Shown one piece after another: positions 1 through 64,000 of a stretch of DNA of 64,000 bases (its first letter is position 1; every line of letters starts with the position of its first letter). The stretch lies in assembly GCF_036700095.1 (NCBI RefSeq), contig NZ_CP144918.1:1861001-1925000 (forward strand), read 5' to 3'. Both the position numbers and the translations under genes were made by a program. The notes below the pieces were generated by a model. It was not told where the DNA came from, did not search any database, and worked only from the letters and a program-made list of their open reading frames with translations. This DNA is from Pelagerythrobacter marensis. GTDB taxonomy: Bacteria; Pseudomonadota; Alphaproteobacteria; Sphingomonadales; Sphingomonadaceae.

Positions 1-984
1 CAATACGACTTCCCGCCGGCGGCGCAGACATGGCTGTGGCTCGCCTTCTTCGCCAGCTTCGCGGTGAAGATGCCGATGTGGCCGGTGCACACCTGGTTGC
101 CCGATGCCCACGTGCAGGCGCCCACGGCCGGCTCGGTCATCCTGGCCGGCGTGCTGCTCAAGATGGGCGGCTATGGCTTCATCCGCTTCAGCCTGCCGAT
201 GTTCCCCGAAGCGAGCGCGCAGTTCGTCTGGCTGATCTGGGGCCTGTCGATGGCGGCGGTGGTCATCACCAGCCTGATCGCGCTGGTGCAGCAGGACATG
301 AAGAAGCTGATCGCCTATTCGTCGGTTGCGCACATGGCGATCGTGACGGTCGGGCTGTTCGCCTTCAACGTCCAGGGGCTGGAAGGCGCGATGATCGTCA
401 TGCTGAGCCACGGGCTGGTCTCGGGCGCTCTCTTCCTGTGCGTCGGCGTGATCTACGACCGGCTGCACACCCGCGAGATCGACCGCTACGGCGGGCTTTC
501 GATCAACATGCCCAGGTATGCGCTGTTCTTCATGGTGTTCACCATGGCCAGCATCGGCCTGCCCGGCACGAGCGGTTTCGTCGGCGAGTTCCTGAGCCTC
601 GCCGGAATCTATCAGGTTAATTCCTGGGTCGCACTGGTCTGCACCACCGGGATCATCCTTGCGGCGGGTTACATGCTCTATCTCTACTGGCGCATTGCCT
701 TCGGCATTCAGAAGAATGCCGACGCGGCGGCCATGCCCGATCTGAACGCGCGCGAATGGGCCATGCTGGCACCGATCGCGGCGGCGGTCCTGTGGATGGG
801 CGTCTATCCCGAAAGCTTCCTCGCGCCCATGCGCCAGGATATCGCCGCGCTGGATGCGCGCCTGGCGCGTGCAGAGCCCGATAGCGACGCAGACCTGGCC
901 GTCGGCCCGCCGCTTGCCGAGCCCGCGAATGCGGTTGCGGGCGAACATGACGCTGCGGATGGCGAGACGGAGGGAGCGCACTGA
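1..984 (+). CDS. nuoM: NADH-quinone oxidoreductase subunit M, C-terminal part
   Basis: This is the end of a proton-pumping membrane subunit of respiratory complex I. The reading frame is open from base 1, so the gene starts upstream of the window. About 327 codons are present, against roughly 500 in a full NuoM. The segment carries the antiporter-like fold with the conserved [15 protein letters not shown] stretch near the start and [12 protein letters not shown] further on, both typical of the NuoL/M/N family. The last 45 residues form an acidic, alanine-rich tail that is not part of the membrane core. Its stop overlaps the nuoN start by one base (TGATG), which indicates translational coupling in the nuo operon. 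Confidence 0.95.
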
Positions 985-2444
985 TGGACCTCAAGTCTTC
1001 CCTCGCGCTCATCGCGCCGGAAATCGTGCTGAGCCTGTCGGCGCTGGCGCTGCTGCTCTTTGCCGCGTGGAGCCGCAATTCCGGCCGCCCGGTCGGCATT
1101 CTTGCCGCGATCGCGCTGGGCGGGGCGAGTTTCCTCGCCGCGCCGGCTCTTTGCAGCGGTGCCATGGGCGCCGATACGCTTGCCTTCGGCGGGCAGTTCG
1201 CGGCCGATGCTTTCGCGTCCTTCGCCAAGATCCTGATCTTCCTGTCCGCGATCGGCTGCCTGATGGTGGCTCCGAAGTTCTTCGACCGCGACGGAGGGCT
1301 GCGGCCCGAGTATCCGGTGCTGATGCTGTTGGCCACGCTGGGCATGGCGATCATGGTTTCGGCAACCGATTTCATGACGCTCTATATCGGGCTCGAACTC
1401 AACAGCCTTGCCGCCTATGTCCTGGCGTCGTTCATGCGCAGCGACGATCGCTCGGCGGAAGCGGGTCTCAAGTATTTCGTCCTCGGCGCGCTCGCCAGCG
1501 GCATCCTGCTCTATGGCGCCAGCCTCGTCTACGGCTTCACCGGCACGACCTCGTTCGAAGGCGTGCGCGCGGCGATGGCCGGCGAATTGTCGATGGGCAT
1601 GCTGTTCGGGCTGATCTTCGTCCTCGCCGGGCTGGCGTTCAAGATCGCCGCCGTCCCGTTCCACATGTGGACTCCCGACGTCTACGAAGGTGCGCCGACG
1701 CCCGTGACGACCTTTTTCGCCACCGCGCCGAAGGTCGCCGCCATAGCGCTGACGGCGCGTGTCGCGCTCGATGCCTTCGGCGGCCAGACCGACGCTTGGC
1801 GCCAGATCGTGATCTTCGCCGCGCTCGCCTCGATCGTGGTCGGCGCGCTGGGCGCGATCGGGCAGAGCAATCTCAAGCGGCTGCTGGCCTATTCCTCGAT
1901 CAACAACGTCGGCTTCATCCTGATCGGCCTTGCCGCGGGCACGGCCGGCGGGGTCTCGGCCATGCTGGTCTATCTCGCGATCTATGTCGCAATGTCGCTG
2001 GGCAGCTTCGTCGCGGTGCTCATGCTGCGCAATGCGCAGGGTGAGCAGGTGGAGAACCTGGCCGACATTGCCGGATTGTCCGGCACGCGCCCGCTGCTCG
2101 CGCTCTGCCTGGCGATGATGATGTTCAGCCTGGCCGGCATTCCGCCGCTGTTCGGCTTCTGGGGCAAGTTCGTGGTGTTCTGGGCCGCGGTCGAGGCCGA
2201 TCTCGTGGCACTGGCGGCCATCGGTATCGCGGCCAGCGTGATCGGCGCGTTCTATTACATCAAAGTCGTCAAGGTGATGTATTTCGACGAGCCGGTCGGG
2301 GTGGTGACGGGCAGGAGCGACTGGGCCCACTGGCTGATCCTGGGTGTCACCGCCGTGATCGTTTCCCCGCTCGGTTACCTGTTGACCCGCGTGCTGGGCG
2401 ACTTCGCCGACCGCGCGGCGCAGGCGCTGCTGTTGATCGCTTGA
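984..2444 (+). CDS. nuoN: NADH-quinone oxidoreductase subunit N
   Basis: NuoN, 486 residues, is the third antiporter-like membrane subunit of complex I and normally the last gene of the nuo operon. The protein is almost wholly hydrophobic with about 14 predicted membrane segments. It contains the family stretches FKIAAVPFHMWTPDVYEGAP and SNLKRLLAYSSINNVGF, with the conserved lysines of the proton channel. The ATG overlaps the nuoM stop and the length is normal for the family. Its stop codon overlaps the start of the biotin ligase gene, so the downstream genes are likely co-transcribed with complex I. Confidence 0.97.
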   Translation: MDLKSSLALIAPEIVLSLSALALLLFAAWSRNSGRPVGILAAIALGGASFLAAPALCSGAMGADTLAFGGQFAADAFASFAKILIFLSAIGCLMVAPKFFDRDGGLRPEYPVLMLLATLGMAIMVSATDFMTLYIGLELNSLAAYVLASFMRSDDRSAEAGLKYFVLGALASGILLYGASLVYGFTGTTSFEGVRAAMAGELSMGMLFGLIFVLAGLAFKIAAVPFHMWTPDVYEGAPTPVTTFFATAPKVAAIALTARVALDAFGGQTDAWRQIVIFAALASIVVGALGAIGQSNLKRLLAYSSINNVGFILIGLAAGTAGGVSAMLVYLAIYVAMSLGSFVAVLMLRNAQGEQVENLADIAGLSGTRPLLALCLAMMMFSLAGIPPLFGFWGKFVVFWAAVEADLVALAAIGIAASVIGAFYYIKVVKVMYFDEPVGVVTGRSDWAHWLILGVTAVIVSPLGYLLTRVLGDFADRAAQALLLIA

Positions 2445-3151
2445 TCGAGATCGTCGCCGAAACCGGATCGACCAACGCCGACCTCGCCGCGCGCCTGCGC
2501 GGCGGCGAGCGGGTGGCGGAGGGGGACTGGCTGGTCGCGGATCGCCAGGTGGCGGGCCGCGGGCGGCAGGGGCGGCCCTGGTCCGACGGCGCCGGAAACT
2601 TCATGGGATCGACCGTGGTCAGGCCGGGGGCGGGCGACCCTCCGGCCCATACCCTGACCCTGGTAACGGCCCTGGCGGCTTACGAAGCGGTTCTGCCGCT
2701 CCTCGCCGATCCGCGGGCGCTCGTCATCAAGTGGCCCAACGATCTGCTGCTGCGCGGGGCGAAGCTTTCGGGCATTTTGCTGGAGCGGGCGGGCGATGCG
2801 GTCGTCGTCGGCATCGGGATCAACCTGGCGCAAGCGCCCGACCTGCCGGATCGGCCCACCGTGGCGCTGGCGCACCTCGGCCCCGCGCCCGACCGGGATT
2901 CGTTTGCCGCAACGCTCGCCGAAACGTTCGACCGCGAGCTGGAACGCTGGCGCAGCTTCGGCGTGGAGCCGCTGATCCGCCGATGGCTGGCGGCCGCCCA
3001 TCCGGTGGAGACGCCGCTGCGCGTGCACGATGCGGACGGGGCGGCGATTTCGGGCCGGTTTGCCGGGCTGGCGCCCGATGCCTCGCTGCTCCTGCGCTTG
3101 GAAGACGGGACGACCCGTGCCATCCATGCAGGCGACGTCACGCTCGGTTGA
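2441..3151 (+). CDS. birA: Biotin--[acetyl-CoA-carboxylase] ligase
   Basis: This enzyme activates biotin with ATP and attaches it to the biotin carboxyl carrier protein of acetyl-CoA carboxylase. At 236 residues it is the short form: it begins directly with the catalytic domain and lacks the DNA-binding helix-turn-helix of E. coli BirA, so it should not act as a repressor. Diagnostic motifs are GSTNADLA near residue 8, the biotinyl-AMP loop GRGRQGRPW near residue 40, and KWPNDLLL near residue 97. The start is a TTG at 2441, which overlaps the nuoN stop by four bases; no ATG would leave the N-terminal beta strand intact. Confidence 0.93.
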   Translation: MIEIVAETGSTNADLAARLRGGERVAEGDWLVADRQVAGRGRQGRPWSDGAGNFMGSTVVRPGAGDPPAHTLTLVTALAAYEAVLPLLADPRALVIKWPNDLLLRGAKLSGILLERAGDAVVVGIGINLAQAPDLPDRPTVALAHLGPAPDRDSFAATLAETFDRELERWRSFGVEPLIRRWLAAAHPVETPLRVHDADGAAISGRFAGLAPDASLLLRLEDGTTRAIHAGDVTLG

Positions 3152-3163
3152 AGGAAAACGGTC

Positions 3164-3955
3164 ATGCTGCTCGCCGTCGATGTCGGAAACACCAACGTGG
3201 TCTTCGCCCTGTTCGCCATGGCGGACGAGGGGGGGCGCGAGATCCGGGCGCGCTGGCGGATCGCCACCGATGCGCGCCGCACCGGCGACGAATACGCGGT
3301 CTGGCTGCTCCAGCTGATGAAGATCGAAGGGATCGCGCGCGATGCGATCACGCAGATCATCTTCGGCTCGGTCGTTCCGCGCGCGGTGCACAACCTGACC
3401 GTGCTGGCGGAGAAATATTTCGGCCTGACGCCGTTGATCGCGGGGGAAGGGGCGGCCGGCTGGGGCATGGCGATCGATGTCGACGAACCTCGCTCGCTCG
3501 GCGCCGACCGGGCGCTCAACGCCATTGCGGCCCATGCGCGCTATTCGGGCGATCTGATCGTGGTCGATTTCGGCACTGCGACGACCTTCGACGCCGTCGA
3601 TTTCAACGGCGCCTACAAGGGCGGGATCATCGCACCGGGGATCAACCTTTCGCTCGATGCCCTGGTCGGCAACACCGCGAAGCTGCCGCGCATCGCGATC
3701 GAGGCGCCGCGCGGGGCGAGCGTGATCGGCACCAATACCGAAGACCAGATGCTGATCGGGGTTTTCTGGGGCTACGTTTCCATGATGGAGGGCCTTATCG
3801 CCCGAATGCGCGAAGAGATCGGCCGGCCCGCGAAAGTCGTCGCCACCGGCGGCCTGGCGATCCTGTTCGACGAGCACACCGAAATCTTCGACGCGGTCGA
3901 TGCCGACCTGACGCTGGAAGGGCTTGCCCTGCTGGCCGAGAGGGCATCGGCATGA
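3164..3955 (+). CDS. coaX: Type III pantothenate kinase
   Basis: CoaX catalyses the first step of coenzyme A synthesis, phosphorylating pantothenate, and belongs to the ASKHA fold rather than the P-loop CoaA type. The 263-residue protein shows the expected motifs: [12 protein letters not shown] (phosphate 1) at the N-terminus, [11 protein letters not shown] in the middle, and [11 protein letters not shown] followed by [15 protein letters not shown]. An AAGGA-like ribosome site precedes the ATG. Its stop overlaps the RNase J start by four bases (ATGA). The birA-coaX-rnj order is common in sphingomonads. Confidence 0.96.
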
Positions 3956-5601
3956 GGAAGGATTTCACTCCCGAAAATGAACTGCTGTTCCTCGCGCTCG
4001 GCGGTTCGGGAGAGATCGGCATGAACGTCAACCTCTACGGGTGCGACGGCAAGTGGCTGATGGTCGATCTCGGCATGACCTTCTCGGGCGGCGAATACCC
4101 CGGGGTCGACCTGGTGTTCGCCGATCTCGAATTCATCGAGGAGCGGGCGAAGGATCTGGTCGGTATCGTCCTGACCCACGCGCACGAGGACCATATCGGC
4201 GCGGTGCCCTACTTCGCGGACGAACTGGGCGTGCCGCTCTACGCCACGCCGTTCACGGCCGATCTGGTGCGGCGCAAGCTGGACGAGGCGGGGCTGACGC
4301 GAGAGGTCAAGCTCAACGTTGTCGACAACACCGATCGGTTCCGGCTGGGGCCGTTCGGCATCTCCTATGTGCCGCTCGCGCATTCGATCGCCGAAGGCCA
4401 CGCGCTGCTGGTCGACACCCCTTACGGCCGGGTGTTCCACACCGGCGACTGGAAGCTGGACGAAGACCCGATCGTGGGCGTTCCCACGACCGAGGAAGAG
4501 CTGATCGCCATCGGCGACGAGGGCGTGCTCGCCCTGGTGTGCGATTCGACCAATGTTTTCAATCCCAACCCGAGCGGTTCGGAAGGGGCGGTCTATGCCG
4601 GCCTGATGGACGAGGTGAAGCGCCACGCGGGGCGGCGCGTGCTGGTGACCACTTTCGCCTCCAACGTCGCGCGCCTGCATACGCTGGGCGAAGTGGCCAA
4701 GGCGACCGGCCGCCAGCTATGCGTCGCCGGGCGCTCGCTGGACCGGATCATCGAAGTCGCGCAGGACAACGGCTATCTGGAAGATCTGCCCGCTCTGGTC
4801 GATTTCGACACCGCCATGCGTTTGCCGCGGGGCGAAGTGCTGATCGTCGCGACCGGCGGGCAGGGCGAACCGCGCGCTGCACTCGCTCGGATTGCAGAGG
4901 GCAATCACCCGATCGAGCTGGTTGCAGGCGACGTGATCCTGTTTTCCAGCCGCCAGATCCCGGGCAACGAGATTGCCATCGGCCGGCTGCAAAATCAGTT
5001 GGCCGAGCGCGGCATCGTGATGGTGACCGACCGGCAGAGCGAGATCCACGTCTCGGGCCACCCCGGCCGGCCGGAGCTGGAGGCGCTCTACGGCTGGCTG
5101 CGGCCGCAGATGCTCGTCCCGGTGCACGGCGAAATGCGCCATATACAGGAACAGGCTCGGCTCGGCCTCGCCCACGGCATCCCCCGCGCCATTGCGCAGA
5201 AGAACGGCGACATGGTGCGTCTGGCGCCGGGCGAGCCGGGCAAGATTGCCGAAGTGCACGCCGGCCGCCTCGTGCTCGATGGCGACATTATCGCCCCGGC
5301 GAACGGCGAGGGGATCGTCATGCGGCGGCGCATTGCGGCGGAAGGCGCGCTGGTGGTGATTCTGGGGCCGAAGCGGGAGGACGTGACGCTCGAATCCTTC
5401 GGCCTCCCGCTGGAGGAGGATATGGACGAGTTTCTTCTGGAAGCCAGAAGCGATGTCCTGGACGCAATCGCCAAGTTGCGGGGCAAGGCGCGCCGCGATC
5501 GCGACGAAGTTTTCGAAGCCGCGCGCCTCGCCGCGCGTCGTGCGGCCCGCCGCTGGTCGGGCAAGAGCCCGCAGGTCAAGGTCGTGCTGGTGGGGGGCTG
5601 A
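3952..5601 (+). CDS. rnj: Ribonuclease J
   Basis: A metallo-beta-lactamase/beta-CASP ribonuclease of 549 residues, involved in rRNA maturation and mRNA turnover with 5'-3' exonuclease and endonuclease activity. The zinc site [10 protein letters not shown] lies near residue 66, and later histidines ([38 protein letters not shown]) complete the active centre. The same frame is open far upstream to 2731, but the ATG at 3952 is preferred: it overlaps the coaX stop by four bases and begins where the family begins ([18 protein letters not shown]). Confidence 0.95.
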
Positions 5602-5605
5602 TGCG

Positions 5606-5875
5606 ATGCAATGGACCTCGTTCCTTGCAATCTACCTGCTCGTATGGGTGCTCAGCGCCTTCGTGATGCTGCCCTGGGGCATTCGCACGCACGACGAACT
5701 GGGGCTCGACAAAGTCCCGGGCCAGGCCGACAGCGCCCCCGGCAATTTCCGTCCATGGCGGGTCGTGGTGCGAGCGACGATACTGGCGGCGGTTCTGACC
5801 GGCCTCTTCGCGCTCAATTACCAATATGGCTGGATCGGGGTTTCCGACCTCGACGTGACGCGGCTAGCCTCTTAG
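5606..5875 (+). CDS. DUF1467 family small membrane protein
   Basis: An 89-residue inner-membrane protein with two membrane segments, one at residues 5-25 and one near 55-75. The loop contains LPWGIRTHDELG and RPWR, which are characteristic of the DUF1467 family found next to rnj in many sphingomonads. Its function is unknown; adjacency to RNase J is conserved but no biochemical link is known to me. The ATG at 5606 follows the rnj stop by four bases. The 3' end overlaps the convergent coiled-coil gene by 12 bases. Confidence 0.85.
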   Translation: MQWTSFLAIYLLVWVLSAFVMLPWGIRTHDELGLDKVPGQADSAPGNFRPWRVVVRATILAAVLTGLFALNYQYGWIGVSDLDVTRLAS

Positions 5876-8503
5876 CCGCTTGATCGCCTGGGCCAGCGCG
5901 ACGTAGAGCTTGCCCATGTCGGAGCTGAGCAGCGTCACGCCCAGCGCATTGCCGTCGCGGGTTGAAAGCATGGTGCGCAACATGCCTTCGAAATCGGCGA
6001 CGTAGCGGTTCACGTTCTCGCGAAACTCCGGTTCGCTTTCGTAAAGGCCAGCGACCGAGCGCGCTTCGGCATTGTCGAGCAGCCGCACCGCGCGCCGCGT
6101 GAAGATGCCGCGATCGCCGCGCAGATACGAAGCCCAGGCGGTGTCGCTCACTTCGCTGGAGAGCGCCTTGGTGATGTCGATCGCGTTGGAATTGAGGCTT
6201 TCGGTGATCAGCGCCATCCTGCGGGCGAAATCGTTGTCCACCTGCTCTTCGGCCCGTTCGCGCGCACGGGCGACGCGGGTTTCCAGATTGCCTGCCAGCT
6301 CGTCCACTTTGGCCAGCTGATCCCGCAGCTGAACCGCTGCCTGCCGGCTGGAATCCGATGCTTTCGACGCCGCTTTCTCGAGCTGGCCGATCGATTGTTC
6401 GGCCTTCTCCCGGATCACCGCATCGAGGGCTCGCGAGGTTTCGTCGCCGATCCGTTCGGCCAGTTCGCGAATGCTCTCGCCGGCATCTTCGCCGATGGCA
6501 GCGCGGGCCGACCGCGCCGCCATTTCCAGCGTTTCGATCGCTTCGCGAAGGTCGTCCTGCGCCTTTCCGGCCACGGCTGCGCCCTCTTCGCCCAGGCTCG
6601 CGATCGTATCGCGCAGCCGCGCGATCTGGTCGGCGTAAGTTTCGTTCGCCTGCGCGAAGCGTTCATGCAGCGCGTCGATATCGGCTATCGTCTCACGGCC
6701 CGTATCTTGCGCACCGGCCACATATTCGGAAAGCCTGGCTCCGGTGAGGCTCGCTTCCTCGACCGTATCCTTCAGCGCCGTGGCCCGCTCTTCCACGAGA
6801 GCAAGGCGCGCTTCGGCCTCGCCGATCGCGGCCGGCAGGTCCTCGGCCGAATGCTGGCTGCTCGCCCGAAGCAGCTCGAGCAGCCGGACGCTCGCTTCGG
6901 TCAGGCCGGCCACGGCCTCGTCGGTTCCGGCGAGCGACGCACGGCTGGCAACGAGCTTGGCTTCCAGCCGCTCGAGGCTGCCGGTCAGGGCTTCCTCGGT
7001 CTCGCCTCCATGGCGCGCTATCGCTTCGGCCTCGTCGCGCAATTGCGCGATCCTTGCGGTGATCGCTTCGCCCTTGCCGGCCAGTTCGTCCACTTGCGCA
7101 ATGTGCGCCTCGCGCCGTTCGGCGATAGCGGTGTCGATCTCGGCCAGCCGCGCGGCGAAGGCTTCGGCGATTTCGCCTTGCGCAGCGTCCAGCGCGGCAT
7201 GGCGTTCCGCCATGCGTTCCGCGAGCTGACGGTCGCGTTCCTCGATCCCGCGGTCGACCGTCTCGGCGTCGGACTTCAGTGCCTGCAGCTTGCGATTGGC
7301 AGCGGCGAGGGCATTTGCATCTATGCCCTTGATCGTGTCGATCGCTTCCGCGAGCCGGGCCTGCATCGCCTCGATCTGCGCGTTCCAGCTCTCGAGCGCG
7401 GTTTGCTCGCCCTCGCGCAGCGCATTGCCGATCGTTTTCGCCTCGTCGCGCAGGCCGCCCAGGCGCGCGCGCAGGGAAACGAGGGCTTCCTCCTCCTCCG
7501 TCGCGAGCGCCTCGTGCGCCGTGCGCAGCTCTTCCGACAGCGCGTCCGCCCGCCGGCGGAGCGCGGCGAGCGTTTCGATCTCCCGCGCTTCGAGATCGAC
7601 GCGGAATGCTTCGCTCTTCTCGCGCAGGGCGGAAAGCCGCTCGGCAGTCGCGTGGTCCAGCTGCTCGCCATGCTCTTCGAACAGGCGAAGCGCCTCGTCG
7701 ATGCGGCTCCGCAGCGAATCGACCCGCCGTTCGCTTGCCTGGCCGAAGTCGTCGAGACGCTCGAACCCGGCGACCAGCTCGTCAACGTGGTCCCGCGCGA
7801 TGCGCCCGGCATTGCCGATCTGGCTGGAAACGTCGCGCGCGGAATTCGCGATGACCGGGAGATCGTCGCGCAGCTTGTTCATGTTGTCGAGCGCGGTCGT
7901 GCTGACGCTCGCCAGCGCATCGACCTGCTGCCCGTTGTCCCGAACCAGGCCCTGCAGGCGATCGGCATGGGTGGAAAGACGTTCGGTGGCGACGCGCCCG
8001 AGCGATTCCAGCTCGCGCGACTGCGAGGCAAGAAATTCGCGGGCCAGGCTCAGCTCGCGGTTGACCGTCGCCAGCCGGGCTTCGAGCATTTGCGATTCAT
8101 GCGAAAGCAGTTGCGCGACTTCGCCGAAACGGCGCGCCTCGCGGCGGCTGTTGCGGGTGGCAAGCAGCCACAGGACCGCCACGAGGGCGACCGGGGTGGC
8201 CCACTGGCTGATCCAGCCGATCCACTGGCCCGGGCCCGCGCCGTCCAGCATCGGGCCCCGATATGTCCAGACAAAGAATGCCGTCCAGGCGAGGAATGCA
8301 AGGACGGCCAGGGCAGGCACCAGCCAGCCACGTTTCGGCGCCCGATCGCCATCCGCTTCCGTGAAACCGTTTGCGTCGTCGTCGCCGGCTTCTGCGGCAG
8401 CGGGTTCGATCGCCGCAGGGTCCGCGAAGGCGTTTTCGCCGTTCGCCGGCGCGTCGACCGGTGTGTCGGAACCAATGGCCCTGATATGGGATCCCCCGTT
8501 CAT
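5864..8503 (-). CDS. Large membrane-anchored coiled-coil protein of unknown function
   Basis: A protein of 879 residues. An acidic cytoplasmic N-terminus of about 55 residues is followed by two membrane segments (about 61-78 and 94-112). Then come roughly 650 residues of Glu/Ala/Arg/Leu-rich heptad sequence that should form long coiled coils. A C-terminal domain of about 110 residues (SDTAWASYLRGDRGIFTRRAVRLL...) is less repetitive and probably globular. Chemoreceptor or kinesin hits would be expected from the coiled coil alone and should not be trusted; I see no ATPase P-loop. The layout suggests a structural or scaffolding role at the inner membrane. The gene is divergent from the Hpt-like gene. 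Confidence 0.8.
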   Translation of the reverse strand: MNGGSHIRAIGSDTPVDAPANGENAFADPAAIEPAAAEAGDDDANGFTEADGDRAPKRGWLVPALAVLAFLAWTAFFVWTYRGPMLDGAGPGQWIGWISQWATPVALVAVLWLLATRNSRREARRFGEVAQLLSHESQMLEARLATVNRELSLAREFLASQSRELESLGRVATERLSTHADRLQGLVRDNGQQVDALASVSTTALDNMNKLRDDLPVIANSARDVSSQIGNAGRIARDHVDELVAGFERLDDFGQASERRVDSLRSRIDEALRLFEEHGEQLDHATAERLSALREKSEAFRVDLEAREIETLAALRRRADALSEELRTAHEALATEEEEALVSLRARLGGLRDEAKTIGNALREGEQTALESWNAQIEAMQARLAEAIDTIKGIDANALAAANRKLQALKSDAETVDRGIEERDRQLAERMAERHAALDAAQGEIAEAFAARLAEIDTAIAERREAHIAQVDELAGKGEAITARIAQLRDEAEAIARHGGETEEALTGSLERLEAKLVASRASLAGTDEAVAGLTEASVRLLELLRASSQHSAEDLPAAIGEAEARLALVEERATALKDTVEEASLTGARLSEYVAGAQDTGRETIADIDALHERFAQANETYADQIARLRDTIASLGEEGAAVAGKAQDDLREAIETLEMAARSARAAIGEDAGESIRELAERIGDETSRALDAVIREKAEQSIGQLEKAASKASDSSRQAAVQLRDQLAKVDELAGNLETRVARARERAEEQVDNDFARRMALITESLNSNAIDITKALSSEVSDTAWASYLRGDRGIFTRRAVRLLDNAEARSVAGLYESEPEFRENVNRYVADFEGMLRTMLSTRDGNALGVTLLSSDMGKLYVALAQAIKRLRG

Positions 8504-8547
8504 TGGGCGGACGCTATCACGAAACTTTCCTTCTGAAACCCTGTTTT

Positions 8548-8567
8548 AACCTATTTTACGATAGGTT
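8548..8567. promoter_or_regulatory. Perfect inverted repeat upstream of the Hpt-like gene
   Basis: AACCTAT, six bases, then ATAGGTT, a perfect 7-bp inverted repeat. It lies in the 71-bp gap between the divergent starts at 8503 and 8575, only eight bases before the ATG. The position and AT-rich symmetry suggest an operator serving one or both genes; it could also be a hairpin in the leader of the Hpt-like mRNA. The regulator is unknown. Confidence 0.4.
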
Positions 8568-8574
8568 GAGCCCG

Positions 8575-8883
8575 ATGGTCCATGAAAACGGCACCCTCGA
8601 TGCCACACTGGCGGCCGCGGCGGGGGACGATCCCGCGCTGCTCGCGGAACTGCGGGCGGCCTTTGTCGAAAGTCTCGAACGTCAGATCGACCTGCTGGGG
8701 CGGGCCCGGTGCGACGGCAATTGGGAAGTGGCCGCGCTGCGCCTGAAAGGGCTCGCCGCAAGCTTCCACGCCGGGCCCTTGCTCCGGCTCGCCGAAGATG
8801 CGATCGCGGCTGCACCCGGCGACCCGGTAATCCTCCGAAAGCTGAGGGACTTTACCAGGTCCTTTTCCGCCGGATCGGGCTGA
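8575..8883 (+). CDS. Hpt-like domain protein lacking the phosphorylatable histidine
   Basis: A 102-residue helical protein resembling a histidine phosphotransfer domain. Features that match the family are the WEVAA helix (around residue 50), the LKG signature (57-59), the following small residues AASFHAG, and the LRLAEDA helix near 70. In active Hpt domains the residue two before the LKG leucine is histidine; here it is Leu55, so the protein cannot take part in a normal phosphorelay through that site. The start at 8575 is chosen because it begins at the helical domain; an upstream in-frame ATG at 8503 would add 24 residues of non-family sequence and run into the divergent gene. Confidence 0.65.
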   Translation: MVHENGTLDATLAAAAGDDPALLAELRAAFVESLERQIDLLGRARCDGNWEVAALRLKGLAASFHAGPLLRLAEDAIAAAPGDPVILRKLRDFTRSFSAGSG

Positions 8884-8943
8884 TCGCTTGGCAGGTGCGC
8901 CCGGCGCGCCTAAATTCGCGTGTTTTCACGCGGGAGACGCCAA

Positions 8944-10161
8944 TTGCGGGTCGCGATCCTTTCGGCAATCCATCCGACCGGAGACGACGGCGAGGGGCCG
9001 GTTCGCGGCCACCTGACCGTCGCCGGCCGCAGCGCCGCTGCGTTCCAGCTCGATCTTGCCCTGCGGCTGGGCTGCGAGCGGATCGTCTGTTTCGCCGAAG
9101 GGCTGGACGAAGCGGTTCTGCCCCTGCTGCATCATGCGGAGCAGGCCGGGGCAAGTTTCCATGCCCTGGGCAGCGCGCGGGCGCTGTCGGGCCTGGTGAA
9201 GGCGCAGGACGATCTCTTCGTGTTTGCCGAAGGCGTCGTGCCCGATCCCCTGGCGGCGGGCGAATTGCTCGCCGAACGGCCGGGGATCGTCACCCTGCCG
9301 GCCGAGGCGGGGCTGGAGGCAGGGTTCGAACGGATCGATCGCGATCACGCCTGGGCCGGCCTGGCGCGCCTGCCCGGTTCCGCGGTCGAGCGCCTGGCCG
9401 AAATGCCCATCGACGTCGACGCCGTTCCGGCGCTGCTGCGCGTGGGGCTGCAATCCGGCATGCGGCTGGTGCCCCTGCCGCGCGCGTCGCTGGTGGAGCG
9501 CCGCTGGACGCTGCTGCGCGACGAGCGGGACGCGCAGTCTTTCGAGGCGGCATGGCTCCACCGGCGGATCGTGCCGACATCGTTCGCGGCGCCCGCTTAC
9601 GCGACAGCCGACCGGATATCGCTGGCATTCGCCCCGCGGTTCCTTGCCCGCCGCGGCCGCGCGCTGCTTCCCTTTGCCGGCGGATTCCTCGGCCTGGGGG
9701 GAGCGCTGCTCGCGGCGCATGGGCAGATGGCCGCGGTCGCTTTCGGGCTGCTCGCCGTGGGCGCGTTCCTCTTGCGAATGGGCCTGACCCTCGGCGCCCT
9801 GTTGCGCGACGAGCCGATGCGCGGATGGTCTGGTCGCCTGCTGCGCGCCGTGCCGGGGCTGGCCGTCGATGCGGCGATACTCGCCGTGGTCGCGCTGGTC
9901 GCGCCGTCCGCCGCGCTGGCCGCATGGGTGTTCGCCGGCCTTGTCGCCTTGCTCGCTCTGCGCGCGACGCAGAGGGCGGGCGCCGGCGTGGCTTCGGTCG
10001 TCGCCACCGACCGGGCGGCGCTCGCGGCCCTGCTGGTCCCCTGCGCCGCGACCGGCCAGCTTCTTCCGGCGATCCAGGCGATCGCCCTGATCGGCCTTGT
10101 CTTTCTTGCCAGCAATTGCCGGGCGTCGACGGATAACGCCGATTTAACTATGTCGCGCTAG
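8944..10161 (+). CDS. Unknown protein with nucleotidyltransferase-like N-terminus and membrane segments
   Basis: About 405 residues. The N-terminal 200 residues read like an alpha/beta sugar-nucleotide-transferase fold (RVAILSAI, then GHLTVAGRSAAAFQLDLALRLGCERIV), but I see no clear catalytic metal-binding signature. The C-terminal third holds about six hydrophobic segments (from about residue 235), so it is probably membrane-bound. The CDP-alcohol transferase motif that often follows such domains is not present. I chose the TTG at 8944 because GGGAG lies about ten bases before it; an ATG at 8920 is the alternative. It sits between the Hpt-like and kinase-like genes and may be in one operon with them. 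Confidence 0.6.
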   Translation: MRVAILSAIHPTGDDGEGPVRGHLTVAGRSAAAFQLDLALRLGCERIVCFAEGLDEAVLPLLHHAEQAGASFHALGSARALSGLVKAQDDLFVFAEGVVPDPLAAGELLAERPGIVTLPAEAGLEAGFERIDRDHAWAGLARLPGSAVERLAEMPIDVDAVPALLRVGLQSGMRLVPLPRASLVERRWTLLRDERDAQSFEAAWLHRRIVPTSFAAPAYATADRISLAFAPRFLARRGRALLPFAGGFLGLGGALLAAHGQMAAVAFGLLAVGAFLLRMGLTLGALLRDEPMRGWSGRLLRAVPGLAVDAAILAVVALVAPSAALAAWVFAGLVALLALRATQRAGAGVASVVATDRAALAALLVPCAATGQLLPAIQAIALIGLVFLASNCRASTDNADLTMSR

Positions 10162-10170
10162 GGCCGGCGG

Positions 10171-11133
10171 ATGAGCGATTCCGGCATGAACCACAAGTCG
10201 CAGACGCCGATCGAGGCCGTCCTGAGCGGCGAACTGGCGCGGGGCGACGTCGTGCTTGGCACGGCCGGCCCGATGCTGGGCATGTTGCTCGCCAATTACG
10301 GCAATGCCCTGTTCAGCGACGAGGTCGTGGCCCAGGTTCGCGGCATGGGCGCCCATGTCGCCCGGCAACTGCTGTTCGCCCAGGCGAGCGCAGCCGGGAT
10401 GGCGGACCCGCCGGCCTTTGCCGGCCCCCGGTGCGACGATCTGGCGGAGCGCATTCTGCGCGACCCGCGCTTTCTCGGGCATTGCCATGCCCTTGCTCTC
10501 GAATACCGGCTCGCCGTCCGGCTCGAGGCGCGCAGTTCGATCGACCCGGTTCTTTCGCCTGCGCTGCAGACGCTGATCGCATCCCCGGACGGCGAGACCG
10601 CGCGGCTGGCGATGCAGCTGCTTTCCGCGCAGGCGCGCTTCGTTCAGCAGCAGCGCCGCATGGAGCTGCCGCTCGACGAATTGCCGGGCCGATTGTTCGA
10701 GGATGCGCTTGCCGCCTGGCGCGCATCGGCGAGCGGCACCGACGGCCATGCCGTGGACCAGGCCGACCGGCACCTGCGCGAGGCGCACGCCGCGCAGGCG
10801 TGCCGCCTGTCGCTGCTTGCCCGGGTCGCGGCGCTGGCCGATGCGTCCGACGAGCAGTCGCTGTCGATCGAACACCTCGGCGTGGCGATCTTCTTGTCCT
10901 CGCTGGCCGCAGCCGCGGGGCAGGGGCGCGACCTGATGGCCCTCGCCACCGATGAAAGCCAGGTCGGCCGACTGGCGCTGGCCCTGCGCGCCGCGGGTGC
11001 CGGGCCCGACCGGATCGCCGAGCAATTCGTGCTGATCCACCCGGAAATCGCTTTGCCCGATGCTTTCGATACTTTGCGGGCGGATCGCGCGGCGGCCATT
11101 CTGGCCACGTCCGGGCGCAAGGAGCTGGGCTGA
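10171..11133 (+). CDS. Hypothetical helical protein, 320 residues
   Basis: I do not recognise a named family. The protein is alanine- and leucine-rich and predicted mostly alpha-helical, with no signal peptide and no membrane segment. It starts nine bases after the previous gene and ends four bases before the kinase-like gene, so the three are almost certainly co-transcribed. A role linked to the degenerate phosphotransfer proteins on either side is an inference from position only. Confidence 0.7.
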   Translation: MSDSGMNHKSQTPIEAVLSGELARGDVVLGTAGPMLGMLLANYGNALFSDEVVAQVRGMGAHVARQLLFAQASAAGMADPPAFAGPRCDDLAERILRDPRFLGHCHALALEYRLAVRLEARSSIDPVLSPALQTLIASPDGETARLAMQLLSAQARFVQQQRRMELPLDELPGRLFEDALAAWRASASGTDGHAVDQADRHLREAHAAQACRLSLLARVAALADASDEQSLSIEHLGVAIFLSSLAAAAGQGRDLMALATDESQVGRLALALRAAGAGPDRIAEQFVLIHPEIALPDAFDTLRADRAAAILATSGRKELG

Positions 11134-11137
11134 AGCC

Positions 11138-12541
11138 ATGAACGCGCAATCTTCCGGTTTTCTTGCCCGCGGACGGGTCGATGCCGACGACCGCCTGATC
11201 GAGGCCGACGAACCCATCGCCGGCCTTCAGCGCCAATGCGGCGGCGAGATCCCCGGGCCGCTGGCGATCCCTGCCTTGCGCAACGCGATCGGCCGGGCGC
11301 GCATGGCGGGCAGGCGCTTCGGCACCGGGTTCGAGGCGCAGGGCGACGACGAAATCGTCCGGGCGCGGGTCGAAATCTTTCCCCATACCGATCGCGGCGG
11401 CGAATGCTCGATCGGCGTTACCGACTGGCAGGTCTCGCCCGTGCCGGGGGAAAGCGACGCCCAGGCCGCGACGCGCCGTCTGGAAATCGAGCGCAATGTC
11501 GCGGAGCTGTGGGCGCGCCTCGATTCGGCGCAATGCGTTCTCGCGGTGGAAACGCAGGCGCCCGATCTCGAGCCGCTGGGCCGGCGTATGCGCGAACGGC
11601 TGGGATATCCCTGGACCGACTTCGTCGAATTGCCCGGCACGGTACACCGGCAACCGCTGCACTGGCGCCTGCTCGACGACACCCGGGTCCGGGTGCCGGA
11701 ATCGCAGCGCGAATGGAAAGTCGTGCTGGCGCCGCTCGGCCCGCAGGACCGGGGGAGCCGCGGTTTCGACTTGTTCCTGGTCGCGGATTCGGCCCCTGTC
11801 CCGGGCCGGCCCGAAAGCGGCGCGGAACCGGCCGCCCCCCCGGTGACCCGCAGGATCGGGCAGGAACTGTCGCCCGTCCTGCGCCAGCCGATCGCTCGCA
11901 TCATTGCCAATGCGGAAACGATCCGCACCCGTCTGGCCGGGCCTCTGGCGGAAGAATACAGCAACTATGCGGCGGACATTGCCGCGGCAGGGCAGCATCT
12001 GCTGGCGCTGATCGACGACCTGTCCGATCTCGAAGTCGTGGAATCGGAAGATTTCGCCACGGCGCCGGACCGGATCGATCTGGGCGACGTCGCCCGGCGC
12101 GCGGCGGGCATTCTCGCGGTTCGGGCCAGGGAACGGCACATCGAACTGGTCGCCCCGGAAGAAGGGCAATCGGTCCCGGCGATCGCGGAGTTCCGCCGGG
12201 TCCTGCAGATATTGCTCAACCTTCTGGGCAATGCGATCCGCTACGCGCCCGAAGGTTCGACCGTGCGGCTGAAGCTTTCGGCCAGGAAAGGGCGCGCGCG
12301 CGTCAGCGTGATCGACCAGGGGGCGGGCCTGTCAGCGGAGCAGCAGGCGCGCGTGTTCGAGAAGTTCGAACGCCTGGGCCGCAGCGGCGACGGCGGTTCG
12401 GGGCTGGGCCTTTACATTTCCCGCCGGCTGGCCCGCGCGATGGGGGGCGATCTTTCGGTCAAGAGCAAGCCGGGCCAGGGCGCGAGCTTCCGCCTCGACC
12501 TCCCCCTCGATCGCGCGAAAAGCGAGACGTCATCCGGCTAA
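11138..12541 (+). CDS. Histidine-kinase-like protein with intact ATPase domain but no H-box histidine
   Basis: The protein has 467 residues. Residues 1-230 form an unknown, possibly PAS-like, sensor region without membrane segments. Residues about 240-305 match a HisKA dimerisation domain, but the usual HELRTPL is replaced by PVLRQPI, so proline (about residue 246) stands where histidine is expected. The C-terminal HATPase domain looks complete: N-box LLNLLGNAIRYAPEG, G1-type DQGAGLS, F-box FEKFERLG and G2 GGSGLGLYISRRLA. This predicts ATP binding without autophosphorylation at the standard site, as in DivL-type atypical kinases. The ATG at 11138 follows the upstream stop by four bases. Confidence 0.8.
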   Translation: MNAQSSGFLARGRVDADDRLIEADEPIAGLQRQCGGEIPGPLAIPALRNAIGRARMAGRRFGTGFEAQGDDEIVRARVEIFPHTDRGGECSIGVTDWQVSPVPGESDAQAATRRLEIERNVAELWARLDSAQCVLAVETQAPDLEPLGRRMRERLGYPWTDFVELPGTVHRQPLHWRLLDDTRVRVPESQREWKVVLAPLGPQDRGSRGFDLFLVADSAPVPGRPESGAEPAAPPVTRRIGQELSPVLRQPIARIIANAETIRTRLAGPLAEEYSNYAADIAAAGQHLLALIDDLSDLEVVESEDFATAPDRIDLGDVARRAAGILAVRARERHIELVAPEEGQSVPAIAEFRRVLQILLNLLGNAIRYAPEGSTVRLKLSARKGRARVSVIDQGAGLSAEQQARVFEKFERLGRSGDGGSGLGLYISRRLARAMGGDLSVKSKPGQGASFRLDLPLDRAKSETSSG

Positions 12542-12690
12542 CGCCCTCCGAGTCCCCGCGAAGGCGGGGACCTCAGGCCATCGGCGCTGCGTTTGAAACT
12601 TCCCGAGCCCCAGCGCAGGCTGGGGCCTCAGGCCACTGGCGTGTCGCCTGTTAGCACGAGGTCCCAGCCTTCGCTGGGACTCGGAAAGGG
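12541..12690. repeat. GC-rich palindromic repeats left of the first RNA element
   Basis: Three hairpin-forming units follow one another: around 12552-12572 (GTCCCCGC/GCGGGGAC type), 12605-12625 (AGCCCCAGC with GCTGGGGC) and 12661-12680 (GTCCCAGC with GCTGGGAC). Each is followed by CTCAGG or CTCGG. They match the REP-like units around the second element and at 61375-61485. No gene is seen in this stretch. Confidence 0.8.
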
Positions 12691-12713
12691 GGCCGGGTTA
12701 TGGCGAAAATGGC

Positions 12714-12742
12714 TTGACAATTGTAACCCATTGGGTTATAGG
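12714..12742 (+). promoter_or_regulatory. Promoter with palindromic operator, first RNA element
   Basis: TTGACA (12714-12719), a 17-base spacer and TATAGG (12737-12742) make a strong sigma-70 type promoter. The spacer and -10 contain the palindrome TAACCCA-T-TGGGTTA (12724-12738). A repressor bound there would block RNA polymerase. The same arrangement recurs at 50297-50325 with matching symmetry. Confidence 0.7.
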
Positions 12743-12748
12743 AGCCCA

Positions 12749-13220
12749 GCCAGCACACTCTGGCACACAGCGACGGGGGCGGAGCGTGTACGCGTCACGT
12801 AAGTCCGCTTCGTCCAGACGGCCGGTGCCTCGGGGGGCTAGTGACCTTCAGAGAAAGCCCCCTTTGCCGGTATGCGAGGAGTTTTCGGGGGACCTGTCCC
12901 TTCCCGCCCTGCGGTGGGCCTCAACGCCGCAGAGCCAGGGACACCCCCCGACGGATACGGTGCCGGCGAGCCCTGGCCGTATCTCGCCTCGCAGCCCTCA
13001 GGGCCGAGCGGAAGGTTGCCGTAACCCCTTTCGCCGTTCGCAACGATGTTACCAAGGCAACCCTGTGACGCCCAGGTGGCAATCCTGTGATGCCCAGGCG
13101 GCACCGGCCGATTCCGTCCGCTTGCCTGTATGCCCTGGCGTAAGGTCCGCACTCGCCAGCGGATGGTGGGGTGTGTCAGTCTGCCTTTCCGTTTCTCTCC
13201 CCTCCGTTTCCCCCTTCACC
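12749..13220 (+). ncRNA. Conserved structured RNA candidate, copy 1
   Basis: About 470 bases downstream of a strong promoter, in a gene-free gap, nearly identical to 50332-50810. Between 12805 and 13125 I count only three differences from copy 2, one being a single-base deletion in a C run that shifts every reading frame; this argues against a protein product. Stems conserved in both copies are 12833-12839 with 12856-12862; 12934-12940 (GCCAGGG) with 12971-12977; 12954-12959 (GATACG) with 12978-12983, which crosses the previous pairing and so is either a pseudoknot or an alternative fold; and 13014-13025 with 13048-13062 (GGTTGCC/GGCAACC continued by GTAAC/GTTAC). An imperfect 20-base tandem unit lies at about 13062-13103. 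The exact ends are estimates. Confidence 0.6.
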
Positions 13221-13360
13221 GATCCCCAGCGCAGGCTGGGGTCTCGTGCTAACAGGCGACCCGCCAGCGGCCTGAGACCCCAGCCTGCGCTGGGGATCGG
13301 GGAGGCATCAGACGACACGCCAGCGGCCTGAGGCCCCTGCCTTCGCAGGGGCTCGGGAGG
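13220..13360. repeat. GC-rich palindromic repeats right of the first RNA element
   Basis: Three more REP-like units occur at about 13222-13245, 13276-13300 and 13333-13355, each a CCCAGC...GCTGGG or CCCCTGC...GCAGGGG palindrome next to GGCCTGAG. The first and second are in opposite orientation and can pair with each other. The first unit may end the RNA transcript, although no U-tract follows. Confidence 0.75.
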
Positions 13361-13398
13361 GGGCGTTCGCGGGGAACGAGGCGCCGCGCAAAGCGCCT

Positions 13399-13590
13399 CT
13401 AGCGGCGCCGGCTGGCGAGCCAGAACAGCAGCGCGCCCGCGAGGAAGGCGAGAGCGCCGTTGATCGCCCATTGCCGCTCGGCCAGCATGAAGCTTTCCGC
13501 CGGCCACATGACGAGGCCGAGCCCCTGAAGCGTCCACAGGCCGCCGGCAAGCATCAGGGCAACGCCGGCAACCTGCAGGACGAACTTCAT
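13399..13590 (-). CDS. Small two-helix membrane protein
   Basis: A 63-residue protein with two hydrophobic segments (about 3-28 and 40-58) and a C-terminal RRR. It resembles the small uncharacterised membrane proteins found beside gltA in sphingomonads. Its start (13590) lies directly next to the gltA stop (13592), so it is probably the last gene of a gltX-gltA transcript. Function unknown. Confidence 0.65.
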   Translation of the reverse strand: MKFVLQVAGVALMLAGGLWTLQGLGLVMWPAESFMLAERQWAINGALAFLAGALLFWLASRRR

Positions 13591-13591
13591 C

Positions 13592-14878
13592 TCAGCGCTT
13601 GTCTATCGGAACGTAATCGCGCTCGGTCGGGCCGGTGTAGAGCTGGCGCGGGCGGCCGATGACCTGGCCGGGATCCGAGATCATCTCGTTCCACTGCGCG
13701 ACCCAGCCGACCGTGCGGGCGAGCGCGAAGAGCGCGGTGAACATCGTGGTCGGGAAACCGATCGCCGAAAGAATGATGCCCGAATAGAAATCGACGTTCG
13801 GAAACAGCTTCTTTTCCTTGAAGTAATCGTCGTTGAGCGCGATTTCCTCCAGCCGCAGCGCGGTTTCGAACACGGGGTCGGAGACCTTGAGCGCGTCGAA
13901 CACCTCGCGCACCGTCTTCTGCATGACAGTCGCGCGCGGGTCGTAGTTCTTGTAGACGCGGTGGCCGAAGCCCATCAGGCGGAACGGATCGTTCTTGTCC
14001 TTCGCGCGCTCGATATAATGCGGGATGCGATCGGGCGTGCCGATTTCCTTCAGCATGTTCAGCGCCGCCTCGTTCGCGCCCCCGTGCGCCGGGCCCCAGA
14101 GGCAGGCGATGCCCGCCGCGATGCAGGCGAAGGGGTTGGCGCCCGACGAGCCGGCGAGGCGCACGGTCGAGGTCGAGGCGTTCTGTTCGTGGTCGGCGTG
14201 GAGGATGAAGATCCGGTCCATCGCCTTTTCCACCGCGGGGTGAAGCTCGTATTCCTCCGCCGGCACGCCGAAGGTCATGCGCATGAAATTGCCGGTGTAG
14301 CTGAGCGAGTTGTCGGGATAGAGGAACGGCTGCCCGATCGAATACTTGTAAGCCATCGCCGCGATCGTCGGCATCTTGGCGATCAGGCGGTGGCTCGAAA
14401 TCTTGCGATGTTCGGGATCGGAGATGTCGGTGCTGTCGTGGTAGAACGCCGACAGCGCCCCGACCACGCCGCACATGATCGCCATCGGATGCGCATCGCG
14501 GCGGAAACCGCGATAGAATGTCGCCAGCTGCTCGTGCAGCATCGTGTGCCGGGTGATCGTGTAGTCGAAATCGTCCAGTTCCTGCTGCGTCGGCAGTTCG
14601 CCGTTGAGCAGCAGATAGGCGACTTCCATGAAGCTCGATTGTTCGGCCAGTTGCCCGATCGGATAGCCGCGATGGAGGAGGACGCCTTCCTCGCCGTCGA
14701 TATAGGTCAGCGCGCTTTCGCAACTGGCGGTGGACTTGTAGCCGGGATCGAACGTGAACGCGCCGGTGCTGCCATAGAGCTTGCGGATATCGATCACGTC
14801 GGGACCGACGCTGCCCTCGAGAACCGGAAAGTCGTAACTCTTGCCCCCGAAATCGAGTTTCGCCTGCTTGTCCGCCAA
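13592..14878 (-). CDS. gltA: Citrate synthase
   Basis: Type II hexameric-class citrate synthase of 428 residues, condensing oxaloacetate and acetyl-CoA at the entry of the TCA cycle. Catalytic regions are visible: [29 protein letters not shown] and [15 protein letters not shown] with the conserved histidines and aspartate. The frame is open upstream, but I chose TTG at 14878, just after AGGAGAA, because translation then begins with [13 protein letters not shown] as in the family; no ATG fits. It lies downstream of gltX on the same strand. Confidence 0.95.
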
Positions 14879-14900
14879 ATTCGTTCTCCTTCTCGCTATC

Positions 14901-16313
14901 TTATCGTTCGGCTGCCGGAGCGGCCTGCGCGTCCAGCCGCGCGAGAGCCTCTTCCCGTCCGAGCAGGACCAGCACATCGAAAATTCCGGGTGACGTCGTC
15001 GTCCCCGTCAACGCCGCGCGCATCGGTTGCGCGAGCTTGCCGAGACCCAGTTCGAGCTCCTCGGCGAGTGATTTCGTAGTGGCTTCGAGAGCCTCGATTG
15101 TCCAGTTATTTTCGGCTCGCAGCCGGTCGCTCACCCGACGCAAAATTGCGCGCGCATCGCCTTCGAGCAGCGATGCGGCCTTGTCGGTCAGCGAAAGGGG
15201 GCGGGTCTTGAACAAGAAGGCCGCCCCTTCGGCCAGCGCGTCGAGATCGCGCGCGCGGGTCTTGAGCACCGGCATGGCGCGCGCCAGCAGCGCCTCGTCG
15301 GTCGGCAGGTCGATCCGTTCGGCCACCAGCCGCGCCAGGCGCGCATCGTCGGCCGCGCGGATATAGTGGCCGTTGAGGTTCTGCAGCTTCTTCAGGTCGA
15401 AGCGCGAAGGGCTCTTGCCCACGCCGTCCAGGTCGAACAGCGCGATCGCCTCTTCCCGGTCGATCTCTTCCCGGTCGCCGTGGCCCCAGCCGAGCCGCAG
15501 GAGATAGTTGAACAGCGCTTCGGGCAGAATGCCGAACTCGTCGCGGTAGGTTTCCGCGCCCAGCGCGCCGTGCCGCTTCGACAGCTTGGCTCCGTCGCTG
15601 CCGTGGATCAGCGGGATGTGCGCATAAACCGGCTCCGGCCAGCCCATCGCGCGATAGATCGGCAGCTGGCGGAAGGCGTTGTTGAGATGATCGTCGCCGC
15701 GAATGACGTGGGTGACGCCCATGTCGTGATCGTCCACCACCACCGCCAGCATGTAAGTCGGGCTGCCGTCGGCGCGCAGCAGGACATAGTCGTCCAGTTC
15801 GGCATTGCGCACGGTCACACGGCCCTGAACCCGGTCGTCGATCGCGGTTTCGCCGTCCTGCGGCGTTTTCAGGCGGACCACGAAAGGCGCGCCGGTCGGG
15901 GCATCGGCCGGATCGCGGTCGCGCCAGCGCCCGTCGTAGCGCAGCGGCTGCTTCGCCGCGCGCTGGGCGGCGCGCATGTCCTCCAGCTCTTCGGGCGTGG
16001 CGTAGCACTTGTAGGCATAGCCGGCGGCGAGCAGCTGCTCGGCCACCTCGACATGGCGGGCGCCGCGTTCGGACTGGAACACGACATCCCCGTCCCAATC
16101 GAGCCCGAGCCAGGCGAGCCCGTCCAGAATCGCGTCAATCGCCTCGGGCGTGGAGCGCTTGCGATCGGTATCCTCGATCCGCAGCAGCGCCCTGCCGCCG
16201 TGGTGGCGGGCATAGAGCCAGTTGAACAGCGCGGTGCGCGCACCGCCGATATGAAGGAATCCGGTCGGCGAAGGGGCGAAGCGCGTCACGACCTGTCCGC
16301 TATCGCTTGCCAT
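14901..16313 (-). CDS. gltX: Glutamate--tRNA ligase
   Basis: Class I aminoacyl-tRNA synthetase of 470 residues that charges tRNA-Glu, and possibly tRNA-Gln as the first step of the indirect route. The HIGH-type motif HIGGART is at residue 21 and the KMSKS-type loop is KLSKRHG near residue 245. The C-terminal helical anticodon-binding part is of normal length. It is divergent from comEC, and their start regions overlap or nearly touch, so the two promoters must be interleaved. Confidence 0.96.
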
Positions 16314-16333
16314 ATCCGACCTGTTCCTTTCCT

Positions 16334-18535
16334 ATGCTGCCTATGGCAACGGGGGTGCCCGAAGTTCCGCTGGGGGGCGGGTCCGAGCGGCCCGATGCTG
16401 CGGTGCAGCGCAATTGGCGCAGCGCGGCCCGTTTGTCCAGTGTCGCGGACGGCCTGGCCGACCGGGCGGAGGCATTCCTGGCCGCAGCGGGCTTCGATCG
16501 CGGCCCCTGGCTGGCCGTCGCCTTCGCCGCGGGAATAGCGGCCTGGTTCCTGCTTGCATCGCCCTGGCAGTGGGCCGGCGCGATGGCCGCCGGCGCTTTC
16601 CTGGCTCTGGCCGCCGCCTCGACGGGGAGCGATCGCCGCGAACGGCCCGGGCTGCGGCTCGCGGTCGCATCGCTGTCGATCCTGTTCGTCGCCGGAATAG
16701 CCGTCGTCTGGCTGCGCTCCGAGATCGTCGGCGCCGAACCGTTGGACCGGCCGCGGGTGGAGCGGATCGAGGCCCGCGTGCTCGACCGGATCGAACAGCC
16801 GGCCGAAGAGCGCGTGCGGATCGTGCTGGCCTATCGCGATGCCGAGGCGGCGATGGCGCGCAAGGTGCGCGTCAACGTCCCGCTCGGCGAGGACCTGCCG
16901 GGGCTGGGCGAAGGCGCGATCGTGCGGCTGCGCGCGCGGTTGATGCCGCCGTCGCCGCCGATGCTACCGGGCGGATACGATTTCGCCCGCGCGGCCTGGT
17001 TCCAGGGGTTTGCCGCGACCGGTTCGCTGATCGGCGGGATCGAAATCGTCCGGCCGGCCGAAGAAGGGGGCACGCTGGCAAGCGTCCAGCGGCGGCTGGC
17101 CGCGCACGTCCGTTCCAGCCTGCCGGGATCGCCGGGCACGATCGCGGCCACTTTCGCCAGCGGCGACCGCGGCGCGATCGCGCCGGCCGATGAAGCGGCG
17201 ATGCGCGATGCCGGGCTGACGCACCTCCTGGCGATCAGCGGGCTCCATGTCAGCGCCGTGATCGCGGCCGCCTATGTTCTCGCGATCAAGCTGCTCGCGC
17301 TCTGGCCCTGGCTCGCCTTGCGCGTGCGGCTGCCGGTCCTGGCGGCTGCGGCGGCCGCAGGGGCGGGGGTGGCCTATACCCTGCTCACCGGCGCGCAGGT
17401 GCCGACGGTGCGCAGCTGCATCGGCGCGCTGCTGGTGCTGGTCGCCCTGGCGCTGGGTCGCGAGCCGCTGTCGCTCAGGATGGTCGCGGTGGCGGCGATC
17501 TGCGTCCTGCTGCTGTGGCCCGAATCGCTGGTCGGGCCGAGCTTCCAGATGAGCTTTGCGGCGGTGCTGGCGATCGTGGCGCTGCACACCAGCGCGCCGG
17601 TGAAAGCCTTCCTTGCTCCGCGCGACGAGGGATGGCCCGCCTGGTGCGCACGGCGTGCGGCGATGCTGCTGCTGACCGGCCTCGTGATCGAGATCGCGCT
17701 GATGCCGATCGTGCTGTTCCATTTTCACCGGGCGGGGGTCTACGGCGCGCTGGCGAACATGATCGCGATCCCGCTGGTCACGTTCGCCTCGATGCCGCTG
17801 ATCGCCCTGGCGCTCGCGCTCGACCTGTTCGGAGCGGGCGCGCCTGCCTGGTGGCTGGCCGGCAAGTCGCTGGAACTGCTGCTGGCGATTGCCCACTTCA
17901 CCGCCGGCCAGCCCGGTGCGGTCAAGCTCGCGCCGCAGATGGGGTTGGGGACGATCGCGCTCTTCGTCGCCGGGGGGCTGTGGCTGGCGCTATGGCGGGG
18001 GAAGGCACGGCTGCTCGGGCTGGCTCCTGCCGCAATCGCCGCCGCGCTGCTGATCGCGGCGACGCCGGCGCCCGATGTCCTTGTCTCGTCCGACGGGCGG
18101 CACGTGGGGATCGCGGGGGAGGGTGACCGGCTGCTGGTCCTGCGCGACAGCCGCAGCGCTTACGCCCGCGACAACTTGCGCGAACTCGCCGGGCTGCAAG
18201 GCGAGCCGATCCCGCTGGCGCAGTGGCCGGGCGCCCGGTGCAGCCGCGACTTCTGCGTGCTCACCATCCGGCGGGACGGCCGCCCCTGGACTTTGCTGAT
18301 GGCGCGCAGTCGCACCCTGGTGGAAGAGCGCGCGCTCGCCGCCGCCTGCGACCGGGCCGACGTGGTCGTTGCGGACCGCTTCCTGCCGCGAAGCTGCCGC
18401 CCGCGCTGGCTCAAGGCGGACCGCCGCCTGCTGGAACGCACCGGCGGGCTGGCGCTTTACCTCGACCGGCCGCGAATGGTCAGCGGCGCCGAGAGCCAGG
18501 GCGAGCATGGCTGGTGGCGGGGCGCGCGCCGCTAG
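16334..18535 (+). CDS. comEC: ComEC/Rec2 family competence membrane protein
   Basis: About 733 residues. An N-terminal soluble OB-like domain (residues about 110-230) is followed by the multi-pass competence domain (RDAGLTHLLAISGLHVS near residue 293 is the family hallmark) and a C-terminal part corresponding to a shortened beta-lactamase-like domain. The family forms the inner-membrane channel for incoming single-stranded DNA. Zinc-binding HxHxDH residues are absent from the C-terminal part, so nuclease activity is doubtful. Starts at 16307, 16334 and 16343 are all possible; none has a good ribosome site. Confidence 0.85.
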   Translation: MLPMATGVPEVPLGGGSERPDAAVQRNWRSAARLSSVADGLADRAEAFLAAAGFDRGPWLAVAFAAGIAAWFLLASPWQWAGAMAAGAFLALAAASTGSDRRERPGLRLAVASLSILFVAGIAVVWLRSEIVGAEPLDRPRVERIEARVLDRIEQPAEERVRIVLAYRDAEAAMARKVRVNVPLGEDLPGLGEGAIVRLRARLMPPSPPMLPGGYDFARAAWFQGFAATGSLIGGIEIVRPAEEGGTLASVQRRLAAHVRSSLPGSPGTIAATFASGDRGAIAPADEAAMRDAGLTHLLAISGLHVSAVIAAAYVLAIKLLALWPWLALRVRLPVLAAAAAAGAGVAYTLLTGAQVPTVRSCIGALLVLVALALGREPLSLRMVAVAAICVLLLWPESLVGPSFQMSFAAVLAIVALHTSAPVKAFLAPRDEGWPAWCARRAAMLLLTGLVIEIALMPIVLFHFHRAGVYGALANMIAIPLVTFASMPLIALALALDLFGAGAPAWWLAGKSLELLLAIAHFTAGQPGAVKLAPQMGLGTIALFVAGGLWLALWRGKARLLGLAPAAIAAALLIAATPAPDVLVSSDGRHVGIAGEGDRLLVLRDSRSAYARDNLRELAGLQGEPIPLAQWPGARCSRDFCVLTIRRDGRPWTLLMARSRTLVEERALAAACDRADVVVADRFLPRSCRPRWLKADRRLLERTGGLALYLDRPRMVSGAESQGEHGWWRGARR

Positions 18536-18577
18536 CCCGGCAATCGCCCGCAGCCTGCAACCGCGGCCCCTCGCGCG

Positions 18578-19276
18578 TCAGTGGTAGCGGCGCAGAAGGC
18601 CCGAGAGCTTGCCCTGGACCTGAACTTCGTCCGGCCGGTAGACCTGCGATTCGTAGGACCCGTTGGCCGGATCGAGCCGGATCATGCCGTTCTCGCGCCG
18701 CAGATATTTCAGCGTCGCTTCCTCGTTCCGCACGAGCGCGACCACGATTTCGCCGTCGCGGGCGACATCGGTGCGGCGCACGAGCGCGAAATCGCCGTCG
18801 AAAATGCCCGCTTCGATCATCGAATCGCCCGACACCTCCAGCGCATAGTGCTCGCCCGGGCCGAGCAGGGCGGCGGGGACCGGCAGGCTGCTTTGCCCTT
18901 CCAGCGCCTCGATCGGCGCGCCGGCGGCGATCCGGCCGTGGAGCGGGATCTCGATCACGTCGTTCGCCGGCTCGGGCACTGCCTTTTCCGCCCGCCTGGC
19001 GGCCGCGCTCCGCAAGTCGACGACATTGTCGGCCCTGGCGCCGCGCGCGACGGGCGTGGAATCGGCCGGATCGCGCAGCACCTCCAGCGCGCGGGCGCGG
19101 TTGGGTAGGCGACGGATGAAACCGCGTTCCTCCAATGCGGAAATCAGGCGGTGCACGCCCGACTTGCTCTTGAGATCGAGCGCTTCCTTCATTTCCTCGA
19201 ACGAAGGCGAGATGCCGGTTTCTTCCAGCCGCTGCTGGATGAACCGGATCAGCTCGTGCTGCTTTGCCGTCAGCAT
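18578..19276 (-). CDS. lexA: LexA repressor
   Basis: SOS regulator of 232 residues. The N-terminal winged helix (residues 1-65) includes [23 protein letters not shown]. The autocleavage site is the Ala-Gly bond in [10 protein letters not shown], and the catalytic pair is Ser in SGDSM and Lys in EATLKYL. The start is the ATG at 19276; upstream in-frame codons would add 20 residues not found in the family. A perfect SOS box and a good promoter lie just upstream, consistent with autoregulation. It is followed on the other strand by the convergent comEC. Confidence 0.97.
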
Positions 19277-19319
19277 GGCGAAAACTCCCTGGCCGCCTGA
19301 CACGATCGTGCGCGGTTGC

Positions 19320-19334
19320 GAACGAATACGGAAC
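19320..19334 (-). promoter_or_regulatory. SOS box (LexA operator) of lexA
   Basis: Read on the minus strand it is GTTC-CGTATTC-GTTC, the exact alphaproteobacterial LexA site GTTC-N7-GTTC. It sits 44 bases before the lexA ATG and directly downstream of the -10 element. Confidence 0.9.
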
Positions 19335-19362
19335 AATTAGGCAACCTTGCCAGTCAAGTCAA
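19334..19362 (-). promoter_or_regulatory. lexA promoter
   Basis: On the minus strand TTGACT (19362-19357), a 17-base spacer and TAATTG (19339-19334). The -35 overlaps the stop codon of moeA, so lexA has its own promoter inside the end of the upstream gene and does not depend on moaC-moeA transcription. Confidence 0.65.
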
Positions 19363-20531
19363 GCAATTGCGCCATTCTCGAGCCGATAGACCGGAACATC
19401 CGTTCCCGCTTTCGCCGGCGGGCAGTGCGGCGGGCGCCAGATCAGCGCATCGGCGCGGGCGAGAGGGGAAAGGAGGCTGCTGTCGCGCTGCATGATCGGC
19501 AGGGCGCGTCCGCCGCGCAGGTTCGCCCGCAGGAACTCGCCGCGCTCACCCCCCGGCGGCAGGTCGCGGCCCGCCGGCACCGGCTCGCTGGCCGGCAGCG
19601 GATCGGGCGCACCCAGCAGCGCGCGCAGCGCCGGGATCGCGAAGAGGAAGCCGGTGACGAAGGCGGACACGGGGTTGCCCGGCAGGCCGAGGACAAGCGC
19701 GCCTTCGCGGCGCGCCACCATCAGCGGCTTGCCCGGCCTGATCGCGACGCGCCAGAATGCCATCCGCGCGCCCCAGGCCTCGAGCGCCGGGCGCACGAGA
19801 TCGTGATCGCCGACCGAGGCGCCGCCGCTCGTCAGCACGAAGTCGCAGTCGTCGCACCGGGCCAACGCCTGGCCGAGCGCCTCGCGATCGTCGGGCACCG
19901 GGCCGATCCGGCGCACCTCGCACGGCAGGGCACCGGCCATCGCGGCCAGCATCGCCCCGTTGGTGGCGGGGACGGACCCGTCGACCAGCTCGTCGCCGCA
20001 ATCGAGGATCGCGACGCGCGGGGCGCGGTGGACGCGCACGGTATCCGCCCCGGCCGAGAGGGCGAGGGCGACTTGCCGCGGGCCGATCCGGCTGCCGGCG
20101 GGAAGCAGCGCGTCGCCTTCGCCGAAGTCGATCCCGCGCGCGCGAATGTTCGCTCCGGGGCCCGGCATCGGACCGGCGAGCGCGAGACGATCCCCGTCGC
20201 GCCGGGCGTCTTCCTGTATCAGCACCCGGTCGCTCCCCGCGGGCACCGTCGCCCCGGTCGAAATGCGCACGGCCTGGCCGTCTTCCAGCGCGCCGCCGAA
20301 CGGGGCGCCGCAGCGGCTCTCGCCGATCACGCTCCAGGGTCCCTCGCCGGCGAGCGCGAAGCCGTCCATCGCGGAAAGATCGGCGGCGGGGCGAGTCAGC
20401 CGCGCGGCAAGCGGCTGCGCGAGATAGCGGCCACCGGCGGCCCCGACGGCGAGATCCTCCGCCGGCAAGGCCTGCACCAGGGCGAGCAGCTTCGCCCAGG
20501 CGTCCTCCAGCGGCAGGGGCGCTCCGCTCAT
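19359..20531 (-). CDS. moeA: Molybdopterin molybdenumtransferase
   Basis: MoeA, 390 residues, inserts molybdate into adenylated molybdopterin in molybdenum-cofactor synthesis. Key motifs are [10 protein letters not shown] near residue 50, [21 protein letters not shown], the [11 protein letters not shown] loop, RPGKPLMVA and [11 protein letters not shown]. The ATG at 20531 overlaps the moaC stop by four bases; the open frame continues further upstream but without family sequence. It forms a moaC-moeA pair. Confidence 0.95.
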
Positions 20532-21001
20532 TCCCCCGCGCGCCAGTCGCCGGACCTGCCGCCGGTCTTCTCGATCAGGCGGACGCCTTCGATCGTCATG
20601 TCCTTCTGCACCGCCTTGGCCATGTCGTAGATTGTCAGGAGCGCGACCGAAGCGGCTGTCAACGCTTCCATTTCCACGCCGGTGCGGCCGGTCAGGGCGG
20701 CGCGCGCAGTGACCCGCAGGCCGTCGTCCTCGAACGCGAAATCGACCGTCACCGCCTCGAGCGCCAGCGGATGGCACAGCGGGATCAGCTCGCCCGTCTT
20801 CTTGGCCGCCATGATCCCGGCGATGCGCGCGGCGGCGAGCACGTCGCCCTTGGGCAGGTCGCCGTCGCGGATCGCGGCGAGCGTGGCGGGCCGCATCGCG
20901 ATCCGGCCGGTCGCCGTCGCCGAGCGCGCGGTTTCGGGCTTGGCCCCGACATCGACCATGCGCGCGGCGCCCGTTTCGTCGAGATGGGTCAGCCCGTTCA
21001 T
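20528..21001 (-). CDS. moaC: Cyclic pyranopterin monophosphate synthase
   Basis: MoaC, 157 residues, acts in the first step of molybdenum-cofactor synthesis together with MoaA. It contains the conserved GKPETARSA-like [28 protein letters not shown] (active-site histidine) and [20 protein letters not shown]. Length and start are typical. It is linked to moeA by a four-base overlap and lies 126 bases after trpC on the same strand; that gap holds nothing I recognise. Confidence 0.96.
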
Positions 21002-21127
21002 CCGGTTGCCCGCTTTCCCGTTCGACAGGGACCGCTCGGCCCCGGCAGCAGGGCCGGTCGCGGGCGAAAAAGGCGGGTGGTGAAGGTCATGCCCCGGTCT
21101 TGCCAGATGCGCCGCGGGGAGGGAAGG

Positions 21128-21913
21128 TCAGCCTTCCAGCAGGCGCCGCGTCGCGCGCGCCACGTCGTCCTGGCGCATCAGGCTCTCGCCCACCAGGAAG
21201 CAGCGGACGCCCGCGTTGGCGAGCCGGCGGCAATCGGCGTGCGTCGCAATCCCGCTCTCGCCCACAAGCAGCGCCCCTTCGGGCGCGAGCGACGCGAGCC
21301 GCTCGGAAATGGCGAGATCGGTGCGAAAGGTCTTCAGGTCGCGGTTGTTCACCCCGATCAGGCGCGAGCGCAGGCGCGCGGCGCGCTCCATCTCCGCCTC
21401 GTCGTGGACTTCGACCAGCACGTCCATCCCGCGTTCGAACGCGGCGGCCTCGATCTCCGCCATCGTGCCGTCGTCGAGCGCGGCGACGATGATCAGGATC
21501 GCGTCGGCCCCGATGGCGCGGGATTCGGCGACTTGCCAGGGATCGACCATGAAATCCTTGCGCAGGACCGGCAGGTCGCAGGCCGCGCGGGCCTCCGTCA
21601 GATAATCCTCGTGCCCCTGGAAATAGGGCGCATCGGTCAGCACCGAAAGGCACGCCGCGCCGCCCGCCTGATAGGCGAGAGCATGTTTGGCCGGGCGAAA
21701 ATCGGCGCGGATCAATCCCTTGGATGGGGAAGCTTTCTTGATCTCCGCGATCAGGCCGAAACCGTCCTGCGCCTTTTCCGCCAGGGCGCGGGCGAACCCG
21801 CGGGGCGGGCCGGCTCCGGCAGCGGCGTGATCGAGGTCGTCGAGCGTGGCCCGCGCCCGGCGCACGGCGACTTCCTCGCGCTTGGCGGAACAGATTTCGT
21901 CGAGCTTGTTCAT
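21128..21913 (-). CDS. trpC: Indole-3-glycerol phosphate synthase
   Basis: TrpC, 261 residues, a TIM-barrel enzyme that closes the indole ring in tryptophan synthesis. Visible motifs are [12 protein letters not shown] (catalytic lysine), [45 protein letters not shown] and LVGESGI. In many relatives trpD lies directly upstream; here the upstream gene is a short-chain dehydrogenase 34 bases away. Confidence 0.96.
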
Positions 21914-21947
21914 CGCGCGTGCCTATGCCGCGCCGCGGCGCGCCTGC

Positions 21948-22709
21948 CTAGAGCGAATAGCCGCCATCGGTTACCAGAACGGCGCCAGTGGTCGAGGCCG
22001 CGGCGTCGGACAGCAGGAAGCCGATCTGCCCGGCGATCTCTTCCGCTGCGGCGTAGCGGCCGAGTGGGGTCGCCATTTTCGCCATCGCCGTCAGCGCAGC
22101 CTCGCGGTCGCCGTCATGTTCGGCGACGAGGTCGCGGAAGAACGGCGCCTGGTCCCAGATCGGCGTATCGACCCCGCCCGGCGCCACCGCGTTGACTCGC
22201 AGCCCGCGCGGCGCGCCCTCTTTCGCGGCGACTTTGGCGAGCTGGATCAGCGCGGCCTTCGATGCGCCATAGGCGGCGGTGCCGGGTTCGGCCTTCATGC
22301 CGCTGACCGAGGCGGTCACGACCATGCTGCCCGCACCGGGGATCGCGCGCATGGCCGCGCGCAGCGAGAGGAAGGCGCCGTCGAGATTGACCGCCATGAC
22401 CCGCCGCCATTCGGCAAAGTCGCATTCGGCGATCGGCGCGCCCGAGGCGATCCCGGCGTTGACGACCGCGTGATCGAGCGGGCCGAGCGCGTCCAGCCCG
22501 TCCCACAGCGCCGGGTCGGCCACGTCGCCGGCAACCCGCAGGCAGTCGCACGACACCGCCAGCCGATCGAGCGCCGCCCCGTCGCGATCCACCAGCACCA
22601 GCCGCGCGACGCCATGCGCGTCGAGCCAGCGGGCGGCTGCCGCGCCAATGCCCGATGCGGCTCCGGTGACGAGGGCGTTCCTGCCGGCAAAATCGAACGA
22701 TGCAGTCAT
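21948..22709 (-). CDS. Short-chain dehydrogenase/reductase
   Basis: Classical SDR of 253 residues using NAD(P)H. The cofactor loop is TGAASGIG (residues about 15-22), the NAG motif is VVNAGIA, and the catalytic set is Ser in TASVSG, then YGASK (Tyr and Lys). The C-terminal DAAASTTGAVLVTDGGYSL is typical. The ATG at 22709 is used; the open frame continues upstream through repeat DNA without family sequence. Substrate unknown. Confidence 0.9.
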   Translation of the reverse strand: MTASFDFAGRNALVTGAASGIGAAAARWLDAHGVARLVLVDRDGAALDRLAVSCDCLRVAGDVADPALWDGLDALGPLDHAVVNAGIASGAPIAECDFAEWRRVMAVNLDGAFLSLRAAMRAIPGAGSMVVTASVSGMKAEPGTAAYGASKAALIQLAKVAAKEGAPRGLRVNAVAPGGVDTPIWDQAPFFRDLVAEHDGDREAALTAMAKMATPLGRYAAAEEIAGQIGFLLSDAAASTTGAVLVTDGGYSL

Positions 22710-22776
22710 GGCCGCGGCGATAGTCCGCGCGCCCGGCCTTGGCAAACGCCCTTGGGCCGCGTGTGGACTATCGATA

Positions 22777-22910
22777 GATCTCGTCGCCCCGGCAACGGAT
22801 CTTGTCACCCCGGCAATGGATCTCGTCACCCCGGACTTGATCCGGGGTCTCGCTTGTTCGGGCGCAGCGTCGGAAGGGTAGCGGGACCCCGGATCAAGTC
22901 CGGGGCGACG
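22777..22910. repeat. 21-base tandem repeats and facing palindromes
   Basis: Three 21-base units each starting with GATC (22777, 22798, 22819) share GTCACCCCGGCA-type sequence. They run into two facing palindromes, about 22828-22847 and 22886-22905, built on CCCCGGA and TCCGGGG around ACTTGATC/GATCAAGT. The two palindromes are inverted relative to each other and can form one long hairpin, which may stop transcription between the regulator gene and the SDR gene. Confidence 0.8.
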
Positions 22911-22935
22911 GGGAAGGTCGACCGGGGGCGCTGCC

Positions 22936-24354
22936 TCAGGCGGCGTCGTCGATGCCGAGGTCGCTGAGCTTGCGGTAGAGAGTGGAGCGGCCGATGCCGA
23001 GGCGCCGCGCAACCTCGGTCATGCGGCCGCGGTAATGGCCGATCGCCAGGCGGATCACGTCGGCCTCGATATCCTCCAGCGCGCGCAGGTTGCCGTCCTC
23101 CGTATACAGCATGACCCCGGCGCCTTCGTGAACGGGGCTGATCGTCTCGCCCTGATCGCCGACCATCTCGAGGAGCTGGGGGAAGTTCTCGGCGGTAAGG
23201 GTCTCGCCATCGCAATAGACCGCCGCGCGGAACAGCACCGACTGGAGCTGGCGGACATTGCCCGGCCAGTCGAACCCGGACAGAAGCTGCAGCGCCGCTT
23301 CGGAAATCGCATGATGGCGCAGCCCCGGCTGCTCGCCGATCCGGGCGAGGAAATAGCGGGTGAGCGCGGGGATGTCGCCCGGCCGCTCGCGCAAGGGCGG
23401 CAGAACGATCGTGGTCCCTGAAATGGCGGAATGGAGCCGCTCTTCGAAATGGCCGGTCGCGACCAGGTCGGCCAGCGGCAGGTTGCTGGCGCTGATCAGG
23501 CGCACGTCGACGCGAAACCCGTGCCGCGCGCCGATGGGGCGGACGATCCCCTGTTCGAGGCACTCGGCCAGCTTCAGCTGCATGTCCGGTTCCAGCCGGT
23601 CGATCTCGTCGAGGACCAGCGTGCCGCCGTCGCAGTGCTGCAGCGCGCCGATCTGCCGGTCGAAGGCGCCGGGAAATGCGTTCGGCTCGTGCCCGAACAG
23701 GACCGATTCGATCGAGCTTGCCGATATGCCGCCGATATTGATCGAGCGCATCGGCGCCTTCGCCCTGGGGCTGGCGGCGTGCATTGCGCGCACCAGCATT
23801 TCCTTGCCGGTGCCGCTTTCGCCCTCGATCAGCACCGCACCGTGGCCGCGCGCCGCCTTGGCCGCGCGGGCCAGCGCGGTGCGGAAAGAGGGTGCGGTGC
23901 CGATCATCGCATCGAAATCGAGCGAAGCCGGCATTTTTTCGGTCAGCGGCTGAAGCTCGTCTTTCGGCGCCTCGTGCTTGGTCGCGCTGCGCAGGGCCTG
24001 CATCAGCCGGTCCGGTGCGACGGGCTTGATCAGGTAATCGGTCGCGCCCGCGCGCATCGCCTCGACCGCGAGCAGGGGGCTGGAACTGGTCGTCAGCATC
24101 AGGACCGGCAGAGCGGGACGGCGGCTCTTGAGTTCCTCGATCAGGCTGCAGGCGTCGTCGCCCGGCACCCACTGGTCGAGGATGATCGCGGCGAGCTGCA
24201 TGCCCTGCCGGGTGCCCAGCGTGGCGATGGCGGTCTCCGAATCGTTGACCACCAGCGTGCGCCAGCCTTCGCGCGCGGCCAGCGCGGCGATGAGCCGGCT
24301 TTGCGCCGGTTCGTCGTCGATCAGCATCAGAAGGCGCGATTCGCTTTCAGCCAT
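22936..24354 (-). CDS. NtrC-family response regulator with atypical GAFTGA loop
   Basis: Three-domain regulator of 472 residues. The receiver domain (5-122) looks active: acidic pair DD13-14, phospho-acceptor Asp60, Thr89 and Lys110. The AAA+ domain (about 145-370) has Walker A GESGTGK and Walker B LVLDE. A Fis-type helix-turn-helix ends the protein ([20 protein letters not shown]). The sigma-54 contact loop GAFTGA is replaced by NAFPGA (225-230), lacking the key threonine, so activation of sigma-54 polymerase is doubtful. Start at 24354; 24363 is also possible. No kinase gene is adjacent. Confidence 0.9.
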   Translation of the reverse strand: MAESESRLLMLIDDEPAQSRLIAALAAREGWRTLVVNDSETAIATLGTRQGMQLAAIILDQWVPGDDACSLIEELKSRRPALPVLMLTTSSSPLLAVEAMRAGATDYLIKPVAPDRLMQALRSATKHEAPKDELQPLTEKMPASLDFDAMIGTAPSFRTALARAAKAARGHGAVLIEGESGTGKEMLVRAMHAASPRAKAPMRSINIGGISASSIESVLFGHEPNAFPGAFDRQIGALQHCDGGTLVLDEIDRLEPDMQLKLAECLEQGIVRPIGARHGFRVDVRLISASNLPLADLVATGHFEERLHSAISGTTIVLPPLRERPGDIPALTRYFLARIGEQPGLRHHAISEAALQLLSGFDWPGNVRQLQSVLFRAAVYCDGETLTAENFPQLLEMVGDQGETISPVHEGAGVMLYTEDGNLRALEDIEADVIRLAIGHYRGRMTEVARRLGIGRSTLYRKLSDLGIDDAA

Positions 24355-24521
24355 TGTCCCCAAACCGTGCCGTTGCGGTACAGGTCTTCGATCTAGGGGG
24401 CGGGGGTAAAGGCGAGATTAAGGCTGTTGCGGTTCGCGAGAACGAATGCGCCGGGCTTGATGCCCGTCCGCCCCCGCGATAGACCGCTGCCCGACAGTTC
24501 TATCCAGGGGAAACGACATCC

Positions 24522-24647
24522 ATGGCTTCGGGTAACGATATGAAGGCGGCCAAAGAGACGTACGGCAGCTTCATCGCCCTTCTCAAGTGGTCGGTTCCGG
24601 TCATCGCGATCGGCGTTCTGATCATCGTCCTTCTGATCGCCAGCTGA
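24522..24647 (+). CDS. aa3-type cytochrome oxidase subunit IV-like small protein
   Basis: A 41-residue protein. A short charged N-terminus (MASGNDMKAAKETYGSF) precedes a single membrane helix, matching the bacterial aa3-type cytochrome c oxidase subunit IV family. AGGGGAAA lies upstream of the ATG. It stands alone ahead of the pnt genes, as in many sphingomonads; the main oxidase genes are not in the window. Confidence 0.8.
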   Translation: MASGNDMKAAKETYGSFIALLKWSVPVIAIGVLIIVLLIAS

Positions 24648-24661
24648 TCGCCGCCAGCGTC

Positions 24662-25780
24662 TTGCGGATCGCGATCCTGAAAGAGCGCGCGCCGGGGGAA
24701 ACCCGGGTCGCCGCCACGCCCGAAACGGTCAAGAAGTTTCTGGCGCTCGGCGCCGGTGTCGCGGTGGAGGAAGGCGCGGGCGAAAGCGCCGCCGTGTCCG
24801 ACGAGGCCTATCGCGATGCCGGGGCGGAGCTGGGCCCGGCGGCCGCGACCGTGAAAGGCGCGGATATCGTGCTGGGCGTGCAGGCGCCCGATCCGGCGAT
24901 TCTGGAGGGCGCAAGACCCGGCGCATGGGTCGCCGCGCTGTTCGATCCGTTCGGCAATCCCGACCGGGTCAGGGCCTATGCCGCGGCGGGGCTCGAAGCG
25001 CTGGCGATGGAATTCATGCCGCGCATTACCCGCGCGCAGAGCATGGACGTGCTTTCCAGCCAGTCGAACCTCGCCGGATACAAGGCCGTGATCGCCGCGG
25101 CCGACGAATACGGCCGCGCTTTCCCGATGATGATGACCGCCGCCGGCACGGTGCAGGCGGCCCGCGTCTTCGTGATGGGCGTGGGCGTTGCCGGCCTGCA
25201 GGCGATCGCCACGGCACGGCGGCTGGGCGCGCAAGTCTCGGCAACCGACGTGCGCCCCGAAACCGCCGAGCAGATCGCCTCGCTCGGCGCGAAGCCGGTC
25301 TTCGCCGAAGGGCTCGAGGCGTCGGGCGAAGGGGGTTATGCAGCCGAACTGACCGACGAACAGAAGGCCGCGCAGGCCGAGCTGGTTTCCGGCCATATCG
25401 CCAAGCAGGACATTGTCGTCACCACCGCACTGATCCCCGGCCGCGCCGCGCCCCGGCTGATTTCCGACGCGCAGATCGCGACGATGAAGCCGGGCAGCGT
25501 GATCTTCGACCTCGCGGTGGCGCAGGGCGGCAATGTCGAAGGCTCGGTGGCGGACGAGGTGGTGGAGAGGCACGGCGTCAAGATCGTCGGCTATGCCAAC
25601 ACCGCCGCGCACCTCGCCGCCGATGCCAGCGCGCTCCTGGCCCGCAACCATTACAACTTCCTGTCCGCTTTCTGGGACAAGGACGCGGGCAAGCCGGTGC
25701 TCGACGAGGAAATCGGCGACGCCGTGCGGCTGACGCGCGGCGGCGAAGTGGTGAGCGAGAGGTTGAGGGAGCGCGGCTGA
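24662..25780 (+). CDS. pntAA: NAD(P) transhydrogenase subunit alpha, part 1
   Basis: About 372 residues, the NAD(H)-binding domain I of proton-translocating transhydrogenase, which makes NADPH using the proton gradient. It contains KERAPGETRVAATP at the N-terminus, the mobile-loop region, GVGVAGLQAIATARRLGAQV (nucleotide fold) and ALIPGRAAPRLIS. The start is probably TTG at 24662, giving LRIAILKERAPGE as in the family; an upstream in-frame codon at 24587 would overlap the small oxidase gene. The protein is encoded separately from the membrane part, the three-subunit form common in alphaproteobacteria. Confidence 0.93.
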   Translation: MRIAILKERAPGETRVAATPETVKKFLALGAGVAVEEGAGESAAVSDEAYRDAGAELGPAAATVKGADIVLGVQAPDPAILEGARPGAWVAALFDPFGNPDRVRAYAAAGLEALAMEFMPRITRAQSMDVLSSQSNLAGYKAVIAAADEYGRAFPMMMTAAGTVQAARVFVMGVGVAGLQAIATARRLGAQVSATDVRPETAEQIASLGAKPVFAEGLEASGEGGYAAELTDEQKAAQAELVSGHIAKQDIVVTTALIPGRAAPRLISDAQIATMKPGSVIFDLAVAQGGNVEGSVADEVVERHGVKIVGYANTAAHLAADASALLARNHYNFLSAFWDKDAGKPVLDEEIGDAVRLTRGGEVVSERLRERG

Positions 25781-26266
25781 ATGCGCGACCACTCACCCGC
25801 GGCTCTACGGAGCGCTCGCCGTTTGCGGCGTGAGATGACCTTGCCGGAGCGGTTGTTGTGGTCGAGACTGCGCAAGAACCCCGAGGGTATCAAGTTCCGG
25901 CGGCAGCATCCGCTGGGCGAGTATGTTGTCGATTTCTTTTGCAGTCGGGCCAGGACTGTAATCGAGATTGACGGCATAGCGCACGATATGGGCGATCGGC
26001 CTTCGCGCGATGCGCGGCGGGATGCGGCGCTCTCCGGTATGGGCTTCCGGATCTTTCGCATTCCGGCGAGCGAGGTTCTGGAGGATTTCGACGCCGTGGC
26101 GGATGCGATCTTTCGCGCGTGCCGCGATGTGCCCCCTCCGTCAGCGCTTCGCGCTGCCACCTCCCCCGGTGGGGGAGGGGTTTTCCGCCAGGAATACAGT
26201 CAGAACACCTCCCCCATCGGGGGAGGGGGACCACCGCCGTCAGGCGGTGGTGGAGGGGGCCTCTAG
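25781..26266 (+). CDS. DUF559 domain protein inserted in the pnt operon
   Basis: A 161-residue protein. Residues about 8-115 match the DUF559 family, which is related to Vsr/restriction-type endonucleases: LRREMTLPERLLWSRLR, then FRRQHPLGEYVVDFFC and VIEIDGIAHD with the acidic and lysine/glutamine-type positions of that fold, and IFRIPASEVL. The last 45 residues are Gly/Pro/Ser-rich and are simply the translation of palindromic repeat DNA. The ATG is immediately after the pntAA stop and the gene separates pntAA from pntAB, which are usually adjacent. Function unknown; it looks like an insertion. Confidence 0.85.
   Translation: MRDHSPAALRSARRLRREMTLPERLLWSRLRKNPEGIKFRRQHPLGEYVVDFFCSRARTVIEIDGIAHDMGDRPSRDARRDAALSGMGFRIFRIPASEVLEDFDAVADAIFRACRDVPPPSALRAATSPGGGGVFRQEYSQNTSPIGGGGPPPSGGGGGGL
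26150..26262. repeat. Palindromic repeats within the 3' end of the DUF559 gene
   Basis: Palindromes of the types CTCCCCC/GGGGGAG (two copies, near 26160-26180 and 26208-26232) and CCACCGCC/GGCGGTGG (26231-26253) form strong hairpins. They encode the C-terminal Gly/Pro tail of the DUF559 protein and end just before pntAB. Confidence 0.8.
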
Positions 26267-26270
26267 CCAT

Positions 26271-26555
26271 ATGGACTTCATCTCGATCCTGTCGATTTTC
26301 GTGCTGGCCTGTTTCGTCGGCTACTACGTCGTCTGGTCGGTCACGCCGGCGCTGCATACGCCGCTGATGGCGGTGACCAATGCGATCTCCTCGGTGATTA
26401 TCGTCGGCGCGCTGATCGCTGCGGCGGCGGCGGATGTGCCGGGGGCGAAGTGGTTGGGGCTGCTCGGCATAGTGCTCGCCAGCGTGAACATCTTCGGCGG
26501 GTTTGCGGTAACAGCGCGCATGCTGGCGATGTACAAGAAGAAGGAGAAGAAGTGA
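26271..26555 (+). CDS. pntAB: NAD(P) transhydrogenase subunit alpha, part 2
   Basis: A 94-residue membrane protein with three hydrophobic helices, forming part of domain II, the proton channel. The conserved region SVTPALHTPLMAVTNAISSVIIVGA is typical of the family. The ATG lies right after the palindromic repeats; the stop overlaps the pntB start by one base (TGATG). Confidence 0.94.
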   Translation: MDFISILSIFVLACFVGYYVVWSVTPALHTPLMAVTNAISSVIIVGALIAAAAADVPGAKWLGLLGIVLASVNIFGGFAVTARMLAMYKKKEKK

Positions 26556-28129
26556 TGTTCTCCTTGCTCGCCGCCGCTCCTGTTGCGGAAGCTGCCGCAC
26601 ATGGCCCAGTGAACCCGTGGGTTGCTCTCGCCTATCTCGTGTCGGGCGTATTCTTCATTCTCGCGCTGCGCGGCCTGTCCTCGCCCGCGACGAGCCGGAC
26701 GGGCAACCGCTTCGGCATGACCGGGATGACGATCGCCGTGGTGACGACACTGGTGACGCACTTTCCATGGGTCTACCCGGATGCAGCCAAGTGCGCACAA
26801 ATTCGCGAAGGCGCAGGGAACGGTTCGACTTTTGGCTTCGACGGGCCGGGTCCATGCGGATATATGTCTTATCCCGACTGGGCCAGCGCGGGCGAAATCC
26901 TGATCGCCATCGCCATCGGCGCGATCATCGGCATCACCATCGCCCGCCGCATTGCCATGACCGCAATGCCCGAACTGGTCGCGGCGTTTCACAGCCTCGT
27001 CGGCCTGGCCGCGGTGCTGGTGGGGTGGGCGGCTTACCTCAACCCCGGCGCCTTCGGCCTGCTCACCGACACGGGCATCGCGCCGGTCAGCAAGATCGAG
27101 ATGGGCCTCGGCATCGCCATCGGCGCGATTACCTTCTCCGGCTCGGTCATCGCGTTCCTCAAGCTCTCGGGGCGGATGAGCGGGTCGCCGATTCTCCTGC
27201 CCGCGCGCCATGTCATCAACCTCGGCACGCTGGCGGCAATCATCGTGCTCACCGCGCTGTTCGCGATAACCACCGGCCCGGCGGAGACGCTGCCGCTGAT
27301 CGTCGCGCTGACCGTGCTCGCCTTCGTCATCGGTTTCCTGCTTATCATCCCGATCGGCGGGGCCGACATGCCGGTCGTGGTCTCGATGCTGAATTCCTAT
27401 TCGGGCTGGGCGGCGGCGGCGATGGGCTTCACGCTGGGCAATACGGCGATGATCGTCACCGGCGCGCTGGTCGGCAGCTCGGGCGCGATCCTCAGCTACA
27501 TCATGTGCCGGGCGATGAACCGCAGCTTCCTCTCGGTGATCGCGGGCGGCTTCGGCGCCGACGACAGCGGCGCGGGCGGCGGCGAGGCGCGCGAACAGCG
27601 CCCCTACAAGCAGGGCAGCGCGGCCGATGCGGCCTTCATGCTCGAACAGGCGGAAAAGGTCATCATCATCCCCGGCTACGGCATGGCGGTGGCGCAGGCG
27701 CAGCACGCGCTGCGCGAAATGGCCGACATGCTCAAGGACAAGGGCGTCGAGGTGAAATATGCCATCCACCCCGTCGCCGGGCGGATGCCCGGGCACATGA
27801 ACGTGCTGCTGGCGGAAGCGCAGGTCCCCTACGACGAAGTGTTCGAGCTGGAGGATATCAACGGCGAGTTCGCGCAGGCCGATGTCGCCTTCATCATCGG
27901 CGCCAACGACGTGGTGAACCCGGCGGCCAAGACGGACAAGTCCTCGCCCATCTACGGCATGCCGGTGTTCGACGTGGACAAGGCCAAGCAGGTCTTCTTC
28001 ATCAAGCGCAGCATGGGCGGCGTCGGCTATGCCGGCGTCGACAACGACGTGTTCTATATGGACCAGACGATGATGCTGCTGTCCGATGCGAAGAAGATGG
28101 TGGAGGAAATCGTCAAGGCGCTCGACTGA
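26555..28129 (+). CDS. pntB: NAD(P) transhydrogenase subunit beta
   Basis: PntB, 524 residues, carries the remaining membrane helices (N-terminal 280 residues) and the NADP(H)-binding domain III (about 345-524), with GYGMAVAQAQHALREM, HPVAGRMPGHMNVLLAEA and GANDVVNPAA, followed by KRSMGGVGYAGVDN. Between the second and third helices there is an extra loop of about 35 residues with two cysteines (KCAQIREG and GPCGYM) that many PntB proteins lack. It forms one transcription unit with pntAA and pntAB. Confidence 0.95.
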   Translation: MFSLLAAAPVAEAAAHGPVNPWVALAYLVSGVFFILALRGLSSPATSRTGNRFGMTGMTIAVVTTLVTHFPWVYPDAAKCAQIREGAGNGSTFGFDGPGPCGYMSYPDWASAGEILIAIAIGAIIGITIARRIAMTAMPELVAAFHSLVGLAAVLVGWAAYLNPGAFGLLTDTGIAPVSKIEMGLGIAIGAITFSGSVIAFLKLSGRMSGSPILLPARHVINLGTLAAIIVLTALFAITTGPAETLPLIVALTVLAFVIGFLLIIPIGGADMPVVVSMLNSYSGWAAAAMGFTLGNTAMIVTGALVGSSGAILSYIMCRAMNRSFLSVIAGGFGADDSGAGGGEAREQRPYKQGSAADAAFMLEQAEKVIIIPGYGMAVAQAQHALREMADMLKDKGVEVKYAIHPVAGRMPGHMNVLLAEAQVPYDEVFELEDINGEFAQADVAFIIGANDVVNPAAKTDKSSPIYGMPVFDVDKAKQVFFIKRSMGGVGYAGVDNDVFYMDQTMMLLSDAKKMVEEIVKALD

Positions 28130-28196
28130 GGCGCGTCGGTCGGTCCTTGCATTCCTCTCCCCCCGCGGCAGAATGGGTTGCAGGGGAGAGACCGAT

Positions 28197-29405
28197 ATGA
28201 TCCGACTGTCGATAGCAGCATTCGCGCTTGCCACCGTCGCCGCGCCGGCGCTGGCCGAAACCGTGACCATCGCGCCCGGGGAAGGGGCGCAGGAACGCCT
28301 GCAGGAGGCGCTGATCCTCGCCCGGCCGGGCGACGAGATCGTGCTCGCCGCCGGCCGCTTCGCCATGACCGACGGCCTGTCGCTCGATGTCGACAACGTC
28401 ACGCTGCGCGGCGCCGGGATGGAGGCGAGCGTGCTCGACTTCACCGGGCAGCAGGGTTCGGGCGAAGGGCTGCTGGTGACATCCGACGGAGTGACCCTGC
28501 GCGACTTCGCGATCGAGAACCCGAAAGGCGACGGGATCAAGTCCAAGGGCGCCGACGACATCGTCTATCACGCGATCCGCGTGACCTGGACCGGCGGGCC
28601 GAAAGCGAGCAACGGTGCCTATGGCATCTACCCCGTCGAAAGCACCAATATCCTGGTCGATGGCAGCGAAGTCTCCGGCGCGTCCGACGCCGGGATCTAT
28701 GTCGGCCAATCGCGCAAGATCACCGTCCGCAATTCGGTCGCGACCGACAACGTGGCGGGAATCGAGATCGAGAACAGCCGCGACGCGATCGTCGAACGCA
28801 ATTTCGTCAGCCGCAATACCGGCGGAATCCTGGTTTTCGACTTGCCCGACCTGCCGGTGATGGGCGGGGGCAACGTACTGGTGCGCAACAACCTCGTCGC
28901 TTCCAACACGACTGCCAATTTCGCGCCCGAGGGGAATATCGTCGCCAGCGTCCCGCGCGGCACCGGCATCATGGTCATGGCGAACGAGAACGTCTGGGTC
29001 GGGCAGAACCTGCTTTACGACAATCCGACCGCGCCGGTCATGGTCATCGCCTATCCGATGCCGTTCGAGGATCCGGACTACAACCCCTATCCGCGCGAGG
29101 TCACGATCGACTGGAACATGGTCGACGAAGGCGGCACCGATCCGCAGCTCGAAGGGGCGGCGCAGCTCGTCGCCGCGTTTGGCGGCACTCTCCCGCCGGT
29201 CATGTGGGACGGGCTGGAGGCCGGCGACGGCCGGGAAACGCTGCGCGTCCATCCCGAAATGGCGGGCTGGTCGCTGAACCTCGCCGCGCAGGGCGGCGGC
29301 ATGGCCAATGCCAGACCCGGGCCGCTGGCGGCGGGGGTTCCCGGACAGCCGATCTCGATCGAAGGCTGGGGGGCCGGGCCTGAGCTGGAGGCGCGGATAA
29401 AGTGA
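28197..29405 (+). CDS. Secreted parallel beta-helix repeat protein
   Basis: A protein of 402 residues with a clear signal peptide (cleavage after ALA near residue 21). The body consists of right-handed parallel beta-helix repeats rich in Asn and Val, including DNVTLRGAG, DGVTLRDF, TNILVDGSEVSG and NVLVRNNLVA. It matches the uncharacterised family (TIGR03805 type) that is encoded next to SO2930-like diheme cytochromes, as here. Role unknown, presumably periplasmic. The ATG at 28197 follows GGGGAGAG. Confidence 0.85.
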   Translation: MIRLSIAAFALATVAAPALAETVTIAPGEGAQERLQEALILARPGDEIVLAAGRFAMTDGLSLDVDNVTLRGAGMEASVLDFTGQQGSGEGLLVTSDGVTLRDFAIENPKGDGIKSKGADDIVYHAIRVTWTGGPKASNGAYGIYPVESTNILVDGSEVSGASDAGIYVGQSRKITVRNSVATDNVAGIEIENSRDAIVERNFVSRNTGGILVFDLPDLPVMGGGNVLVRNNLVASNTTANFAPEGNIVASVPRGTGIMVMANENVWVGQNLLYDNPTAPVMVIAYPMPFEDPDYNPYPREVTIDWNMVDEGGTDPQLEGAAQLVAAFGGTLPPVMWDGLEAGDGRETLRVHPEMAGWSLNLAAQGGGMANARPGPLAAGVPGQPISIEGWGAGPELEARIK

Positions 29406-30445
29406 TCCGCGCCGCGCATCTGCTCGCCGCCGGGGCGCTCGCGCTGGCGGGCGCGATTGCAAGCCACCCGGGGGCCGGGCAGGCCGCGCAGGCCGCTTCC
29501 GCCGCCGAAGCGACAGCGGTGAACGACGGCGCGGTGCGCACCGGAATTCCGCGCGACCTGGCGGAGTTCGGCTTCTTCGCCGATGCCCCGGGCCAGGTGC
29601 CCGCCGCGCGCGTCGTGCCATACCGGCTCAACACCCCGCTCTATTCGGACGGGGCGGACAAGCTGCGCTTTCTCTATCTGCCCGAAGGTGCGCGGATGAC
29701 CGCCGCCGGCGACGGCCTGCCGGAGATTCCGGTGGGTGCGGCGCTGATCAAGACATTCGCGTTTGGTGAGGGGGAGGGGCGCCGGCTGATCGAAACCCGC
29801 GTCCTTCTCCATCGCGCGGACGGCTGGCTTGCCTTGCCGTACTTGTGGAACGAGGACCAGACCGAGGCGCGGCTTGCCCTGGCGGGCGCTCGGATCGATC
29901 TGGTGACCCCGCGCGGCGAGGCGATCAGCTATCGCGTGCCGAACAAGAACCAGTGCAAGGAATGCCACGGCCTGTCGGGCGAGGTGGTTCCGATCGGGCC
30001 GAAGGCGCGCAATCTCGCGCACGAGTGGCTGGCGGACATCGCGGGCCGCGGCCTGATCGACCGGGTGCCCGACGGGGCGGATGCCCTGCCGCGCTGGGAA
30101 GATCGCGGCGCAGCCGGCGTGGCGGAGGCCGCGCGCGCCTATCTCGACGTCAATTGCGCGCATTGCCACCGGCCGGGGGCGATGGCGTCGAATTCGGGCC
30201 TCGACCTTCGCTGGGAGCAGCACGACCCCAAAGCGCTGGGCGTGATGAAGCGCCCGGTGGCCGCGGGGCGCGGATCGGCGGGCCTGCTGTTCTCCGTGGT
30301 GCCCGGAAAGCCGCAGGAATCGATCCTGCTGCACCGCATGGCCAGCGCCGAACCCGGGGTCGCCATGCCCGAACTGGGCAAGGCGACGGTCGATCCCGAA
30401 GGGGTGCGCGCGGTGGAACGTTGGATCGCGGGTCTGGCGCCTTGA
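29402..30445 (+). CDS. SO2930-family diheme c-type cytochrome
   Basis: Exported protein of 347 residues with a hydrophobic signal sequence. Two haem c sites are visible, CKECH (near residue 185) and CAHCH (near residue 254), with candidate distal methionines such as AMPELG near residue 320. It matches the TIGR03806-type family that pairs with the upstream beta-helix protein; the GTG start overlaps that gene by four bases (GTGA). Probably a periplasmic electron carrier of unknown partner. Confidence 0.88.
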   Translation: MIRAAHLLAAGALALAGAIASHPGAGQAAQAASAAEATAVNDGAVRTGIPRDLAEFGFFADAPGQVPAARVVPYRLNTPLYSDGADKLRFLYLPEGARMTAAGDGLPEIPVGAALIKTFAFGEGEGRRLIETRVLLHRADGWLALPYLWNEDQTEARLALAGARIDLVTPRGEAISYRVPNKNQCKECHGLSGEVVPIGPKARNLAHEWLADIAGRGLIDRVPDGADALPRWEDRGAAGVAEAARAYLDVNCAHCHRPGAMASNSGLDLRWEQHDPKALGVMKRPVAAGRGSAGLLFSVVPGKPQESILLHRMASAEPGVAMPELGKATVDPEGVRAVERWIAGLAP

Positions 30446-30548
30446 ATCCCGCGCCCGAGGAATGGGGATGGCGGCCCCCGCCGTCTGGACGCCTGTGCAG
30501 CAGCTTCGCTAAGTCTGCCGGCGATAAGGGATTCGGGAAGGACGGATA

Positions 30549-31244
30549 TTGCGCAAGCTGGGGCTGATCGGCGGGATGAGCTGGGTTTCGACCCGCACCT
30601 ATTACGAATGGATCAACCGGCTGGTGCAGCGGCGCACCGAACCGCTGGCAAGCGCGCCTCTGCTGATCGAAAGCCTCGATTTCCGCCAGCTCTATGGCCT
30701 GCGCGAGGCGGACGATTGGGCGCGCGCGGCCCGGGTGCTGGGCGAATCGGCGCGCCGGCTGGAGGCGGCCGGTGCCGGGGCGGTCGTGATCGCGGCCAAT
30801 TCGATGCACAAGGTCTATGACGACGTGGCCGCGCAAGTGGACGTGCCGATCCTGCATATCGCGGAATGCGTCGGGCGGCGGATGAAGGCCGACGGCGTGG
30901 ACAGCGCCGCCTTGCTGGGCACGCGCAATGTCATGACCGAGAACTTCTATCGCCAGCGGCTTGTCGCCCACGGTGTGGACCTGCTGCCGCCGGACATGAC
31001 CAACGTCGAGGCGCTCGACCGGATCATCTATCAGGAACTGATGCTGGGCAGGGCGTCGCGCGACGCGCAGCGGGCGCTCAAGACCATGATCACGCGCAAG
31101 GAACAGGACGGGGCACAGGCGATCGTGCTGGCCTGCACCGAACTGGAGATGATCGTCGACGTCGATGCGAACGTCCTGCCGATCTTCGATTCCGCGCGCA
31201 TTCATTGCGAGGCGGCGGTGGACTGGCTGCTGGGCGAGACCTGA
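30549..31244 (+). CDS. Aspartate/glutamate racemase family protein
   Basis: A 231-residue protein of the aspartate racemase/YgeA type. N-terminal RKLGLIGGMSW and the second catalytic motif VLACTELEM (Cys195) are present. The first catalytic position is changed: the usual C-N-T or T-N-T is A-N-S (Ala83), so normal two-base racemisation is uncertain. The start is TTG at 30549, after GGACGG. The upstream 100 bases contain nothing I recognise. Confidence 0.82.
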   Translation: MRKLGLIGGMSWVSTRTYYEWINRLVQRRTEPLASAPLLIESLDFRQLYGLREADDWARAARVLGESARRLEAAGAGAVVIAANSMHKVYDDVAAQVDVPILHIAECVGRRMKADGVDSAALLGTRNVMTENFYRQRLVAHGVDLLPPDMTNVEALDRIIYQELMLGRASRDAQRALKTMITRKEQDGAQAIVLACTELEMIVDVDANVLPIFDSARIHCEAAVDWLLGET

Positions 31245-31317
31245 GCGGCGCGCAAAGCGGCAGGTTGCCCGATTGTTCCGGTTGCCGTGCCTGCGGCCCT
31301 GACCTAGTCGCCGGCGC

Positions 31318-32478
31318 ATGACCCGTGCGCCCTTCGCCGCCGACCCCGCCCGTTCGCGCGGTCGCGAATTTTCCGAAGATCGCGGCGGGGTGCGCGGCCC
31401 GCGCAGCGAATTCCAGCGCGACCGCGACCGGATCATCCATTCGATCGCCTTTCGCCGCCTCCGCTCGAAGACCCAGGTCTTCATCGCCCCCGACGGCGAC
31501 CACTATCGCACCCGCCTGACCCACAGCCTGGAAGTCGCGCAGATCGGCCGGGTGATCGCCCGCGCGCTGGGGCTGGACGAGGATCTGACCGAGGCGCTGT
31601 GCCTCGCCCACGACATCGGCCATCCGCCGTTCGGCCATGCCGGCGAAGACGCGCTGCAGCAGGCGACCGCCGATGCCGGCGGGTTCGATCACAACGCCCA
31701 GGGCTTGCGCGTGCTGATGCGGCTGGAAAGCCCCTATTGCGATCATCCGGGGCTGAACCTCACCTGGGAACTGCTGGAAGGTCTGGCCAAGCACAATGGC
31801 CCGGTCTCGGCTCCGGGTTGGGCACTGGCGGAACTGGACGCGCAATTCCCTCTCGCACTGGGAGAGCATTCCTCGCTCGAAGCGCAAGTCGCGGCCGTGG
31901 CCGACGATATTGCCTACGACAACCACGATATCGACGACGGGCTGCGTGCCGGGTTCCTGTCGCTGGATGACCTGCTGACGCTGGATTTCGTCGCAGACCA
32001 GTGGCGCGAGGTCGAAAAGCGCTTCCCCAGTGCCCCCCGCGAACGCCAGTTGCGCGAACTGGTGAGGGTGCAGATCGGATTGATGGTGAACGATGTCATC
32101 GCGCAGACGCGGGGCGCCACGGCGGAAATCGCTTCGGCGGGCGACGTGCGCCGGGCGGGACGCGCGCTGGCGACCTTCTCCCCCGAGATGTCCGCGCGCG
32201 AGCGGCGGCTGAAGGCCTTCATGTACGACCGCCTCTATTATCACCGCGATCAGCTCGCCACGGCCGCGCGTGCGCGCGATGTCGTCGCCCGGCTTTACGA
32301 AGCCTATGCGGGAGATGCCGCGCTTCTCCCGCCGGGATGGCGGGCTTCGCTACCCGCCGAGCAGCCCGGCCGCGCGCGGCATATCCTCGATTTCATCGCC
32401 GGGATGACCGACCGCTTCGCGATCGACCAGTACGCTCGAGTTTTCGGCACCCGGCCCGAAGGGCTGAGCAATGTCTGA
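31318..32478 (+). CDS. dgt: Deoxyguanosinetriphosphate triphosphohydrolase-like protein
   Basis: HD-domain nucleotide triphosphohydrolase of 386 residues, which removes tripolyphosphate from dNTPs. Metal-binding residues are in RTRLTHSLEV, AHDIGHPPFGHAGE and DDIAYDNHDIDDG. The R-rich start (FSEDRGGVRGPRSEFQRDRDRIIHS) matches the family. Start ATG at 31318. Its stop overlaps the next gene by eight bases. Confidence 0.93.
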   Translation: MTRAPFAADPARSRGREFSEDRGGVRGPRSEFQRDRDRIIHSIAFRRLRSKTQVFIAPDGDHYRTRLTHSLEVAQIGRVIARALGLDEDLTEALCLAHDIGHPPFGHAGEDALQQATADAGGFDHNAQGLRVLMRLESPYCDHPGLNLTWELLEGLAKHNGPVSAPGWALAELDAQFPLALGEHSSLEAQVAAVADDIAYDNHDIDDGLRAGFLSLDDLLTLDFVADQWREVEKRFPSAPRERQLRELVRVQIGLMVNDVIAQTRGATAEIASAGDVRRAGRALATFSPEMSARERRLKAFMYDRLYYHRDQLATAARARDVVARLYEAYAGDAALLPPGWRASLPAEQPGRARHILDFIAGMTDRFAIDQYARVFGTRPEGLSNV

Positions 32479-33166
32479 CCCCCTGCGGATCGCGCTTGTC
32501 GGTGCATCCGGCCTGGTCGGCCGGGCGATCATCGGGCTTTCGGTCGGGCGCGAGGACTTTCGTCTGACGGGCCTCGCCCGGCGCGAGATGCCACTGCCGC
32601 AAGGCGCGAGAATGGAAGTCTTCGTCGCCGAACCCGCCCGGTGGGGCGAAGTGTTCGAGGCGACGCGACCGACCGCGCTCATCTGCGCACTCGGCACGAC
32701 CTGGCGCAAGGCGGGGGAGGACGAAGCTGCTTTCCGCGCGGTGGATCGCGATCTGGTTCTGGAAACCGCCCGCGCGGCGAAAGCGCACGGGGTCGAACGG
32801 ATGGTCGCGATCAGTTCGGCCGGCGCATCGCTGGCCGCCAGGACGTTCTATCTGCGCGTCAAGGGCGAGATGGAGCGGGATCTTGCGAAAATCGGCTTCA
32901 AGCGGCTCGACGTGCTCCGCCCCGGCCTGCTGCGCGGCGTGCGCGGCGGCGAGCGGCGTCCGGCCGAACGGATCGGCATTGCCGTCAGCCCGGTGACCGA
33001 CCTGCTGCTCCATGGCAGCTGGCGACGCTATCGCTCGATCCCCGCACGCACCGTGGCCGAAGCTGCGCTGAGCCTCGCGATGCGCCGCGCAGGCGGACGT
33101 TTTCACCACGACAACGACGGTATTCGCCGCGCCGCGCGCGAATTGCCGCAACCCGTAGAAGCCTGA
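32471..33166 (+). CDS. NAD(P)-binding Rossmann-fold oxidoreductase
   Basis: A protein of 231 residues starting with the dinucleotide-binding loop ALVGASGLVGRAI. It resembles atypical SDRs of the HTATIP2/YwnB kind (AISSAGAS, YLRVKGEMERDL, LRPGLLRG). The YxxxK motif of SDRs appears as YLRVKG. The substrate is unknown. It is coupled to dgt by an eight-base overlap and precedes the ABA4-like gene. Confidence 0.82.
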   Translation: MSDPLRIALVGASGLVGRAIIGLSVGREDFRLTGLARREMPLPQGARMEVFVAEPARWGEVFEATRPTALICALGTTWRKAGEDEAAFRAVDRDLVLETARAAKAHGVERMVAISSAGASLAARTFYLRVKGEMERDLAKIGFKRLDVLRPGLLRGVRGGERRPAERIGIAVSPVTDLLLHGSWRRYRSIPARTVAEAALSLAMRRAGGRFHHDNDGIRRAARELPQPVEA

Positions 33167-33181
33167 GGGGGAGAGCGGCCG

Positions 33182-33631
33182 ATGTGGACTGCACTATTCG
33201 CCGCGACCAACCTGATCGCGCTGGCCGCCTGGACGATCCTGGTCGTCCTGCCCCGCCGCCCCGCGGCCATGGCCGCGGTGCTCTATCTCGGCGTAGGGCT
33301 GCTGTCGCTCGGCTATGCCGTGCTGCTGGCCCTGCTTCTGACCGGCGTGGTGGCGGGCGGAGTCGATCCCACCGGCCTGGACGAATTCTCCCTCAAGGCC
33401 ATGCGATCGGCGTTCGCTTCGGATGCGGCAATGGTCCTCGGCTGGATGCACTATCTCGCTTTCGACCTGTTCGTGGGACTGTGGATCGCGCGCGATGCCG
33501 ATGCGAAGCGCTTCTCTCGTCTGGCACAGGCGCCGGTCCTGCTGGCAACGTTCCTGTTCGGGCCGCTGGGCCTGTTCACCTGGCTGGCGATCCGCGAGCG
33601 GCGGGCGCGGGCGATGGGGCGCTGGAAATGA
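33182..33631 (+). CDS. ABA4-like membrane protein (DUF4281)
   Basis: A 149-residue inner-membrane protein with four hydrophobic segments. The stretch GWMHYLAFDLFVGLWIARDA followed by a proline-glycine turn and GLFTWL matches the ABA4-like family, named after a plant protein needed for neoxanthin synthesis. A role in carotenoid modification is possible for this lineage but is inference. GGGGGAGAG gives a strong ribosome site. The stop overlaps the methyltransferase start by four bases. Confidence 0.82.
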   Translation: MWTALFAATNLIALAAWTILVVLPRRPAAMAAVLYLGVGLLSLGYAVLLALLLTGVVAGGVDPTGLDEFSLKAMRSAFASDAAMVLGWMHYLAFDLFVGLWIARDADAKRFSRLAQAPVLLATFLFGPLGLFTWLAIRERRARAMGRWK

Positions 33632-34221
33632 AGCGGCGCGCCCCGGCCGCAGCGCGCAACAGCGCCCCGATCGCGGAGGTCCTGCGCGAGGAACTGCCCG
33701 CAACCGGAACGGTGCTGGAGATCGCGAGCGGTTCGGGCGAACATGCGCTGTTCTTCGCGCGCCGGTTCCCCGATCTGGCATGGCAGCCCAGCGACTCAGA
33801 CCCGGACGCGCTCGCCTCGATCGCGGCCTGGCGCGAGGAGGAAGGCCCGGCCAACCTTCGCCCGCCCATCCGTCTCGACGCCAGCGCGCCGGACTGGTCC
33901 GTGAAAAGCGCGGCGGCGCTGGTGTGCATCAACATGGTCCACATAAGCGCGTGGGAAGCGACGCTCGGATTGTTCGCCGGCGGCTCCAAAGTCCTGGCCG
34001 AAGGCGCACCGCTGATCCTCTATGGCCCCTATCTCGAAGACGATGTGGAACCCGCACCGTCCAATCTGGCCTTCGACCGGTCGTTGCGGGAGAGGAACCC
34101 GGACTGGGGTTTGCGCAGGGTCTCGCAGATCGACCGCGTGGCCGCCGACCGGGGATTCGAACGGACCCATCGCTACGAGATGCCGGCCAACAACCTTGTC
34201 TTGGTTTACCGCAGAAGCTGA
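33628..34221 (+). CDS. DUF938 family SAM-dependent methyltransferase
   Basis: A 197-residue class I methyltransferase-like protein. The SAM loop LEIASGSGEHALFFARRFP starts near residue 30, followed by WQPSDSDP and CINMVHISAWEA, all characteristic of DUF938. Its target is unknown. It is co-transcribed with the ABA4-like gene through an ATGA overlap. Confidence 0.87.
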   Translation: MKRRAPAAARNSAPIAEVLREELPATGTVLEIASGSGEHALFFARRFPDLAWQPSDSDPDALASIAAWREEEGPANLRPPIRLDASAPDWSVKSAAALVCINMVHISAWEATLGLFAGGSKVLAEGAPLILYGPYLEDDVEPAPSNLAFDRSLRERNPDWGLRRVSQIDRVAADRGFERTHRYEMPANNLVLVYRRS

Positions 34222-34333
34222 TTTTCGCGTTTGTTGGGTAGCGACCCGCGAAGACGAGCGGCGTTCGAACGGCCAGCATATCATGCCGGCCGCCGGTCTC
34301 ACGCGCGTCTAGCGCCGGGGCTGACCCGTACGA

Positions 34334-34462
34334 TCAGATTGCTTCGTCGCCGGCCTCGCCGACCGATTCGATGTCTTGCCCCATGCCCTTGACGGTGTTG
34401 CAGGCGGCAGCGGTGAGCGACATCGCCGCGATGCCGAATGCGAGCAGAACTTTCCGAGCCAT
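34334..34462 (-). CDS. Entericidin-like small lipoprotein
   Basis: A 42-residue lipoprotein: signal sequence MARKVLLAFGIAAMSLTAAAC with the lipobox cysteine at residue 21, then NTVKGMGQDIESVGEAGDEAI. This is the entericidin A/B pattern, a small envelope lipoprotein often under stress control. AGGACCTGACT precedes the ATG. An upstream in-frame ATG at 34567 would destroy the signal sequence and is rejected. Confidence 0.88.
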   Translation of the reverse strand: MARKVLLAFGIAAMSLTAAACNTVKGMGQDIESVGEAGDEAI

Positions 34463-34578
34463 AGTCAGGTCCTTTCGGATATTGGATTGCATGGTGAAAC
34501 GGCCGCGCAGCGCATCCGTTCCTCCGCTGCCGCCGTGCCGATTGCACGATCCGGCTGCCGCTCCCATATGCTCGCGCG

Positions 34579-34812
34579 ATGACCCGGCTGCAGACTTTCC
34601 TGACCTTTGCCAGCGAGGCGGAGATCGTGGGTCTGTGGGGGCTGGCGATGATCGCGCTGGCTCTGGTCGCCACGCTGGCCGAAGTCCGGCGGCAGAAGCG
34701 CACGCGAATCGACCGCGTCGGCTGGGTGCCGTGGAGAGCGATCTTCCTGACCGCGCTCATTGCCGGTGGCGGATTGATCCTGCTGGCGATGAAAGGCCTG
34801 CTGGCGGGTTAG
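34579..34812 (+). CDS. Small two-helix membrane protein
   Basis: A 77-residue protein with hydrophobic segments at about 17-35 and 53-72 and a basic loop RRQKRTRIDRVGWVPWR between them. I do not recognise the family. It is divergent from the entericidin-like gene and convergent with the next minus-strand gene. Confidence 0.6.
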   Translation: MTRLQTFLTFASEAEIVGLWGLAMIALALVATLAEVRRQKRTRIDRVGWVPWRAIFLTALIAGGGLILLAMKGLLAG

Positions 34813-34878
34813 AGAGGTTTTCGGTCGAGCCGATGCGGCACCGGGCCGATGTCGTCTCGATGAACGCTCCAGGCCCGG

Positions 34879-36063
34879 TCAGGCCGGGTCGCCGAGCGCC
34901 CTTATGCCGATGGCCTGATAGACCTGCGGCATTTCATCCAGCCGGAACGGGCGAAGCCTGCCGCCCGGGCGGTCGGGCAATTGCCCCACCAGATAGGTTT
35001 GCGCGACCGGCGCCTTGCCCGGCGCCGTCACGCGCAGGCGCAAGAGCGGCACATAGACCGCCGCGCTGCCCTGCCGGATAACCCGCACCTGCTGGAGAGG
35101 CAGGCGGACCTCCGCCGCTATCTCCCGCGACTCGCCGGCCGGCAGTGCGGCGACGCTTTGCACCGGTGCCAGCGGCGTGGCGGGATCGGCGAGTTGGTCG
35201 CCGATCGGGGCCGCGCCGTGCGCGGTGACGAGGTCCGCCTCGACGACGATATCCTCCCACGCCTTGCTCCCACGATTCTCCAGCGCGATCCGGCAGGCAA
35301 ACGTGGCGTTCATCATGCTGCGGCTGAACCGCACCGGCTGCGCAGACAGGGCAAGCGCCGGCGCCTGCGAAGGTTTGGGAGCCGGTGCCGAAGCGGGCGA
35401 ACTGGCGCCGGCCGCCGGGGCGGGAGTCGGGTCCGGCGGAGGCGGCGCTTGCTCGGCAGCGCGCGTCAGCGGCCGCTCGATAGCCGGCACAGGCTCGTTT
35501 GCCCGGCGGCGGCGCAGGAAGGCGAACAGGCCGCCTACGACCACCAGGGCGGCGACCAGCGCCGCCAGCCATACGGCCCAGGCCGGACCTTCCTCCGGCG
35601 CGAAAGCTTGCGAGGATGGCGGGCCTTGCGGTTGCGAGGGCGGTGGCGGCGCAACGTCGGGCCGGGGCGTGGCGGCGCCTTGCGTCGCTGCCTCTTCCGC
35701 AGGGGAGGCGGCTGTCCCCTCGCTTGTCGGCTGGGGCGCGGGGGCCGGTTCGGGCGCCGCGGGCGTCGATGGCGCGGTGGTGGGCCGCGGCGTGGGCACT
35801 GCTTGCGGAGGCGTCTGTTGCGGCGCTTGCCGGGTCGGCACAGGCGTCGGTGTCGCGGTGGCGCGGGGCGTGGGGGTCTCGGTGGGAATCACCCGCGGCG
35901 CGGTGACGATCGGCGCCTCGGGATCGACCGGCCCCTGGACTTCGGGCGTCGGAGTCGCTTCGGGATCGGGCGGCAGACGGAAATCGCGCACCGATCCCGA
36001 TTGGGCGACCGCAGGCGCGGCGAAGGCCAGAAGAACGACCGGAAGCGAATGGCGAACGTGCAT
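34879..36063 (-). CDS. Exported proline-rich protein with a single membrane anchor
   Basis: A 394-residue protein. It has a signal peptide (about 1-21), then about 130 residues extremely rich in Pro, Ala and Thr that are probably disordered, then a membrane helix (about 165-185) followed by RRRR. A folded C-terminal domain follows (about 255-394), beginning VRFSRSMMNATFACRIALENRG, which may be an Ig-like beta fold. A similar uncharacterised architecture occurs in sphingomonads. The ATG at 36063 is chosen because it begins the signal peptide; the frame stays open upstream across the queF start. Confidence 0.75.
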   Translation of the reverse strand: MHVRHSLPVVLLAFAAPAVAQSGSVRDFRLPPDPEATPTPEVQGPVDPEAPIVTAPRVIPTETPTPRATATPTPVPTRQAPQQTPPQAVPTPRPTTAPSTPAAPEPAPAPQPTSEGTAASPAEEAATQGAATPRPDVAPPPPSQPQGPPSSQAFAPEEGPAWAVWLAALVAALVVVGGLFAFLRRRRANEPVPAIERPLTRAAEQAPPPPDPTPAPAAGASSPASAPAPKPSQAPALALSAQPVRFSRSMMNATFACRIALENRGSKAWEDIVVEADLVTAHGAAPIGDQLADPATPLAPVQSVAALPAGESREIAAEVRLPLQQVRVIRQGSAAVYVPLLRLRVTAPGKAPVAQTYLVGQLPDRPGGRLRPFRLDEMPQVYQAIGIRALGDPA

Positions 36064-36183
36064 AGATCCCGATGCAGTCAAGGAATGCGTGGCGAAAGGG
36101 GTGGAGGCGCTGAATAGGCTCTGAACTGCGAAGCGCAATCCCGTGGGTTGTGCACCGGCGGCGATAAAGGCACATGCGGGGGC

Positions 36184-36642
36184 ATGAGCGAGACATCCGG
36201 CACCCTGCACCTGGGGCAGGCGAGCACCCTGCCGCCCTCTCCCGAAGAGGCGCGGCTCGATTACGTTCCCAACCCGCGCGAGGATGCGCTGTACCTGGTG
36301 CGCTTTGCCGCGCCGGAGTTCACGTCGCTCTGCCCGGTCACCGGTCAGCCCGATTTCGCGCACCTCGTGATCGACTATGCCCCCGGCAGGACGATCGTCG
36401 AATCGAAGAGCCTCAAGCTCTTTCTCGGCAGCTTCCGCAACCACAGCGGCTTTCACGAGGACGTGACGGTCGGCATCGGCCAGCGACTTGCCGCCGAGAT
36501 GGAGCCGAGGTGGCTGCGCATCGGCGGATACTGGTATCCGCGCGGCGGCATTCCGATCGACGTTTTCTGGCAGAGCGGCCCGCCGCCGGAAGGGCTCTGG
36601 GTTCCCGAACAGGGCGTGGCGAGCTATCGGGGGCGGGGATGA
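36184..36642 (+). CDS. queF: NADPH-dependent 7-cyano-7-deazaguanine reductase
   Basis: QueF, 152 residues, reduces preQ0 to preQ1 in queuosine synthesis. The unimodal form is recognised by the motif [15 protein letters not shown] and the catalytic region [14 protein letters not shown] with Cys50 and Asp57. I looked for a preQ1 riboswitch in the leader and saw none. The stop overlaps the fumC start by four bases. Confidence 0.95.
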
Positions 36643-38021
36643 GCGCGACACGCACCGAAACCGATACGATGGGCGCGGTCGAGGTCCCGGCCGATGCCCT
36701 GTGGGGCGCGCAGACGCAGCGCAGCCTGGGCAATTTCCGGATCGGGGGCGAGCGCCTGCCCCTCCCGCTGATCCGCGCACTGGGGACGATCAAGCGTGCG
36801 GCGGCGGAGGCCAATCGCGATCTCGGCGTGCTCGACGCGGATATTGCAGAAGCAATTATTGCCGCCGCGCAGGAAGTGATCGACGGCAAGCTCGACGATC
36901 AGTTCCCCCTGGTCGTGTGGCAGACCGGGTCGGGCACCCAGTCCAATATGAACGCCAACGAGGTGATCGCGAACCGCGCGATCCAGATGCTGGGCGGCGA
37001 GCCGGGCTCCAAGAAGCCCGTTCACCCCAACGATCACGTCAACCGCAGCCAGTCGTCGAACGATACCTTTCCCAGCGCGATCAACATCGCGGTGGCCGGG
37101 CAGATCGTCGGCTCGCTGATGCCGGCACTGCGGACGATGCACACCGCGCTGGAGCGCAAGGCGCGCGACTGGGCTGACATCGTCAAGATCGGGCGCACCC
37201 ACACGCAGGATGCGACGCCGCTGACGCTGGGGCAGGAATTTTCCGGCTATGCGGCGCAAGTGGGCGACGGGATCGAGCGGATCGAACAGGTCCTGCCGGG
37301 CCTCTACCGTCTCGCGCAGGGCGGTACCGCGGTCGGCACGGGGCTCAACGCGCCGGAAGGATTCGCGGAGAAAGTGGCCGAACGGGTCGCCGCGATCACC
37401 GGGCTGCCCTTCGTGACCGCGCCCAACAAGTTCGCCGCGCTCGCCGCGCAGGACGAGCTGGTCTTCGCGCACGGGGCGCTCAATGCGCTGGCGGCCAGCC
37501 TCTACAAGATTGCGAACGACATCCGCTTTCTCGGCTCCGGCCCGCGCTCGGGGCTGGGCGAACTCGCCCTGCCGGAGAACGAGCCGGGCAGCTCGATCAT
37601 GCCGGGCAAAGTCAATCCGACGCAGTGCGAGGCGATGACGCAGGTCTGCATCGAGGTGTTCGGCAACCATGCCGCGCTGACATTCGCCGGCAGCCAGGGG
37701 CAGTTCGAGCTGAACACCTACCGCCCGATGATGGCGTGGAACGCGCTGCGATCGGTGCGCCTGCTGGCCGATGCGGCGGAAAGCTTTACCGCGAACCTGC
37801 TGGACGGGCTGGAGCCGCGGCGCGAGAATATCGCGCGCGGGGTCGAAAGCTCGCTGATGCTGGTCACCGCGCTGGCACCGGCGATCGGTTACGACAAGGC
37901 CGCCGCCATCGCCAAGACCGCGCACAGGGAAGGACTGACCCTGCGCGAAGCGGCGGTGCGGAGCGGCGACGTGTCGGGCGAGGATTTCGACCGCCTGGTC
38001 CGCCCCGAAGACATGGTCTGA
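36639..38021 (+). CDS. fumC: Class II fumarate hydratase
   Basis: FumC, 460 residues, interconverts fumarate and malate in the TCA cycle using no iron-sulfur cluster. Signature [15 protein letters not shown] (near residue 315), [13 protein letters not shown] (near 100) and [18 protein letters not shown] are all intact. Coupled to queF through ATGA, an unusual functional pairing. Confidence 0.96.
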
Positions 38022-38202
38022 AGCCACGCCCGCGCTCAAACAGCGCGGTAGAGCGATAGCGCAGTCAGGAACGCGCTCAAGTAGCGCGTAGCGCGAAGCG
38101 CGGTAGCGCAACAAAGGACTCCATTTTCGCGAAGCGAACCCGGCGCTCAAGTAGCGCGAAGCGCGGTAGCGCAGAAAGGAATCCATTTTCGCAAAGCGAA
38201 AA
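38022..38202. repeat. Direct and inverted repeats between fumC and tRNA-Thr
   Basis: Two direct copies (about 38077-38146 and 38152-38200) share CGCTCAAGTAGCGCG, GAAGCGCGGTAGCGCA and AAAGGA-TCCATTTTCGC; a third partial copy is at 38033-38066. Many internal GCGC inversions allow hairpins. The last copy ends at the 3' end of the tRNA gene. No gene is seen here. Confidence 0.7.
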
Positions 38203-38278
<76 letters not shown>

Positions 38279-38331
38279 GCTGCGCCCTCGGGCGGCGAAG
38301 CCTCGGGGCAGTCGAGAATTCGCCCTTTGCG

Positions 38332-39213
38332 TCAAAGCGCGCCGAAGGTCCAGCCCTCCGTACGCGCGATGTCGTCGGACAGGCCGGCGGGGCGCCAGCG
38401 ATCGGGCCGGTCGGCGACATGGCGCAGCCAGGCCGCGGCGAGAAGTGCGTCGCTGGCATGGTCGTCGATCGGCCCGCACCCGCCGGTGGCGGGTGAGCCG
38501 AACGCGGCGAGGGCATCGTCCAGCTCCGCATGGCTGCGTATCTTGGCGCGCCCGGCGCTGCGCCCCGCCTCCAGCGCAGCGAGGGACGTGTAGATTTCCA
38601 CCGCGACCGATCCCGCCGGCGGCAAGGGATCGATCGGCCAGACCGGCAGGCTGTCGCGCAGACGGTGCAACATGCGCATCCCCGTCAGGCTGGATTTGCC
38701 GACTTGCGCAGCACCCACCAGATTGAAGTTGGAATAGGGTTTGCACCCCATCGCGGCCTGCGCGTTCTCGGTTGCGCGGAAGCGGCCGCGGCCGTGGCTC
38801 GCGCCATCGCAGCGAAACCGTGTGCCCTCGCGCGCGCCATGGCGGCGGAAATAGGGGGCGAAGGCGGGGTGATCGACAAAGCTGCCCGCGCCCAGATGCG
38901 GATCGTCTGCGCAGATACGCTCGACCAGTGCCCAGAGACGATGGGCGTCGGGCGGTGTGTCCGCAAGGCCCGGAAAGAATGCCCCGCAATCGGCAAAGGG
39001 TAGCGAAATGCCGAGATCGAGGCCGACCAGCGTGTCGCGCGGCAGATCGTCGCGCAGCAGGGCCAGGACTTCGGCTCGCGACCAGGCGCGTCCGCGGTCC
39101 ACCAGCACCGGTGGGCCGCCGTTCGCGTCGGCCAGCGCAAGGGCGATCCCGCGGTGCCGCTCTCCCGCCGCGCCCGACCAGTCGATGGCGAGGAAATGAG
39201 CGAAACGCGCCAC
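38332..39213 (-). CDS. DUF429-like hypothetical protein
   Basis: A 293-residue soluble protein. It starts FLAIDWSGA and contains LVGLDLGISLPFAD and DDHASDALLAAAWL, a pattern of spaced acidic residues like that of RNase H-fold proteins in the DUF429 group. This assignment is by resemblance only and function is unknown. It lies between rarA (same strand, upstream) and tRNA-Thr. Confidence 0.65.
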   Translation of the reverse strand: MARFAHFLAIDWSGAAGERHRGIALALADANGGPPVLVDRGRAWSRAEVLALLRDDLPRDTLVGLDLGISLPFADCGAFFPGLADTPPDAHRLWALVERICADDPHLGAGSFVDHPAFAPYFRRHGAREGTRFRCDGASHGRGRFRATENAQAAMGCKPYSNFNLVGAAQVGKSSLTGMRMLHRLRDSLPVWPIDPLPPAGSVAVEIYTSLAALEAGRSAGRAKIRSHAELDDALAAFGSPATGGCGPIDDHASDALLAAAWLRHVADRPDRWRPAGLSDDIARTEGWTFGAL

Positions 39214-39250
39214 TTAGCCCAAGCGCCGCTGTGCATGAGGTCCCCGCCAC

Positions 39251-40576
39251 TCACGCGTCACCGCGCAGCTCCCGCCGCCGCTTGTCCCAGTAATCGAGCC
39301 GTTTGCGTACTTCGCGCTCGAAGCCGCGCTCGACCGGCTGGTAATAGGCTTGCGGCTCCATCTCCTCGGGCCAGTAGTCGGCGCCGGAGAAGCCGCCCTC
39401 GGCGTCGTGATCGTAGGCGTAGTCCTTGCCGTAGCCGATATCCTTCATCAGCTTCGTCGGCGCGTTGAGGATCGATTGCGGCGGCATCAGGCTGCCGGTT
39501 TCCTTCGCGCTGCGCCAGGCCGTCTTCTGCGCCTTGTAGGCGGCATTCGATTTGGGTGCGGCGGCGCAGTAGAGGCAGGCCTGGACGATCGCCAGCTCGC
39601 CTTCCGGGCTGCCGAGGAATTCGTAGGCGTCCTTGGCCGCAAGGCACTGCGCCAGGGCCTGGGGATCGGCCAGCCCGATATCCTCCACTGCCGCGCGGAC
39701 CAGGCGGCGCAGGACGAACAGCGGATCTTCCCCCGCCACCAGCATCCGCGCGAGGTAATAGAGCGCAGCTTGCGGGTCCGAACCGCGCAGGCTTTTGTGC
39801 CAGGCGGAAATCAGGTTGTAGTGTCCTTCGCGATCCTTGTCGTAGACCGCGACGCGGCGCTGGAGGAAACTGCCGAGTTCGGCGGGGCCGAGCGGTTCAT
39901 CGACCCCGGCGGAATAGAGCGTTTCCGCCTGATTGAGCAGGAACCGCCCGTCGCCGTCGGCGCTGGCGACCAGCGCGGCGCGGGCCTCTTCGGTCAGGGG
40001 AAGGGGGCCTTCCAGCGCCTCGGCCTTGTCCAGCAGGCGGCCGAGTGCCTCGGCATCGAGCCGGTGCAGGATCAGCACCTGGGCGCGGCTGAGCAGCGCT
40101 GCGTTGAGTTCGAAACTGGGGTTTTCGGTCGTCGCGCCGACCAGGGTCACCGTGCCGCGCTCGACGAAGGGCAGGAATCCGTCCTGCTGCGCGCGGTTGA
40201 AACGGTGGATCTCGTCCACGAACAGCAGCGTGCGCTGGCCCGCCTCGGCCGCGCGGTCGGCCTCGGCAAAGGCCTTCTTCAGATCGGCAACACCGGAAAA
40301 GACCGCGCTGATCGCGACAAAGCGCATGCCCACCGCGTCGGCGAGCAGGCGCGCGATGCTGGTCTTGCCCGTGCCCGGCGGCCCCCACAGGATCATGCTC
40401 GACAGCTTGCCCGCCGCGACCATGCGCCCGATCGCGCCGTCCGCCCCGGTCAGGTGTTCCTGCCCCACCACTTCGTCCAGCGCGCGCGGGCGCAGGCGGT
40501 CGGCAAGCGGGGCGTCGGGGCGCGGCGCGTCGGGCGGAGCGTCTTCGGGGAGCGTGTCGGGAAAGAGATCGGCCAT
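39251..40576 (-). CDS. rarA: Replication-associated recombination protein A
   Basis: RarA/MgsA, 441 residues, an AAA+ ATPase related to clamp loaders that acts at stalled replication forks. Motifs are Walker A GPPGTGKTS (near residue 66), Walker B LLFVDEIHRF (near 120), sensor 1 GATTENPSF and the C-terminal tetramerisation part ending YYQPVERGFEREVRKRLDYW. The length is normal. Confidence 0.96.
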   Translation of the reverse strand: MADLFPDTLPEDAPPDAPRPDAPLADRLRPRALDEVVGQEHLTGADGAIGRMVAAGKLSSMILWGPPGTGKTSIARLLADAVGMRFVAISAVFSGVADLKKAFAEADRAAEAGQRTLLFVDEIHRFNRAQQDGFLPFVERGTVTLVGATTENPSFELNAALLSRAQVLILHRLDAEALGRLLDKAEALEGPLPLTEEARAALVASADGDGRFLLNQAETLYSAGVDEPLGPAELGSFLQRRVAVYDKDREGHYNLISAWHKSLRGSDPQAALYYLARMLVAGEDPLFVLRRLVRAAVEDIGLADPQALAQCLAAKDAYEFLGSPEGELAIVQACLYCAAAPKSNAAYKAQKTAWRSAKETGSLMPPQSILNAPTKLMKDIGYGKDYAYDHDAEGGFSGADYWPEEMEPQAYYQPVERGFEREVRKRLDYWDKRRRELRGDA

Positions 40577-40619
40577 CGCGAGCTAGATAGGGGCGCCTGC
40601 GCGGCGGCGCGAGACCCTC

Positions 40620-40648
40620 TTGAAATTCGATAGGTCTAAGATATATCG
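40620..40648 (+). promoter_or_regulatory. Promoter and inverted repeat of the PadR gene
   Basis: TTGAAA (40620-40625), a 16-base spacer and TATATC (40642-40647). The inverted repeat CGATA-N11-TATCG (40628-40648) covers the spacer and -10, a likely operator for PadR autoregulation. Confidence 0.45.
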
Positions 40649-40675
40649 TGAAGCAGCTTGAGAAGGAATCGACTC

Positions 40676-41308
40676 ATGTATAGCCATTGCCATCGCAACC
40701 ACCGTCGTCGCGATCCCTCGACCGGCCATCGCTGGAACTGGAAGGCCGGCTTCGGCGCCGAAGGCCCGTTCGGCCCCAAGGGGCCTTTCGGACCAGATGG
40801 ACCGTTCGGGCCGGGCGGCCCCTTCGGCGGAGGGCGCGGCCCCCGCCGCGGGCGCATGTTCGGCCATGGCGAACTGCGCCTGGCCCTGCTCAAGCTCCTG
40901 GCCGACGAACCGCGCCACGGATACGAGTTGATCAAGGCGATCGAGGAACTGACCAGCGGCGCCTATGCCCCCAGCCCGGGCGCGGTCTATCCGACGCTGC
41001 AATTGCTGGCGGACGAAGGCCTGATCGCGGAGCAGGACGATGCGAGCCCGCGCAAGGCCTTCCGCGCGACCGATGCCGGCCGGGCGGAGCTGTCGGACAA
41101 GGCCGAGGAAGTCGAGGCGCTGTTCGAGCGGCTGGCCGCCCACGGCGAGCGCGAGCAGGGCGGCCGCTCGCCCCATCTCTGGCGCGCGATGGGCAATCTC
41201 GCCAACGTGCTGCGGCATCGGGCCCGTTCGGGCAAGCTTGACCAGGCGACGATCGATTCCATTGTCGATATGATCGACGAGATGGCCAAGAGGATCGAAC
41301 GCCTATGA
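40676..41308 (+). CDS. PadR family transcriptional regulator
   Basis: A 210-residue protein. Residues about 65-150 form the PadR winged helix (LRLALLKLLADEPRHGYELIKAIEE and SPGAVYPTLQLLADEGLI), followed by a helical dimerisation tail. The N-terminal 60 residues are unusual: a His/Arg-rich start (YSHCHRNHRRR) and about five tandem GPFGP-type units. PadR proteins usually respond to small ligands or toxic compounds. The ATG at 40676 follows AGAAGGA. It is coupled to the DUF2218 gene. Confidence 0.9.
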   Translation: MYSHCHRNHRRRDPSTGHRWNWKAGFGAEGPFGPKGPFGPDGPFGPGGPFGGGRGPRRGRMFGHGELRLALLKLLADEPRHGYELIKAIEELTSGAYAPSPGAVYPTLQLLADEGLIAEQDDASPRKAFRATDAGRAELSDKAEEVEALFERLAAHGEREQGGRSPHLWRAMGNLANVLRHRARSGKLDQATIDSIVDMIDEMAKRIERL

Positions 41309-41625
41309 CAATCCGCAGCACCGCCCGCGTCCCGACAACCGGCGGCTCCCGCTATCTCCAGCAGCTGTGCAAGCACTGGGCGCACACCATGCCCGTCGAA
41401 TACGACGAGCGGGAAGGTCGGGTGACGTTCCCCGCCCGCGGCCGCAGCGGCAACTGGGCGGGGGATGCCGTGCTGACCATGACCGCCGGGCCCGAAACGC
41501 TCGACTGCACGATCGCCGCGAGCGAGCCGGGCCAGCTCGAGGCGCTGAAGGACGTGGTTGCCCGCCATCTCGATCGCTTCGCGTTTCGCGAGGCGCCGCT
41601 GACCTTCGACTGGCGCGATTCCTGA
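41305..41625 (+). CDS. DUF2218 domain protein
   Basis: A 106-residue protein of the DUF2218 family (HWAHTMPVEYDEREGRVTF and a C-terminal FAFREAPLTFDW). Members are often encoded beside iron-uptake or regulatory genes; function is not established. It starts inside the PadR stop (ATGA overlap), so the two are translated together. Confidence 0.87.
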   Translation: MTIRSTARVPTTGGSRYLQQLCKHWAHTMPVEYDEREGRVTFPARGRSGNWAGDAVLTMTAGPETLDCTIAASEPGQLEALKDVVARHLDRFAFREAPLTFDWRDS

Positions 41626-41693
41626 GCTTGCTGGCGCACGGGTGGCGGGAATGGTATTCTCGCCGCCGGGTCGCGGGGAGAGAGGGTTCGAAA

Positions 41694-42146
41694 ATGGTGG
41701 AAGCTGCCAGCAAGACGCCGTGGCACCTGTGGGTGGTGGGCGTGCTCGCCACGCTGTGGAACGCGTTCGGTGCGAACGATTATACGCAGACCCAGATGGG
41801 CAATCGCGACTATTTCGCGATGATGGGCTTCGATCCGGCGACGACCGACGCCGCCTTGCGCTTTTTCGGCGATATGCCCGCCTGGGCAAGCGCCGCCTGG
41901 GCGCTCGGCGTCTGGGGCGGGCTTGCCGGATCGATCCTCCTGCTTCTGCGCAGCCGCTGGGCGATCGCGGCTTTCGCCGTGTCGGTGGTCGGCCTTGTCG
42001 GCTCGACGATTTTCCAGTGGCAGGTCGCCATGCCGGCCGAGCTTGCCGAGCTGAACAACCCGGCGATGTTCGCGGTGATCTGGGCCGTGGCGCTGCTGCT
42101 GCTATGGTATGCCTGGAGAATGCGCCAGCGCGCCGTTCTGCGGTAA
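41694..42146 (+). CDS. Four-helix membrane protein of unknown function
   Basis: A protein of 150 residues with hydrophobic segments at about 10-26, 62-84, 90-110 and 122-143. The loop DYTQTQMGNRDYFAMMGF resembles a widely found uncharacterised family in sphingomonads. The ATG at 41694 is chosen because the segment before it is not membrane-like. Convergent with the glycosyltransferase gene. Confidence 0.7.
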   Translation: MVEAASKTPWHLWVVGVLATLWNAFGANDYTQTQMGNRDYFAMMGFDPATTDAALRFFGDMPAWASAAWALGVWGGLAGSILLLLRSRWAIAAFAVSVVGLVGSTIFQWQVAMPAELAELNNPAMFAVIWAVALLLLWYAWRMRQRAVLR

Positions 42147-42147
42147 A

Positions 42148-43296
42148 TCAACCCGATTTCGCCGCGACCAGGCGAAGATAGCTGTCGGCCACCGCCTGGT
42201 TGATCGCATCCCACGCGAAATCCTTGCTCCGCGCTTCGCCGGCGGCGCCGTGGCGCGCGCGCAGAGCCGCGTCGGTGCAGTAAGGGGCGAGCGCGTCGGC
42301 GAAGGCGAGGGGGCACCCCGGCGGCACCAGGTGCCCGGTCGTGCCGTCCTGAACCAGGCTCGCGCTGCCGGTCGCGCCGGCCGCCACCACCGGCAGACCG
42401 CAGGCCATCGCCTCCAGCGTGACGTTGCCGAACGTCTCGGTGATCGAAGGGTTGAAGAACACGTCGCCGCTCGCGAGCGCGCGGCCGAGGTCGGGGCCGG
42501 TCTGGAACCCGACAAATATCCCCCCCGGCAGCGCGCGTTCGAACCAGCAGCGGGCCGGGCCGTCGCCGATCACCAGCACCCGGTGCGCGATTTGCCGCCG
42601 CCGCAGTTCGACGATCGCCTCGGCGAAGATGTCGAGGCCTTTTTCCATGACCAGCCGGCCGAGGAAGACGATCGCCACTTCGTCGTCGGCGATGCCACGG
42701 TCGCGGCGCCAGGCGGGATCGCGGCGCGCGGATGCGAAGATCGTGCGATCGACACCGCGGGTCCAGAGCGAGATGTCGTCGTTCATCCCCTGCTCGCGCA
42801 GCGTATCGATCATGCTTTGCGACGGGGCGACCAGCGCGTCGCAACGCCGGTAGTAACGGCGCAGGATCGCCTCCAGCGCGGGTTCGGTGAAGCCGAGGCC
42901 GTAATAGCGGGGGTAGGTTTCGAAGCGGGTGTGGACCGATGCCAGAACCGGGATGTCGCGCGCCCGCGCCCAGCGCACGGCAGCGTGCCCGGTGAGATCG
43001 GGGGACGACGTATGCACGACATTGGGCGCGAACCGCTCCAGATCGGCGAGGTTGTCGTTCGACAGGCCGAGCGGGAACCGGTATTCGGGCCGCCCGGGGA
43101 TCGCGACGCTGGGCACGCCGACAAGGTCGCCGGTGGGGGCGAAGGCCGGCTCTTCCACCATCGGGGCATAGACGCGCACTGCCGCCCCCTGGCGCAGCAG
43201 GTAACCCACCAGCCGGTTGAGCGCCTGGTTCGCCCCGTCGCGTACGTAGTTGTAATTGCCGCTGAACAGGGCGATGCGAAGATCTGCGGTATCCAT
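42148..43296 (-). CDS. Glycosyltransferase family 4 protein
   Basis: A 382-residue GT-B fold glycosyltransferase. N-terminal acceptor domain starts LRIALFSGNYNYVRDG; the C-terminal nucleotide-sugar domain has IVFLGRLVMEKGLD, GDGP and the EX7E-type FNPSITETFGNVTLEAMACGLPVVA. It resembles mannosyltransferases acting on glycolipids such as MgtA/GumH-like enzymes, but donor and acceptor are unknown. Start 43296 is preferred, 43311 is possible; neither has a strong ribosome site. Confidence 0.85.
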   Translation of the reverse strand: MDTADLRIALFSGNYNYVRDGANQALNRLVGYLLRQGAAVRVYAPMVEEPAFAPTGDLVGVPSVAIPGRPEYRFPLGLSNDNLADLERFAPNVVHTSSPDLTGHAAVRWARARDIPVLASVHTRFETYPRYYGLGFTEPALEAILRRYYRRCDALVAPSQSMIDTLREQGMNDDISLWTRGVDRTIFASARRDPAWRRDRGIADDEVAIVFLGRLVMEKGLDIFAEAIVELRRRQIAHRVLVIGDGPARCWFERALPGGIFVGFQTGPDLGRALASGDVFFNPSITETFGNVTLEAMACGLPVVAAGATGSASLVQDGTTGHLVPPGCPLAFADALAPYCTDAALRARHGAAGEARSKDFAWDAINQAVADSYLRLVAAKSG

Positions 43297-43388
43297 GGTC
43301 GGCACGGCCATAAGCGGACCGGATCGGAATGGCGAGAGGGTCGCGCGGCAAATGTGGCCCGCCCGGCCGATGAAATGCATCACTGTCC

Positions 43389-43416
43389 TTGACTTGTTGC
43401 AACGCAACATTATTGC
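43389..43416 (+). promoter_or_regulatory. serC promoter with inverted repeat
   Basis: TTGACT (43389-43394), 16 bases, TATTGC (43411-43416). The spacer holds the inverted repeat GTTGC-AAC-GCAAC (43396-43408), a possible operator. It lies directly upstream of the serC leader hairpins. Confidence 0.5.
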
Positions 43417-43417
43417 C

Positions 43418-43472
43418 GCGTTTGGGCCACGCGGTCCCAACGCCGCGCGTGCTCTCTGCAAGGAGAGAATAC
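43418..43472 (+). promoter_or_regulatory. serC leader RNA
   Basis: Two hairpins precede serC. The first pairs GCGTT-GGG with CCC-AACGC (43418-43443). The second pairs CTCTC (43452-43456) with GAGAG (43463-43467), which covers the ribosome-binding site AGGAGAG. This two-hairpin arrangement agrees with the known alphaproteobacterial serC RNA motif. It probably controls translation; its ligand, if any, is not known to me. Confidence 0.75.
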
Positions 43473-44600
43473 ATGACTGACCTTACGCCTCCGGCGCGCA
43501 AACCTGCGCGGCCGCAGTTCTCCTCTGGCCCCTGTGCGAAGCCGCCGGGCTGGTCCCTCGAAAAACTGTCCGCCGAATCGCTCGGCCGTTCGCACCGCTC
43601 CAGGCTGGGCAAGGCGCGCCTTGCCTATTGCATCGATCTGATTCGCGAAGTGCTCGAAGTGCCCGAGACCCACCGGATCGGCATCGTGCCCGGGTCGGAC
43701 ACCGGTGCGGTCGAAATGGCGATGTGGACCATGCTGGGCGCCCGTCCGGTGACCACGATCGCGTGGGAAAGCTTCGGCGAAGGCTGGGTCACCGACGCGG
43801 TCAAGCAGTTGCGGATCGATCCCACGGTGATTCGCGCCGATTACGGCGAACTGCCCGATCTGCAGCAGGTCGACTGGGGCCACGACGTGATCTTCACCTG
43901 GAACGGCACGACTTCGGGCGTGCGCGTGCCGGACGGCGAATGGATCGCGGCAGACCGCGAAGGCCTGGCGATCGCCGATGCGACCAGCGCCGTGTTCGCG
44001 CAGGACATTGCCTGGGACAAAGTCGATGTCCTGACCTTCTCGTGGCAGAAAGTGCTCGGCGGGGAAGGGGCGCACGGCGTGCTGATCCTGGGCCCGCGCG
44101 CGGTCGAGCGGCTGGAAAGCCACACCCCGCAGTGGCCGCTGCCCAAGGTCTTCCGCCTGACCAAGGGCGGCAAGCTGATCGAGGGTATCTTCCGCGGCGA
44201 GACGATCAACACCCCCTCCATGCTGGCGGTCGAGGACGCGATCTTCGCGCTCGAATGGGGCAAGTCGATCGGCGGGCTTGCCGCGATGAAGGCGCGCGCC
44301 GATGCCAATGCCGCGGCGCTCGACGCCATCGTGCGCGAACGCGACTGGCTCGGCCACCTGGCAGCCGACCCGGCGACGCGCTCGAACACCAGCGTCTGCC
44401 TGACGGTCGAGGGCGCGGACGGCGATTTCGTCAAGAAGTTCGCCGCACTGCTGGAAGAGCACGACGCGGCTTACGACATTGCCGGATATCGCGACGCGCC
44501 GCCGGGTCTGCGCGTCTGGTGCGGCGCCACGGTCGATACCGCCGATATCGAGGCGCTCGGCCCCTGGTTCGACTGGGCCTGGGCGACGCTCAGGGCCTGA
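43473..44600 (+). CDS. serC: Phosphoserine transaminase
   Basis: SerC, 375 residues, PLP enzyme of serine synthesis converting 3-phosphohydroxypyruvate to phosphoserine. It is the longer alphaproteobacterial type (starting RKPARPQFSSGPCAKPPGW). The PLP lysine is in TFSWQKVLGGEGAHG. AAGGAGAG upstream of the ATG is in the leader hairpin. It is followed by serA after 80 bases. Confidence 0.95.
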   Translation: MTDLTPPARKPARPQFSSGPCAKPPGWSLEKLSAESLGRSHRSRLGKARLAYCIDLIREVLEVPETHRIGIVPGSDTGAVEMAMWTMLGARPVTTIAWESFGEGWVTDAVKQLRIDPTVIRADYGELPDLQQVDWGHDVIFTWNGTTSGVRVPDGEWIAADREGLAIADATSAVFAQDIAWDKVDVLTFSWQKVLGGEGAHGVLILGPRAVERLESHTPQWPLPKVFRLTKGGKLIEGIFRGETINTPSMLAVEDAIFALEWGKSIGGLAAMKARADANAAALDAIVRERDWLGHLAADPATRSNTSVCLTVEGADGDFVKKFAALLEEHDAAYDIAGYRDAPPGLRVWCGATVDTADIEALGPWFDWAWATLRA

Positions 44601-44680
44601 AGGCAGGCGCTTTCCCGCTTCCCCCGACGATATTCTGCACGAGGCCCGGCCAGCGGCCCGGCCCTGCCAAGGAACCGATC

Positions 44681-46276
44681 ATGACCAAACCCAAAGTTCT
44701 CATTTCCGACAAGATGGACCCCAACGCCGCGCGCATTTTCGAAGAGCGCGGCTGCGCGGTCGATGTGAAGCCCGGCATGACGCCCGACGAACTCAAGGCC
44801 GTCATCGGCGAATACGACGGGCTCGCCATTCGCAGCGCGACCAAGGTGACGCGCGAGATCCTCGATGCCGCGCCCAACCTCAAGGTCATCGGCCGCGCGG
44901 GGATCGGGGTCGACAATGTCGATATCCCCTATGCCAGCGGCAGGGGCGTGGTGGTGATGAACACCCCGTTCGGCAACTCGATCACCACCGCCGAACACGC
45001 GATCGCCATGATCATGGCGCTGGCCCGCCAGATCCCGGCCGCCAACGCGCGCACGCAGAACGGCGAATGGCCCAAGAACGACTTCATGGGGGTCGAGGTG
45101 ACCGGCAAGACGCTGGGCCTGATCGGCGCCGGCAATATCGGCTCGATCGTGGCCAGCCGCGCGCTCGGCCTGCGGATGAAGGTGGTCGCGTTCGATCCGT
45201 TCCTGACCGCCGAGCGCGCGGTGGAGCTGGGGGTCGAGAAAGTCGATCTCGATACCCTTCTGGTGCGCGCCGACTTCATCACGCTGCACACGCCGCTGAC
45301 CGATCAGACGCGCAATATCCTCAGCGCCGAGAATATCGCGAAGACGAAAAAGGGCGTGCGGATCGTCAACTGCGCGCGCGGCGGGCTGATCGACGAGGCG
45401 GCGCTGAAGGACGCGCTCGACAGCGGCCATGTGGCCGGGGCCGCGCTCGACGTGTTCCAGACCGAGCCGGCGAAGGAATCGCCGCTGTTCGGAACGCCCG
45501 GTTTCATCTGCACCCCGCATCTGGGCGCCAGCACGACCGAGGCGCAGGTCAACGTCGCGCTCCAGGTCGCCGAGCAGATGGCCGACTACCTCGTCAACGG
45601 CGGTGTCACGAACGCGCTCAACATGCCCAGCCTCAGCGCCGAGGAAGCCCCCAAGCTGCGCCCCTATATGGCACTGGCCGAAAAGCTGGGCAGCCTCGTG
45701 GGGCAACTGGCGCACGGCAATCTCGTCAGGATCAGCATCGAGCGCGAAGGCGCGGCGTCCGAACTGGCCGGCAAGCCGATAGAGGCGGCGGTCCTCGCCG
45801 GGCTGATGAAGCAGTATTCGGACAGCGTGAACATGGTCAACGCGCCCTATCTGGCAAAGGAGCGCGGGCTCGACGTGCGTTCCGTCCGGCACGAGCGCGA
45901 AGGGGCCTACAACACCCTCGTGCGCGTCACCGTGGGCACGAGCCAGGGCGACCGGTCGGTGGCCGGGACTCTGTTCGGCAACGACAATCCGCGCCTGGTC
46001 GAGATCTTCGGCATCGGGATCGAGGCCGATCTGACCGGCGACATGCTCTATATCGTCAACGAGGATGCGCCGGGTTTCATCGGGCGCATCGGCACGCTTC
46101 TGGGCGAGAACGGGATCAATATCGGGACCTTCCATCTCGGCCGTCGGCCCAATGGCGCCGGCGCCGGGGGCGAGGCGGTCCTGCTGCTCTCGGTCGACCA
46201 GCCGATCCCCGAAGACGTGGTGAAGAAGGCCTGCGCGCTCGAGGGCGTCAAGGTCGTGATGCCGCTGGCGTTCTGA
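44681..46276 (+). CDS. serA: D-3-phosphoglycerate dehydrogenase
   Basis: SerA, 531 residues, first step of serine synthesis. NAD-binding fold with GLIGAGNIGSIVASRA (near residue 145), catalytic NCARGGLIDEAAL (Arg), and PHLGASTTEAQ (His). The C-terminal intervening domain and an ACT domain (starting about residue 455, IVNEDAPGFIGRIGTLL) indicate type 1 and likely feedback control by serine. Start at 44681; the frame is open upstream through serC in another phase without family sequence. Confidence 0.96.
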   Translation: MTKPKVLISDKMDPNAARIFEERGCAVDVKPGMTPDELKAVIGEYDGLAIRSATKVTREILDAAPNLKVIGRAGIGVDNVDIPYASGRGVVVMNTPFGNSITTAEHAIAMIMALARQIPAANARTQNGEWPKNDFMGVEVTGKTLGLIGAGNIGSIVASRALGLRMKVVAFDPFLTAERAVELGVEKVDLDTLLVRADFITLHTPLTDQTRNILSAENIAKTKKGVRIVNCARGGLIDEAALKDALDSGHVAGAALDVFQTEPAKESPLFGTPGFICTPHLGASTTEAQVNVALQVAEQMADYLVNGGVTNALNMPSLSAEEAPKLRPYMALAEKLGSLVGQLAHGNLVRISIEREGAASELAGKPIEAAVLAGLMKQYSDSVNMVNAPYLAKERGLDVRSVRHEREGAYNTLVRVTVGTSQGDRSVAGTLFGNDNPRLVEIFGIGIEADLTGDMLYIVNEDAPGFIGRIGTLLGENGINIGTFHLGRRPNGAGAGGEAVLLLSVDQPIPEDVVKKACALEGVKVVMPLAF

Positions 46277-46379
46277 TCCGGCCCGGGCGCTCCCGGGGTT
46301 GACCCGGGAGCGTTCCCGGCACAGGCGGACCCGGCAAGCGCCGTCCGGGATCGCCCCTGCGGCAAGGGAAGACTTGGAC

Positions 46380-47492
46380 ATGACCGACCCCGACGATCTC
46401 CTGCCCGAAGGCCTCGAAGACAGCCTTCCGGCCGAAGCGGCCCGGCTCACGGCTGCCATGCGCGGCGCGCTCGACGTGCTCGATTCGCACGGATACGACC
46501 GGGTGCGCCCGCCGCTGGTGGAGTTCGAGCGCTCGCTGGCCGGGCGGATGGACGGGGTCAGCCCGCGGCGCATGTTCCGCTTCGTCGACCCGGCCAGTCT
46601 GCGCACGCTTGCGCTGCGGAGCGATATGACCCCGCAAGTCGGCCGGATCGCCGCCACCGGGCTTGCCCGCGCACCCCGGCCGTTGCGCCTCAGCTATGCC
46701 GGCGAAGTGGTCAGGATCAGCGCGGACCAGCTCGACCCGGCGCGCCAGCGGCTGCAGCTCGGCGCCGAGCTGGTCGGCAGCGACGGCCCCGAAGCCGCCG
46801 GCGAGCTGGTCGCGCTCGCGGTGGAGGCGCTGTCGGCGGCCGGGGCGCGCGGGATCTCGGTCGATTTCACGATGCCCGATCTCGTCGATACGCTGGCAGC
46901 CTCGGCCTTGCCCGTCCGGCCCGACCGGATCGAGGCCGTGCGGCGCGAACTCGACATGAAGGACGCAGCCGCGCTGCGCGAAGCGGGGGGCGAGGGCTAC
47001 GTTCCGCTGCTCTATGCCGCCGGCGCGTTCGACGATGCCATCGCGCGCGTGGCCGCGCTGGACGGCGCCGGGGTGCTGGAAAGCCGGATCGCGGGGCTGC
47101 GCCAGGCGGCCGCGCGCGTCCCCGCCGGCGTCCGCTGCACGCTCGACCCGACGGAACGGCACGGGTTCGAATACCAGTCGTGGTTCGGTTTCACGCTCTA
47201 CGCCGCCGGATCGCGCGGCGCGGTGGGGCGCGGCGGAACCTACTGCATCCGCGGCAGCGAGGAGCGTGCGACCGGGTTCTCGCTCTATCTCGACGCGCTG
47301 CCCGATTGCGGCGATGTCGCCGCGCCGCGCCAGACGCTGTTCCTTCCGCTCGGCCACGATCGCGATGTGGCCGCCCGGCTGCGGGCGATAGGCTGGCGCA
47401 CGGTCGCCGCATTGACCGAAGGCGAAGACCCGCGCGCGCTCGGCTGCACCCACCGGCTGGAAGGCGCCGAGACGGTCGCGGTCCAGCCATGA
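46380..47492 (+). CDS. hisZ: ATP phosphoribosyltransferase regulatory subunit HisZ-like
   Basis: A 370-residue paralogue of class II histidyl-tRNA synthetase. It has motif-like YDRVRPPLVEFERSL, RSDMTPQVGRIAATGL and the C-terminal GRGGTY, but lacks the anticodon-binding domain. HisZ pairs with a short HisG in histidine synthesis; no hisG is in this window. The position between serA and purA is typical for sphingomonads. Confidence 0.85.
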   Translation: MTDPDDLLPEGLEDSLPAEAARLTAAMRGALDVLDSHGYDRVRPPLVEFERSLAGRMDGVSPRRMFRFVDPASLRTLALRSDMTPQVGRIAATGLARAPRPLRLSYAGEVVRISADQLDPARQRLQLGAELVGSDGPEAAGELVALAVEALSAAGARGISVDFTMPDLVDTLAASALPVRPDRIEAVRRELDMKDAAALREAGGEGYVPLLYAAGAFDDAIARVAALDGAGVLESRIAGLRQAAARVPAGVRCTLDPTERHGFEYQSWFGFTLYAAGSRGAVGRGGTYCIRGSEERATGFSLYLDALPDCGDVAAPRQTLFLPLGHDRDVAARLRAIGWRTVAALTEGEDPRALGCTHRLEGAETVAVQP

Positions 47493-47652
47493 TGCGTGTT
47501 CGGGGCGCGATGCCGCGGCTTGACTCGCCCGCACCAGCCGCTTTAACGCGCCGGGCGCATTCGGGGCCGGGCTGGCCCCTCCATCCCCGTCCCCTGGTCG
47601 AGTCCTGTCGAAGGACCATGAGGATTTCCCCGGCAGGGGAAGAGGTGCAAGC

Positions 47653-48942
<1,290 letters not shown>

Positions 48943-48976
48943 CGCGATTACTCCATTCTTGACTTAATCCTGTTTT

Positions 48977-48991
48977 GTTCTAGCTGTGTTC
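48977..48991 (+). promoter_or_regulatory. Possible SOS box upstream of the MarR-like gene
   Basis: GTTC-TAGCTGT-GTTC matches the alphaproteobacterial LexA site exactly. It begins 40 bases before the ATG and overlaps the probable -10 of a promoter whose -35 is TTGACT (48959-48964). One or two chance matches to an 8-base pattern are expected in 64 kb, so position is the main support. Confidence 0.6.
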
Positions 48992-49016
48992 TGCGGTAGA
49001 GCACAGGGAGCAGAAC

Positions 49017-49988
49017 ATGGGTCAGGTGGACTTCGCGTACGAGATGGCGGGAAATGTGGGTGCGAGGCCGACGGTGGCGGTCTTTGCCGATCGGGCGGAC
49101 TTGCGGCACGAGATCGGCGAGGATGCGGCTGCGGCCGGCTTGCGGATGGACCGGGCCGGCGCGATCGCGTCGCTGGACGAAGGGGGTGTTCGCCCCCTGG
49201 CCGACGTGGTGATCGTCGACTGCCCGGTTGCGGAAGCGGCGGCTCTGGCGACGCTGGCCCGGCTGGACATTCGCGCCGCCCGGTCCGGCGCCCAGCTCGT
49301 CGTCTCGACCACGATGGACGCGCTCGATGCCGTGTTCGGCTGTCTCGACCAGTCGCATGCGCAGGTCCTGGTGGAGCCTGCCAGGGGGGAACGCATGGTT
49401 GCGCTCGCGCGCGCGCTGACATTGCTCCCCGGCTCGCGGGTGCGCGAATTGTCCGAGGAAGACCGGCTGACCTTGCTGCGGCTGACCGAACAGGTGAGCG
49501 AGATTGCCGCGCAGATAGAACGCCTTTCGGCGGGCCTGCCGAAAGGCGAAGGGGCCTTCCGGTTCGAATCGCCGGCGGACGATTTTCGCAGCGAAGAGGA
49601 AACCGCCGAACGCAAGCTGCTGCGCGAAGCGCGTCCGCCGCTGCCCGATCCGCGACTGGTCCGGCAGATCATCCGCCATCGCCGTATGCGCGATCGCTTT
49701 TTCGATCCGGCGCTGTTTGCCGATCCGGCATGGGACATTCTCCTCGATCTCACCGCGGCGCGGGCGGAACACGCGCGCGTTTCCGTCACCAGCCTGTGCA
49801 TCGCCAGCGGGGTTCCGCCGACGACCGCCCTGCGCTGGATCGGCCAGATGGTCGATTCCGGGTTGCTCGAGCGGGTCGAGGACGAAACCGACCGCCGGCG
49901 CGCCTTCATCGCCCTGTCCGATCGCACGGCGGAGGCGATGGCGCGTTATTTCCAGGAAATCGGCAAGGCGGCGGACAAGCTGGTCTGA
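49017..49988 (+). CDS. MarR-type regulator with an N-terminal receiver-like domain
   Basis: A 323-residue protein. Residues about 15-145 look like an alpha/beta receiver-type fold (VAVFADRADLRHEIGEDAAAAGL, ADVVIVDCPV, LVEPARGERMVALARAL) but without a clear phospho-acceptor surface. A charged linker follows. Residues about 215-315 form a winged helix of MarR type, with VSVTSLCIASGVPPTTALRWIGQMVDSGLLERVEDETDRRR. Related fusions are annotated as MarR family in sphingomonads. Targets unknown. A perfect SOS box lies upstream. Confidence 0.78.
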   Translation: MGQVDFAYEMAGNVGARPTVAVFADRADLRHEIGEDAAAAGLRMDRAGAIASLDEGGVRPLADVVIVDCPVAEAAALATLARLDIRAARSGAQLVVSTTMDALDAVFGCLDQSHAQVLVEPARGERMVALARALTLLPGSRVRELSEEDRLTLLRLTEQVSEIAAQIERLSAGLPKGEGAFRFESPADDFRSEEETAERKLLREARPPLPDPRLVRQIIRHRRMRDRFFDPALFADPAWDILLDLTAARAEHARVSVTSLCIASGVPPTTALRWIGQMVDSGLLERVEDETDRRRAFIALSDRTAEAMARYFQEIGKAADKLV

Positions 49989-50074
49989 AGCCGGTCTTGC
50001 GGACGGCGAAAGCAGCTTCGTTCCCTCCGCGTCCGGTGCAGGCGGGCCAGGCCGCCGGTACACCGCCCGATACC

Positions 50075-50270
50075 CTCCGAGCCCCAGCGCAGGCTGGGGC
50101 CTCAGGCCGCTGGCGTGTCGCCGGTAACCCTCCGCGCACCCACGCAGGCGGGGACCAGGCCGCCGGCGCTATGTCCGATACCCTTCCGAGCCCCAGCGAA
50201 GGCTGGGGCCTCAGGCCGCTGGCGCTGCGCCCGATAGCACGAGGTCCCAGCCTGCGCTGGGACTCGGGAA
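50075..50270. repeat. GC-rich palindromic repeats left of the second RNA element
   Basis: REP-like units at about 50080-50101, 50128-50155 (degenerate), 50189-50210 and 50243-50262, of the same CCCAGC/GCTGGG type and followed by CTCAGGCC as around copy 1. No gene is seen between 49989 and 50972. Confidence 0.8.
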
Positions 50271-50296
50271 GGGGGTCAGGTTATGGCAAAAATGGC

Positions 50297-50325
50297 TTGA
50301 CAATTATAACCTATTGGGTTATAGG
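50297..50325 (+). promoter_or_regulatory. Promoter with palindromic operator, second RNA element
   Basis: TTGACA (50297-50302), 17 bases, TATAGG (50320-50325). The palindrome TATAACC-N5-GGTTATA (50305-50323) covers the spacer and -10. It has the same centre as in copy 1 although some arm bases differ. Confidence 0.7.
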
Positions 50326-50331
50326 AGCCCC

Positions 50332-50810
50332 GCCAGTCCACTCTGGCACACAGCGACGGGGGCGGAGCGTGTACGCGTCACGCAGGCCGCTTCGTCCAGA
50401 CGGCCGGTGCCTCGGGGGGCTAGTGACCTTCAGAGAAAGCCCCCTTTGCCGGTATGCGAGGAGTTTTCGGGGGACCTGTCCCTTTCCGCCCTGCGGTGGG
50501 CCTCAACGCCGCAGAGCCAGGGACACCCCCGACGGATACGGTGCCGGCGAGCCCTGGCCGTATCTCGCCTCGCAGCCCTCAGGGCCGAGCGAAAGGTTGC
50601 CGTAACCCCTTTCGCCGTTCGCAACGATGTTACCAAGGCAACCCTGTGACGCCCAGGTGGCAATCCTGTGATGCCCAGGCGGCACCGGCCGATTCCGTCC
50701 GCTTGCCTTCATGCCCCGGCGCAAGGTCCGCATTCGCCAGCGGATGGTGGGGTGTGCCTGCTTGCCTGCTTTTCCGTTTCTCTCCCCCCTCCGTTTCCCC
50801 CCCTCTCCGA
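50332..50810 (+). ncRNA. Conserved structured RNA candidate, copy 2
   Basis: Second copy of the element at 12749-13220, in the same orientation. The stems of copy 1 are kept, for example GCCAGGG at 50516-50522 and GGTTGCC/GGCAACC at 50595-50601 with 50637-50643. Compared with copy 1 the C run after 50524 is one base shorter, so open frames spanning that point do not correspond. Divergence is concentrated in the first 60 bases and the last 100. The ends are estimates. Confidence 0.6.
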
Positions 50811-50945
50811 TCCCCAGCGCAGGCTGGGGTCTCGTGCTAGCAGGCGACACGCCAGCGGCCTGAGGCCCCTGCCTTCGCAGGGGCTCGGGAAGGTATCAGA
50901 CGCAGCGCCAGCGGCCTGAGGCCCCAGCCTGCGCTGGGGCTCGGG
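50808..50945. repeat. GC-rich palindromic repeats right of the second RNA element
   Basis: Units at about 50811-50832, 50863-50886 and 50919-50941, identical in type and order to those right of copy 1. The last ends 28 bases before the stop of the siroheme gene. Confidence 0.75.
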
Positions 50946-50972
50946 GAGGTAGCGGCCCGGGAGCCCCCGGCC

Positions 50973-51767
50973 TTAGCTGTCGGCACGCCGGCGCAGCACG
51001 AGAGTCAGGCCCGTGGCGGGAAGCTCTGCCGGCGGCTGTGCGTCTGTGTCCAGCGGCCGGCGAACCGCGTCGGCGCGCGCGCGGTCGAGGATTGCGGGGG
51101 GGACGCGGGAGTCGTGGAGCACCGTGTCCGCCTGGCCCAGCCAGCGCGCTTCGCGCAAAGTGAGGTCGTCGGGATCGTCGCTTGCCAGATCGATCTCGAT
51201 CGGGGCAACCGGCTTCTCGTCGCTCGCGTCCTGCAGCCACGATGCGACGCGATCCGCCGCCACCCCGCGCAGCGGATCGAGCGCGCCCCCCTCGGCCAGC
51301 GCGGCATCGAGCGCGCGCCGGCGGTCGGCGGCGTCGGGAAAGCGGCTGCGAAGCACGTCGCGCGCGGCATAAAGCGCTTCGGCAAGTTGCCCCAGCGGGG
51401 GCGGCAGAACGGCTTCGAGCCGCAACCGCAAATGCTTGGCAAGGCCGGCCGATGCACCGCCGGTTCCGACCGCCACCAGCACCGGATTGCGGTCGAGCAC
51501 GCTCGGCACGGTGAAGTCGCACAAGTCCGGCCGGTCGGTCGCGTTGACCAGCAGGCCGCGCGCTTTCAGCCGCCGGACTGCGGCTTCAGCCTCCCCTGCG
51601 TCGTCGATAGCCACGAAAGCGAGGCGCGCATGGTGCGCCTCCGCCTCGCCGCAGCAGGTGCCGCCGGCGCGTTCGACCAGCCGCCGTTTCGCGTCCGCCG
51701 CATCGCCTTCGCCCAGCACCACGACCCGGGTGCCGGCGATGCGATGGAAGAGCGGCAGGCTTCTCAT
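50973..51767 (-). CDS. Precorrin-2 dehydrogenase with truncated methyltransferase remnant
   Basis: A 264-residue protein. The N-terminal 200 residues match the CysG/Met8 siroheme domain (RVVVLGEGDAADAKRRLVERAG, VNATDRPDLCDFTVPSVLDR, VGTGGASAGLAKHLR) that oxidises precorrin-2 and inserts iron. The last 60 residues (DDLTLREARWLGQADTVLHDSRV) correspond to the beginning of the uroporphyrinogen-III methyltransferase domain, but the rest of that domain is missing. A separate cobA would be needed. The stop end lies near the RNA element; the start overlaps the lysA stop by four bases. Confidence 0.85.
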   Translation of the reverse strand: MRSLPLFHRIAGTRVVVLGEGDAADAKRRLVERAGGTCCGEAEAHHARLAFVAIDDAGEAEAAVRRLKARGLLVNATDRPDLCDFTVPSVLDRNPVLVAVGTGGASAGLAKHLRLRLEAVLPPPLGQLAEALYAARDVLRSRFPDAADRRRALDAALAEGGALDPLRGVAADRVASWLQDASDEKPVAPIEIDLASDDPDDLTLREARWLGQADTVLHDSRVPPAILDRARADAVRRPLDTDAQPPAELPATGLTLVLRRRADS

Positions 51768-53023
51768 AACCAGTCGGGCACCCGTTCCACGTCCATGATC
51801 GTATCGGCCGGAATGCGGTCGGCGACGACCGCGAACCGGTTACCGTCCACCAGCACTTCGGCCACGAAGCCGCGGCTGTTGTAGCTCGAGGCCATCGTCG
51901 CGCCATAGGCACCGGCGGTGCGGAACACCGCGAGGTCGCCGGCCGAAAGCGCGTCGGTCTCGCGGTCCATCGCGAAGGTATCGCCGGTCTCGCAGATCGG
52001 GCCGACGACATGCGCGGTCGCTTTCTCCCCGCTGGGCGCAACGGCTTCGATATCGTGCCAGGCGCCGTACATCGCGGGGCGGGCGAGATCGTTCATCGCC
52101 GCGTCGACGATCACGAACGGAGGGCCGTTGCCGCTGCGCTTGGTGCGGATCACGCGGGTCAGCAGGACCCCGGCGTTGCCGGCGATGACCCGGCCCGGCT
52201 CGAACGTCAGCCGCACGCCCCAGTCGCGCGTGACCCGCGCGACCATTGCGCCGTATTCGGCCGGGGAGGGCATGACCTCGCCCGCCTTGTAGGGCACGCC
52301 GAGACCGCCGCCGAGATCGGCGTGGGTGATCGTATGCCCCTGGCCCCGCAGTTCCGCGATCAGCCCGCCGAGCTTGGTGAAGGCGCTTTCGAGCGGCTCG
52401 AGATCGGCGAGCTGGCTGCCGATGTGGACGGCCACGCCGCGCATATCGAGCCCGGCCTCGTCCGCCAGCGCGGCATAGACCGCGCCGGCGCGGTCGAGCG
52501 GGACGCCGAACTTGTTCTCGCGCTTGCCGGTGGAGATCTTCTCGTGCGTGCGCGCATCGACATCGGGGTTGACCCGCAGCGCGCAGGCGGCCGTCCGCCC
52601 GATGCGCCGCGCGATGGCGGCCAGCTCGTACCCCTCTTCCTCCGATTCGATGTTGAACTGCCCGATCCCCGCCTCCAGCGCCTGGACCAGCTCGTCGTGC
52701 GTCTTGCCGACGCCGGAAAAGACCACGTCCGCCGGGGCCATGCCCGCGGCCAGGGCGCGCGTCAGCTCGCCGCCGGAGACCACGTCCGCGCCATAGCCTT
52801 CCTGCCGCAGGACGCTGAGCACCGCGAGGTTGGGATTGGCCTTTACCGCGAAAGCGACATGGGCGTTATCGAGGCCCGACAGGGCTTCGCGAAACACCCG
52901 CGCATGGCGCACCAGCGTGGCGCGCGAATAGACGTAGACCGGCGTGCCCACCGCCTGGGCGATGTCCGGCAGCGGTACGTCCTCGGCATGGAGAATGCCG
53001 TTCCTGAGTTCGAAATGATCCAT
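51764..53023 (-). CDS. lysA: Diaminopimelate decarboxylase
   Basis: LysA, 419 residues, PLP fold-III enzyme making L-lysine from meso-diaminopimelate. PLP lysine in FAVKANPNLAVL (near residue 60), glycine-rich HADLGGGLGVPY, EPGRVIAGNAG, and the catalytic cysteine in GPICETGDTFA are present. The ATG at 53023 is normal. Downstream gene is the siroheme dehydrogenase. Confidence 0.96.
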   Translation of the reverse strand: MDHFELRNGILHAEDVPLPDIAQAVGTPVYVYSRATLVRHARVFREALSGLDNAHVAFAVKANPNLAVLSVLRQEGYGADVVSGGELTRALAAGMAPADVVFSGVGKTHDELVQALEAGIGQFNIESEEEGYELAAIARRIGRTAACALRVNPDVDARTHEKISTGKRENKFGVPLDRAGAVYAALADEAGLDMRGVAVHIGSQLADLEPLESAFTKLGGLIAELRGQGHTITHADLGGGLGVPYKAGEVMPSPAEYGAMVARVTRDWGVRLTFEPGRVIAGNAGVLLTRVIRTKRSGNGPPFVIVDAAMNDLARPAMYGAWHDIEAVAPSGEKATAHVVGPICETGDTFAMDRETDALSAGDLAVFRTAGAYGATMASSYNSRGFVAEVLVDGNRFAVVADRIPADTIMDVERVPDWL

Positions 53024-53132
53024 GCGCGGCCGCTTAGCGAGAGGAAGGGGGACAGTCGAGCAAGCCTTGCTTGCCCGGCGGATATGCCGGCATCCGTCGG
53101 GGGGGGGCGGGGGGGCGGGGCGTCGATGCGCG

Positions 53133-53381
53133 CTATTCGGGCGGCAGGTCGAAGGGGTCGTCTTCCCGTTCTTCGGAGCGCTTGCGCAGCTCCACGCTGC
53201 GTTCGGGCGCCGCCTGCGGCTCGAGCGCGAGGAGATCCTCCGGCTCCGGCCGGACTTCCGCCCCGTAGGGGGCGGGGGGCAGCGAGCCGCCCGCCGGCGG
53301 TTCCAGATCGGCGCGTTGTCCGCAGCCTGCGAGCAGGGCGGCCAGAGCGGCCAAAGCCAAGGGAGGGAAGATCCGGCGCAT
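53133..53381 (-). CDS. Small lipoprotein
   Basis: An 82-residue lipoprotein: signal [20 protein letters not shown] with lipobox LAGC (Cys20), then a Pro/Glu-rich tail (ERSVELRKRSEEREDDPFDLPPE). It lies between argH and lysA, a common place for such a gene in sphingomonads. The ATG overlaps the argH stop by one base. Function unknown. Between it and lysA are long G runs (53099-53121 on the plus strand). Confidence 0.8.
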   Translation of the reverse strand: MRRIFPPLALAALAALLAGCGQRADLEPPAGGSLPPAPYGAEVRPEPEDLLALEPQAAPERSVELRKRSEEREDDPFDLPPE

Positions 53382-54757
53382 TATCGCTCCATGCCCAGCG
53401 CCTTGTGCGCTTCGTCGACGCGCTGCCTTACCTGATCGGGCGCGGTCCCGCCATAGGATGCGCGCGCCGCGACCGAGGCATCGACCGAGAGCGCGGCATA
53501 GACCCCTTCACCGATGCGCGGATCGATCGCCTGCAACTCGTCGAGCGAGAGCTTGTCGAGCGCGACGCCGCGCTCTTCCGCCAGCTTCACCGCGGCGCCG
53601 GTGATATGATGCGCCTCGCGGAAGGGAATGTCCGCCTCGCGCACCAGCCAGTCGGCGAGGTCGGTTGCGGTGGCGAAGCCCATTTCGGCCGCCGCGCGCA
53701 TCCGCGCGGTGTCGAACGTGCTGTCGGCGACCATCCCGGTCATGGCCGCGATCGACAGCGCCAGCAGTCCGGCCGCTTCGAACACCGGCGGCTTGTCGTC
53801 CTGCATGTCCTTCGAATAGGCGAGCGGCAGGCCCTTCATCGTCACCATCAGCGCGGTCAGACAGCCGACGATGCGCCCGGCGTGGCCCCGGACCAGCTCC
53901 GCCGCGTCGGGGTTCTTCTTCTGCGGCATGATCGAGCTGCCCGTGCTCAGCGTATCGGGCATTCGGATGAAGCCGAACGGCTGGCTGGCCCAGAGGATCA
54001 TCTCTTCCGCCAGCCGCGACAGGTGCAGCGCGCACTGGGCGGCGGCCTGGAGGTAGTCGATCGCGAAATCGCGGTCGGACACGGCATCGAGGCTGTTCGC
54101 CGTCGGCCGGTCGAACCCCAGCGCCTCGCAGGTCGCCTGGCGGTCGATGGGAAAGCCGGTGCCCGCCAGCGCGGCGGACCCCAGCGGGCATTCGTTGAGC
54201 CGCGCGCGCGCATCGGCAAACCGGCTGCGGTCGCGGCGGATCATCTCGTAATAGGCCATCAGGTGATGGCCGAGCGTGACCGGCTGGGCTGTCTGGAGGT
54301 GGGTGAAGCCGGGCATGACGCTGCCCGCGTGCTCGCCCGCGCGCGTCACCAGCGCCCGCTGCAGCGCCGCCAGCCCGGCATCGGCCTGGTCGATCGTCTC
54401 GCGCACCCAGAGGCGGAAGTCGGTCGCCACCTGATCGTTGCGGCTGCGCGCGGTGTGGAGCCGCCCGGCCGCCGGGCCGATCAGTTCGGCGAGCCGGCTT
54501 TCGGTGGTCATGTGAATGTCTTCGAGGTCCCAGTCCTCCGGCACGCCCTCGGCCGCGTACTCGGCCGCGACGGCGTCCAGGCCGCGCGAAATGGTATCGG
54601 CGTCCTCTCCGGTGACGATTCCCTGTGCCGCGAGCATCGCGACATGGGCCTTGCTGGCGGCAATGTCGTGCCGCCAGAGCGCCTTGTCGAACGGGATCGA
54701 GGCGTTGATTTCGCGCATGATCGCGCTAGGGCCTTCGGCGAAGCGCCCGCCCCACAT
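53381..54757 (-). CDS. argH: Argininosuccinate lyase
   Basis: ArgH, 458 residues, last step of arginine synthesis. Family signature [19 protein letters not shown] (near residue 275), [16 protein letters not shown] and [18 protein letters not shown] are present. ATG 54757 gives [14 protein letters not shown] as in the family; a GTG at 54808 could add 17 residues. The TlpA-like gene diverges from almost the same point. Confidence 0.95.
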
Positions 54758-54773
54758 CGCATTGGATCCGCCC

Positions 54774-55352
54774 GTGTCGTTCTTGTCGTCGTTCCGGTTG
54801 TCGTTCACGTGTGTCGCCCTGGCTCTGGTTCTGGCCGGCTGCGATAGGCAAGCGCCGGAGGCGGCGCAAGGCGAGGGCGCGTCGGCGGAAGACAAGGCCG
54901 GCCTGGCCGGCATCTTCGACCGCAGCCATGCAGGCGACCTGATGCCGGCGATCGAAGTGGTCGACCCGGACGGCGAGACGTTCAATCTCGCCGCCGCGCA
55001 GGGCACGCCGGTCCTGCTCAACCTCTGGGCGACCTGGTGTGCGCCCTGCGTCAAGGAAATGCCCCAGCTCGACGATCTTGCCGGCGAATATGGCGACAGC
55101 TTGCGCGTCGTCACGGTAAGCCAGGATATGGGCGGCGCGGAGAAAGTCCGCCCCTTCTTCGCGAGCATGGGCTTCGATCATCTCGAACCGTGGATGGAAC
55201 CCGACCTCGAACTGGGCTTTGCGCTCGAGAGCCAGAGCCTGCCGACCACCGTGCTCTATGACGCGAGCGGCCGCGAAGTGTGGCGCGTTGTCGGCGAGCA
55301 CGACTGGTCCGGCGCCGACGTGCGCGAGGCGATCGCCGAAGCCGTCGACTAA
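54774..55352 (+). CDS. TlpA-like thioredoxin-fold lipoprotein
   Basis: About 192 residues. A signal sequence with lipobox LAGC (Cys near residue 23) is followed by a linker and a TlpA/ResA-type thioredoxin domain with WCAPC ([15 protein letters not shown]) and a cis-proline region LPTTVLYD. It probably keeps periplasmic thiols reduced, for example during cytochrome c maturation. The start is uncertain: GTG at 54774 or TTG at 54762; no ATG gives the signal sequence. It is divergent from argH with only about 16 bases between starts. Confidence 0.82.
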
Positions 55353-55507
55353 CCGGTCGTGCGCGGCGGCGACGGGGCAGGGGACGTCCCGATCGTCGGG
55401 CGCCACCTGGCGCTGCAGAGCGCCGGTGGATCGGTCGGCCGCGCACGATCCCTATATTTCTCGTTCGCTGTTCCAGAATTGCGAACGACGGCGTGGGTCC
55501 GGTTCCC

Positions 55508-55583
55508 TGGTGGGCGGTGACGGGTTCGAACCGCCGACCCCCTCGGTGTAAACGAGATGCTCTACCAGCTGAGCTAACCGCCC
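55508..55583 (-). tRNA. tRNA-Val (anticodon TAC)
   Basis: Cloverleaf on the minus strand: acceptor GGGCGGT with ACCGCCC, D-arm AGCTCAGCTGGTAGAGC, anticodon loop TTTACAC giving TAC, T-arm GGTTCGAACCC and encoded CCA. 76 bases. Confidence 0.96.
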
Positions 55584-55670
55584 CATGGGAAGCGCCAGCA
55601 CATAGCGTGCATTGGCGGAGAATCAATTGCCGTTGGCCTCGCGGCTTTGCGGCGCTAGGGCGCGCTGGGT

Positions 55671-56648
55671 ATGAACCGACCGCATATCCGCATCCTCGCC
55701 ACGGGCGGCACGATTGCCGGGTCCGCCGGATCGGCGCTGAAGCGCGGTTACCGGCCCGGCCAGATCGGGATCGCCGAGATGGTGGCCCAGGCGCAGGCGC
55801 TGGGTCTGGAGGCCGAGCTGGACGGGCACGAAGTGGCCGCAGTCGGTTCGCAGGACATCGGCTGGCGCGAATGGCAGGCGCTCCACCGCCACATCGCCGA
55901 TGCCTATGCCGACGACGGGGTGGACGGCGTGATCGTGACCCACGGCACCGACACGGCCGAGGAAACGGCCTGGCTGCTGGACCTCACGCGGCCCGCCGGC
56001 AAGCCCGTCGTCCTGGTCGGCGCCATGCGCCCGGCCGATGCGGTCGGGAGCGACGGGATGCGCAATTTCGCCAATGCCGTGCGGGTGGCGGGGGATCCCG
56101 ATGCCTCGGGGCGCGGCGTGCTGGTGGTGATGGGCGACGCCGTCTTTGCCGCAAGCGACGTGCGAAAATCCGCCACTGCGCAGATCGATGCCTTCCGCGG
56201 GTTTCCGCGCGGGCCGCTGGGCCTGGTCAATCCCGCCTCGCTCGACTGGTTCGGGCCGCCGGCACGCCCCGGCGACCCGGCGCGCTTCGCCTGGCCGGAG
56301 GCGCTGCCGCGGGTGGAAATCGTCTATGCCCACGCCGACATGGATGCCGCGCCCGTGCACGCCGCGCTGGCAGCCGGATCGCGCGGGCTGGTGCTGGCCG
56401 GGCTGGGCCACGGCAATGCGCCCGCTTCCGTCATCGCCGCGCTGGCCGAAGCCGGCGTGCCGGTGGTCCGCTCGAGCCGCGTCGACGAAGGCTCGGTCGA
56501 TCGCAATGTCGAACTCGACGACGATGGCCTGGGCTTCGTCGCCGCGCGCGCGCTCAATCCGCAAAAGGCGCGCATATTGCTGCAACTGCTGATTGCCGAA
56601 GGTGTCGACGAGATAGCCGCGATGCAGGCGGCGTTCGACCGGCGATAG
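55671..56648 (+). CDS. Asparaginase
   Basis: A 325-residue L-asparaginase of the bacterial type I/II family, releasing ammonia from asparagine. Catalytic motifs LATGGTIAGS (residue 10) and VTHGTDTAEETAW (near 92) carry the two active threonines. There is no signal peptide, so it is probably cytoplasmic. It stands alone between tRNA-Val and a convergent oxidoreductase gene. Confidence 0.92.
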   Translation: MNRPHIRILATGGTIAGSAGSALKRGYRPGQIGIAEMVAQAQALGLEAELDGHEVAAVGSQDIGWREWQALHRHIADAYADDGVDGVIVTHGTDTAEETAWLLDLTRPAGKPVVLVGAMRPADAVGSDGMRNFANAVRVAGDPDASGRGVLVVMGDAVFAASDVRKSATAQIDAFRGFPRGPLGLVNPASLDWFGPPARPGDPARFAWPEALPRVEIVYAHADMDAAPVHAALAAGSRGLVLAGLGHGNAPASVIAALAEAGVPVVRSSRVDEGSVDRNVELDDDGLGFVAARALNPQKARILLQLLIAEGVDEIAAMQAAFDRR

Positions 56649-56696
56649 CCATGCAAGCCCCGGCCTTCGCCGGGGCCCCCGCGTGGGGATGACTCT

Positions 56697-57809
56697 CTAT
56701 CCCCAGGGCGTGACCAGATATTTCTCGCCCGTCTTCATCGCGCGATAATCTGTCGCCGCGTCCTTCTCCAGCATCTGCTCCAGCGTCACCTCGCGCTTGT
56801 AGTGGCTGGCGAAAGTCGTGGTGAGATTGTCGAGCACGCGCTTGCGCATCCGGCCCACGGTTTCCGCGCCCGCCTGCGCGAGGAACGGGGTTAGCAGCCA
56901 GCCCGAGAGCGTCCAGCCGAAGCCGTAGCTGGGCGTCAGGATCGTCGGGCCGAGATCGAGCCGGCCGTAGATGAACATGCGCTTCTGCTGGTTGGAGCCG
57001 TAGCGCGAATATTCGCGCATCTTGCCCACGGCGACCCGCTCCATCGCCTTGAAACAGGCATCGACCGTCTTGCCGCCGCCGATCGGATCGAACCCGTAAT
57101 AGGCATCGGTCGCGTCGATCGCAGCGCAGAGCTGCTCCATGAAATCGTCGTCCGACGAGTTGACGACGTGTTTCGCGCCAAGCCCTTTCAGCAGGTCGAC
57201 CTGTTCCTGCTTGCGCACGATATTGACCAGCGCGATCCCGTCTTCCTGGCAGATGCGGTTGAGCATCTGGCCGAGGTTGGAGGCGGCGGCGGAATGGATG
57301 ATCGCCTTTTGCCCGTCCATCTTCGCATTCTCGACAAAGCCCAGGGCGGTCATCGGATTGACGAAAGCGCTCGCCCCGTCGCGCGCGGAGTTGTCGCCCA
57401 GCGGCAGACACATGGCGGCATCGGCGATGGCATATTGGGAGAAGGCCTGGCCCGGGACGCAGGCGACGCGCTGGCCGACGAGCGCCTGGGCCGCTTCCGA
57501 ATCGCCCGCCGCGACCACCGTGCCCGCGCCCTCGTTGCCGACCGGCAGGCGCTGCCCGTGGCGGCCCTTGGCGCCCGAGTTGAAGGGTTCGGGCATATGG
57601 GCGACGAGTTTGCCGGGCGAGAACTCCGCATTGTCGATGTCCGCCTGGCCGAACAGCAGCGCAAGGTCGCTCGGGTTGATCGGCGCGGCTTCCATCTTCA
57701 CCAGCACCTGGTTGCCGGTCGGGTCGGGAAACTGCGTTTCGGCGACTTCCACCGTCAGGGTGCCGTCGGCCGCGAGGGTGGTGAAAAGCTGCTTGCCGGC
57801 GGTGGTCAT
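56697..57809 (-). CDS. Zinc-binding-type quinone oxidoreductase/alcohol dehydrogenase family protein
   Basis: A 370-residue medium-chain dehydrogenase/reductase. It has the N-terminal GroES-like part (KMEAAPINPSDLALLFG, GNEGAGTVVAAG), and an NADPH-binding domain (IIHSAAASNLGQMLNRI, YYGFDPIGGGKT). No structural zinc cysteine cluster is visible, so it is closer to the quinone/enoyl reductase branch. Substrate unknown. The ATG at 57809 starts the family sequence; a 164-base gap precedes truA's end, with nothing recognised. Confidence 0.82.
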   Translation of the reverse strand: MTTAGKQLFTTLAADGTLTVEVAETQFPDPTGNQVLVKMEAAPINPSDLALLFGQADIDNAEFSPGKLVAHMPEPFNSGAKGRHGQRLPVGNEGAGTVVAAGDSEAAQALVGQRVACVPGQAFSQYAIADAAMCLPLGDNSARDGASAFVNPMTALGFVENAKMDGQKAIIHSAAASNLGQMLNRICQEDGIALVNIVRKQEQVDLLKGLGAKHVVNSSDDDFMEQLCAAIDATDAYYGFDPIGGGKTVDACFKAMERVAVGKMREYSRYGSNQQKRMFIYGRLDLGPTILTPSYGFGWTLSGWLLTPFLAQAGAETVGRMRKRVLDNLTTTFASHYKREVTLEQMLEKDAATDYRAMKTGEKYLVTPWG

Positions 57810-57973
57810 CGGTCGATTTCCTCTCTCTGGTTTTCGAGGCGGCTGCGCCAGCAGCTTCGCCTCCCCGGAACGAACGGTTGTGGTTTGCAACGCTCTCTAG
57901 CGACCTTCGGGGCAAGGTGCGAGACCGGATTTGACCATACCCGCGATACGAACGACGATCGGCCCGGAAGGGG

Positions 57974-58714
57974 TCAGGGATAGACCGCCCGCACGAAATA
58001 GAGCCCGCCGGGCGGAGCATTGAGGCCCAGCGCCTGGCGGTCGCGCGCGGCCAGCGCCTCGGCCACCTGCTCCTCCCGCCAGCGGCCCATGCCGACGAGC
58101 GCGAGGCAGCCGACCATCGAGCGGACCTGGTGGTGGAGAAAGCTGCGCGCCTCCGCCTCGATCAGCACGTCCTCGCCCGCGCGGCGGACGGCGAGGCGGT
58201 CGAGCGTCTTGACCGGGCTCGCCGCCTGACAGTGGACCGAGCGAAAAGTGGTGAAGTCGTGCCGCCCGACCAGCGCCTGCGCGGCGCGGTGCATGGCGTC
58301 GGCATCGAGCGGCTGCGGCACTTGCCACGCGCGATCCTTGTCGAGCGTGAGCGGCGCGCGGCGGTTGACGATCCGGTATTCGTAAGCGCGCCCGATGCAA
58401 CTGAAGCGCGCGTGCCAGTCGTCCGGCACGATCTCGCATCCGATCACCGCGATCGGATCGGGGCGGAGAAGCGCGTTCAGCGCCTCCATCAGCCGGAACG
58501 GCTCGAACGGCTTTTCGATGTCGACATGGCTGCGCATGGCGAGCGCGTGGACACCGGTATCGGTGCGGCCCGAGGAATGGAGCGTCGCGTGCTCGCCCGT
58601 CACCGCATGGACCGCGCGCTCGACCGCTTCCTGCACGCTCGGCCCGTGCGGCTGGCGCTGCAGGCCCATGAACGGCGTGCCGTCGAATTCGAGCGTGAGC
58701 GCGAAGCGGGTCAT
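57974..58714 (-). CDS. truA: tRNA pseudouridine synthase A
   Basis: TruA, 246 residues, makes pseudouridine at positions 38-40 of tRNA anticodon stems. Catalytic Asp in [11 protein letters not shown], plus [15 protein letters not shown]-type [15 protein letters not shown] and [12 protein letters not shown]. The ATG at 58714 is eleven bases after the hydrolase stop. The frame is open upstream but without family sequence. Confidence 0.96.
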
Positions 58715-58725
58715 GCCTTGCCGGG

Positions 58726-59763
58726 TCAGCGCGCCTCGGCGCGGGCGAGCGCTTCGAGCAGGCGCGGCTCGAACACCTCGGGCGCTTCGACTTGCGGCGA
58801 ATGGCCCAGATCGTCGAAAACGACGAGTTCGCCGTCGGGGAAGCGGCGCGCCGCTTCGGGCGCGAGGGCCGGGATTGCGCGAAGCCTCTGCTGCACGTCC
58901 GGCGGCGCCTGCCCTTTGCCGAAAGTGGTCGTGTCCAGCATCCCCACCATCAGCGTGACCGGCATGGTCAGACGCTCCAGATGCTGGGAGATCGGCTGGG
59001 TCAGGATCATCTCGCTGGTCTTGGCCTGGGCGTAAGCGACGGCATCGCCGCTGGCGTACTGGCCTGCGAGCATCCGCACCCAGCGGTCGTAGCGCGGCTT
59101 CCATTCGCCGTGGTAATATGTGTCGAGCTGGTACTGGCGGATATCGTCGTAACCCTTGGCCCGCTCCTGCTCGACCAGCTTCGACAGCGGCACGTAAGGC
59201 ACGCCTTCGGCCATCCGGTCGGTCAGCCCCAGCGGATTGATCAGCACGAGCTGGCGGACCGCGCCCGGATACATGTGCGCGAAATGCATCGCCAGCATGC
59301 CGCCGGTCGAATGGCCGATCACCGCGGCATCGGCGATCCCCTGCCGCTCCATCAGCGCGCGGGTGAAGGCCGCCATCATGGCGAACGTGTACTGCGCCTC
59401 GCGCGGCTTGGAGGATTTGCAGAACCCGATCTGGTCGGGAATCAGCACGCGGTAGCCGGCGGCGAGCAGCGCCTCGGCCGTGCCCTGCCAGGTCGCCCCG
59501 CAGAAGTTCTTGCCGTGCAGCAGCACGACGCTGCGGCCGTTGGGCTCGTCCGGGGCGACGTCCATGAAGGCCATCTGCGCCGCGGTATCGCCGAGCTGGA
59601 CCGGCATTGTCTCCACCGGCCACGGATATGCGAAATGTTCGAGATCGACGCCCAACTGCTGGACCGCAGGGGACGGGGCCTCCGGCTGCGCGGCGGCGGG
59701 GTGCGCCAGCGCGGCGAGGCCGATGGCGGCGGCAAGGATGCGGAGAAAGGGCGGTGTCTTCAT
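58726..59763 (-). CDS. Exported alpha/beta hydrolase
   Basis: A 345-residue hydrolase with a signal peptide (cleavage after AAA-Q near residue 25). The oxyanion region [13 protein letters not shown], nucleophile elbow GHSTGG and late histidine DLGHSPQ form the catalytic set. Substrate unknown. It lies between fmt and truA, which are often neighbours, so it may be a later insertion into that unit; the three genes are closely spaced. Confidence 0.88.
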
Positions 59764-59797
59764 GGTCGTTCGGCTCCGGTATTGCGCGGCGTCGGGA

Positions 59798-60703
59798 TCA
59801 TTCCACCATCGTCCCTGATGGCACCGCCCTTCCGCGCAGGAAGGCCGCGACGTCCATCGCGGGCTTGCCGGCGCGCTGGATGCGGGTGGGGCGGAGCGCG
59901 GCGTAGCCGCAGGCGATGGTGAACTCGTCGTCGAGCGCCGTACCAGGCTTCCCCTCGCGCGCGACCACGTCGGCTTTCAGCACTTTGATCCGCTCGCCGC
60001 CGAGGGTGAACCAGGCGCCGGGGGAGGGGGCCATGGCGCGGATCTGGCGCTCGATCGCCTCGGCATCGTTCGTCCAGTCGATCCGCGCTTCGGCCTTGTC
60101 GATCTTGGGCGCGTGACTCGCCTGCCGATCGTCCTGCGGCACGGGCTGGAGCGCAGGAAGATCGATCAGCGTGCCGACCATCAGCTGCGCGCCGATCTCG
60201 GCCAGTTCCTCGGTCAGCTCGCCCGCGGTCTTGTCGTCGACCGGGGTGCGCGCGGTGGCGAGCATCGGGCCGGTGTCGAGCCCGGCCTCCATCTGCATGA
60301 TCGTGATCCCGGTCACTGCGTCGCCCGCCAGGATCGCGCGCTGGATCGGCGCCGCGCCGCGCCACTTGGGCAGCAGGCTGGCGTGAATGTTGAGGCAGCC
60401 GTAAGTCGGCACGTCGAGCACCGCCTGCGGCAGGATCAGGCCATAGGCGGCGACGACCGCCACATCGGGTTCGAACGCCGCGAACTCCGCCTGGGCCTCC
60501 GCCGATTTCAGCGACGCGGGGTAGCGCACGGGAATGTCGCGCACTTCCGCCTCGCGCTGGACGGGCGAGGGCTGGAGCTTCTTGCCCCGGCCCGCGGGGC
60601 GCGGCGGCTGGGTATAGGCCGCGACCAGCGTGTGCCCCGCGTCCGCCAGCGCTGCCAGCGCCGGCACGGCGAATTCGGGCGTTCCCATGAAGACGATGCG
60701 CAT
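59798..60703 (-). CDS. fmt: Methionyl-tRNA formyltransferase
   Basis: Fmt, 301 residues, formylates initiator Met-tRNA. Motifs [14 protein letters not shown] at the start, [20 protein letters not shown] (active Asn/His), and [11 protein letters not shown]. The ATG at 60703 is 52 bases from the divergent recR start. It is functionally linked to def, encoded about 0.8 kb away on the other strand. Confidence 0.97.
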
Positions 60704-60755
60704 AAGCCCGGCGGCCACCTTTCGTTGCGGGAGCGCAGGCCCTATCTCCCCCCTC

Positions 60756-61352
60756 ATGGCATCGCAAGAGATCGAGAACCTCGCATCGGCGCTCGCGCGG
60801 CTGCCCGGGCTCGGGCCGCGCTCCGCCCGCCGTGCGGTGCTGTGGCTGGTCAAGCGGCGCGAGACGGCGCTCGACCAGTTGCTCGGCGCGATGGCCGAGG
60901 TGCGCGACAAGCTGGTCGAATGCCCGGTGTGCGGCAATATCGACACCCGGGCGCCGTGCGGCATCTGCGCCGATCACCGGCGCGATGCGCGCGCGATCTG
61001 CGTGGTGGAGGATGTGTCCGACCTCTGGGCGCTCGATCGGGCGAAGCTGTTCACCGGCAAATACCATGTGCTCGGCGGGCGGCTCTCGGCGCTCGACGGG
61101 GTGCGGCCGGAGGACCTGACGATCGGCGCGCTGCTCGAACGGGTGCGCGATGGCGGGGTGGACGAGATCGTTCTGGCGATGAACGCCACGCTGGAGGGGC
61201 AGACGACCGCGCACTACATCGCCGAACGGCTGGAGGACCTGCCGGTGCGCGTGACCCAGCTTGCGCACGGCCTGCCGGTGGGCGGCGAGCTGGACTACCT
61301 CGACGAAGGCACGCTGGCCCAGGCGCTGCGGGCGCGAAGGCCGGTGGGGTAA
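60756..61352 (+). CDS. recR: Recombination protein RecR
   Basis: RecR, 198 residues, acts with RecF/RecO in loading RecA at gaps. Helix-hairpin-helix [16 protein letters not shown] (residue 13), zinc finger [16 protein letters not shown] (near 56), and a Toprim domain [11 protein letters not shown]. Start ATG 60756. Followed by a 170-base gap with REP-like palindromes. Confidence 0.96.
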
Positions 61353-61374
61353 TGTAGCGTAGCATAACAAAGCA

Positions 61375-61485
61375 TGAGTCCCAGCGAAGGCTGGGACCTC
61401 AGGCCGCTGGCGCTCCCTGGGTTGTTTCGAGCCGGCGCTCCCCGAGCGGCCTGAGACCCCAGCCTTCGCTGGGGCTCGGAAAGCT
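61375..61485. repeat. REP-like palindromes between recR and def
   Basis: Two facing units, about 61378-61412 (GTCCCAGC/GCTGGGAC, CTCAGGCCGCTGG) and 61448-61479 (GAGCGGCCTGAG, CCCCAGC/GCTGGGG). They are the same family as those around the two RNA elements, but no RNA element is present here. Confidence 0.8.
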
Positions 61486-61523
61486 CACTTGTCGATTGCG
61501 GCGCCGCATACTATTTTACCCCC

Positions 61524-62090
61524 ATGGCAATCCGCGAAATTCTCGAAGTGCCGGATCCCCGGCTCAAGGTCGTGTCCGAACCGGTCACCGCGTTCGACGA
61601 CGAGCTGAAGACGCTCGTCGAGGACATGTTCGATTCCATGTATGCCGCGAACGGCATCGGCCTCGCCGCGATTCAGATCGGCGTGCCCAAGCGCGTGCTG
61701 GTGATCGACCTCCAGCCCGAAGACCCGGATGCCGAGCCCGAAGTGTGCGACCACGGCGGGCATCAGCATACGCACCAGCCGACGAAGAACGAGCCGCGGA
61801 TTTTCGTGAACCCGGAAATTCTCGACCCGGCGGACGAACTGGCGACTTATCAGGAAGGGTGCCTCTCGGTCCCCGACATCTATGCCGACGTCGACCGCCC
61901 GGCGACCTGCCGCGTGCGCTGGCAGGATCTGGAGGGGAACGTCCACGAAGAGCAGATGGAGGGCCTGATGGCGACCTGCATCCAGCACGAGATGGACCAC
62001 CTCGAAGGCATTCTCTTCATCGACCATCTCAGCCGGCTGAAGCGGCAGATGGCGCTCAAGAAGCTGCAGAAGCTGCGCCAGGCGGCGTGA
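61524..62090 (+). CDS. def: Peptide deformylase
   Basis: Def, 188 residues, removes the formyl group from new proteins. Motif I GIGLAAIQIG, motif II EGCLSVP (metal Cys) and motif III HEMDHLEGILF (metal histidines) are intact. Between strands an acidic and His-rich loop (PEVCDHGGHQHTHQP, residues about 73-87) is longer than in E. coli. It complements fmt encoded nearby. Confidence 0.96.
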   Translation: MAIREILEVPDPRLKVVSEPVTAFDDELKTLVEDMFDSMYAANGIGLAAIQIGVPKRVLVIDLQPEDPDAEPEVCDHGGHQHTHQPTKNEPRIFVNPEILDPADELATYQEGCLSVPDIYADVDRPATCRVRWQDLEGNVHEEQMEGLMATCIQHEMDHLEGILFIDHLSRLKRQMALKKLQKLRQAA

Positions 62091-62130
62091 CGCCGCCGCC
62101 AATGGCGGAAAACTCGCCGGGCCATCTGGC

Positions 62131-62145
62131 GTTCCGTTTCCGTTC
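62131..62145 (+). promoter_or_regulatory. SOS box upstream of rmuC
   Basis: GTTC-CGTTTCC-GTTC, an exact match to the alphaproteobacterial LexA site, 17 bases before the rmuC ATG. A DNA-repair gene downstream makes LexA control plausible. Confidence 0.75.
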
Positions 62146-62161
62146 CGCCTAGCGTGGTGGG

Positions 62162-63574
62162 ATGGATTCCGTGGTTCTTATCCCTGTCGTACTGATTCTC
62201 GGCCTGGCGCTCGGCGCATTGGCCGGGTGGTTTGCCGGCGCGCGCCCGATTGCCGAATGGAAGGCGCGCCACGAGGAGCGCGATGCGGAGGCGAAGCGGC
62301 TGGCGGACAAGATCGCGGCGATGACGCCCGAACTCGCCACGATGAGCGAGCGGGCCGCCCGCGCCGACGCGCTGGCCGAGCAGCTCGACCGCGCGCGCGA
62401 GGAAAACGCCGCCTTCCGGGCGGAGCGCGCCGGGTTCGAGGAACAGAAGCGCCTGCTGGAGGAATCGCGCGAGAAGCTGCTGAAGGAATTCGAGAATACC
62501 GGCGCCAAAGTGCTCGGCGCGGCGCAGGAACGCTTCCTCGCCAGCGCGACCGAGCGCTTCGGCCATTCGGAGAAAGCCAGCAAGGCGGCGCTCGCCAGCC
62601 TGCTGCAACCGGTGGGCGAACGGCTGAAGAAATACGAAGAGCAGGTCGCCGCGCTGGAAGAAAAGCGCACCGATGCCTTCGCGCGCCTCCACCAGCAGAT
62701 CACGGAGATGCAGCGCGGGCAGGAAGAGGTCCGGCGCGAGGCGCAGCGGCTGGGCAATTCGCTGACCAACGCGCCCAAGGCCCGCGGCCGCTGGGGCGAG
62801 CGGGCGCTTCAGAATGTCCTCGAACAATGCGGGCTGAGCGAACACACCGATTTCGATCTGGAACATTCGCTGGATACCGAAGAAGGCCGCCTGCGCCCCG
62901 ACGCGATCGTGCGCGTGCCGGGGCAAAAGAAGCTGGTGATCGACGCCAAGGTGTCGCTCAATGCCTATCAGGCCGCGTTCGAAGCCGACGACGAGGACGA
63001 GCGCCGGCGGCACCTCGACCTTCATGCCAAATCGATGCGCGGCCATGTCCAGGCGCTCGGCGCCAAGAGTTACCAGAGCCAGTTCGAGGAAGCGCCCGAT
63101 TACGTGGTCATGTTCGTGCCGGGCGAACATTTCGTCGCCGCGGCGCTGGAGCACGACCCGGAACTGTGGGACTTCGCCTTCCGCAACAAGGTTTTGCTGG
63201 CAACGCCGACCAACCTCGTCGCCATCGCGCGCACGGTGGCGCAAGTCTGGCGGCAGGACACCATCGCGCGCGAGGCGATCGCGATCGGCAAGGCGGGGGC
63301 CGAACTCTACGACCGGCTCGCTGTCGCCGCAGAGCATATGAAGCGGGTTGGCGGCGGGCTGGAAACCGCGGTCAACAACTACAACAAGTTCGTCGGCAGT
63401 TTCGAACGCAACGTGCTTTCCGCCGGTCGCCGGCTCAGGGACAAGGGGATCGAGATCGGCAAGCGCGAGATCGATGAGATCCCGCTGGTGGAAAGCGCCC
63501 CCCGTTATACCGCGGACGATGCCGAGGGGGAGGAGTCGCGTTCGCTGCCTTCGCTTGACAAAGGCGGGGATTGA
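62162..63574 (+). CDS. rmuC: DNA recombination protein RmuC
   Basis: RmuC, 470 residues. An N-terminal membrane helix (5-25) is followed by a coiled coil (about 30-200) and the RmuC domain (about 205-400), with GRWGERALQNVLEQCGL, KKLVIDAKVSLNAYQ and VVMFVPGEHFVAAAL of the restriction-endonuclease-like fold. In E. coli RmuC limits inversion at short repeats. An SOS box lies upstream. The start at 62162 is chosen because it begins the membrane anchor. Confidence 0.94.
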   Translation: MDSVVLIPVVLILGLALGALAGWFAGARPIAEWKARHEERDAEAKRLADKIAAMTPELATMSERAARADALAEQLDRAREENAAFRAERAGFEEQKRLLEESREKLLKEFENTGAKVLGAAQERFLASATERFGHSEKASKAALASLLQPVGERLKKYEEQVAALEEKRTDAFARLHQQITEMQRGQEEVRREAQRLGNSLTNAPKARGRWGERALQNVLEQCGLSEHTDFDLEHSLDTEEGRLRPDAIVRVPGQKKLVIDAKVSLNAYQAAFEADDEDERRRHLDLHAKSMRGHVQALGAKSYQSQFEEAPDYVVMFVPGEHFVAAALEHDPELWDFAFRNKVLLATPTNLVAIARTVAQVWRQDTIAREAIAIGKAGAELYDRLAVAAEHMKRVGGGLETAVNNYNKFVGSFERNVLSAGRRLRDKGIEIGKREIDEIPLVESAPRYTADDAEGEESRSLPSLDKGGD

Positions 63575-63590
63575 CGCGGAAGAACCGCCG

Positions 63591-64000
63591 ATGCGTGCCG
63601 CCCCGATCGTTCCCGCCCTGTTGCTCGCTCTTGCGCTCGCCGCTTGCGGCGAAGGCCGTGCGCCATCGGAAGAGCTGCGCGACGCGACCGAGCGGCTGGT
63701 GCAGGAAGCGGCGGGCGCGGCGACGCCCCCGCCTGCCGGCGGCCCCTATGCGCCGCGCGACGAGTGTGCCGGGCTTCCCGGCGGGGATGCCTTTCGCCGC
63801 GATCTGGCCCGGGCGGTGGAAGCGCGCGATGTCGATGCCATGCTCGCGCTTGCCGCGCCCGACATCAAGCTCGACTTCGGCGGCGGGGCGGGTGCGGAAC
63901 AGTTGCGCAAGCGGCTGGAGCAGCCCGAATCGCCGCTATGGCAGGAACTGGCCGCTTTGCTTCGCCTCGGCTGCGCCGCTCAGGGGCAGGCGGGCATGAC
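63591..64000 (+). CDS. Lipoprotein of unknown function, 5' part
   Basis: The frame opens with ATG at 63591 and runs off the window end (about 136 codons seen). The N-terminus MRAAPIVPALLLALALAAC is a lipoprotein signal with lipobox LAAC (Cys19). The following region is Ala/Glu-rich with one possible disulfide pair (DECAGL and RLGCAA). An overlapping frame starting at 63571 is not plausible as a gene because it lacks this signal. No family recognised. Confidence 0.75.
   Translation, partial: MRAAPIVPALLLALALAACGEGRAPSEELRDATERLVQEAAGAATPPPAGGPYAPRDECAGLPGGDAFRRDLARAVEARDVDAMLALAAPDIKLDFGGGAGAEQLRKRLEQPESPLWQELAALLRLGCAAQGQAGM

Follow-up and report, generated by a model that had tools for sequence, protein, structure and literature searches.

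Functions that are still poorly understood characterize several large structured RNAs of bacteria, among them ROOL, GOLLD and OLE. ROOL reaches an abundance equal to that of 16S rRNA although one strain can do without it, GOLLD becomes more abundant during lysis and combines a conserved 3' region with a variable 5' region, and both form RNA cages (PMC12286853). For gene transfer agents (GTAs), repression by proteins of the XRE family is described in Caulobacter, where RogA and CdxB control both activation of the GTA and lysis (PMC13236601).

The DNA analysed here is a window of 64,000 nucleotides from the chromosome of Pelagerythrobacter marensis (NZ_CP144918.1, positions 1,861,001 to 1,925,000). 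It carries two copies of an element that resembles ROOL and GOLLD in appearing to encode a large ornate RNA of unknown function, with a constant 3' element and, to judge from its operator, a control linked to lysis. It differs from them in having no Rfam match, in being chromosomal and multi-copy, and in possessing its own promoter with a shared operator. ROOL and GOLLD are encoded by phages or prophages, whereas the copies described below lie in chromosomes, and neither of the families A and B had a match in 50,697 phage records. Like OLE RNA the element is large and extensively folded, but it has no Rfam match and differs in size, hosts and control. The likeness to the Caulobacter system is at the level of the XRE family: the operator of an XRE gene also precedes a GTA holin gene here, while PMC13236601 mentions no RNA under the terms searched. 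Inverted REP-like palindromes flank each copy in the source species, as in REPIN, BIME and MITE repeats; in contrast to these, the RNA gene is not a REP, its 5' flank is inconstant elsewhere and the usual Y1-type transposase was not found in the source genome.

An earlier note on this DNA had reported two copies with a common promoter, a palindromic operator and a nearly identical body. The description holds: 12714-13220 and 50297-50810 differ in 30 of 516 aligned columns, and the palindrome AACCCATTGGGTT spans the promoter spacer and the -10 of copy 1 (Table 1). The alignment also bears out that only three differences occur from 12805 to 13125. Within 12808-13125 they are exactly C12903T, deletion of a C at 12944 and G13011A, and three further differences lie at 12800-12804, so that 12805 was the right place to start the count. 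This similarity is far above chance, since the genome holds 11 near-full copies of the same element, hereafter family A, with 93-100% identity (BLAST); to speak of multiple copies on the strength of two was right but understated.

The RNA gene is flanked in 11/11 copies by one inverted pair of REP-like 31-mers with few changes, placed about 60 bp upstream and 495-553 bp downstream of the promoter, and the unit in the source species is therefore REP-RNA-REP. Sequence variants recur in differing combinations among the copies of the genome, a shuffling that is read as gene conversion; the family seemingly evolves in concert. In the window, small arrays of REP-like palindromes are found on either side of the RNA gene (12541-13378), and this entire block is absent from congeners.

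Table 1. Position of the promoter, operator, predicted RNA and flanking repeats of the two window copies.
Feature	Position	Strand	Support
Copy 1 left REP-like palindrome, inverted partner of 13219-13249	12654..12684	+	Same pair in 11/11 copies
Copy 1 promoter, -35 TTGACA (12714-12719), -10 TATAGG (12737-12742), 17-nt spacer	12714..12742	+	Sequence; kept in other species
Copy 1 operator AACCCATTGGGTTA, covering spacer and -10	12725..12738	+	Operator pattern search
Copy 1 RNA body, predicted ends	12749..13165	+	Conservation across copies and species
5' hairpin 12749-12753/12760-12764	12749..12764	+	One C-G/U-A double change in 10/21 rows
Outer closing helix, 5' side; partner 13113-13117 and 13119-13122	12769..12777	+	96.3% paired
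Long-range helix GGCCGGUGCC, 5' side; partner 13100-13109	12820..12829	+	97.1% paired, two double-change pairs; present in B and C as well
Variable hairpin arm with conserved loop GGNCCUCAACGCC	12881..12951	+	Pairing retained while the stem sequence is replaced
Hairpin with conserved loop GCGAGCCCUGG	12954..12983	+	Compensatory changes inside the genus
Hairpin 13008-13015/13027-13034	13008..13034	+	Four double-change pairs, 91.1% paired
Two tandem small CCUG/CAGG hairpins	13062..13098	+	Single unit in other genera; second hairpin with one double change in 1/21 rows
3' element: hairpin 13146-13150/13159-13163, possible GGCG/CGCC pseudoknot 13137-13140/13154-13157	13137..13163	+	Hairpin covaries; pseudoknot pairs invariant
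Copy 1 right REP-like palindrome	13219..13249	+	Same pair in 11/11 copies
Copy 2 left REP-like palindrome	50237..50267	+	Same pair in 11/11 copies
Copy 2 promoter; operator AACCTATTGGGTTA at 50308-50321	50297..50325	+	Sequence and operator pattern search
Copy 2 RNA body, predicted ends	50332..50746	+	Sequence comparison
Copy 2 right REP-like palindrome	50807..50837	+	Same pair in 11/11 copies

The C missing at 12944 breaks a shared frame, as had been stated. Over the 11 copies the same segment measures 356-360 nt, its lengths fall in all three classes modulo 3, and no reading frame is thus common to them. That the element is not an RNA at all, being a protein gene or a repeat that functions as DNA, draws on the long chance frames present in the G+C-rich DNA of the window and on the resemblance of the copies to intergenic repeats; it is hardly credible in view of the one-base indels between copies, the compensated pairs and rebuilt stem detailed below, and a directional promoter whose sequence is kept alongside the body in other species.

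For the covariation analysis, 21 copies belonging to three genus labels were aligned with MAFFT and compared with a structure of 45 pairs. These are paired in 96.8% of cases, against 36-46% when the partners are slid, a percentage that is partly built in since the structure was derived from the same sequences. Ten of the 45 pairs are changed on both sides (0-1 when slid), a number reached by 3 of 500 shuffles, and the doubly changed cells amount to 63 (0-4 when slid; 21.8 +/- 6.6 when shuffled, none of 500 reaching 63), although related alignment rows may outscore shuffles even without structure. Further pair types number 18 versus 22.0 in the shuffled alignments, below all shuffles. The stronger evidence for the fold lies in the double changes and in the slid controls. 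The + strand also folds better than its shuffles (z -3.61, 0/100 as good), versus z -1.73 and 6/100 for the - strand.

Most telling as a sign of RNA structure is an arm of 57-91 nt that two constant boxes enclose. The stem of this arm is wholly different between species groups, and between sets of copies within G005, while every version yields a long hairpin whose loop is always GGNCCUCAACGCC. The arm is absent from many Croceibacterium copies. The helices supported are the 5' hairpin, the nested pairings 12769-12777/13113-13122 and 12820-12829/13100-13109, the hairpins 13008-13034 and 13084-13098, and the 3' hairpin 13146-13163; the alignment supports two nested long-range helices as closing the molecule. 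Both the GGCG/CGCC pseudoknot of the 3' element and a GCCCU/AGGGC loop contact consist of invariant pairs and are putative. The helix set differs from that first proposed. The pseudoknot of 12934-12940/12971-12977 crossing 12954-12959/12978-12983, whose two helices are formed in 56.5% and 68.0% of cells, is not conserved. The long hairpin 13014-13020/13056-13062 pairs in all 10 rows of Pelagerythrobacter and falls in a region absent from other genera, the remaining 11 of the 21 rows being gapped there. Neither feature is conserved in other genera. A covariance model of the 5' domain (R1) was built on a local fold that is no longer favoured. With 10/45 pairs covarying and one arm replaced while its pairing is kept, the proposal of a structured RNA stands, and family A is almost certainly one.

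At the gathering cut-off of each family, the 4227 models of Rfam 15 detect two tRNAs in the window and nothing else, and none reaches this level at 11 loci of families A, B and C, distant members of A included. Relaxed searches (E up to 10 or 1) gave chance-like matches outside the RNA, or matches to eukaryotic miRNA models. A description of the RNA or of its operator was not found in the openly licensed literature searched. The class is called categorically new by relationship because no Rfam family covers the RNA and no description of it was found in this literature; its working mode may be of a known kind. The first reading of the sequence, as an undescribed large regulatory RNA, is supported, and none of three checks that might have refuted it does so: the copies have no common frame, their stems covary and no Rfam family matches them.

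It is rare to find a large structured RNA of bacteria that has no known relative. Here two further families of longer RNA-like sequences, B (L095, L096, L104 and others) and C (L100, L102, L114, L117 and L118), were located in Pelagerythrobacter via the operator. They share with A the promoter, the operator, the closing helix, which reads GGCCGGUGC/GCACCGGCC in B and GGCCGGCGC/GCGCCGGCC in C, and the 3' element, features that suggest kinship. This held at 10/10 loci of B and 4/4 of C tested, the B set consisting of 10 of 13 loci after exclusion of L105, L106 and L113, which are close to contig ends. B and C likewise possess a 5' hairpin that carries a CCUCA loop. In more distant genera the 3' expression matches at 6 of 12 loci and the stem at 9. 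The B model finds both C copies of G004 (E 3.2e-6), while the A model of the 3' domain (R2) reaches only E 0.09 at L117 (C) and E 0.5 at L095 (B), with no match at the other B and C loci. Predicted lengths are about 320-430 nt for A, 500 for C and 560 for B. The best explanation is that A, B and C form a superfamily of large structured RNAs, for which the fold statistics were computed on A.

The 3' expression matches precisely the 11 A copies and nothing else in 382,022 strand-bases. The 3' 18-mer TCCGGGYTCGCCGCCGGA occurs in 15/396 genomes of the order (0 for the reversed control). Among 13 further chromosomal sites of the motif, seven have a TTGAC promoter and operator 404-623 bp upstream, three lack them and three are cut by contig ends, which gives an upstream operator in 7 of the 10 assessable sites. 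The sites in G010, G605 and G064, with no operator and in two of the three cases no preceding GGCG, were attributed to chance, as were five viral contigs carrying the 18-mer (operator in 0/5). The source genome contains about 16 genes: 11 of A, two of B, two of C and one at C1:1247585. This last one (L288, G000) was found only through the 3' motif, and its operator is one base nearer to the -35.

The operator AACC-N5-GGTT (pattern AACCNNWTNGGTTA) has 139 matches in 12 genomes versus 4 for the reversed pattern, counting both strands and hence palindromic sites twice. Combined with TTGAC at promoter distance, it is present in 18/296 genomes of the order (control 0). In 10 of 12 focal genomes it is located where the gene for an XRE protein of 190 aa starts. 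Among 19 further orthologues it is exact in 11, one base off by eye in 5 and absent in 3; no operator precedes the XRE gene in G378, a genome rich in the RNA (10 sites of the 3' motif), in G043 or in G010. The XRE gene was found in 20 of 21 family genomes sampled. Its product has a helix-turn-helix of the Cro/C1 type (HTH_3 in 9/9 members, Pfam); an S24-like carboxyl-terminal tail was considered and dropped, no Pfam S24 match being obtained at E up to 1.

A GTA holin gene (PF11351) occurs in 9 of the 12 genomes and is preceded by the operator, about 50 bp upstream of its start, in 8 of the 9. By coordinates, the XRE gene is approximately 6-9 kb from the holin gene in G000, G003, G004, G005 and G006. 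The operator is also found, each time in some genomes, before clpB, surE, ftsK and a nuoH-like gene; one protein each of ClpB, SurE, FtsK and holin was checked by Pfam, the remaining ones and nuoH being named by eye. RNA genes, XRE gene and holin gene are very probably under shared control, and the XRE protein is likely to be the repressor that would bind the operator. The simplest reading is that of one autoregulated XRE repressor whose regulon would comprise stress and lysis genes together with the RNA genes. That the RNA is controlled by a repressor, proposed initially from the promoter palindrome, thereby gains strong indirect support from an operator common to the XRE and GTA holin genes in many genomes. 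Three genomes (G190, G241 and G345) contain the RNA and have no holin match, which counts against a strict link to the GTA.

Two minor features accompany these genes. Upstream of most of the XRE genes shown and of several of the holin genes (L101, L103, L111, L194-L201 and L231-L246), a box TGTAGGAAA, or its complement TTTCCTACA, adjoins the operator; the box was not seen at RNA promoters; it is perhaps a second control site. Near a GTA holin gene, L202 carries on the - strand (129-485) what we take to be a small endonuclease-like gene of the DUF559 type.

Family A has BLAST matches in 5 of 7 genomes of the genus: 11 in the source genome (G000), 1 in G001, 2 in G004, 12 in G005, several of which are partial and at contig ends, and 4 in G006. 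None was obtained in G002 or G003, so that copy number ranges from 0 to 12 across the seven congeners, nor in 91 genomes outside the genus. The R2 covariance model has matches in 12 of 397 family genomes, of which 10 were retained: those of G420 (L075) and G281 (L076), at E 0.005-0.006, were coding-like DNA by eye with no promoter and were dropped. G190 and G241 have at least seven matches each. Two loci of G241, L142 and L143, have a span from operator to 3' element of 246 and 283 nt, compared with 327-377 in most relatives outside the genus, and are either deletion derivatives or a short form of family A. The B/C model (R3) has matches in 7/397 genomes. No plasmid or phage gave a BLAST match to A or B. 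Two viral contigs with a family-A word are matched by R2 over 19 nt only (E 0.26) and are ascribed to chance; another weak viral-contig match, L192 (16.9 bits, E 0.013), was set aside.

The locus L009 has the same neighbours in G001, G004, G005 and G006, which indicates an ancestral position for one locus. A single copy in G006 is surrounded by the flank found upstream of L002 and the one found downstream of L004, so that copies mark points of chromosome rearrangement. The site of copy 1, the one used for the empty-site comparison, lies between presumed sensor-kinase-like and citrate synthase genes and holds no RNA in 6/6 congeners. A 50-bp relic of the RNA (L025, G006:C1:1588647-1588696) sits at the orthologue of the flank upstream of L007 and indicates that a copy was lost there. 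Family-A copies are thus both gained and lost.

Such turnover is what a selfish non-coding mobile element would display, with an RNA that serves the element's own spread, a host operator that only times expression and a copy number that reflects transposition, not dosage. The cassette organization of 11/11 copies in the source genome, the site of copy 1 empty in all six congeners, the span of 0 to 12 copies, the relic in G006 and the patchy spread among genomes are all consistent with it. This explanation is nonetheless rather unlikely. One locus is common to five species, no plasmid or phage matched A or B, and the terminal inverted repeats expected of a MITE- or REPIN-like element, present in 11/11 copies of the source species, are not constant in relatives, where the REP pair varies at the 5' side of the RNA gene. 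Mobility driven by a RAYT was rejected: the Y1-type transposase (PF01797) was not found in G000 and was present in one of nine genomes (G001).

The explanation preferred here is a repressor-controlled, multi-copy, trans-acting large RNA of a stress and GTA-lysis programme, which as a whole is judged about equally likely to be right or wrong. The window bodies 12749-13165 and 50332-50746 would be two of about 16 genes of one RNA superfamily, each with its own strong promoter of the sigma-70 type. A conserved and probably autoregulated XRE-family repressor would silence them via the operator over spacer and -10, and derepression would also open the GTA holin gene and the stress genes clpB, surE and ftsK. 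With about 16 near-consensus promoters under one repressor, the RNA would be silent in growth and produced in a burst once derepressed. It is predicted to fold around the long-range closing helix with its conserved loops exposed. Constant loops on replaceable stems suggest recognition through the loops, the stems acting as struts. The RNA might then act in trans as a structural or sequestering RNA within the stress and lysis programme. This job is the first choice among functions, tentatively held and, as to molecular role, a guess by analogy. The regulon pattern suggests that these large RNAs form a new bacterial class, which would be made in stress bursts. Against the preferred explanation counts a patchy family, A being found in 10/397 genomes and the B/C model matching in 7/397.

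Recognition through loops could also mean base pairing. Conserved loops such as CCUCAAC might pair with messenger ribosome-binding sites, many copies raising the dose, and both the loop GGNCCUCAACGCC kept on changing stems and the CCUCA loop that recurs in B and C agree with a pairing regulator. Such a role seems improbable for this RNA, whose size and degree of structure go far beyond those of the usual pairing RNAs and whose arm is absent from many Croceibacterium copies. Taken to its limit, the structural or sequestering reading would make the RNA superfamily one of the chief products of an XRE regulon of phage-like kind in Sphingomonadaceae: strong and nearly identical promoters, at least a dozen of them, would fire with the GTA holin, the RNA would flood the lysing or stressed cell and assemble or sequester something for GTA release, and the cassette would spread to new chromosomal sites, perhaps via the GTA itself. 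This version is speculative and doubtful.

The system offers defined handles for tests: an operator, a candidate repressor, and genomes with one (G001) or two (G004) detected family-A copies. The genes that share the operator indicate the readouts, namely lysis, GTA release and stress survival. Copies at rearrangement points, seemingly evolving in concert, would illustrate the behaviour of bacterial RNA genes that form a multi-copy family.

The operator also leads to other sequences in G116, which has nine promoter-operator matches. None of the eight retrieved matches the 3' expression, several carry another box, and they are not claimed as members of A, B or C. In L205, L207, L208, L210 and L211 a box like AAATTCGCTTACTTGTTCATCTTCG stands downstream of the promoter-operator instead of the RNA, and is possibly another element or a leader. 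In L204, L206 and L209, which by the 3' expression belong to none of the three families, the operator is followed by sequence that is alike in all three and has a box of the GCGCCGGA type; these loci may represent a fourth RNA family.
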